Assembly: GCA_019242655.1 (NCBI GenBank)
Contig: JAFAVH010000261.1
Span: forward strand, 1 to 35,432
DNA: 35,432 bases
Origin: Methylobacteriaceae bacterium
GTDB lineage: Bacteria > Pseudomonadota > Alphaproteobacteria > Rhizobiales > Beijerinckiaceae
Reading direction: 5' to 3'
Shown: positions 1 to 35,432 of the stretch, in pieces
How the letters are laid out: each line of letters starts with the position of its first letter
Numbering within the stretch: the stretch's first letter is position 1
Made by a program: the position numbers and the translations under genes
The notes under the pieces: model-generated
Told to the model about the DNA's origin: nothing
The model's database searches: none
The model's input: only the letters and a program-made list of their open reading frames with translations

Positions 1-732
1 GACCGTCGCATACGGCGTGAACGGTACCGTATCTTTCGGCACGCTTTTGACTTCCACGCCCGTCGGATTGTTCTGTCCCGTCACGTGCAGCGCCCACACA
101 TGCAGCGCGACGACCCCGACAATCATGAACGGCAGGAGATAATGCAGCGCGTAGAAGCGGTTCAGCGTCGGATTATCGACGGAATAGCCGCCCCACAGCC
201 AAATCGTGATCGAATCGCCGATAAAAGGGATCGCCGAAAACAGGCTGGTGATGACCTTGGCTCCCCAGAACGACATCTGTCCCCAAGGAAGCACGTAGCC
301 CATAAAGGCCGTTGCCATCATCAGAAGGAATATGATGACGCCAAGCAACCAGAGCACTTCGCGCGGCGCCTTGTAGGAGCCGTAATAAAGGCCGCGGAAA
401 ATGTGGATATATACCGCGACAAAGAACATCGAGGCGCCGTTCGAATGCGCGTAGCGCAACAGCCAGCCGAAATTGACGTCGCGCATGATCTTTTCGACAG
501 AATCGAAAGCCATCGTGACTTCGGGCGTATAATGCATCGCCAACACGACGCCGGTGACGATTTGCGCAACGAGCATGAACGAGGCGATGCCGCCGAACGT
601 CCACCAGTAATTCAGGTTTTTCGGCGTGGGGTAGGCAATGAACGAGGAATGCACGAGCCCCATAATCGGTAGGCGGCTCTCGAACCAACGGGCGAGCGCG
701 CTTTTGGGAACGTAGGTCGAATGTCCGGTCAT
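1..732 (-). CDS. petB: Cytochrome b of ubiquinol-cytochrome c reductase, N-terminal part (3' end runs off the window)
   Basis: Own minus-strand translation from ATG at 732: [71 protein letters not shown]...; typical cytochrome b; directly downstream of the Rieske gene. Confidence 0.95.
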
Positions 733-761
733 CAATTCGTCTCGTTAAGCGCGGCGTGCAA

Positions 762-1316
762 TCAACCGATCAGGATTTTCGTATCGCCGGTGAACTTGTA
801 AGTCGGCACATCGAGGTTACGCGGCGCCGGCCCCTGCCGGATGCGCCCCGACGTGTCGTAGATCGAGCCGTGGCAGGGACAGAACCATCCGTCATACGGG
901 CCCTGATGGCCGAGCGGAACGCAGCCAAGATGGGTGCAGACGCCGACAACGATGAGCCATTCCGGCTTCTTGACGCGGGACTGGTCCGTCGCCGGATCAG
1001 GCAGCTGGGACAAAGGTGTGTCCTGAGCCTCTTTGATCTCTTTCTCCGTGCGATGGCGGACAAAAACCGGATTGCCGCGCCACTTCACGGTGACGATCTG
1101 GCCTTCGGCGATGCCGGATAAATCGACCTCGGTCGAGGCGAGCGCGAGGGTCGACGCGTCCGGGCTCATCTGGCTGATCAGCGGCCATATCGCTGCGCCG
1201 GTCGCAACCGCCGCGGCGGCACCGGTCGCGATGTAGAGGAAGTCTCTGCGAGTCGGCTCGGGGCCAGTGGCGCCTACCGCCAGTGAAGTTCCCGCAACTG
1301 TATCCGTCACAGCCAT
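762..1316 (-). CDS. petA: Ubiquinol-cytochrome c reductase Rieske iron-sulfur subunit
   Basis: CTHLGCVP and CPCHGSIYD Rieske cluster motifs; TRRDFLY twin-arginine N-terminus. Confidence 0.97.
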   Translation of the reverse strand: MAVTDTVAGTSLAVGATGPEPTRRDFLYIATGAAAAVATGAAIWPLISQMSPDASTLALASTEVDLSGIAEGQIVTVKWRGNPVFVRHRTEKEIKEAQDTPLSQLPDPATDQSRVKKPEWLIVVGVCTHLGCVPLGHQGPYDGWFCPCHGSIYDTSGRIRQGPAPRNLDVPTYKFTGDTKILIG

Positions 1317-1567
1317 CCCCTGAACCGCTTCTGCTTTTCAACGCGCGACGGCGTCCAAAGCTACTTCTAGGCAGCAGCATGGGCGCAGACAATGCGACCC
1401 GACGCCACTTGGCGACCGGACGCCCGCGCCGCGCCGGTCCTCCGGAAAGCTACCTAGGGCGGAGCTTTTACTGGCAAGATTCAAATCTGTTGTCCATAGC
1501 CGCGCGGCGGCGCTCGGAGGAGGCTTTCCGGCTTTCAAAACCGCTCCGGTCCCGCTAACAGCGCGCC

Positions 1568-2050
1568 ATGGCTGCGACGTTGACCCTCGCCCTTTTCGAG
1601 CCCGACATCCCGCAAAATACCGGGACGATGCTGCGGATGTGCGCCTGCCTCGGGCTCGATGCGGCACTGATCGAGCCCGCGGCTTTTTCCGTGTCCGATC
1701 CGCGCTTCCGGCGGGCGGCGATGGATTATCTCGATCGTGTGAGCCTGATGCGTCACGCCTCGTGGCGGGCCTTCCTCGCCTGGCGGGCACAGAACGCGGC
1801 GCGCATGATTCTGCTCACCACGCGTGCGGCGCGCGCCTATACCGATTTCGCCTACGCGCACGGCGACATCCTCCTGGTCGGGCGCGAGTCGGCCGGAGTG
1901 CCGGAAGACGTGCATGCGGCTGCCGATGCAAGCGTGCTCGTACCGATGCAGCCGGGTTTGCGCTCGCTCAATGTCGCCGTCGCCGCCGCGATGGTCGTCG
2001 GGGAGGCCTTGCGGCAAATTCGCTCGACATCACCGGGCCCTTCACATTGA
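1568..2050 (+). CDS. trmL: tRNA (cytidine(34)-2'-O)-methyltransferase (SPOUT family)
   Basis: [37 protein letters not shown], and [22 protein letters not shown] motifs. Confidence 0.92.
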
Positions 2051-2955
2051 GTACGATTCTTAAGACACGTCAGCAGACCGCCCGCGCCTGGTTCGAGGCG
2101 CTGCAGCAGCGCATCATCGCGGCGCTGGAGGCGATCGAAGCGGAGGCACCGGGCCCCTACCCTGATACGGCCGCGACGCCAGGTCGGTTTCAGAAGAAGA
2201 CCTGGGAGCGCACCGACCACGGCAGCGCGCCTGGCGGCGGCGGCACGATGGCTAGCCTTGCGGGGCGTGTGTTCGAGAAGGCCGGCGTCCACACATCGAG
2301 CGTGTTCGGAACGTTCGCGCCGGAATTTGCCGCGCAGATTCCCGGCGCCGACAAGGATCCCCGCTTCTGGGCCTCGGGAATATCGCTGATCATTCATCCC
2401 TGGAACCCGCATGTGCCGACGGTGCACATGAACACGCGCTTCGTCTCAACGACCAAAGCCTGGCTCGGCGGCGGCGCCGATCTGACGCCGGTCTTGAATG
2501 CGCGGCGCCGGCAAGACGATCCCGATGCAATCGCGTTTCACGCGGCGATGCGCGGCGCGTGCGAGCGTCACGCAGGCGTGGCCGATTACGCGCGCTACAA
2601 GCAATGGTGCGACGAGTATTTCTTTCTGAAGCATCGCAACGAGCCGCGCGGCGTTGGCGGCATTTTCTTCGACTATCTGAACAGCGCCGGCGATGCCGAG
2701 AACAAAAATTGGGACGCGGATTTTGCGTTCACGCGCGAGGTTGGCGAAGCTTTGCTCGACATTTACCCAAAGATCGTCCGCGCGAACTGGTCGAAGCCGT
2801 GGACCGAAGCCGAACGCGAGGAGCAGCAGGTTCGACGTGGCCGATATGTCGAGTTCAATCTCCTCTACGACCGCGGCACGATTTTTGGGTTGAAAACCGG
2901 CGGCAATGTCGAGTCGATTCTCTCCTCGTTGCCGCCGAGCGTGCGCTGGCCCTAA
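2047..2955 (+). CDS. hemF: Oxygen-dependent coproporphyrinogen III oxidase
   Basis: [72 protein letters not shown]. Probable TTG start at 2047 overlapping the trmL stop (TTGA); the longer 1639 ORF start is not needed. Confidence 0.94.
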
Positions 2956-2961
2956 AACGCA

Positions 2962-2991
2962 AACGCTCCCGTGCGAAAACACGGGAGCGTT
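2962..2991. terminator. Perfect 12-bp stem hairpin between convergent genes (probable bidirectional terminator)
   Basis: AACGCTCCCGTG-cgaaaa-CACGGGAGCGTT; minus-strand 3' flank TGCGTTTTAG is T-rich. Confidence 0.7.
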
Positions 2992-3005
2992 AATGTCAGT
3001 TCAAA

Positions 3006-3083
3006 TCAGCGGCTGAACAGCGCCAACAGAATGATGATCGGGATTGGCACGCCGAGGAGCCAGAGCAGAATTCCGCGTCCCAT
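3006..3083 (-). CDS. 25-aa hydrophobic single-TM microprotein
   Basis: MGRGILLWLLGVPIPIIILLALFSR*; preceded by AAGGAG Shine-Dalgarno; follows the 281-aa membrane protein gene on the same strand. Confidence 0.65.
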   Translation of the reverse strand: MGRGILLWLLGVPIPIIILLALFSR

Positions 3084-3108
3084 CTTTTTCTCCTTCTTCT
3101 TTTCGAGT

Positions 3109-3954
3109 TCAGCGCCAGCGGAACATGTCGCTGGCGTCGATGCCTTCGTCGCGATGGCGTCCGCCGAGCGCCGCCGCGGTCCAGGCCGCCGCCGCGCCGA
3201 TCGCCAGCGAGACAGCCGCGAGGAACGCCACCATGACGCCCGAACGCCGGGCCTGATTTGCGTTATCGCGAACCTGCTGCACGGCGCGGCTGACGCGCGG
3301 TTCCGCATCGGCCTGCGAGATGCCGCTATGGGCCTGGGTGACGCGGGTGAGATAGAGCGCGTCCTCCTGAGTTAAGTTCACGCCGGTGGCGTAAGCTGCA
3401 AGCACGCTGGCAACTTCCCTGTGCAGCGGCTCGTCATAGCCCGCCGGGTTCACTCTGTCGGTCCGCAGCATCACGTCGGCGGCGTAGCGCGCCGGATCGG
3501 CCTTGCCGGCGATCGGATTGCGATCGCCGCCGCTGTTGACGGCATGGGCGACGTCTTTCGCCGTCATCGTGATGATCCAGGTGCCGAGAAGCGCTGCGAT
3601 CGCCCAGACGACGAGACCGTGGGCCGAGTCGCGCACATCGGATTCATGCTCCGTGGCATCGCCGACGCGATGGCGAAGGCGCCCGGCAAAATAACCGCCG
3701 ATCGCGAATGCCGACACGGCCACCCAGATTTCCCAAATGCCGATCACCCACGTGGCGACGCGGCCGGAGAAGCCGGAACCGGGATAAGGTGAGGTCAAGG
3801 TCAGCCCGATCGCCGAGCCGAACGTCGTCAACAAAACGAAGATCGCGCAGGCGATAAGTGCGCCGGCGATGACCGCACACCAATCGACGTAGCACTGGCC
3901 GAGCCATTCTCCCGCGACGGCGGGGCGCGAGCGGATACCGCTAATGTCAGACAT
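3109..3954 (-). CDS. Multi-TM membrane protein of unknown function
   Basis: 281 aa; N-terminal GALIACAIFVLLTTFGSAIGLTL and C-terminal VMVAFLAAVSLAIGAAAAWTAAALGG TM segments; similar proteins in Rhizobiales are, from memory, often labelled 'PhnA-like'. Confidence 0.8.
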   Translation of the reverse strand: MSDISGIRSRPAVAGEWLGQCYVDWCAVIAGALIACAIFVLLTTFGSAIGLTLTSPYPGSGFSGRVATWVIGIWEIWVAVSAFAIGGYFAGRLRHRVGDATEHESDVRDSAHGLVVWAIAALLGTWIITMTAKDVAHAVNSGGDRNPIAGKADPARYAADVMLRTDRVNPAGYDEPLHREVASVLAAYATGVNLTQEDALYLTRVTQAHSGISQADAEPRVSRAVQQVRDNANQARRSGVMVAFLAAVSLAIGAAAAWTAAALGGRHRDEGIDASDMFRWR

Positions 3955-3984
3955 GTGTTCCTCCTTGCTTTCTGTTGGAGGTTT

Positions 3985-4059
3985 TCAGCGCAGGCCGAGG
4001 AACGACAGAATGGCCAGGATGATGACGACGAGTCCGACGAGATAGATAATGCCACCCAC
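3985..4059 (-). CDS. 24-aa single-TM microprotein (GTG start)
   Basis: GTG-initiated MGGIIYLVGLVVIILAILSFLGLR*; strong SD (AAAGGAGA) a few nt upstream; first gene of the minus-strand cluster. Not in the supplied ORF track because of its size. Confidence 0.6.
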   Translation of the reverse strand: MGGIIYLVGLVVIILAILSFLGLR

Positions 4060-4112
4060 GGGTATTCTCCTTTATCGCGCCGGCGCAGCCGGCTCGTGAC
4101 CTTCGCCCCCCT

Positions 4113-4137
4113 AACTCAGCCCAGTGGCGCAGGTTCC
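4113..4137 (-). promoter_or_regulatory. Candidate ECF15/EcfG-type general stress response promoter
   Basis: Minus strand GGAAC (4137-4133) - N16 - AGTT (4116-4113), about 55 nt upstream of the GTG start at 4059; consensus recalled as GGAAC-N16/17-CGTT. Confidence 0.4.
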
Positions 4138-4295
4138 GCTTCGCGCGGAAAGACTACTGATCTTCCACATTATTCTGCGAAGCAACGCGACATCGTCGCG
4201 TATTCTTGACGTTACTTGAGTTGGACGGATGCCGCGCCACTGCATAGGCGTGCGTCATCGCGCTCGCCGCATCATGCGCGAGTCTTGGCAAGAGG

Positions 4296-4355
4296 ACACG
4301 GGCGCCGGGCGGCCGCATCTAAAACTAAAAACACCGGTCACCCGGCGCCACGTGT
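4296..4355. repeat. Long inverted repeat/hairpin
   Basis: ACACG-GGCGCCGGG (4296-4309) pairs with CCCGGCGCC-a-CGTGT (4341-4355); 14 bp with one bulged A and a 31-nt loop. Confidence 0.6.
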
Positions 4356-4448
4356 ACGGCGATTTCTGTCCCTTGCTTCCCGCATCTTCGCGGACTTCGG
4401 TGCTGCCACCTAAATCCGCTTAAGCGATCTGAGCCGCGGACCGGTCCA

Positions 4449-4496
4449 GAGCACGGCCAGCAAAAGTGGAAGCCGGTTTTGCGTCCGGCCGTGCTC
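4449..4496. repeat. Rhizobiales-type palindromic intergenic element, copy 1
   Basis: GAGCACGGCC-A-GCAAAA-GTGGAAGCCGG-TTTTGC-GTCC-GGCCGTGCTC. Confidence 0.7.
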
Positions 4497-4510
4497 TCAC
4501 GAATAGAATG

Positions 4511-4559
4511 GCGCGTGATCTCATCGGCGAACCGGTTCCCACTTCGCCGGATCACGCGC
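4511..4559. repeat. Rhizobiales-type palindromic intergenic element, copy 2 (inverted relative to copy 1)
   Basis: Reverse complement reads GCGCGTGATC-CGGCGAA-GTGGGAACCGG-TTCGCCG-ATGA-GATCACGCGC; same architecture as copy 1. Confidence 0.7.
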
Positions 4560-4587
4560 TGTGCCGGACGGGCGGGTTACTCCGCGT

Positions 4588-4609
4588 CCGTGCGTCTTCC
4601 GACGCACGG
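4588..4609. repeat. Perfect 9-bp stem / TTCC tetraloop hairpin
   Basis: CCGTGCGTC-TTCC-GACGCACGG. Confidence 0.6.
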
Positions 4610-4839
4610 CCACCGGTTTGCAAGAGCCTCCCGAGACGCGGGATCAGGTTCACCCCGCGCCGCAGGCGCCGCGCCCCACGCGCACTTCGGAACCACTTCC
4701 GGAAGCGCCCTCGTGTGGGCGGGGATGCCAGAAGCTTACGGGCGCGCGGACAGACGGGGATAAGTTTGCGAAATTTTTTCTGAGGCCGCCGCAGCGGCAG
4801 CGAGTCGATCCCTGCGGCGCAATCGCACCGGCGAATCGA

Positions 4840-5049
4840 TCAGTCTTTCCCAACCATCACGTCGGTCGCCTTGATGATGGCGTAAGCGCTGTCGCCGGCC
4901 TTCAGATCGAGCTCGTCCACCGCCTCGTTGGTGATCGACGCCGTGACGACGGCGCCGTTGCCGACGTCGATGCGTACGTGCGACGTGGTCGCGCCCTTCT
5001 TCACATCGGTGATCTTGCCTTTGAGCCGGTTGCGTGCGCTGATTTTCAT
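4840..5049 (-). CDS. Molybdopterin/molybdate-binding protein, TOBE/Mop domain
   Basis: 69 aa: MKISARNRLKGKITDVKKGATTSHVRIDVGNGAVVTASITNEAVDELDLKAGDSAYAIIKATDVMVGKD; classic stand-alone Mop domain. Confidence 0.92.
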   Translation of the reverse strand: MKISARNRLKGKITDVKKGATTSHVRIDVGNGAVVTASITNEAVDELDLKAGDSAYAIIKATDVMVGKD

Positions 5050-5086
5050 CTCGAGGTCTCCTGACGCGATGCGGGCAGAATAGTCG

Positions 5087-5578
5087 ATGGTTCGCCTGAA
5101 CGAAATCCGCCCCGGTGAAGTCGCCGTCGAGGCGCCGGAGCCTCGCGATGCCGGCTTGGTCTTCGTCGGCCGCATCCACACGCCGTGGAGCGACCGCATG
5201 CTGTGTCCCCGGCAGGGCCGCCTCGATGGTCCGGTGTGCCGCATCGAAGTGTTCGAGCCGTGGGCCGCCGCACTCGATGGGCTCGCGCAATACGAAAAGG
5301 TCGAGGTGCTCTACTGGCTCGATCGCTCGCGCCGCGATCTCGTGCGCCAAAGTCCGAAGAACGATGGCACGACGCGCGGCACGTTTTCGCTGCGCTCGCC
5401 GGCGCGGCCGAATCCGATCGGCACATCGCTTGTTGCGTTAGTTTCAATCGAGCGCAACGAGGTGCTGGTGCGCGGACTCGATTGTCTCGATGGAACGCCG
5501 CTCATCGATTTGAAGCCCGATCGTTGCGCCTTCACACCGCTGGCGCCACCGCAGCAAGGCGATTTCGAGAGGGGTTAG
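5087..5578 (+). CDS. trmO: TsaA/TrmO-family tRNA N6-methyltransferase
   Basis: VGRIHTPW, RGTFSLRSPARPNPIGTSLV, GLDCLDGTPLIDLKPD. Confidence 0.85.
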   Translation: MVRLNEIRPGEVAVEAPEPRDAGLVFVGRIHTPWSDRMLCPRQGRLDGPVCRIEVFEPWAAALDGLAQYEKVEVLYWLDRSRRDLVRQSPKNDGTTRGTFSLRSPARPNPIGTSLVALVSIERNEVLVRGLDCLDGTPLIDLKPDRCAFTPLAPPQQGDFERG

Positions 5579-6462
5579 ACGCTTTTCGTTTGTGACAACA
5601 CGCGCCCCATCACCGCGTCGAGCTTCCGCAAAACCTCCGGATCGCGCGCGTCGGGCGCGGTGATAACAGCGTTATCGAGCGCGCGATCGGAGCCGCGCGG
5701 GCAAGCTTCGTGCTCGGCAGGGAAATCCGTCAGGAGCCGCGTCAGGAGCTGCGCAACCTTGCGCGCATTGTCGTGCACGACCTTGATTACCGACGCAACA
5801 TCGACCGCATCGTGGTCGGGATGCCAGCAATCGAAATCCGTCACCATGGCGATCGTCGCGTACGAGATTTCGGCTTCGCGCGCGAGCTTGGCTTCCGGCA
5901 TCGCCGTCATGCCGATCACGTCGTAATCGGCGTGCTTGTAGGTGAGCGATTCCGCATAAGACGAGAATTGCGGCCCCTCGATGCAGACATACGTGCCGCG
6001 ATCGACAAAATCGATTTTTTCGGCACGCGCGGCGTCGCGAATGCGTTCGCGCAAACGCGGCGCGATCGGGTGCGCCATCGACACATGCGCGACGCAGCCG
6101 TTGCCGAAGAAGGACGAGGCGCGCGCGAACGTGCGGTCGACGAGTTGATCGACGAGCACGAACAAACCCGGCTGCAGCTCGGGCTTGAACGAGCCGCAGG
6201 CTGAAACCGAGACGATGTCGGTCACCCCGGCGCGCTTCAGCGCGTCGATATTGGCGCGATAGTTGATGCCGGACGGCGACAGTCGATGGCCGCGCCCGTG
6301 CCGCGGCAGGAATACAGCTTCGGTTTTGCCGATGCGGCCGAAGCGCAGCGCATCCGATGGCTCGCCCCAGGGCGTCCCGATTTTCTCTTCACGCATGTCT
6401 GCAAGCCCGGGCAGATCGTAGACACCCGATCCGCCGATAATGCCGACGATGGCTTTGGTCAT
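5575..6462 (-). CDS. mtnP: S-methyl-5'-thioadenosine phosphorylase
   Basis: IGIIGGSGVYDLPGL, LPRHGRGHRLSPSGINYRANIDALKRAGV, IEGPQFSSYAES, DVIGMTAMPEAKLAREAEISYATIAMVTDFDCW. Confidence 0.95.
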   Translation of the reverse strand: MTKAIVGIIGGSGVYDLPGLADMREEKIGTPWGEPSDALRFGRIGKTEAVFLPRHGRGHRLSPSGINYRANIDALKRAGVTDIVSVSACGSFKPELQPGLFVLVDQLVDRTFARASSFFGNGCVAHVSMAHPIAPRLRERIRDAARAEKIDFVDRGTYVCIEGPQFSSYAESLTYKHADYDVIGMTAMPEAKLAREAEISYATIAMVTDFDCWHPDHDAVDVASVIKVVHDNARKVAQLLTRLLTDFPAEHEACPRGSDRALDNAVITAPDARDPEVLRKLDAVMGRVLSQTKSV

Positions 6463-6585
6463 TTATTTGGATCCCCCGACGCGCGCGTCAGGACGAGGTA
6501 CTAGCACACGCGCGTCTCGCGCCCTCGTGATTTGCCGGGAGCGCGCCGTCTCCCTACTTTCCCGGCAACTTACCGGAGACAAGCC

Positions 6586-7551
6586 ATGCTGATTCTGCGA
6601 CGCAAGGGCTGGGAATTGCCCGAAAGCGCCGCCACGCCGGAGCGGTTCTTCCTCGACCGCCGGGCGATCCTCGGCGGCACCGCGGCGCTTGCCGGCGGCC
6701 TCATCGCGAACGCGGCGGGGCCCGCCCTTGCCCGCGCCGAAGCCGATCCTACCGCCGGCCTGTTCCCGGCAAAACGCAACGAGACCTTCAAGCTCGATCG
6801 CGACATCACGCCCGAAGACGTCAACGCCAACTACAACAATTTCTACGAATTCGGCTCGACGAAACGCATCGCGTCCGCTGCGGAAGCTTTGAAGACGCGG
6901 CCCTGGCGCATCAAGATCGATGGGCTGGTCGAGAAGGCGCAGGAAATCGACATCGACGATCTCCTGAAGAAAATGCCGATCGAGGAGCGGCTATATCGCC
7001 ATCGCTGCGTCGAAGCCTGGGGCATGGCCGTCCCGTGGACCGGCTTCCCGCTGAAATCGCTCGTCGAATTTGCCAAGCCCGCCTCCGCCGCGAAATACGT
7101 GCGGATGGAAACGTTCATGGACAAAAGCGTCGGCCCCGGCTTCCGGCAGTTCTGGTATCCGTGGCCCTACATCGAAGGCGTGACGATGGCGGAAGCCAGC
7201 AACGATCTCGCCTTCATGGTCGTCGGCGCCTACGGCAAGCCGCTCGGCAAACCGTTCGGCGCACCGATCCGCCTCGCGCTGCCCTGGAAGTACGGTTTCA
7301 AGTCGATCAAATCGATCACGAAAATCAGCTTCGTCACCGAGCGCCCGGTCAGCTTCTGGGAGAAGCTGCAATCGAGCGAATACGGTTTTTGGGCGAACGT
7401 GAACCCGAACGTGCCGCATCCGCGCTGGAGCCAGGCGACGGAAGAAGTGCTCGGCAAGGGCAATCGCGTGCCGACGCTGATGTTCAACGGTTACGGCGAG
7501 TACGTCGCCGATCTGTACAAGGGGCTCGAAGGCGAGCGCCTCTACACATAA
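6586..7551 (+). CDS. msrP: Protein-methionine-sulfoxide reductase catalytic subunit (molybdoenzyme, Tat-exported)
   Basis: LDRRAILGGTAALAGG Tat signal; YRHRCVEAWGMAVPWTGFPL, PRWSQATEEVLG; likely start 6586. Confidence 0.93.
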   Translation: MLILRRKGWELPESAATPERFFLDRRAILGGTAALAGGLIANAAGPALARAEADPTAGLFPAKRNETFKLDRDITPEDVNANYNNFYEFGSTKRIASAAEALKTRPWRIKIDGLVEKAQEIDIDDLLKKMPIEERLYRHRCVEAWGMAVPWTGFPLKSLVEFAKPASAAKYVRMETFMDKSVGPGFRQFWYPWPYIEGVTMAEASNDLAFMVVGAYGKPLGKPFGAPIRLALPWKYGFKSIKSITKISFVTERPVSFWEKLQSSEYGFWANVNPNVPHPRWSQATEEVLGKGNRVPTLMFNGYGEYVADLYKGLEGERLYT

Positions 7552-7578
7552 AAAAGGGCCGGGCATCGCTGCCCGGCC
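7551..7578 (-). terminator. Rho-independent terminator for the minus-strand LysR gene; T-tract abuts the msrP stop codon
   Basis: Minus strand GGCCGGGCA-GCGA-TGCCCGGCC followed by CTTTTTTATG. Confidence 0.65.
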
Positions 7579-7738
7579 ATGACCTGGAGGCCCAGGCCTC
7601 CCGAAGGGAGATCCCGAAAGCGATGGTCGCGTGCCGGGGAGGCAAGCCGCGGCGCCAGCGGAATCGGTGTGATGTTGCGACTCGATACGGCGCGGCGCTA
7701 GCTAGGCTGCTGCATGCGCGCCATGCAGCCTGCGCAGT

Positions 7739-8629
7739 TCAATAGTGCCAGCGTTGGGCGTTAGCGACGAGGAAATCGCGAAAGACCTGAATGCGCGCGA
7801 CGTTGCGCATTTCTTCGGGATAGACAAGGAAGCAATCGTATTCCGGCATTTGCGATTGCGGCAGCAGGCGCAGAAGCGGGCTCTCTTCCTCGATGAGGTA
7901 ATCTGGCAAAACCGCGATGCCGACGCCGGCAAGGACCCCCTTCTGCAGCGCCGTGATGTTGTTGACGGAGAGCGCCGACACCCGTGGGCTCTTCGAATCG
8001 CGTCCGGCGGTCAGCAAAGAGTTCATGCTGTGCAAGAAGCTCGCACCGGTGACGCCGTAACTGAGGATACGATGCTGATCGAGCTCTTCGAGCGTGCGCG
8101 GCTGCCCGTGCTGCTTCACGTAATCGAGCGACGCGTAGAGGTGATAGTGCACCGTGAACAGGCGCCGGCGCACAAGATCGGGCTGCGAGGGCTCGCGTAA
8201 GCGAAGCGCGACATCGGCTTCGCGCATGCCGAGGTCGAGCTCATCGTCGCTGAGGATGAGTTTCACCGTGACATCGGGATAAAGTTCGAGGAATTCGCCC
8301 AAGCGCGGTGCGAGCCAATTCGTGCCGATGCCAAGCGTCGTGGTGATGCGCAATTCACCGTTCGGCTTCTGACGGTTGTCGCTCAAGCGCGTCTGCACCG
8401 CGTCGAGCTTGGTCATCACCTCCTGGACGGTGCGGTAGAGGACATCGCCCTGCTCGGTGAGGATCAACCCGCGCGCATGCCTGTGGAAAAGCGGCGCCTG
8501 CAGCTCGCTTTCGAGCGCGCTCACCTGCCGGCTGACAGCCGACTGGCTGAGCCCGAGCGATTCGCCGGCATGCGTGAAGGAACCCGCCTTGGCGGCGGCG
8601 TGGAATATCCGCAGCTTGTCCCAGTCCAA
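7739..8629 (-). CDS. LysR-family transcriptional regulator
   Basis: WDKLRIFHAAAKAGSFTHAGESLGLSQSAVSRQVSALE HTH; LysR substrate-binding domain. Confidence 0.95.
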   Translation of the reverse strand: MDWDKLRIFHAAAKAGSFTHAGESLGLSQSAVSRQVSALESELQAPLFHRHARGLILTEQGDVLYRTVQEVMTKLDAVQTRLSDNRQKPNGELRITTTLGIGTNWLAPRLGEFLELYPDVTVKLILSDDELDLGMREADVALRLREPSQPDLVRRRLFTVHYHLYASLDYVKQHGQPRTLEELDQHRILSYGVTGASFLHSMNSLLTAGRDSKSPRVSALSVNNITALQKGVLAGVGIAVLPDYLIEEESPLLRLLPQSQMPEYDCFLVYPEEMRNVARIQVFRDFLVANAQRWHY

Positions 8630-8660
8630 AACGCGTTGCCTCCCTGAGCGCGCGCTGGCG

Positions 8661-9647
8661 TTATTCGGCGGCGATCTTCGTTGCCGCTTCTTGAAGGGTC
8701 AGCCAGCGCTCGGCTTCAAGCGCCGCCATGCAGCCAAGTCCGGCAGCCGTCACCGCCTGCCGGTAGACGTCATCGGCGACATCGCCCGCCGCGTAGACGC
8801 CGGGCACGTTTGTAACGGTCGAGCCGGGAACGGTCTCGATATAGCCGTTCGGCTTGCACTTGATCTGTCCAATGAACAGGTCCGACGCCGGATGGTGGCC
8901 GATCGCGACGAATACGCCGTCGACCTGGCGGACCTCGTGCGCATGCGTGTGCGCATGCGTGAGCCGCACAGCGCGAACGCTCGGCGGGAGATCGTCGCCG
9001 AGGATTTCTTCGACCACATGGTTCCAGACGACCTCGACATTCGGGCGCGCAAACAGCCGCTCCTGCAGGATGCGTTCGGCGCGGAAGGAATCGCGGCGGT
9101 GCACCACGGTCACCTTGGAGCAGATGTGGCTCAAGTAGAGCGCCTCTTCGACGGCAGAATTGCCGCCGCCGACGACCAGCACCTCCTTGCCGCGGAAGAA
9201 GAAGCCGTCGCAGGTGGCGCAAGCGGAGACGCCGTAGCCCTTGAAGCGCTCTTCGCTGGGAATGCCCAGCCATTTCGCCTTGGCGCCGGTGGCGATCACC
9301 AATGCGTCGCAGGTGTAGGTCCGGCCGCTATCGCCGATCAGCAGGAACGGCCGGCGACCGAGCTCCACCTTGTCGATGTGATCGGCGATGAGCTGCGTCC
9401 CGACATGCTCGGCCTGCGCCTTCAGCTGCTCCATGAGCCACGGGCCCTGGATCGGCAGGGCGAAGCCGGGATAGTTCTCCACCTCCGTGGTGATCATTAG
9501 CTGGCCGCCGGGCTCGAAGCCGGCGATCAGGACCGGTTCCAGCATGGCGCGCGCGGCATAGATCGCGGCGGTATAGCCGGCGGGCCCGGAGCCGATAATC
9601 ATCACCCGCGCATGCAAGGGCGATTTCGCGGGCGCTTCGTCCGCCAT
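8661..9647 (-). CDS. trxB: Thioredoxin-disulfide reductase
   Basis: IIGSGPAGYTAAIYAARA, CATCDGFFFRGKEVLVVGGGNSAVEEALYLS, VAIGH, AAGDVADDVYRQAVTAAGLGCMAALEAERWL; start taken at MADEAPAKSP (9647), the ORF extends to 9698. Confidence 0.95.
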   Translation of the reverse strand: MADEAPAKSPLHARVMIIGSGPAGYTAAIYAARAMLEPVLIAGFEPGGQLMITTEVENYPGFALPIQGPWLMEQLKAQAEHVGTQLIADHIDKVELGRRPFLLIGDSGRTYTCDALVIATGAKAKWLGIPSEERFKGYGVSACATCDGFFFRGKEVLVVGGGNSAVEEALYLSHICSKVTVVHRRDSFRAERILQERLFARPNVEVVWNHVVEEILGDDLPPSVRAVRLTHAHTHAHEVRQVDGVFVAIGHHPASDLFIGQIKCKPNGYIETVPGSTVTNVPGVYAAGDVADDVYRQAVTAAGLGCMAALEAERWLTLQEAATKIAAE

Positions 9648-9705
9648 GCTAACCTCGGAGGCGAGGCCATGCGGTAAGCGCATGGCCAGGGAACGCACTT
9701 AAGCG

Positions 9706-10407
9706 ATGAAGATCAGCGCCGCAACCCAACCGCCTGCCCCATCCCGGGAGTTCACAGTCGCGCAAGAAATCGCCGCGCACATGTCCGGCGCGATTCGGCG
9801 CGCGCAGGCGATTGCGGCGCCATGGCCGCATTGGCGCATCCGGAATGTCTTGCCGCCCGGCTTGCTGCGCGGCCTCGCGCAGCTGCCGCTGCAAGCCTCG
9901 ATTGCCGTGCAACCATCCGGCCGCCGCGCGTATCGCAACGATAAGCGCATCTATTTCGATTACGCGAACATGGCGCGATTTCCGCCGATGCGACGGATCG
10001 CCGAGACGATGCAATCACCTGCTTTGGCGAGCACTGTCGCGGAAACGTTCGGCGCGGCGCTCGAGCACACGTTCCTGCGCATCGAATACGCGCTCGATGC
10101 GGATGGCTTCTGGCTCGAGCCGCACACCGATATCGGCGAAAAGAAATTCACCTGCTTCATCTATCTCGATGGCGCCGACGATCTCGGCACCGACATCTAT
10201 GCCGATGCGCAGACATTGGCCTATCGCGTACCCTTCGCGGCGAATTCCGCATTGGCCTTTGTCCCAAGCCACGACACCTGGCACGGTTTCGCGCCGCGAC
10301 CGATCGAGCGCGTGCGGCGTTCGCTGATCGTCAATTATGTTAGCGCCGACTGGCGTGCGCGCGCGCAATTGTCGTTTCCCGATATGCCCGTTCGGGTTGC
10401 GAATTGA
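9706..10407 (+). CDS. 2OG-Fe(II) oxygenase family protein
   Basis: LEPHTDIGEKKFTCFIYL (HxD) ... DTWHGFAPRPIERVRRSLIVNYV (distal His and Arg). Confidence 0.75.
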   Translation: MKISAATQPPAPSREFTVAQEIAAHMSGAIRRAQAIAAPWPHWRIRNVLPPGLLRGLAQLPLQASIAVQPSGRRAYRNDKRIYFDYANMARFPPMRRIAETMQSPALASTVAETFGAALEHTFLRIEYALDADGFWLEPHTDIGEKKFTCFIYLDGADDLGTDIYADAQTLAYRVPFAANSALAFVPSHDTWHGFAPRPIERVRRSLIVNYVSADWRARAQLSFPDMPVRVAN

Positions 10408-11161
10408 CACGCCTTTATACGAGCACCTAGGTAGATCGGTGCAAACCGATACGCTCGAACTCGACATTTGGCGCGGCGGACGCGACGGCGCATTCCAGGC
10501 CTTCGAGCTGCCACTGCGCGAGAGCCAGACGATCCTCGACGCGGTCACCGAAATCCAGCGCACGCAGGATGCGAGCCTCGCCTATCGCTTCGCCTGCCGG
10601 GTGGGAATGTGCGGCTCCTGCGCGATGATGGTTGACGGCATTCCGCGCTGGACGTGCCGCACGCGCGTCGTCGACGTGCAGCGCAAAGGCAAGCGGCTGA
10701 AGCTCGAACCTCTGCGCAATCTGCCTGTCGTCAAGGACCTCGCCGTCGACATGGCCGCCTTCTTCGACAAATGGCGCGATGCGAAAGGCTATTTCGAGCC
10801 GGGCGAATCGCCGCCCGCGGATTTCGCAGTCGTGCCGCCGGACTCGCGCGAGCGCCGCGCCGCCGACGTCGCAATCGAGTGCATCAATTGCGGCATCTGC
10901 TATTCCGCCTGCGATGTCGTCTCGTGGGACAAGGATTATCTCGGGCCGGCGGCGCTCAATCGTTCCTGGACGCTCGTCAACGACGTGCGCGACCGCGGAC
11001 AGACGTCGCGGCTCGAAGCGGTGGCGACGGATTCAGGCTGCCATTCCTGCCACAGTCACATGAGCTGCACAGCATTCTGCCCGAAGCAGCTGTCGCCGAC
11101 GCAATCGATCGCCGGCCTGAAACGCGAAACGATGCGCGCGGCGCTGCGGGGCGCGATATGA
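10397..11161 (+). CDS. Succinate dehydrogenase/fumarate reductase iron-sulfur subunit
   Basis: CRVGMCGSCAMMVDG...TC [2Fe-2S]; CINCGICYSAC and CHSHMSCTAFCPK clusters; FrdB-like GPAAL and VRDRG motifs. Start uncertain (TTG 10397, GTG 10439 or upstream ATG 10337). Confidence 0.9.
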   Translation: MRIDTPLYEHLGRSVQTDTLELDIWRGGRDGAFQAFELPLRESQTILDAVTEIQRTQDASLAYRFACRVGMCGSCAMMVDGIPRWTCRTRVVDVQRKGKRLKLEPLRNLPVVKDLAVDMAAFFDKWRDAKGYFEPGESPPADFAVVPPDSRERRAADVAIECINCGICYSACDVVSWDKDYLGPAALNRSWTLVNDVRDRGQTSRLEAVATDSGCHSCHSHMSCTAFCPKQLSPTQSIAGLKRETMRAALRGAI

Positions 11162-11523
11162 ACGCGGCCAGGAACGCGGCTAGTAACGCGGCTTGGACGG
11201 CGCGGCTGCTCGTTGCACAGCGCGCGACGGCTTTTGTGCTCGCGTTTGCCGTCGCGATTCATCTCGCAACGATCATCTATGCCGTGCGTGCCGGGCTCAA
11301 TGCCGGCGAAATCCTGGGACGCACACGCGGCAATGCTCTCTTCCTCGCATTTTATTCGCTGTTCGTCGTTGCCGCGTCGATTCACGCGCCGATCGGACTG
11401 CGCAACATTTTTCGCGAATGGGCAAACTGGCGCGGCCGCTCGCTCAATATCGCGATGATCGCCGTCGCGCTGATCCTGCTGGCGCTTGGCCTCCGCGCCG
11501 CCTTTGCGGTCTACGCCGCATGA
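11158..11523 (+). CDS. SDH/FRD membrane anchor subunit, cytochrome b-like
   Basis: 121 aa, three predicted TM segments, AIHLATI and SIHAPIGLRNI His residues; ATGA overlap with the Fe-S gene. Confidence 0.75.
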   Translation: MNAARNAASNAAWTARLLVAQRATAFVLAFAVAIHLATIIYAVRAGLNAGEILGRTRGNALFLAFYSLFVVAASIHAPIGLRNIFREWANWRGRSLNIAMIAVALILLALGLRAAFAVYAA

Positions 11524-11861
11524 TCCGCCGCACCCATGTCAAGCCTGGCTTTATGGCCGCGCTTTTGCACCGGCTCTCCGGCATCGCGCTCGCGATCTTC
11601 CTGCCGCTGCATTTCCTGGCGCTCGGCACGGCCTTGAGCGGCGCCGACCGGCTCGATGCATTTTTCAATTTGACGCACAATATATGGGTGCGGACCGCCG
11701 AATGGGGGCTCGTCACCGCGCTTGCGCTGCATCTCGCCCTGGGATTACGTGTCCTTGTGCTGGAGAGCGCCGGCTGGCGCGAGTCGACCGCGAGCGTCGT
11801 CTCCGGCTGCGTCGCCGGGTCGTTCGCGGTCGGTATCCTGTTCCTGTTAAACGCGCTCTGA
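11520..11861 (+). CDS. SDH cytochrome b556-like membrane anchor subunit
   Basis: ALLHRLSGIALAIFLPLHFLALG and LHLALGLRVL, as in SdhC; ATGA overlap with the preceding gene. Confidence 0.8.
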   Translation: MIRRTHVKPGFMAALLHRLSGIALAIFLPLHFLALGTALSGADRLDAFFNLTHNIWVRTAEWGLVTALALHLALGLRVLVLESAGWRESTASVVSGCVAGSFAVGILFLLNAL

Positions 11862-11895
11862 CGAGCGCAGAAAAGATCAAGCCGAGAGCGCCATC

Positions 11896-12768
11896 ATGCA
11901 GCTCGACACGAAAGAAGTCGAAGAGATCGCGAAAGACCTTTATGTGCGCGCGCTCAAAATCCTGCCGCCCGACATCAAGGCCGGTTTCGCGCGATTGCAG
12001 AAGGCGGAGACGCATAAAATCGGCCAGACGATTCTCGGCACGATGGTGGAGAATGTCGCTGTCGCCGAGCGCACTAACAACATCCTTTGCCAGGACACCG
12101 GCATCCCCATCTATAATGTGACGTTCGGGCACGACGTTTCTTTCGACGGCGCCGAAGTCACACGCGCCATCCGACGCGGCTGCGAGCGCGCGACGAAAGA
12201 GCACTCGCTGCGCTCCTCCGTCGTGCATCCGATCACTAGGGTCAACGAGCAGACGTCCTGCGGCATTCGCGTGCCGATCATCAACTACGATTTCGACGAT
12301 CGCGACGAGACGGTCGAGATCGAGATGATCCCGAAAGGATCGGGCTCTGAGAACGGCTCGTTCCTGCAGATGCTAATCCCCGCCGACGGCATCAAGGCGG
12401 TGAAGCGCTTCGTAATCGATCGCGTCATCGAGCTCGGCGGGCGTGTCTGTCCGCCGACCATCGTCGGCGTCGGCATCGGTGGCACGTCGGATCTCTGCAT
12501 GCATCTTGCCAAGGTCGCCGCGACACGGCCGCTGCGCACGACGTGCAGCGATCCCGAAGGCGCAAAGATCGAGGCGGAATTGTCGGAAGCGGTGAACGAG
12601 CTCGGCATCGGCGCGCAAGGTCTCGGTGGGCGCTCGACCTCGTTCGCCGTGCATGTCGAAGTCGCCGCGACGCACATCACCCAGAATCCCGTCGCAGTGA
12701 ACATCCAGTGCCATTCGGCGCGGCGTGCGCGCGCGACGATCACACCGGGCGGGATACATTTTGCGTGA
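11896..12768 (+). CDS. Class I (Fe-S) fumarate hydratase, alpha subunit
   Basis: LCQDTGIPIYNVTFG, EQTSCGIRVPIINYDF, PKGSGSENGSFLQML, GVGIGGTSDLCMHLAK; ends GGIHFA. Confidence 0.88.
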   Translation: MQLDTKEVEEIAKDLYVRALKILPPDIKAGFARLQKAETHKIGQTILGTMVENVAVAERTNNILCQDTGIPIYNVTFGHDVSFDGAEVTRAIRRGCERATKEHSLRSSVVHPITRVNEQTSCGIRVPIINYDFDDRDETVEIEMIPKGSGSENGSFLQMLIPADGIKAVKRFVIDRVIELGGRVCPPTIVGVGIGGTSDLCMHLAKVAATRPLRTTCSDPEGAKIEAELSEAVNELGIGAQGLGGRSTSFAVHVEVAATHITQNPVAVNIQCHSARRARATITPGGIHFA

Positions 12769-12790
12769 CTGGTTCATTCAAATGACCTGG

Positions 12791-12933
12791 CCCCTCACCC
12801 TGTCCCTCTCCCCGCTCAGCAGGGAGAGGGGATGCGGTGGCGTCGCCGCCGCTGAAACGTCCGCACCGCGAGTGCATCGGATCGGGTCGCGACTCCCTCG
12901 CCCCGCTTGCGGGGAGAGGGTTGGGGTGAGGGG
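12791..12933. repeat. BIME-like pair of inverted palindromic repeats between the fumarase subunit genes
   Basis: CCCCTCACCC (12791-12800) and CCCTCTCCCCGC (12804-12815) mirrored by GCGGGGAGAGGG (12909-12920) and GGGTGAGGGG (12924-12933); local palindromes in each half. Confidence 0.85.
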
Positions 12934-12948
12934 CAGCGACAAACGCCA

Positions 12949-13560
12949 ATGACTCATCACGTTCTCGAAATGCCGATCAGCGCCGATCAAGTGCGCGATC
13001 TCAAGATCGGCGATACCGTCACGCTGGAGAAGACGCTCTTCGGCATTCGCGACGCCACGCTCATTCACATGTTCGATCGCGGCAGGCGCACGAAATTCGA
13101 TCTGCAGGGTCACGCCGTGATCCACACCGCGCCGAACGTGCATCGTGTTGAGAAATCCGAGAAAGCGCCCGCGGGCTACGAGCCGTTCTGCATCGGCACG
13201 ACGACGTCGCAGCGGATGGAACGCTTCACGCGTCCTTTAATGGAGCGCGAGGGCGTGCGCATCATCATCGGCAAGGGCGGCATGGCGCAGGACACGCTCG
13301 ACGCGTTCCGCGATCTCGGCGGCGCCTATCTCGCGATCGTCGGCGGCGCCGCGGCTTTGGAGACGACCTGGATTGAAGAGATCGAGGATGTCGACATGGA
13401 CGATCTGCACCCGGAAAGCTTGTGGAAATTCCGCATTCGTGGATTTGGGCCGCTGCTCGTCGGAATGGACTCGCATGGCGCCTCGATGTTTGCCGATGTA
13501 CGCGCCGATGTCGCCGCGCGCCGCGACGCGGTTCTGGAAAAGCTTGGGATCGCGGAGTAG
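12949..13560 (+). CDS. Class I fumarate hydratase, beta subunit
   Basis: ISADQVRDLKIGDTVTLEKTLFGIRDATLIHM, GPTTSQRM-type motif (GTTTSQRM), IIGKGGM, GGAAALE. Confidence 0.9.
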   Translation: MTHHVLEMPISADQVRDLKIGDTVTLEKTLFGIRDATLIHMFDRGRRTKFDLQGHAVIHTAPNVHRVEKSEKAPAGYEPFCIGTTTSQRMERFTRPLMEREGVRIIIGKGGMAQDTLDAFRDLGGAYLAIVGGAAALETTWIEEIEDVDMDDLHPESLWKFRIRGFGPLLVGMDSHGASMFADVRADVAARRDAVLEKLGIAE

Positions 13561-13620
13561 CGACCGCCTGACGTGTAAGGAGATGGTTGACGATCTTGTT
13601 GTAAGGCGGTAAGCTACAGG

Positions 13621-13908
13621 ATGCCGATCAGGTCGTTTCGCAGCAAGGCTCTGAAACGCTACTGGATCCGGGGAGACACAGCGGCAATTAGTCCAACTTG
13701 GCGCGATAAGGTGAGACTAATTCTCTCCCGTCTCGATAAAGCAACCCAGCCGGCGGAAATGGATAGCGTGGGAATGAACTTTCATTCGCTTAGAGGTGAT
13801 CAGACTGGACGCTTTTCGGTCCTTGTTACCCGCAACTGGCGGATCACGTTCGCGTGGCATGGTAACGATGCCGTAGATGTGGACTTGGAGGACTATCATG
13901 GCAACTAA
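13621..13908 (+). CDS. higB: HigB-type toxin (RelE/ParE superfamily)
   Basis: IRSFRSKALKRYW ... LILSRLDKATQPAEMD...FHSLRGDQTGRFSVLVTRNWRITFAWHGNDAVDVDLEDYH. Confidence 0.92.
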   Translation: MPIRSFRSKALKRYWIRGDTAAISPTWRDKVRLILSRLDKATQPAEMDSVGMNFHSLRGDQTGRFSVLVTRNWRITFAWHGNDAVDVDLEDYHGN

Positions 13909-14212
13909 AACGCTGCGCCACGCCAGGATTGCGCCTGCTCATCCCGGCGAGTTCTTGCGTGAGATCACCATTCCGGCAACGGGGCTCAGCAAAAGCGATA
14001 TCGCGCGTCGACTGCATATCTCACGGCAGACGCTACACGATGTGCTTGCCTGCCGTCAGGAAGTAACTGCCAGCCTGGCGCAGCGTCTCGGCAAGTTGTT
14101 CGGCGATGGTCCAAATATCTGGCTCGCCATGCAAATGGAGTACAATATCTGGAAAGCTGCGCGCGATATGAAAGATGAACTTGCCGCGATCAAGCCATTG
14201 CGCGTCGCGTGA
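13898..14212 (+). CDS. higA: HigA-type antitoxin (XRE HTH)
   Basis: APAHPGEFLREITIPATGLSKSDIARRLHISRQTLHDVLACRQEVTASLAQRLGKLFGDGPNIWLAMQMEYNIWKA; ATG overlaps the toxin 3' end. Confidence 0.93.
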   Translation: MATKTLRHARIAPAHPGEFLREITIPATGLSKSDIARRLHISRQTLHDVLACRQEVTASLAQRLGKLFGDGPNIWLAMQMEYNIWKAARDMKDELAAIKPLRVA

Positions 14213-14228
14213 CTGAGGAGGGAGCTTC

Positions 14229-14846
14229 ATGTCTATCGAGCTCTACATAGCTTACGTCCTCACGTGCCTGCTTATCACGATCATTCCGGGGCCAACGGTT
14301 GCGCTGATCGTTGCTAATAGCTTGCGCTACGGTACGCGCGCCGGACTGCTCAACGTTGCGGGAACGCAGCTCGGCCTCGCTCTTATGCTCGGCATTCTTC
14401 TTGTCGGACTTGCGTCGATCATCGCAACGATGGGCTGGTGGTTTGATTGGCTTCGCTTTGCCGGCGCCGCCTATCTGATCTGGATGGGGTGGAAGCTTCT
14501 GCGCTCTACGGGAACGCCCGGCGCGACAGAAGAGACTCGCAATCCGCCGCGCGGCGGATTTGTCTTGCAAGGCTTTCTCGTTCTGATGGGCAATCCGAAG
14601 GCGTTGCTGTGGTTTGGCGCGTTTATCCCGCAATTCGTCGATCCAACCGGCAATTATGTGGGCCAGATCTTGCTGCTCGGCGCGACTGCAATGGCAACGG
14701 CGGCACTAACCGACGGCTCGTATGCGATTCTGCTCGGACGCGCCGGCAACGTGTTCGCTCGCAGCCGCGTGCGGCTTTTCTCGCGTATCGGCGGCGTGTG
14801 CCTCATGGGCGGCGGCGCGTGGCTTGCTGTTACGCGGTCGCGCTGA
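14229..14846 (+). CDS. LysE/RhtB family amino-acid exporter
   Basis: ITIIPGPTVALIVANSLRYGTRAGLLNVAGTQLGLA; GWKLLRS; GFLVLMGNPKALLWFGAFIPQFVD; SD GGAGG upstream. Confidence 0.93.
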   Translation: MSIELYIAYVLTCLLITIIPGPTVALIVANSLRYGTRAGLLNVAGTQLGLALMLGILLVGLASIIATMGWWFDWLRFAGAAYLIWMGWKLLRSTGTPGATEETRNPPRGGFVLQGFLVLMGNPKALLWFGAFIPQFVDPTGNYVGQILLLGATAMATAALTDGSYAILLGRAGNVFARSRVRLFSRIGGVCLMGGGAWLAVTRSR

Positions 14847-14853
14847 CCGCACA

Positions 14854-16578
14854 ATGGACAAACTCGAAACCGACATCCTCATTCTAGGCGCCGGCGGCGC
14901 CGGTCTCTTCGCCGCTCTGCATGCGAAGAAAGCCGCGCCCGATCTCGATGTGACGATCGCTGTCAAAGGCCTGCTCGGCAAATGCGGCTGCACGCGCATG
15001 GTGCAAGGCGGCTACAACGTCGCGTTGGCCGCGGGCGACTCAGCCGAGCGTCATTTCATGGACACGATCGAAGGCGGCAAGTGGCTCAACGACCAAGATC
15101 TCGCCTGGATGCTCGTCACTGGCGCGCAGGTGCGCATTCGCGAACTGGAAAATGAGCTCGGTTGCTTCTTCGATCGCAATCCCGACGGCACCGTGCATCA
15201 AAAGGCTTTTGCCGGGCAGACATTCGATCGCACGGTGCATAAGGGCGATCTCACCGGCATCGAGATCATCAATCGCTTGATGGAGCAAGTCTGGCGCCGC
15301 GACGTGCGGCGGCTCGAAGATCGTCGCGCGCTCGATCTTATCCCGGCGACGGACGGATCGGGATTGGCCGGAATCCTGATGCTCGACATCCGCACCGGCG
15401 AGCCGCTCTTGGTTCGCGCGCGCGCCGTGCTGCTCGCGACTGGCGGCGGGCCTACAATGTACAAGTATCACACGCCCTCGGGCGACAAGAGTTGCGACGG
15501 GCTCGCAATGGCGCTGCGCGCCGGCTTGCCGCTGCGCGACATGGAGATGGTGCAGTTTCATCCGACAGGACTGCTTGCCGGACCCGGAACGCGCATGACC
15601 GGCACCGTGCTGGAAGAAGGCTTGCGCGGCGCCGGCGGCTTCCTGCTCGACGGCAATCGCGAGCGCTTCATGTTCGCTTACGACACGCGCGGCGAACGTG
15701 CGACGCGCGACATTGTCAGCCGCTCGATCATGTATCGCATTCGCGAGGGCCACGCGACGCCGAATGGCGGCGTCTACATTCGCATGGCGCATTTGGGCCC
15801 CCCGGAGGTGCGCCGGCAATTCAAGGGAATGGTCGAACGCTGCGCCGATTGCGGCTTCGATCTCGCTTCCGGCGACGTCGAGGTCGTGCCGACGGCGCAT
15901 TACATGATGGGCGGCATCGTTTTCGACACGGGGTGCCGCACGCCGATGCCGCGGCTCTATGCAGCGGGCGAAGACACAGGCGGCGTGCATGGCGCGAACC
16001 GCCTCGGCGGCAATGGCGTCGCCAATTCCACCGTGTTCGGCGCGATCGCAGGCGACCGCATGGCTGAAGCCGTGGCGCGCGATCGCGGCGCGCTGGCGGA
16101 GTGCGATGCGCAGGCGATCGATGCGGCGATGGCGCGCGCATACGGCCCGCTTGGCCGCGCGCCCGGCGATGTTTTCGCGATGCGCGAAGAATTGCTCGAG
16201 TTGATGTGGGATGAAGTCGGCATTTTGCGCACCGGCGCGGGACTGCAAAGCGCCGCCGCACGGCTCGATGCGCTCGCGCGCGAGATTGAGGTCTGCGGCG
16301 TTACGGACGGCGATCGCCGCTTCAACCTGACCTGGATGGATCGGCTGAACGTCGAGAATCTCATCGAGGTCAGCCGCGCCATTTGCGCCGCGGCGCTTGT
16401 CCGCGACGACAGCCGCGGCGCGCATTTTCGTGAAGATTTTCCAGAAACGTCGGACCTCGATCGGTCGACCTACACAGTGGTGCAATCGAAGGCGCATGGG
16501 CTGCATGTCGATATGCGCCCGGTGCACTTCACCCGCATCCGGCCCGGCGAGTCGCTGCTGCAGGATGCGGCGGAATAA
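14854..16578 (+). CDS. Fumarate reductase/succinate dehydrogenase-like flavoprotein subunit
   Basis: ILGAGGAGLFAALHA, VQGGYNVAL, DMEMVQFHPTGL, ERATRDIVSRSI, TAHYMMGGI, HGANRLGGNG; start 14854 (MDKLETDILILG). Confidence 0.93.
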   Translation: MDKLETDILILGAGGAGLFAALHAKKAAPDLDVTIAVKGLLGKCGCTRMVQGGYNVALAAGDSAERHFMDTIEGGKWLNDQDLAWMLVTGAQVRIRELENELGCFFDRNPDGTVHQKAFAGQTFDRTVHKGDLTGIEIINRLMEQVWRRDVRRLEDRRALDLIPATDGSGLAGILMLDIRTGEPLLVRARAVLLATGGGPTMYKYHTPSGDKSCDGLAMALRAGLPLRDMEMVQFHPTGLLAGPGTRMTGTVLEEGLRGAGGFLLDGNRERFMFAYDTRGERATRDIVSRSIMYRIREGHATPNGGVYIRMAHLGPPEVRRQFKGMVERCADCGFDLASGDVEVVPTAHYMMGGIVFDTGCRTPMPRLYAAGEDTGGVHGANRLGGNGVANSTVFGAIAGDRMAEAVARDRGALAECDAQAIDAAMARAYGPLGRAPGDVFAMREELLELMWDEVGILRTGAGLQSAAARLDALAREIEVCGVTDGDRRFNLTWMDRLNVENLIEVSRAICAAALVRDDSRGAHFREDFPETSDLDRSTYTVVQSKAHGLHVDMRPVHFTRIRPGESLLQDAAE

Positions 16579-16663
16579 ACCCGGCATCGGCGATTTACGC
16601 AGCGGCGATCAACGAACCTTAAGGCTTGGCGCCTAAAGTGCCGCTCGTGCGGAGCGCGGCGGA

Positions 16664-17908
16664 TTGATGTGGGCGAGCCTCAAAAGCGGAAATTGGCTCA
16701 CCGCCGAGCGGCTGCGCGTCTATCCCGCGCTCCTCTTCGCTTTTCAGACGATCGCCATTCTGGTGCTGGCCGCCACGTCCGACGGACGCCACGATTTCTT
16801 CGGCCGGCCGCTTGGGACAGATTTCGCCCAGGTCTGGGTCGCGGGTGCCGAGACGCTTGCCGGCCACCCCGCAAAGCCCTTCGACATCGACAGCCACTTC
16901 GCCGAGCAGCAGGCATTTTTCGGGCCCGCCACCGATCTCTACGGCTGGCACTACCCGCCCTATTTCCTCGCCGTTGCGGCGCTGCTCGCGCTCCTGCCAT
17001 ACGCGCTCGCGCTTGCGGTGTGGCAATTCGCAACGCTGCCGCTTTACCTCGCCGGCATTGCGAGCGTGCTGCAGAAGAGCGGTTTATCGCGGCGCGACCT
17101 GCTCGTCGCCGCGCTCGCTTTTCCCGCCGTGTTCGTCAATCTGACGCACGGACATAACGGCTTTCTCACAGCCGGCCTGTTCGCCGGCGCGCTCATCTGC
17201 CTCGAGACGCGGCCCTGGCTTGCCGGAATCCTGTTCGCGCTTCTCGCCTACAAACCGCAATTCGGGCTGGTGATCCCGGTCGCGCTGATCGCCGGACGCC
17301 ATTGGCGCGCACTGCTCGTTGGAGGCGCAACGGTCGCTCTGATGACGGCGCTGAGCGTCGCCGCCTTTGGGGTCGCGAGCTGGCAAGGCTTCCAGCAAAG
17401 CCTCGGCTTCACCCGCACAATCATCCTGGAGCAAGGCAATACCGGTTTTGAGAAGATCCAGAGCGTCTTTGCGGCCGTACGCATGCTCGGCGGCAGCGTA
17501 AGCGAAGCTTATACACTCCAGGCTCTTGTCAGCGCGCTCGTCGTCGGCGCGATTGCGTGGCTCTGGCATTCGGCCGCCGATACACGGCTCAAATATGCCG
17601 CCCTGCTCACGGCGGCGCTGATCGCGACACCCTATTCTCTCGATTATGACATGGTCCTGCTCGGACCGGCGATTGCTTTCGCGATTGCCTATGGCGTGGA
17701 TAAGGGGTTCATGCCGTTTGAGAAAACCCTGCTCGCCATGGTCTGGCTGACGCCGATGCTGGCCCGGCTCGTAGCCAAGCTGAGCCATATCCCGCTTGGC
17801 GCGGCGGCGATGGTGGTGCTTTTCGCGTCCATCCTCTGGCGCGCCAGAAGCGAGCTTCGCGAGAGCGCCGCCCTCCCCTTTGCCTCGCCGCGCGCCGGCG
17901 CCGTCTGA
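16664..17908 (+). CDS. DUF2029 / GT87-like multi-TM glycosyltransferase
   Basis: FGRPLGTDFAQVWVAGAETLAG, YGWHYPPYFLAVAALLALLPY, YKPQFGLVIPVALIAGRHWRAL, TPYSLDYDMVLLGPA. Confidence 0.8.
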   Translation: MMWASLKSGNWLTAERLRVYPALLFAFQTIAILVLAATSDGRHDFFGRPLGTDFAQVWVAGAETLAGHPAKPFDIDSHFAEQQAFFGPATDLYGWHYPPYFLAVAALLALLPYALALAVWQFATLPLYLAGIASVLQKSGLSRRDLLVAALAFPAVFVNLTHGHNGFLTAGLFAGALICLETRPWLAGILFALLAYKPQFGLVIPVALIAGRHWRALLVGGATVALMTALSVAAFGVASWQGFQQSLGFTRTIILEQGNTGFEKIQSVFAAVRMLGGSVSEAYTLQALVSALVVGAIAWLWHSAADTRLKYAALLTAALIATPYSLDYDMVLLGPAIAFAIAYGVDKGFMPFEKTLLAMVWLTPMLARLVAKLSHIPLGAAAMVVLFASILWRARSELRESAALPFASPRAGAV

Positions 17909-18064
17909 CGGATCGCGCAACTTTCAGCGCGCTCGCGCGTTTCACGGCCGAGGTTGGACAAGCCGAGCTTGGGACATCGGCTTTGAACGTGCGGAATCGC
18001 ACAGCGTTGTTTCCTGTCAGCCCTTACGACGCACCCAAGCGATTTGTTTGGAAAGGTTTTGGCC

Positions 18065-18298
18065 ATGTCGATTGCCGACAACTTCGACCGCTCCCCCGAC
18101 GCGGGCTTTACCCGCAGCTTCGATGCCGAATCCGCGCGCCGGCAGCTTCAGCTTTCCGCCGTGCTCGTGCTGATTCTCGCCGTTGCCACGTTGACGCTGA
18201 GCGTCATGATTCGCTTCGACACGCCGACCTATGCCTCGATCAGCCCGATAAAGCCGATTGAAGTCCACTATGCCGGAGACAAGCCGGTTCGCGGCTGA
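18065..18298 (+). CDS. Small single-TM protein of unknown function
   Basis: 77 aa MSIADNFDRSPDAGFTRSFDAESARRQLQLSAVLVLILAVATLTLSVMIRF...; AAAGG upstream. Confidence 0.6.
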   Translation: MSIADNFDRSPDAGFTRSFDAESARRQLQLSAVLVLILAVATLTLSVMIRFDTPTYASISPIKPIEVHYAGDKPVRG

Positions 18299-18306
18299 GA
18301 CGCCGC

Positions 18307-19224
18307 TCATTTGGCGCCTAGAATTTTTGTCCACGCGTCGATGACCTTTGTCAGGCCCGAACCGGCGAAGTGACAGCCGTCATAGCGATCGAGCGGATCC
18401 AAGAGCGAATCTCCGTCTATTCCCGCGGCGAGCCCCTGCCCTGACGCAGCGAGCATGCGTTGCGCGCGGCTGATTGCATTGTCCACGGACCATTGGGCGG
18501 CAAGAACATCGCAGCGCGTGGCGATCGCAACATAGATCGGCGCTGTCACGCCCCACGCACGCAGGTCGCTCGCAAGCGCGCGAAATCCGGTGATATAAGC
18601 GTCCTCTGTTGTGCCGATGGAAAAGTCGGTTTCGCCCTGCTGCCACAGGACATGCGTGATCTTGTAGCGGCGTTGCGTGTCTTCGATGACGCGTTTCAGC
18701 ATCGCATTTAAATCGTGGCCCGGCAGCCACTCCGACAAGCCGCTGCCGCTGATCGCAGCGGTAATAAGCACGATGTCATCGAAAGCGCCTTCGATCACCA
18801 GACGGTCGCCGGCAGCGCTCCATGGTTCGCCGCCGATGCCGGATGTGCCGAGCAGCGGCGAGGCAGCAATGTCGCATTTGCCATCGAAGTAAGCCGCGAC
18901 ATGTCTGCTTTGCGATTCAAAGCGCTGGCCGCCGCTATTCGCCGCATTCGATTGACCGATGATCAAGATGACCGCCGTGCGATCGCTCTGCGACGGACAC
19001 TCGGTCGAACGCTTTCCGGGATAAGCGACGAGACGTGAATACGCGTCGTAGTCGATTCCAATGCCACGCATCGCGTGCAGCATCGCGTAGCGCAGACTTT
19101 TGAACTCTCGCGCCGGCCAGCGGCTATACGCATAGCCGTACGCGCCGAGCCAATACGAACCGAAAAGCAACGCGCCCGCCGCGACAAACACGACGAGCGC
19201 AAACGCAAGCCTAAATCGCGTCAA
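18307..19224 (-). CDS. Membrane-anchored SASA/SGNH-like esterase (sialate O-acetylesterase domain)
   Basis: N-terminal TM; VILIIGQSNAANSGG, HVLWQQGETD, DGCHFAGSGL (Ser and Asp-His motifs); TTG start overlapping the DUF1501 stop. Confidence 0.75.
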   Translation of the reverse strand: MTRFRLAFALVVFVAAGALLFGSYWLGAYGYAYSRWPAREFKSLRYAMLHAMRGIGIDYDAYSRLVAYPGKRSTECPSQSDRTAVILIIGQSNAANSGGQRFESQSRHVAAYFDGKCDIAASPLLGTSGIGGEPWSAAGDRLVIEGAFDDIVLITAAISGSGLSEWLPGHDLNAMLKRVIEDTQRRYKITHVLWQQGETDFSIGTTEDAYITGFRALASDLRAWGVTAPIYVAIATRCDVLAAQWSVDNAISRAQRMLAASGQGLAAGIDGDSLLDPLDRYDGCHFAGSGLTKVIDAWTKILGAK

Positions 19225-20447
19225 ACGATGAGCCCGCCCATCGGCTTCGCGCCGATCGAATCCGGGAAGACGGAGTTTGCAAGCACCATGCCGCTCAAAC
19301 CGAGATGATCTGCGAGAACGCCCTTCACCACGGCGCGCAGGTCCGTCGTCGGCGCAAGATCGCGGTTCTCATACAATTGCTCCGGCTTCAATCCCGGCCA
19401 GTCGGCGATCACACGGCCGCCTTTGATCGCGCCTCCGGCTAGAAACACCACCGTTCCCGTACCGTGGTCGGTGCCCGTCGTGCCGTTGATGCGCGCTGTG
19501 CGGCCGAACTCCGTCACGACAACGATGGCGGTATCTTTCCACACCGGAGAAAGCACACGTTCGAACTCCTCGAACGCGCCGTCCAACCCGCCGAGCAGTT
19601 GCGCGAGGCGCCCGGTCGCGCCGCCCTCATTGGCATGCGTGTCCCAGCCATCGAAGGCGAGCGCGGCGACACGCGGACCGTCGTCCGCCGCGATAAGCCG
19701 CGCCGCTCCTTGCGCCGCCTGTTTCATACCGGCGGCGCTTGCAAATCCGCCGCGCGGCGTCTTGTCCATTTCGCCCGTCGCGATTTTTTCGACCGAAAGC
19801 CCCTGCGCGAGCGCCTCGCCGAGCACGGGATCGCGATGGCGATAGAGATCGAGTAGGCGGTTCGCGAGGTCTTCCGTCGGTTGCGGCAGGTTTTGCGGAG
19901 ACCAGCCAAGAACCGGCGCCGCTCCGCGCATGATCAGAGGCGTCGTCGGGCCGACGCCGAGTCCGCCATGTGCCGCAACGCGCGCACCGCGCGGCAGCGC
20001 CGCGATGGTGCGGTTGAGCCAGCCCGAAGCGACGCGGCCCGGACCGGGAAATCCGCTCTCCAGCACATCCTGGCCATCGAAATGCGAGCGCTCGCGATAT
20101 GACGTGGCGACGGCATGAACGACGGCGCCCTGACCGGCGCGATAGAGCCGCGCGAAGACAGGCATTGCCGGATTGAGTGCGAAGAACGAATCGAGCGGGA
20201 TCGCTGGGTGGTCGCCGCTGAGCGACAGCGCGATCTGGCCATGCAAGCCGGCGTAATCCGGATCGCCGACGGGGGCGACCGCGGATAGGCCATCGAGCGC
20301 GCCGCGCAGAATGACGACGACGAGACGCGGATCGCGCGCGTCGGCGGCGCGCGCGAATTTCGGCAGATAGGCCCAGGCGAAAAGGCCGCCCATCGTCGCA
20401 AGAAGCGCGCGCCGGGAGGGCGACGGGGTTTCGCACAAAAGGTTCAT
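19221..20447 (-). CDS. DUF1501 domain-containing protein (secreted)
   Basis: SPSRRALLATMGG Tat-like leader; VVILRGALDGLSAVAPVGDPDY, GWDTHANEGG, VVVTEFGRTARINGTTGTDHGTGTVVFLAGGAIKGG. Confidence 0.92.
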   Translation of the reverse strand: MNLLCETPSPSRRALLATMGGLFAWAYLPKFARAADARDPRLVVVILRGALDGLSAVAPVGDPDYAGLHGQIALSLSGDHPAIPLDSFFALNPAMPVFARLYRAGQGAVVHAVATSYRERSHFDGQDVLESGFPGPGRVASGWLNRTIAALPRGARVAAHGGLGVGPTTPLIMRGAAPVLGWSPQNLPQPTEDLANRLLDLYRHRDPVLGEALAQGLSVEKIATGEMDKTPRGGFASAAGMKQAAQGAARLIAADDGPRVAALAFDGWDTHANEGGATGRLAQLLGGLDGAFEEFERVLSPVWKDTAIVVVTEFGRTARINGTTGTDHGTGTVVFLAGGAIKGGRVIADWPGLKPEQLYENRDLAPTTDLRAVVKGVLADHLGLSGMVLANSVFPDSIGAKPMGGLIV

Positions 20448-20460
20448 CGGCGCGCTCCTC

Positions 20461-21924
20461 TCATCGGCGCTGCACTTCCGGCGACATCAAAAGCAAGGCG
20501 AGACCCTGCTGCTTCGATTCGGCCCGCGCAATTGCCCGGTTTGTCTCGGGCGATGCCGCGGCGCCTGCGATCTCGTCAAGGAGATCGCGCGGATTGAGTG
20601 CATCGCGCCAGCGATCGGCAATCCGCACGGCGATTTCGAGACGCACTTTCATGCCCTCGGGATTGGCCCAAGCAGCTGCGGTATCAGGGAAGCCGTTCGG
20701 ACCGGACGGACCCCAGAGCGGCATTCCCAAAATGTTAAGCGCACCGAGGAATGGGTTCGGATCGTCGGGCACGCGCCCGACAATGCGTCCCGCCGCATAG
20801 AGGAACTCGCTTGGACTGCGCATCTTGGTGCGTTCCGCAACCCACGCCTCGGGTGAATCGATCAGAGCGAGCGAAAGCGTTTTCAGATCGCCGCCGGTCG
20901 CGCGAAACGTGTTCGCGAGTCTGTCGACGAGTGCGGGCGGCGGGTCATCGGCCACGAAATGGCGCGCGAATTTGTAGGCAATGTGCTGCGCCGTGGCGGG
21001 ATGGCGGGAAATATCGGCAAGCACCGCCTGCCCCTGCGCAACACCGGCTTGGTCGTACGAATGTTGTAGAACAGCGTGCGCGCCGGGCTCGTGTGCGTTG
21101 ACATTGAAGACAAAAGTGCCGGCCTCGCCGAGTTGGCCCAAGCGTCCGGCGAACGTCCAACCGGTGATGATGCGCGCAAGCAAAGTGACATCGGCTTGCG
21201 TGTAGCCACCGTTCACACCGAGCGTATGCAGCTCGAGAATCTCGCGCGCGAGATTTTCGTTCAGCCCACGTTTGCTGCGCTCTCCCGCTTGCGATGTTGG
21301 GCCGATCGACAGCTGATTGTCGAGATAGAACAGCATTGCCGGATGGCTCTCGACAGCTTGCAGCATGTCGCCAAACCGCCCGAGCACATGCGGGCGAATC
21401 GCGTCGCGTTCGAACGCGCCGGCGGAGATGCGCACGAACGGGCCCTTCATCGTCGAGACGCAGAAATGATTCGTCCAGAAGGCGACAAGCCGCTCGACAA
21501 AGCCGGGGCGCGCTGAAAAAGCGCGCTGCAGACGCGCCGCCGCCTCGGCGCGGAAGACCTGCTGCTCGAGCGGCGGCTTCGGTGGCTCTTTGGGTTGCTC
21601 CGGCTGCTTCGCCACCGGCATGGACGGCGCTTCCGCTTCGGCGAGCGGCGGAGACATCGGCCCGACCTCGGCCCGCGCCGCCTCTGCGCGCATCACGCTC
21701 AGCCGCGTCACGCGCCGCTGTTCGTTTTCCTCGAAGAGGCGTTGCAGCGCGACGGCGGTCGGCGGCAGGTCTGGCGCTTCGAGCAACGCGATGCGCGGCG
21801 TTACAAGTTCGGCCTTCAGGAAGCCGCGCGGGTCCGCTGAAGCTTCGGCGAGATCGCCGTCACGCCGCGAGCCAAGCCCGAAGCGGTTCAGCGCGATGAA
21901 ACCGGCTTGGATATCCGTGGCCAT
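20461..21924 (-). CDS. DUF1800 domain-containing protein
   Basis: ALNRFGLGSRRDGD, FWTNHFCVS, NENLAREILELHTLGVNGGYTQADVTLLARIITGWTF, MPLWGPSGPNGFPDTAAAWANPEGM. Confidence 0.92.
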   Translation of the reverse strand: MATDIQAGFIALNRFGLGSRRDGDLAEASADPRGFLKAELVTPRIALLEAPDLPPTAVALQRLFEENEQRRVTRLSVMRAEAARAEVGPMSPPLAEAEAPSMPVAKQPEQPKEPPKPPLEQQVFRAEAAARLQRAFSARPGFVERLVAFWTNHFCVSTMKGPFVRISAGAFERDAIRPHVLGRFGDMLQAVESHPAMLFYLDNQLSIGPTSQAGERSKRGLNENLAREILELHTLGVNGGYTQADVTLLARIITGWTFAGRLGQLGEAGTFVFNVNAHEPGAHAVLQHSYDQAGVAQGQAVLADISRHPATAQHIAYKFARHFVADDPPPALVDRLANTFRATGGDLKTLSLALIDSPEAWVAERTKMRSPSEFLYAAGRIVGRVPDDPNPFLGALNILGMPLWGPSGPNGFPDTAAAWANPEGMKVRLEIAVRIADRWRDALNPRDLLDEIAGAAASPETNRAIARAESKQQGLALLLMSPEVQRR

Positions 21925-22054
21925 GAGCGCCTCCGGAGAGCGAGCGCTTCTCGCATGTTTTCGTATAGCCGGTCAAAGCTGGCTATTTACTGAACGAAGG
22001 CCCGGCGGCAGGACAGCTTCGTCCTAGAACCCCCGCGATTCGCCGGAGACGCAC

Positions 22055-22246
22055 ATGTTCAGGCTGACACCTCCACGAATCATCACGTTTGCCGTGTCGC
22101 TGATCCTGGTACTCGCCACGATCGCGTCGCTCTACACCAGGCTGCCGATCGTCGGCGCCTACCTCAATTCCGCGCCGCACCGCTTTTGGATCGCGATCGC
22201 CGGCTATGTGGTCCTGATGCTCGGCGTTCTCTTGCGCGGGCTGTGA
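22055..22246 (+). CDS. Small two-TM hypothetical protein
   Basis: 63 aa MFRLTPPRIITFAVSLILVLATIASLYTRLPIVGAYLNSAPHRFWIAIAGYVVLMLGVLLRGL; CGGAGA upstream. Confidence 0.6.
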   Translation: MFRLTPPRIITFAVSLILVLATIASLYTRLPIVGAYLNSAPHRFWIAIAGYVVLMLGVLLRGL

Positions 22247-22251
22247 GAGGC

Positions 22252-23139
22252 TTACGCCGCCTTCGCCTTGGGATTTACTTCCGCCGTGTAATCCTCGATC
22301 AGCGTGCGAGAGATGTTCCCTGGCTTGAACCGGTGCGGGCCGATCTCCGACACAGGCGTCACTTCGGCGCCAGTCCCGCAGATGAAGCACTCGTTGAACG
22401 TATCGAGCTCGTCCGGCATGATGCGCCGCTCGATCACGTCGAAGCCGCGGCGCTTGGCAAGATCGATCACCGTCTTGCGCGTGATGCCGTCGAGGAAGCA
22501 GTCGGCAATCGGCGTGTGCAGCGCACCGTCGCGCGTGAAGAACACATTGGCGCCGGTGCATTCGGCGACCCTGCCCTGCCAATCGTACATGAGCGCGTCG
22601 GCGTAGCCGCGGCGCTCGGCGCGATGTTTCGACAGCGTGCAGATCATGTAAAGGCCGGCCGCTTTGGCGAGCGCCGGCGCTGTTGCCGGATCGGGCCTGC
22701 GATATTCGGCAATGTCGAGACGGATGCCCTTCATCTTCTCCGCGACATTGAACATGGACGGCCAATCCCAAACCGCGATCGCCGTGTTGATCGTCGCGTT
22801 CTGCGCCGCAACCGCCATCATCTCGCTCCCGCGCCAGGCGACGGGGCGGACGTAACAATCCTCGAAACCGTTCTTGTCGACGACGAGCTGCTTCGCCGCC
22901 TCGAGCTCCGCCACCGAATACGGTATCTCAAAATCGAGTATCTCGGCGGAGCGCTTGAACCGCTCGGAATGTTCGCGTGACTTGAAGACAACGCCGCCAT
23001 AGGCGCGCTCGCCTTCGAACACACAGGACGCGTAGTGCAGCCCATGCGACAGGACATGCAGCTTGGCGTCCTTCCACGGCACGAGCTCACCATTCATCCA
23101 GATGAAGCCGTCGCGTTGATCGAAAGGAAGCACCGCCAT
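22252..23139 (-). CDS. ilvE: Branched-chain amino acid aminotransferase
   Basis: DGFIWMNGELVPWKDAKLHVLSHGLHYASCVFEGERAYGG; GYADALMYDWQGRVAECTGANVFF; ITRKTVIDLAKRRGF. Confidence 0.95.
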   Translation of the reverse strand: MAVLPFDQRDGFIWMNGELVPWKDAKLHVLSHGLHYASCVFEGERAYGGVVFKSREHSERFKRSAEILDFEIPYSVAELEAAKQLVVDKNGFEDCYVRPVAWRGSEMMAVAAQNATINTAIAVWDWPSMFNVAEKMKGIRLDIAEYRRPDPATAPALAKAAGLYMICTLSKHRAERRGYADALMYDWQGRVAECTGANVFFTRDGALHTPIADCFLDGITRKTVIDLAKRRGFDVIERRIMPDELDTFNECFICGTGAEVTPVSEIGPHRFKPGNISRTLIEDYTAEVNPKAKAA

Positions 23140-23220
23140 GATGATCCTGGGCTCCTCGCCCCTTTTGCCGGCACGGAAAGGTTACCGCGACGGCATGTCC
23201 ATGATCGCTTGTAAGGAGGC

Positions 23221-23249
23221 TTGACGAGTAACAATTGTGCTGGAATATG
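23221..23249 (+). promoter_or_regulatory. Candidate sigma-70-type promoter of the MarR-RR-HK operon
   Basis: TTGACG-N17-AATATG; spacer contains palindrome ACAATTGT. Confidence 0.4.
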
Positions 23250-23295
23250 TCAACATGGCTGTCGTATCTGCGGGCGCCGTCGGATGAGGTGAGTC

Positions 23296-23838
23296 TTGGA
23301 GAGCATTCAGCTAGGCGACGCTTCGAATGCCAAGGGGAAGCCCGGCGAAGGGCTCGATCCGGCGCCGATGTACGATATCATCGAGCTTGTTTTTTTCGCG
23401 TATCGCGATTTCGTCGGCGATGCCGACCGGCTCCTGCAAAATTACAAATTTGGCCGCGCCCATCATCGTGTGCTGCATTTCGTCAACCGCCAGCCGGGGC
23501 TGAAGATCGCCGAGATATTGGCGATACTCCAGATCACCAAGCAGAGTCTCGGCCGTGTGTTGCGCGATTTGCTCGAGACCGGCTTTATCGAGGTACGCCC
23601 CGGCTCGGTCGACCGGCGTCAGCGCCTGCTTTTTCCGACGATGAAAGGCCGCAAACTGGCGCTCGATCTCGCGCGTCTGCAGTCGAAGCGCTTCGCCCGC
23701 GTCTTCGAAGCGCTCCCGCCGGGCGCTTACGATCAAGCCGTCCAGTTCCTCCTAGAGATGATCGAACCAAAAGAGCGCGAGGATATCGCCAAGCGGCTGC
23801 GGCTGAACTCGCTTTCTCCCGAGAGGCAGCGGGCGTGA
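23296..23838 (+). CDS. MarR-family transcriptional regulator (PetP-like)
   Basis: HHRVLHFVNRQPGLKIAEILAILQITKQSLGRVLRDLLETGFIEVRPGSVDRRQRLLFPTMKG winged HTH; TTG start. Confidence 0.9.
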   Translation: MESIQLGDASNAKGKPGEGLDPAPMYDIIELVFFAYRDFVGDADRLLQNYKFGRAHHRVLHFVNRQPGLKIAEILAILQITKQSLGRVLRDLLETGFIEVRPGSVDRRQRLLFPTMKGRKLALDLARLQSKRFARVFEALPPGAYDQAVQFLLEMIEPKEREDIAKRLRLNSLSPERQRA

Positions 23839-24563
23839 ACGCGCGCGCAATCGAGCACCCCGCCCGCAAGGAGGCGGCGCACCTCCTAATTGTCGACGAC
23901 GACAGTCGTATTCGTGCCTTGCTCGCGCGCTATCTCACGATGCAGGGGTATCGGATAACGACCGCCGCCAGCGCGGCGGATGCCAAAAGCCGGATGCAGA
24001 GCCTCGCTTTCGATCTTCTCGTGCTCGACGTGATGATGCCGGGCGGCAACGGAATCTCGCTCGCGCGAGACGTGCGTCAGGGCGAAGCCTGCGCAAGCGT
24101 TCCGATCATCTTTCTGACCGCCAAGGGCGGCGTCGAGGACCGTATCGAAGGCCTCGAGGCGGGCGGCGACGATTATCTCGCCAAACCGTTCGACCCGCGT
24201 GAACTGACCCTGCGTATCGCCGCGCTGCTGCGTCGAAGCAGGGAAAACGGGATTGTCGTCACCGAAGACGGCGTCGTGCATTTCGGCGGATTCCATTTCG
24301 ATCTCGCGCATGGCGACCTACGCTGCGGAGACAAACGCGTCGCGCTTGCTGAACGCGAACGTGAGATGCTGCGGCTTCTTGCGGGCGCGCGCGGCGATGT
24401 GGTGACGCGTCACGCGCTCGCTGCATGCGGCACGCCCTGCAATGAACGCAGCGTCGACGTGCAGATCAATCGCTTGCGCCGCAAGCTTGAATACGATCCC
24501 GCCGAGCCCGCTTATCTCATCACCGCGCGCGGCACGGGTTATCGCCTCGCGCTCGACGGATAG
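23835..24563 (+). CDS. OmpR-family response regulator (PetR/CenR-like)
   Basis: LLIVDDDSRIRALL, LVLDVMMPGGNG, IFLTAKGGVEDRIEGLEAGGDDYLAKPFDPREL; C-terminal wHTH; GTG start overlapping the MarR stop. Confidence 0.92.
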   Translation: MNARAIEHPARKEAAHLLIVDDDSRIRALLARYLTMQGYRITTAASAADAKSRMQSLAFDLLVLDVMMPGGNGISLARDVRQGEACASVPIIFLTAKGGVEDRIEGLEAGGDDYLAKPFDPRELTLRIAALLRRSRENGIVVTEDGVVHFGGFHFDLAHGDLRCGDKRVALAEREREMLRLLAGARGDVVTRHALAACGTPCNERSVDVQINRLRRKLEYDPAEPAYLITARGTGYRLALDG

Positions 24564-24572
24564 GCTATCGCG

Positions 24573-25940
24573 ATGAGCATCACCTTCCCCGCAGCGCTCG
24601 CCGGTCCACGCAGGGTCTACCGCGATTTCGCGCTGTGGCTGCGCCGGCAGATGCCGAAAGGGCTCTACGCGCGCGCGCTGCTCATCGTCATTCTGCCGAT
24701 GGTGCTCCTGCAATCGGCGGTCGTCTTCTTCTTCATGGAGCGGCACTGGCAGCTCGTCACTTTCCGCCTTTCCGCCGCGCTTACGCAGGACATCGCCGCG
24801 CTGATCGATGTTTATCAGAGCTATCCGCAGGATAAAAACTACGACACGCTGCAGCGCATTGCCGCCGAGCGATTGCGAATCGATCTCGATATTCTTCCGC
24901 CAGGCCCGCTGCCGCCGGCCTTGCCGAAACCGTTCTTCTCGATCGTCGATCGCGCGCTTTCAAACGAAATCCGGCGCCAGATCGGCCGGCCGTTCTGGCT
25001 TGATACGGTGGGACGCTCCGATCTCATCGAAATCCGCATCCAGCTCGACAACGCAGTCATGCGCGTCATCGCGCATCGCAGCCAGGCCTATGCGTCGAAC
25101 TCGCACATTTTCCTTATGTGGATGCTCGGCACGTCGATCGTCCTGATCCTTGTTGCGATCGCGTTTCTGCGCAATCAGATCAAGCCGATCCTGCGGCTCG
25201 CGCGCGCCGCCGAGGCTTTCGGCAAGGGACGGCAAGTCGGTTTCCGTCCGCAGGGCGCGCGTGAAGTCCGCCAGGCCGGGCATGCATTCGTCGAGATGAA
25301 GCGGCGCGTCGAACGGGCGATGGAGCAACGCACGGCGATGCTCAACGGTGTCAGCCACGATCTGCGCACAGTGCTCACACGCTTCCGTCTCTCGCTCGCC
25401 GTGATCGGCGACACGTCAGAGACGCGCGCGATGCAGAAAGACCTCGATGAGATGCAGCGCATGATCGAGGCCTATCTCGCCTTCGCTCGCGGCGACGGCG
25501 GCGAGACCTCGGTTCCGAGCGATATTTCCTCGTTGCTGAAGCAGGTCAAAGAGGAGCTCGGTGAGGAAGGTCACGACACGCAGGTGACGTTCAGCGGCGA
25601 TCCGATCGTGTCGGTACGCCCGGACGCTTTCAAGCGCTGCATCGCCAATCTCGTAGCCAATGCGCAGCGCCATGCGAGCAAAGTCATCGTCGATGGTTCG
25701 AACGATCAGCGTTTCCTGACGATCAATGTCGACGACGACGGTCCGGGCATTGCCGCCGAGCAGCGCGAGGATGTGTTCAAGCCATTCTTCCGCTTGGACG
25801 AGGCGCGCAACCAGGACGAGGCGGGCACCGGACTGGGCCTCGCAATTGCGCGCGACATCGCGCGTTCGCATGGCGGGGACATTCAGCTCGCGACAAGCCC
25901 ACTCGGCGGCTTGCGCGCGACCTTGCGTATTCCGCTCTGA
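24573..25940 (+). CDS. Membrane sensor histidine kinase (EnvZ/CenK-like)
   Basis: Two TM segments, HAMP-like linker, GVSHDLRTVLTRFRLSL, N/G boxes NLVANAQRHA, DDGPGI, GTGLGLAIARDIARSHGG. Confidence 0.93.
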   Translation: MSITFPAALAGPRRVYRDFALWLRRQMPKGLYARALLIVILPMVLLQSAVVFFFMERHWQLVTFRLSAALTQDIAALIDVYQSYPQDKNYDTLQRIAAERLRIDLDILPPGPLPPALPKPFFSIVDRALSNEIRRQIGRPFWLDTVGRSDLIEIRIQLDNAVMRVIAHRSQAYASNSHIFLMWMLGTSIVLILVAIAFLRNQIKPILRLARAAEAFGKGRQVGFRPQGAREVRQAGHAFVEMKRRVERAMEQRTAMLNGVSHDLRTVLTRFRLSLAVIGDTSETRAMQKDLDEMQRMIEAYLAFARGDGGETSVPSDISSLLKQVKEELGEEGHDTQVTFSGDPIVSVRPDAFKRCIANLVANAQRHASKVIVDGSNDQRFLTINVDDDGPGIAAEQREDVFKPFFRLDEARNQDEAGTGLGLAIARDIARSHGGDIQLATSPLGGLRATLRIPL

Positions 25941-26729
25941 TCAGATCGCGGGATCGTCGGCGATGTCGCCGCGCCGCGCCCAATCGCGCTCGGACCGATC
26001 GCGATAGCGCTCGCGGCTACCCTGACGCCAGTTGCGGCGGCTGGCGATTAGCGCGCGACCAACCGCCCGCAACGGCGCGGTAATGCGCTGCAAATCTTCG
26101 GCGCGCGCGACAAGCCGGTCGCCGCGCGTGAGCTCGCGGTCAAGCGCCGCCATCGTCGCGGAGAGTCCGGGATCGTCGTCGTCAAAGAAGGTGTCGAGCA
26201 CGCGATTCCACGCAAGCGCCAAACCCTGCAGTTTGAGCGAGCCGACCGGGCCTTCGCTGTCGATGCCGGCCGCTTCCAGCATGAAGCGCATCGAATTGAC
26301 GAGAACGCCGTTCAGCGCGGCGCTGCCCATGAGATCGCTGCGCGACCAGTCGGAAATGCTCTGCAGCGCGTCGCGGTAGGGCTTCAGCGCGTCGATGCGG
26401 CGCATCAGCACGTCAAAGAGCCGCTCCTTGGCGCTTTCGCCGGCGAGATCGGTTGTCGTGCCGTCGAGAACGATGCGGTCGATGCGGCGCGCGAACCCGG
26501 CAAGCACGGCGCCCTTCGAGGGGAAATGATCGCGGAAATCGGCGAGCGACATCCCGGCGCGAAGCGCGATGTCGGAGAGGGTGATGTCCTCCCAGCGCCG
26601 TTCGGCAGCGAGCTCCATGAGCGCATCGACAATGCGCGCCTTCGGTTCGCCGGTGCGTGGGGGCGAGATCGGCGCGGGCGCGCCCGTGCGCGAGGACGGT
26701 TCCGAGGACGGTTCATTGAATTGCGACAT
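25941..26729 (-). CDS. TetR-family transcriptional regulator
   Basis: ARIVDALMELAAERRWEDITLSDIALRAGMSLADFRDHFPSKGAVL HTH. Confidence 0.85.
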   Translation of the reverse strand: MSQFNEPSSEPSSRTGAPAPISPPRTGEPKARIVDALMELAAERRWEDITLSDIALRAGMSLADFRDHFPSKGAVLAGFARRIDRIVLDGTTTDLAGESAKERLFDVLMRRIDALKPYRDALQSISDWSRSDLMGSAALNGVLVNSMRFMLEAAGIDSEGPVGSLKLQGLALAWNRVLDTFFDDDDPGLSATMAALDRELTRGDRLVARAEDLQRITAPLRAVGRALIASRRNWRQGSRERYRDRSERDWARRGDIADDPAI

Positions 26730-26796
26730 GACTTCCTCCGGCCCTCCTATCTAGGGCCGGAGCGTGGCGCTCCAAGCGCGACGGAAGCGCCCGGCC

Positions 26797-27618
26797 TTAA
26801 CCGGAAAGTTCGGCGGCGCGGCGTTTCGCGGCTTCGACGGCGGCGTCCATGATTTTCTTCAATCCGCTCTCGCCCATGAGGATTGTGAGCGCCGCGGCCG
26901 TCGTGCCGCCCGGTGAGGTGACCTCCTCGCGCAATCGCGAGACCGCCTTTTCGGGCGAGCGATGCATGAGCTCGCCCGAGCCTTCGACGGTGGTGCGGGC
27001 GAGACGCGCCGCTAGGTCCGGCGGCAGACCCGCCGCAGCGCCAGCCTCGGCGAGGCATTCGGCGAGCAGAAACACGTAAGCCGGGCCGGAGCCTGAGACG
27101 GCCGTCACCGCGTCGAGATGGGTCTCGTCGTCGAGCCATTCGACGCGGCCGACGGCGGACAAGAGCTCGTCCGCGGTCGCGCGCTGCGCAGCGCTGACCT
27201 CGGGCGTTGCGTATGCGGCGCTGATGCCGCGGCGGATCGCGGCCGGCGTGTTCGGCATGGCGCGGACGATCCCGCTCGCGGCAGGCAGCCGCGCCTTGAG
27301 GTTTGCCGTCGTCTTGCCCGCAAGGATCGAGAGGACCAGCGTCTGCGGTCCGACAAGCGGCGCGATCTGCGGCGCGGCGTCATCCAACGTCTGCGGTTTG
27401 ATGGCGAGAAAGAGCACCGCCGGCGCGGCGATGTCGGCGATCGGCGGGTTGAGCCGCACGCCTTTGTAGCGCGCGGCCATCTGCGTCTCTTCGCTCGGAG
27501 CGGGATCGACGATCGTGATCGACGTGCCGTCGATCCCCTGCCCGAACCAGCCGCCAAGGAGCGCCGAGCCCATCTTGCCGGCGCCGACGAGAACAAGCGA
27601 AAGCGGGCGCTCGGTCAC
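26797..27618 (-). CDS. proC: Pyrroline-5-carboxylate reductase
   Basis: LVGAGKMGSALLGGW, RAMPNTPAAIRRG, ESGLKKIMDAAVEAAKRRAAEL, SGSGPAYVFLLAECLAEAG. Confidence 0.95.
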   Translation of the reverse strand: MTERPLSLVLVGAGKMGSALLGGWFGQGIDGTSITIVDPAPSEETQMAARYKGVRLNPPIADIAAPAVLFLAIKPQTLDDAAPQIAPLVGPQTLVLSILAGKTTANLKARLPAASGIVRAMPNTPAAIRRGISAAYATPEVSAAQRATADELLSAVGRVEWLDDETHLDAVTAVSGSGPAYVFLLAECLAEAGAAAGLPPDLAARLARTTVEGSGELMHRSPEKAVSRLREEVTSPGGTTAAALTILMGESGLKKIMDAAVEAAKRRAAELSG

Positions 27619-27636
27619 TCCAAAATTGTCCCTGTG

Positions 27637-28143
27637 TCAGGCGTGCCCGTGCGTCTCGAACATCGCCGCCTCGAGCGCCTCTTTGACGCTCTTGCCAGCC
27701 CAGACGACGAATTGGAAGGCCTGATAATAGCGCTCGCAATTCTCGAGCGCATTCGACAGCACCACTTCGCACTGGCGGCTATTGGGCATTGCGCCGCCGG
27801 CAAGGATCAGCGCTTGCCGGAACATAACGACGCCCTCGCCCGCCCACAGCTCGAAATGTCCGACCCAGATTTGCTCGTTGAGCGTCGAGACCAAGGTCAG
27901 GAGCTCCTGCTTGCGGCGCTCCGGCACTTTCAGGTCAAAGGCGCAGCCGATATGCAATGTCTCGAGCTCGGGAAGCCAGGTGAAGGCCATGTGGTAGTCC
28001 GCCCACGTGCCGGTCACGGAAATCGAGATTTCGTCATCATCCTCGCGATTGAATATCCACTCGTTCAAGGCGGCGAGGCGCTCGACGATGTCGACGGGAT
28101 GTTCGGCGCGTTCGGTTGCGGCTTCGGCGTGAAGGAGCGACAT
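27637..28143 (-). CDS. YbjN-domain protein
   Basis: ISISVTGTWADYHMAFTWLPELETLHIGCAFDLKVPERRKQELLTLVSTLNEQIWVGHFELWAGEGVVMFRQAL. Confidence 0.85.
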   Translation of the reverse strand: MSLLHAEAATERAEHPVDIVERLAALNEWIFNREDDDEISISVTGTWADYHMAFTWLPELETLHIGCAFDLKVPERRKQELLTLVSTLNEQIWVGHFELWAGEGVVMFRQALILAGGAMPNSRQCEVVLSNALENCERYYQAFQFVVWAGKSVKEALEAAMFETHGHA

Positions 28144-28394
28144 TTCTTGACCTGAGCGAGAGGGTTGCGGGCAGTTAGTGCGGTTCGGCCGAAGGCCGGA
28201 ATCAGAAGACGAATCAACCTCCTAGCCGAATATATACGGCGACGGAGTTTTGCCCGCTTCGCTCAAATCGCTGCAGCTGAGTGCGCCAAAACCTTGGGCG
28301 CGAACGCGTTTTTCCGGTTATCCCCTGCCGCGAGAGGCGCGCCAATCCACAGAATCGGGATGACGCGAAGATGGCAAGGTAAGCTCAAGGTCAG

Positions 28395-28676
28395 CTACGA
28401 GGACGCAGCCGAATTCCCGGCCGTCTGCGACGCCAATTTCGCCTCGAGCGCCTCGATGCGTTTGCGCAGCGTGTCGTTTTCGTCGCGCGCATGTGCGGCC
28501 ATGTCGCGCACCGCCTCGAACTCCTCGCGCGAGACGAGGTCCATCGTCGCAATCAGCCGATCGAGCTGCGCCCGCGCCAAAGTCTCGGCCTCGCGCCGCA
28601 CGCCGTCGGCAATGCCCGCCGCATCCGTCACCAGACGGGCGAGATCATCGAGAATGCGTCCACGTGGCTCGACCAT
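28395..28676 (-). CDS. ubiK: UbiK/BMFP-family accessory factor
   Basis: DDLARLVTDAAGIADGVRREAETLARAQLDRLIATMDLVSREEFEAVRDMAAHARDENDTLRKRIEALEAKL. Confidence 0.85.
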   Translation of the reverse strand: MVEPRGRILDDLARLVTDAAGIADGVRREAETLARAQLDRLIATMDLVSREEFEAVRDMAAHARDENDTLRKRIEALEAKLASQTAGNSAASS

Positions 28677-28747
28677 GTTCTCTCCTGCGGCTTTCCTATA
28701 TGTCGGGCCTTCCGGCGAAGTCCACGGGCCCGAGACAAGCCTGACGC

Positions 28748-29566
28748 ATGCTTTTTGCGATCCCCTATCCCGTCATCAATCCCGTTCTTATCCATATCGG
28801 CCCGCTGCCGATCCGCTGGTATGCGCTCGCCTACATTGCCGGCCTCATCCTCGGCTGGCTTTATGCGCGCGCGCTCGCCGGCCGTGAATCTCTGTGGAAC
28901 GGCGCGCCGCATCCGACCGTACAAAGCCTCGACGACCTTCTCGTCTATTGCGCGCTCGGCGTCGTCTTCGGCGGCCGCCTCGGCTACGTGCTCTTCTACA
29001 ATTTCTCTTTCTACGCCGCGCATCCCGCAGAGATCCCCGCCGTGTGGCAGGGCGGCATGTCGTTTCACGGCGGCCTCGCCGGCGCCGCGCTCGGCATCTA
29101 TCTCTTTGCGCGGCGCTATCAGGTGCCTGTCGTCAGCGTCTTCGATATCGGCTGCGCGGTCGTACCGATCGGACTTTTCCTCGGCCGCATTGCCAACTTC
29201 ATCAAACCGGAACTTTGGGGCCGCCCGAGCGACATGCCCTGGGCAATGGTGTTTCCGGAGGCCGGTCCCCTGCCCCGCCATCCGAGCCAACTCTATGAAG
29301 CGGGACTCGAGGGTCTCGTCCTTTTCATCGTGCTGGCGATCGCGATCCGGCTCGGGGCGCTGAAACGTCCGGGTGTGGTGAGCGGCATGTTCGGCATCGG
29401 CTACGGCATTGCGCGCATCATCTGCGAATTTTTTCGCGAGCCCGACCCGCAACTCGGTTTTCTCTTCGGCAACGCGACAATGGGCATGCTTCTGTCGCTG
29501 CCGCTGATCGCGATCGGCATCGCGGTTCTGGTCTTTGCCTTGCGCCGGCGGCCGCAGATCGCATGA
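28748..29566 (+). CDS. lgt: Prolipoprotein diacylglyceryl transferase
   Basis: GPLPIRWYALAYIAGLILGW, GGRLGYVLFYN, MSFHGGLAGAALGIYLFARR, GRIANFIKPELWGRPSDMPWAMVFP, PRHPSQLYEA. Confidence 0.97.
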   Translation: MLFAIPYPVINPVLIHIGPLPIRWYALAYIAGLILGWLYARALAGRESLWNGAPHPTVQSLDDLLVYCALGVVFGGRLGYVLFYNFSFYAAHPAEIPAVWQGGMSFHGGLAGAALGIYLFARRYQVPVVSVFDIGCAVVPIGLFLGRIANFIKPELWGRPSDMPWAMVFPEAGPLPRHPSQLYEAGLEGLVLFIVLAIAIRLGALKRPGVVSGMFGIGYGIARIICEFFREPDPQLGFLFGNATMGMLLSLPLIAIGIAVLVFALRRRPQIA

Positions 29567-30642
29567 ACGAGCTCATGCGGGAATTGCAGGAGATCATCAC
29601 GCAGGAAGGTCCGATCTCGCTCGAACGCTACATGAGCCTCGCATTGTCGCATCCGCGCTACGGTTATTACGCGACGCGCGAGCCGTTCGGCGCCGCGGGC
29701 GATTTCGTCACCGCGCCGGAAATCAGCCAGATGTTCGGCGAGTTGATCGGGCTTTGGGCCGCGGAGGTCTGGCGGCTTTGCGGCGCGCAAGAGCCGATTC
29801 GGATGGTCGAGCTCGGTCCCGGACGCGGCACGCTGATGGCGGATGCGTTGCGCGCGCTCCGCAGCGTGCGCGGACGCGCGAATGCGATCGAGGTGCATCT
29901 CGTCGAGACGAGCCCGCGCCTGACCGACATCCAGCGGCAAACACTCGGCGCATTCGAGCTGCCGGTTTCGTGGCATGCGAGCATCGCAGAGATTCCTGCG
30001 GGAGCAGCGATCTTCATTGCCAACGAATTCTTCGATGCTCTTCCCGTGCAGCATTTTGTCCGCACGGAGAACGGTTGGTGCGAGCGCGCCGTCGGCCTCG
30101 ATGGCAAGCGCAAACTCGCGTTTGGCCTGCGGCCTTATGCGGCGGAAGAGATTCGCCTGACTGCGCCTGAAGGCAGCGTTCTCGAGCTAAGCGCAGAGGC
30201 GCGGCACATCATGCGCGCCGTTGCGGCGAGGATTGCGTCAGAGGGCGGCGCCCTGCTCGCGATCGACTATGGCCACACGCAAACGCAATGCGGCGAGACG
30301 TTGCAAGCAATGCGCAGCAATCGCTTTGTCGATCCGCTGGACGCACCCGGCGAATGCGACCTGACCGCGCATGTCGATTTCGCCGCTTTGGCGCGCGCGG
30401 TTGAGGCTGCCGGAGCGCGCGTGCATGGTCCGGTCACGCAAGCTGCGTTTCTCTCGGCGCTCGGCATTGCCGAGCGCGCGCGAATGCTGAAACGCAATGC
30501 AAATCCCGCGCAAGGCGAGGCGATCGACGTCGCGTTGACGCGTCTCACCGATTGCGCAACGCCGACAGGCATGGGGCAGCTCTTCAAGGCGATGGCAGTC
30601 ACACAGACGGACATGCGCGCAATCCCGGGCTTTCCACGATGA
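29563..30642 (+). CDS. SAM-dependent methyltransferase, MidA/NDUFAF7 family
   Basis: GPISLERYMSLALSHPRYGYYATREPFGAAGDFVTAPEISQMFGELIGLW, ELGPGRGTLMADALRAL, IANEFFDALPVQHFV, ALLAIDYGHT. Confidence 0.92.
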   Translation: MNELMRELQEIITQEGPISLERYMSLALSHPRYGYYATREPFGAAGDFVTAPEISQMFGELIGLWAAEVWRLCGAQEPIRMVELGPGRGTLMADALRALRSVRGRANAIEVHLVETSPRLTDIQRQTLGAFELPVSWHASIAEIPAGAAIFIANEFFDALPVQHFVRTENGWCERAVGLDGKRKLAFGLRPYAAEEIRLTAPEGSVLELSAEARHIMRAVAARIASEGGALLAIDYGHTQTQCGETLQAMRSNRFVDPLDAPGECDLTAHVDFAALARAVEAAGARVHGPVTQAAFLSALGIAERARMLKRNANPAQGEAIDVALTRLTDCATPTGMGQLFKAMAVTQTDMRAIPGFPR

Positions 30643-31415
30643 ATGCCGCCCCGCCATTCATCACGGCCGCTTCGCTGGCGCATCCAGGCACACGCCATGC
30701 CTTCTTCACGCGCGACGGCGGCGTGTCGGGCGGGGTCTATGCCAGTCTCAACGGCGGCACCGGCTCGCGCGACGATCCTGAAAACGTGCGCGAGAACCGC
30801 AACGGCATGGCTGCCGCGCTCGGCGTTTCCAGCGAGCGTTTCCTCGTCCCGTTCCAGGTCCATTCTGCCGACGCGATCGTCGTGCGCGCGCCCTGGCAAG
30901 GCGAACGCCCGCGTTGCGACGGCATCGTCACCAATACGCCGGGACTTGCACTCGGCGTCACCGGCGCCGATTGCGGCATGCTGCTCTTCAGCGACGCAAA
31001 GGCGCGCGTGATCGGCGCGGCGCATGCCGGCTGGAAAGGCGCGCTCAACGGTGTTCTCGAGGCAACGCTCTTGCAGATGGAGAAGCTCAGCGCGCGCCGC
31101 GCCGACATCGCCGTCGCGCTCGGTCCGATGATCGGCGGCAAAAGCTACGAGGTCGGACCTGAATTCGTCGCGCGCTTTATCGGCGCCGATCCCGATTACA
31201 CGCGGTTCTTCACGCAATCGGACCGCGCGGGCCACGCCTATTTCGACTTGCCGGCTTTCATCGCGATGCGCGCGGAAGAAGCGAATGTCGGCAGGTTTGA
31301 AGACCTCGCACTCGATACGTATGCGGATGAGAGCCGCTTCTTTTCATATCGCCGCATGACGCATCGCGGCGAAGTCGATTACGGGCGGCTGATTTCTGCG
31401 ATCGTCATCGACTGA
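30639..31415 (+). CDS. pgeF: Peptidoglycan editing factor PgeF (multicopper/laccase-domain family)
   Basis: HAFFTRDGGVSGGVYASLN, VHSADAIVV, GVTGADCGMLLFSD, GAAHAGWKGALNGVLEATL, ALGPMIGGKSYEVGPEF. Confidence 0.93.
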   Translation: MNAAPPFITAASLAHPGTRHAFFTRDGGVSGGVYASLNGGTGSRDDPENVRENRNGMAAALGVSSERFLVPFQVHSADAIVVRAPWQGERPRCDGIVTNTPGLALGVTGADCGMLLFSDAKARVIGAAHAGWKGALNGVLEATLLQMEKLSARRADIAVALGPMIGGKSYEVGPEFVARFIGADPDYTRFFTQSDRAGHAYFDLPAFIAMRAEEANVGRFEDLALDTYADESRFFSYRRMTHRGEVDYGRLISAIVID

Positions 31416-31430
31416 GCACGACTGTAAGCA

Positions 31431-32720
31431 TCATGCAAGCGAAACCGGCGGCGCCTCCCCATCCGGACTGTCGACATAGTCCCGCGGCACCAGCCGCAGC
31501 ACTGCAAGGATCAGCGCGTAACACAGCGTGGTCAGGACGGCACAGAGATAAAAGCCGCCGCGCATCTCGTAGAGATGCGTTCCGAGCACGTCGCCGAACC
31601 GCGAGGAAACGTAATAGAGGCCGCCCGACATCATCAAGGTCGTGCCCTGAAGCCCGTGCGGGCACGAGCGTATGATGAGCGCGAGATAGGCCGCCGTCGC
31701 CATGCCGCCCATGAGCCCCATCGCCGCGGCGGCGACGAACGCGTCCCGGATCGACGGCGCGAACAGCAAGGGAATGTATTGCGGTATCGCGACGATCGTT
31801 CCCCAGAACAACAGCCGCTTCAGCGGCACATGGCGGCAGAGAAAGCCGAATATCATGTAAGTCGGGATGAACGATGCGGCAAAAATCGCGTTCCACACGC
31901 CCCAATCTGCGTCGCTCGCATGCAGCGTATTCTGCAGGTAGAACTGGAGCGGCGTCGTCGAGCCCGGTGCAAAATTCCACAGGAGCCAGATCGTCAAAGA
32001 GCAATAAGCCGGCCAATGCCGTGCGACGCGCTTCAGATCCTTCAGCGGCGTGAATGTCGTGCCGTGCTCGAGATGCACATTGTCGAAGACGCTGCGCGGC
32101 CGCAACGCGGAATAAATAAAGATCGCGCCCATGCTGGCGGCGCCGACCAGAAAGAGGATACGCGCCGCGGCATCGGTATGCTCGGCTTCGAGACGCTGGC
32201 TCAAGCTGCCGCCGAGCACCAAAGCGAGCACGCCCGGAATGGAGGTGAAGATATTCCACACCGCGCTGACCTGTCCCGACATTGCGTGCTGCTGGCCAAG
32301 CGTCGAGGTCAATCCATTCTGCGCGCTGGCGACGAAAAGCGAGGCCATCGTCAAGAGCACCATTGCCGCGAGGAGGCTGCCGTAAGAGATCGGGATGAAA
32401 GCGAAGGTGAGATAAAGCACGGCGCCGGTTGCGCCGAAAATCGCCAGGAGGCCACGGTCCTTGATGCCGAAAGGATTCCAGGTGTCGCGCAGCAATCCGA
32501 AAACGAAGGAGAGGTAAAGCGGGATCGCGGCGACGAGGCGAAAGCGCGCCACCTCGCTCGCCTCGAGATGCAGCTTGTTCTTCAACAAAAAGCTGACGGG
32601 AATATCCATGAGCCCGCCATTCGGGTCTGCAAGAGAGACGAGAATGATGAGGCCGCCGAGATAGGCGAATGCCCGCCATCGCTCGGTCGGCGGCAGCGGC
32701 GTCGGCGCGGTTTCGCTCAT
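31431..32720 (-). CDS. MFS transporter
   Basis: 430-aa protein with about 12 TM segments; start MSETAPTPLPPTERWRAFAYLGGLIILVSLADPNGG at 32720; the 600-aa ORF extension upstream overlaps the methyltransferase gene. Confidence 0.85.
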   Translation of the reverse strand: MSETAPTPLPPTERWRAFAYLGGLIILVSLADPNGGLMDIPVSFLLKNKLHLEASEVARFRLVAAIPLYLSFVFGLLRDTWNPFGIKDRGLLAIFGATGAVLYLTFAFIPISYGSLLAAMVLLTMASLFVASAQNGLTSTLGQQHAMSGQVSAVWNIFTSIPGVLALVLGGSLSQRLEAEHTDAAARILFLVGAASMGAIFIYSALRPRSVFDNVHLEHGTTFTPLKDLKRVARHWPAYCSLTIWLLWNFAPGSTTPLQFYLQNTLHASDADWGVWNAIFAASFIPTYMIFGFLCRHVPLKRLLFWGTIVAIPQYIPLLFAPSIRDAFVAAAAMGLMGGMATAAYLALIIRSCPHGLQGTTLMMSGGLYYVSSRFGDVLGTHLYEMRGGFYLCAVLTTLCYALILAVLRLVPRDYVDSPDGEAPPVSLA

Positions 32721-33409
32721 CACGCCTTGCGCGCAGTAAACGTCGCTCGCAGCTGATTGTGTCCGACATTCCGCGCGCTTTGCTCGCCGGAAAAGCCGTG
32801 CGCGGCGAGCAGGGTGAACATGTCTTCCGGCGCGTAGCGCGTCAGACCGACCTCGTTGCGCAAACGCCTGTAGTCGGAAAAGAACGTCCTGCCCAAGCCG
32901 CCGAGCGCTGCGATCAGGAAGCCGCCACGCCAGGCAAAATCCAAGAGCTCCTTCACGTCCGCGACCGCATCGAGGTCGGGCGGCAGAACATCGGCCAGAA
33001 CCAATCGCCCGTCCGGTTTCAGTTTTTGATGCCAGATATCGAGCAAATCCTCGAATTCGCGATGCTGCAAATATTGCAGCAGCGAATTGGCAATGATCAG
33101 ATCGAGAGACACCTCGCCGATCGTCTCCAGCCCGTTCGCCGAGAGAACGACGATATTGCGATAGCTGGCGAAGCGCCCACGCAATTTCTCCCGCACGCTT
33201 GGCGCGGCATCGTAGAGGTAAAGCGTGCCGCATTTTTCTGCGAGGGACGCGGCGGAGAGCGCCTCGCCACAGCCGTAATCAAGCACGGACGCAGCCGGCG
33301 ACGGGATATAGGCGGCGAGATCGCGCGCGATCCGATCGTAGTGCAGCGTCTTATGGCGCGCGTTGACATAGATCGAATGCTCGCCGTTCCAGAAGTCGCG
33401 CCAGCTCAT
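32720..33409 (-). CDS. Class I SAM-dependent methyltransferase
   Basis: SVLDYGCGEALSAASLAEKCGTLYLYDAAPSV, LIIANSLLQYLQ, GRLVLADVLPP. Confidence 0.85.
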   Translation of the reverse strand: MSWRDFWNGEHSIYVNARHKTLHYDRIARDLAAYIPSPAASVLDYGCGEALSAASLAEKCGTLYLYDAAPSVREKLRGRFASYRNIVVLSANGLETIGEVSLDLIIANSLLQYLQHREFEDLLDIWHQKLKPDGRLVLADVLPPDLDAVADVKELLDFAWRGGFLIAALGGLGRTFFSDYRRLRNEVGLTRYAPEDMFTLLAAHGFSGEQSARNVGHNQLRATFTARKA

Positions 33410-33416
33410 CGGCGCA

Positions 33417-34598
33417 TCAGGCCTTCGTCTGATCCATCAGCTCGACGAAGCGATGAAAGAGATAGTGGCTGTCGCGGGGACCCGGCGACGCCTCGGGATG
33501 ATGCTGCACGGAAAAAGCCGGGCGATCTTTCAGCGCTATGCCGCAATTCGATCCGTCGAACAGCGAACGATGCGTCTCGACCGCATTCTCCGGTAATGTC
33601 GTGGGATCGACGGCGAAACCGTGATTCATCGACACGATCTCGACCTTGTTCGTCGTGAAATCCTTCACTGGATGATTGGCGCCGTGATGGCCCTGATGCA
33701 TCTTCATCGTCTTGGCGCCGAGCGCCAGCGCCATCATCTGGTGGCCGAGACAGATGCCGAAGGTCGGCACCTTTTGGTCGAGGAGATCGCGGATGACGGG
33801 CGCGGCATATTTGCCGGTCTCGGCCGGATCGCCGGGACCGTTCGAGAGGAACACGCCGTCCGGTTTCAACGCAAGAATGTCCTCGGTCGTCGCCGTCGCC
33901 GGCAGGACGGTCACCGCGCAGCCGGCGTCGGCAAGCAGCCGCAGAATGTTGCGCTTGATGCCGTAGTCGATGACGACGACCTTCTTCTTCGGCGCGCTTT
34001 GCTTGCCGTAACCTGCGGCAGGCGTCCACGCCGTCTCGTCCCAATCGAAGCGCTGCGCGGTCGTCACGTCAGGCACTAGATCCATGCCGTCGATCCCCGG
34101 CCATCCCGCCGCATGCCGCTTCAACGCGTCGAGATCGAATTTGCCGTCGGCATTGTGCGCGATCACGGCATTGGGCATGCCGGATTCGCGAATGAGTGCG
34201 GTCAGCGCCCGCGTATCGATGCCGCAGAGACCGACAATGCCGCGCGCTTTCAGCCACTGATCGAAATGCCGCGTCGCGCGGTGATTTGAGGGATCGGTGA
34301 TGCGCGCCTGCAAAACGGTCCCGCGCACGCCGGTCGAAGCCGCCATGTTGACGGTCTCGATGTCTTCCTCATTGGTGCCGACATTGCCGATATGCGGAAA
34401 GGTGAACGTGACGATCTGCCCGGCATAAGAAGGATCGGTGAGGATTTCCTCGTAGCCGGTCATCGCCGTGTTGAAGCAGACCTCGCCGACCGCATGTCCC
34501 TCGGCGCCGAGACCGAAGCCTTCGAGCACGGTCCCGTCGGCAAGGACGAGAAGTCCCGTGTGACGCGGCACGGTCCAGCCGGCTTGTTCTTCGCTCAT
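33417..34598 (-). CDS. carA: Carbamoyl-phosphate synthase small subunit
   Basis: TGYEEILTDPSYAGQIVTFTFPHIGNVGTNEEDIE, VVIDYGIKRNILR, FLSNGPGDP, FGICLGHQMMALALGAKT, MNHGFAVD, QHHPEASPGP. Confidence 0.97.
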   Translation of the reverse strand: MSEEQAGWTVPRHTGLLVLADGTVLEGFGLGAEGHAVGEVCFNTAMTGYEEILTDPSYAGQIVTFTFPHIGNVGTNEEDIETVNMAASTGVRGTVLQARITDPSNHRATRHFDQWLKARGIVGLCGIDTRALTALIRESGMPNAVIAHNADGKFDLDALKRHAAGWPGIDGMDLVPDVTTAQRFDWDETAWTPAAGYGKQSAPKKKVVVIDYGIKRNILRLLADAGCAVTVLPATATTEDILALKPDGVFLSNGPGDPAETGKYAAPVIRDLLDQKVPTFGICLGHQMMALALGAKTMKMHQGHHGANHPVKDFTTNKVEIVSMNHGFAVDPTTLPENAVETHRSLFDGSNCGIALKDRPAFSVQHHPEASPGPRDSHYLFHRFVELMDQTKA

Positions 34599-34721
34599 TG
34601 TCGCTTGACCTTGGCTTCATCGCGGTGATCGGGCACCATCGCGGCAAATTTGCCCGTGTCCGTGCGGGGCGCGCCCTCGCAAGTCAACCCCGCAAATGCT
34701 TCCAGTCCCGGCATTATCCCG

Positions 34722-34955
34722 ATGGCTTCATATAAGTATCGCCACCTCTTGTCCGCCAGCGAAGACCTCGTTTTCGATCACGATCATCCGGTGGGCGACC
34801 GAGCAAGTCTGTCAGGCATCTACCGTTGCGCGGCCTGCGGTCGCGAGGGCGTCGTCAAAGAGGGCGATGCTTTCCCCGATGACCATAGCCATGCGCTGAC
34901 GGACGGTCCGGTGCGCTGGCGGCTCCTCGTCTACGCCGACCATCGGGCGAAATGA
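34722..34955 (+). CDS. Small hypothetical protein with one CxxC motif
   Basis: 77 aa MASYKYRHLLSASEDLVFDHDHPVGDRASLSGIYRCAACGREGVVKEGDAFPDDHSHALTDGPVRWRLLVYADHRAK. Confidence 0.65.
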   Translation: MASYKYRHLLSASEDLVFDHDHPVGDRASLSGIYRCAACGREGVVKEGDAFPDDHSHALTDGPVRWRLLVYADHRAK

Positions 34956-34971
34956 GCGCAGGGCGAGCCGC

Positions 34972-35220
34972 TCAGCCAGGCTCGACGACGATGCCGACGA
35001 TCTCGCCTTTGTGGATCGGGCCCTGCGTCACGCGGCCGATCGACTTCACGATATACTGCACGTCGCCGATGCGCACGCGGCGCCCGATCAGTTCGAGCCT
35101 GTCGGGCTCCATGCGGAAGGGCGAGACGATCGCGAACATGTCCTCGCCCTTATAGGCATATGGGTAAAGCGCGGCGAGTTCGATCACCTCGGGTTCAGCC
35201 ATTGAAGACTGGTACGACAT
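34972..35220 (-). CDS. Small hypothetical protein
   Basis: 82 aa, ends ...RVRIGDVQYIVKSIGRVTQGPIHKGEIVGIVVEPG; start may be internal (MAEPEVIEL). Confidence 0.55.
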   Translation of the reverse strand: MSYQSSMAEPEVIELAALYPYAYKGEDMFAIVSPFRMEPDRLELIGRRVRIGDVQYIVKSIGRVTQGPIHKGEIVGIVVEPG

Positions 35221-35310
35221 CCGATCGCACCATCACAAGGGCGATTGACTTCGCCGGGGGCCGGGCCTCAATGAACCTCTAACAACAGAATATCGGGAGA
35301 GGCGCGACCC

Positions 35311-35432
35311 ATGAAGATCGAGGACCTGTTTAGCGTGCGCGGCAAGGTGGCGCTAGTGACCGGCGGCAGCCGCGGCATCGGCGAGATGATCGCGCGCGGT
35401 TATGTCGAGAACGGCGCCAAGGTCTATATTTC
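35311..35432 (+). CDS. SDR-family oxidoreductase, N-terminus only (runs off window)
   Basis: [40 protein letters not shown]: Rossmann TGGSRGIG motif. Confidence 0.92.

Follow-up and report, generated by a model that had tools for sequence, protein, structure and literature searches.

The 111-nt segment at positions 4449–4559 of the window (the entire 35,432-nt stretch of DNA analysed here, from a Methylobacteriaceae bacterium) is, with a probability of about 0.9, a MITE of the IS630/Tc1-mariner type, mobilised in trans and of the same kind as RUP. This assignment draws on features that can be read directly from the sequences: the boundaries of the unit, the target site and its duplication in relatives, the terminal sequences found also in IS630 elements, recent copying within a genome belonging to the same family, the coincidence with stop codons, and the empty sites. 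The cutting is probably done by a GAGC-type subfamily of IS630 transposases, and the window copy itself has presumably lost its mobility, given the damage to its TA flanks and the decayed state of the only such transposase recovered from the MAG. The features of the locus are as follows.

4449–4559, no strand: complete two-palindrome unit of the putative MITE, 111 nt, precisely what other copies of the host repeat are without
4449–4496, plus strand: palindrome copy 1, with outer stem 4449–4458/4487–4496; covariance model score, 51.8 bits
4459–4486, plus strand: inner parts of copy 1, namely bulged A at 4459, inner stem 4460–4465/4477–4482, core 4466–4476, and spacer 4483–4486
4497–4510, no strand: linker TCACGAATAGAATG, 14 nt, joining the 3' sides of both palindromes
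4511–4559, minus strand: palindrome copy 2, with outer stem 4550–4559/4511–4520 and core GTGGGAACCGG at 4532–4542; 65.6 bits
4447–4448: left junction CA in place of the (C)TA of intact family members, with one base lost from the expected TA
4560–4561: right junction TG, where intact family members have TA(G), from comparison with uninterrupted host sites
4290–4446, minus strand: 3' part of the host repeat, 80–87% identical to other copies in the same genome
4561–4728, minus strand: 5' part of the host repeat, 94.6% identical over 167 nt to a copy on contig C125 (L113)

The palindromic unit and its host repeat

Copy 1 is composed, in order, of GAGCACGGCC / A / GCAAAA / GTGGAAGCCGG / TTTTGC / GTCC / GGCCGTGCTC, and copy 2, read on the minus strand, of GCGCGTGATC / CGGCGAA / GTGGGAACCGG / TTCGCCG / ATGA / GATCACGCGC, with ATGA as its spacer. 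The stems, core, and spacers of both copies agree with those in the preliminary description, which had missed the unpaired A at 4459. The 14-nt gap between the copies was also correctly given there; the arrangement, described as head-to-head, is instead tail-to-tail, since the 3' sides, which carry the spacers, point towards each other. A linker of ~15 nt occupies the equivalent position in the units of R. leguminosarum. Perfect 10-bp inverted repeats alone are not beyond chance (four in the window versus 0–5 in Markov controls), and the core occurs twice in the window versus 0.25 times expected; the joint architecture goes far beyond what chance would give. A covariance model (R1) trained on 32 elements from other genomes, with the window copies excluded, recovers both copies at 65.6 and 51.8 bits, with E-values of 2.5e-18 and 6e-14 in the window and of 2.7e-16 and 6.3e-12 at whole-genome scope. 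The compensatory covariation proposed from the two copies proved strong, with 14 of 17 stem pairs covarying and 101 double-change cells versus 31 in shuffles.

Judged by the uninterrupted copies of the host repeat, the palindrome pair is a single inserted unit, which the preliminary description had overlooked. It breaks up one copy of a repeat of ~450 nt, of which this genome contains more than 15 copies. We found 27 uninterrupted host sites in two species, all of which have a central TA and read CCGGCA-xTAx-ACCGG. Within its own genome, the 111-nt insert is present in one of more than 20 host copies, the one in the window. In the sister species, the pair recurs at this site in one of ~28 host-repeat matches, and the upstream and other DNA of that copy is unlike that of the window; the composite may therefore owe its spread to duplication of the host repeat and not to a new insertion. 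The layout of the window unit is that of the 98–101-bp units of G014, a genome from the same bacterial family, and of the ~114-bp units of R. leguminosarum.

Target site, candidate transposase, and distribution

The boundaries are best seen in G014: the flanks of its 20 near-identical copies are unrelated, and at either end similarity stops immediately beyond TA. The left flanks are CTA in 12 copies, TTA in five, ATA in two, and CTG in one, and the right flanks are TAG in 17 and TAA in three; the unit is 101 nt long in 19 copies and 98 nt in one, and ends in GAGC. Because the outer left and right bases differ among copies, the duplication comprises TA, with CTAG as the preferred target. Six of the G014 copies (L364, L368, L369, L372, L376, and L378) abut another repeat end, CTAGCAGGCTGCTGAAAA, which is also a source of CTAG. 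Allelic comparison in R. leguminosarum, where the unit likewise consists of two palindromes, gave CTAG (or TTAG or CTAA) in empty strains and CTAG-element-CTAG in the filled allele. Among 121 elements, 37 have ends matching in at least 7 of 10 positions, mostly 97–104 nt apart. Thus, short non-coding repeats with terminal inverted repeats are found in the G014 units, and duplication of TA, preferentially within CTAG, in relatives; in the window the ends are weak, agreeing at only 5 of 10 bases, and the site lies at TA with a damaged duplication (CA...TG).

Four other alphaproteobacteria contain elements of the IS630 family (DDE_3) that have GAGC termini and are flanked by CTAG at either end. 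The one in G020 is 1083 bp long with the terminal inverted repeats GAGCATTTTCCGATCAAT / GAGCGTTTTCCTATCTAC and has a transposase gene broken into pieces; those of Polymorphobacter (1051 bp), Chelativorans (1044 bp), and Roseomonas (1048 bp) have terminal inverted repeats related to GAGCATTTTCCGATCAAT, are plasmid-borne, and are annotated as "IS630 family transposase". The G014 elements start with GAGCATTTTCCG, identical to the start of the G020 insertion sequence. Autonomous IS630 elements with matching ends thus occur in other alphaproteobacteria, and the genome of the window retains a remnant, a decayed IS630 fragment that is 60–69% identical to the GAGC-type transposases and ends in GGCTCTAG; an intact GAGC-type IS630 was not found in this incomplete MAG. 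Other IS630 elements of these genomes have different termini (GTGTCCT.. in some candidates). In the proposed mechanism, each end of the unit would consist of a GAGC-type terminal repeat that pairs with an inverted copy of itself further inside, giving a palindrome around an oriented core, with the two halves arranged tail-to-tail. The DDE transposase of an IS630 element with the same GAGC termini would excise the unit and insert it at TA, preferentially in CTAG, duplicating the TA; the landing site of the window element would have been the apical loop of a structured repeat.

The same target choice bears on the position of the elements relative to genes, which was determined with a simple ORF caller with a codon-position filter and checked against annotated records. 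The 5' neighbour is in sense for 82 of 121 elements, and the stop codon of the upstream gene lies exactly at the TAG position of the element in 34 of the 121. Convergent neighbours are nearer on the 5' side in 26 cases versus 6, and tandem neighbours in sense in 50 versus 18. This gene-end signal depends partly on the simple ORF caller, and the annotated records agree, the NCBI PGAP annotation giving the same gene-end placement in five plasmid contexts. With element-adjacent genes excluded, CTAG is present at 6.6% of gene ends versus 0.016% of intragenic positions, a 416-fold difference that explains the 34 elements supplying the stop codon of the upstream gene. Being rare within genes and common as C-TAG stops, CTAG would cause insertions to accumulate at gene ends, where such insertions are harmless because insertion into C-TAG regenerates the stop codon.

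The claim that the element is abundant in Rhizobiales was borne out, as 184 of 298 genomes in the order contain the family, as do 84 of 123 genera, and the consensus given in the preliminary description is nearly identical to that of L048. Copy numbers within the bacterial family of the window genome range from 0 to at least 145. The element is also found in named Rhizobiales, Rhodobacterales, Caulobacterales, Sphingomonadales, and Rhodospirillales, and on plasmids of Rhizobium, Bradyrhizobium, and Sinorhizobium; one element-bearing record labelled Arenimonas is a MAG, for which a binning error is possible. Searching the literature for the exact sequence gave no matches. The genome of the window (a 3.7-Mb MAG in 434 contigs) contains only two AAGTGGNANCCGGTT cores, both in the window. 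Five relatives in the same genome (L107–L111) keep the arms and a 4–5-nt spacer and have a ~30-nt nested hairpin within the core loop; three of them lie directly after GTGTCCT of the host repeat. Further variants include head-to-tail arrays of palindrome I in G020, with a ~60-bp period and up to five units (L063, L064, L066, L068, and L070–L072), and a G030 form, seen in many copies (L037, L052, L076, L078, L080, and L083–L085), whose 5' arm contains an additional segment of ~22 nt (CCGAAGGTCCGCGT..). A sewage phage record, MW091529 (L104), has one copy directly at the end of an annotated tail tape measure protein gene.

Alternative readings of the palindromes

That the palindromes are REP/BIME-type repeats moved by a RAYT (a Y1/HUH transposase) via single-stranded hairpins is scarcely credible, even though they are palindromic and intergenic with an oriented core bearing a GTGG motif. 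In a manual cross-count of two lists over 298 genomes, the element is present in 38 of 48 Y1-bearing versus 146 of 250 Y1-free genomes (p = 0.009, uncorrected for relatedness or genome size). The same count means, however, that 146 of the 184 element-bearing genomes have no Y1 gene, so that the suggested search for a cognate RAYT ended instead with an IS630-family DDE transposase as the fitting enzyme. Instead of a 20–40-bp hairpin with a tetranucleotide tag at its foot, as in REP/BIME repeats, the palindromes are 48–49 bp long and carry GTGG in the loop, and neither TA duplication in CTAG nor termini shared with IS630 are features of RAYT systems. A RAYT was rejected as the general mover across the 298 genomes, a resident one not being needed. 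The only Y1_Tnp match in the window's genome is a 163-aa ORF at the contig end of another contig (L058; G000 C316), and no element copy was seen beside it. Different considerations apply to the host repeat, which is ~320–450 nt long with 27 matches in its own genome and 28 in the sister species (L113–L129 and L336–L343); it was found in none of 24 other genomes, being genus-specific among the 26 searched, and has no Rfam match. With a conserved promoter-like TTGAC-N16/17-CTA upstream and a predicted multibranch consensus of 71 pairs, 16 of which have double changes and many of which are G.U, it looks like an undescribed structured RNA. The palindrome pair lies exactly in an apical loop of this predicted structure (columns 194–213) and recurs at the same site in the sister species, as would be expected if it had been exapted as a domain of the host RNA and were not there by chance insertion; with a single carrier among more than 20 host copies of the window genome and a single one among ~28 matches in the sister species, such an exaptation is quite improbable. 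The broader proposal of an undescribed structured RNA family, some copies of which have MITE palindromes as extra loop hairpin domains, is likewise doubtful; if true, a mobile DNA hairpin would have turned into a variable module of an RNA family.

The preliminary description argued for a function at the level of RNA or cruciform DNA. On the RNA side, the hairpins would stabilise mRNAs at their 3' ends, terminate transcription, or serve as sRNAs, and selection on RNA pairing would account for the covariation, in keeping with the location of elements in sense just 3' of stop codons and with the copy contained in each of the Rfam Brucella sRNA families BASRCI27 and BASRCI408. Copies of the element are accordingly transcribed, and for BASRCI408, RT-PCR evidence and a reporter effect are listed (PMC9751625). 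No Rfam match at the gathering threshold was found in the window; the element shows sub-threshold similarity to RF02600 and RF02599. Those two families, RF02600 (BASRCI27) and RF02599 (BASRCI408), L211 3856–4007, apparently are, or contain, copies of the mobile element. We nevertheless regard the RNA-level reading as unlikely. With the register set by Watson–Crick pairs only, the stem mismatches in 122 non-redundant elements comprise 31 G.T versus 29 A.C (95% interval of the G.T share, 0.38–0.65), whereas selection on RNA would favour G.U and not tolerate A.C; the equal numbers leave no RNA-level signature, and the claimed RNA function is not upheld. The host repeat, in contrast, has 140 G.T versus 5 A.C under its own RNAalifold consensus, a comparison that is only suggestive because the structure was predicted with G.U allowed. 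Moreover, many copies are antisense to or distant from genes, and the gene-end position is accounted for by target-site logic without an RNA function; stop-codon placement as a sign of such function was dropped, since the empty alleles reveal target choice. The cruciform part of the argument holds insofar as the palindromes are conserved as DNA, the reason being that they form the termini of a transposable element. A further possibility, to which we give well under even odds, is that the perfect palindromes are kept by template-switching during replication (quasipalindrome correction) rather than by selection. Double Watson–Crick changes almost without one-sided intermediates and the symmetric G.T/A.C residues fit such intrastrand copying, which leaves the spread, boundaries, and TA duplication unexplained; the conservation of cores and GAGC termini across orders also indicates that some constraint acts. 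Template-switching is compatible with the MITE explanation, as a way in which the arms stay complementary.

Related repeats and implications

The closest functional counterpart is RUP of Streptococcus pneumoniae, a 107-bp repeat with IS630-Spn1 as its proposed mover (PMC2229807). Both are non-coding, of similar size, and targeted to TA, and have terminal repeats in common with an IS630 element; they differ in sequence and phylum, and the window family has palindromic ends and a CTAG preference at stop codons. RIME1 and RIME2 of Rhizobium, reportedly described by Osteras in 1995, are said to be 108–109 bp long with two large palindromes. The elements compared here from R. leguminosarum (~114 bp) and S. 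meliloti pSymB fit this length and layout, and RIME, as judged by these two features, probably belongs to the same family; a target site, duplication, and IS partner are not known to have been described for it. The palindromic Bru-RS1 and Bru-RS2 of Brucella, 103–106 bp (PMC2267715, PMC10800456), are similar in size and are also probably the same family, as judged by size and host; a Brucella pituitosa unit measures 101 nt from TA to TA and matches the BASRCI27 model at 55 bits. A limited literature search found no paper linking RIME or Bru-RS to IS630. Other palindromic intergenic repeats of alphaproteobacteria, the GTAG- and CGTC-tagged REPs (PMC3733652) and Br-REP1/2 (PMC5082802), resemble the window family in these respects but are either 20–40 bp long with a tag at one end or of other sequences, and the GTAG repeats are RAYT-associated. 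ERIC and Correia/NEMIS are likewise non-coding MITEs with TA at their flanks, and are transcribed and able to fold (PMC2229807); they differ in sequences and hosts, an IS partner not being reported for them in that paper.

The finding unites repeats known under different names, probably including RIME and Bru-RS, with entries catalogued as Brucella sRNAs, and gives them a likely common mover in the GAGC-ended IS630 subfamily. The position at stop codons is accounted for by the choice of target site, RNA function not being invoked, and the count of G.T versus A.C mismatches offers a simple way to tell DNA palindromes and RNA hairpins apart. G014, with its 20 near-identical copies, provides a setting in which movement of the element can be tested.
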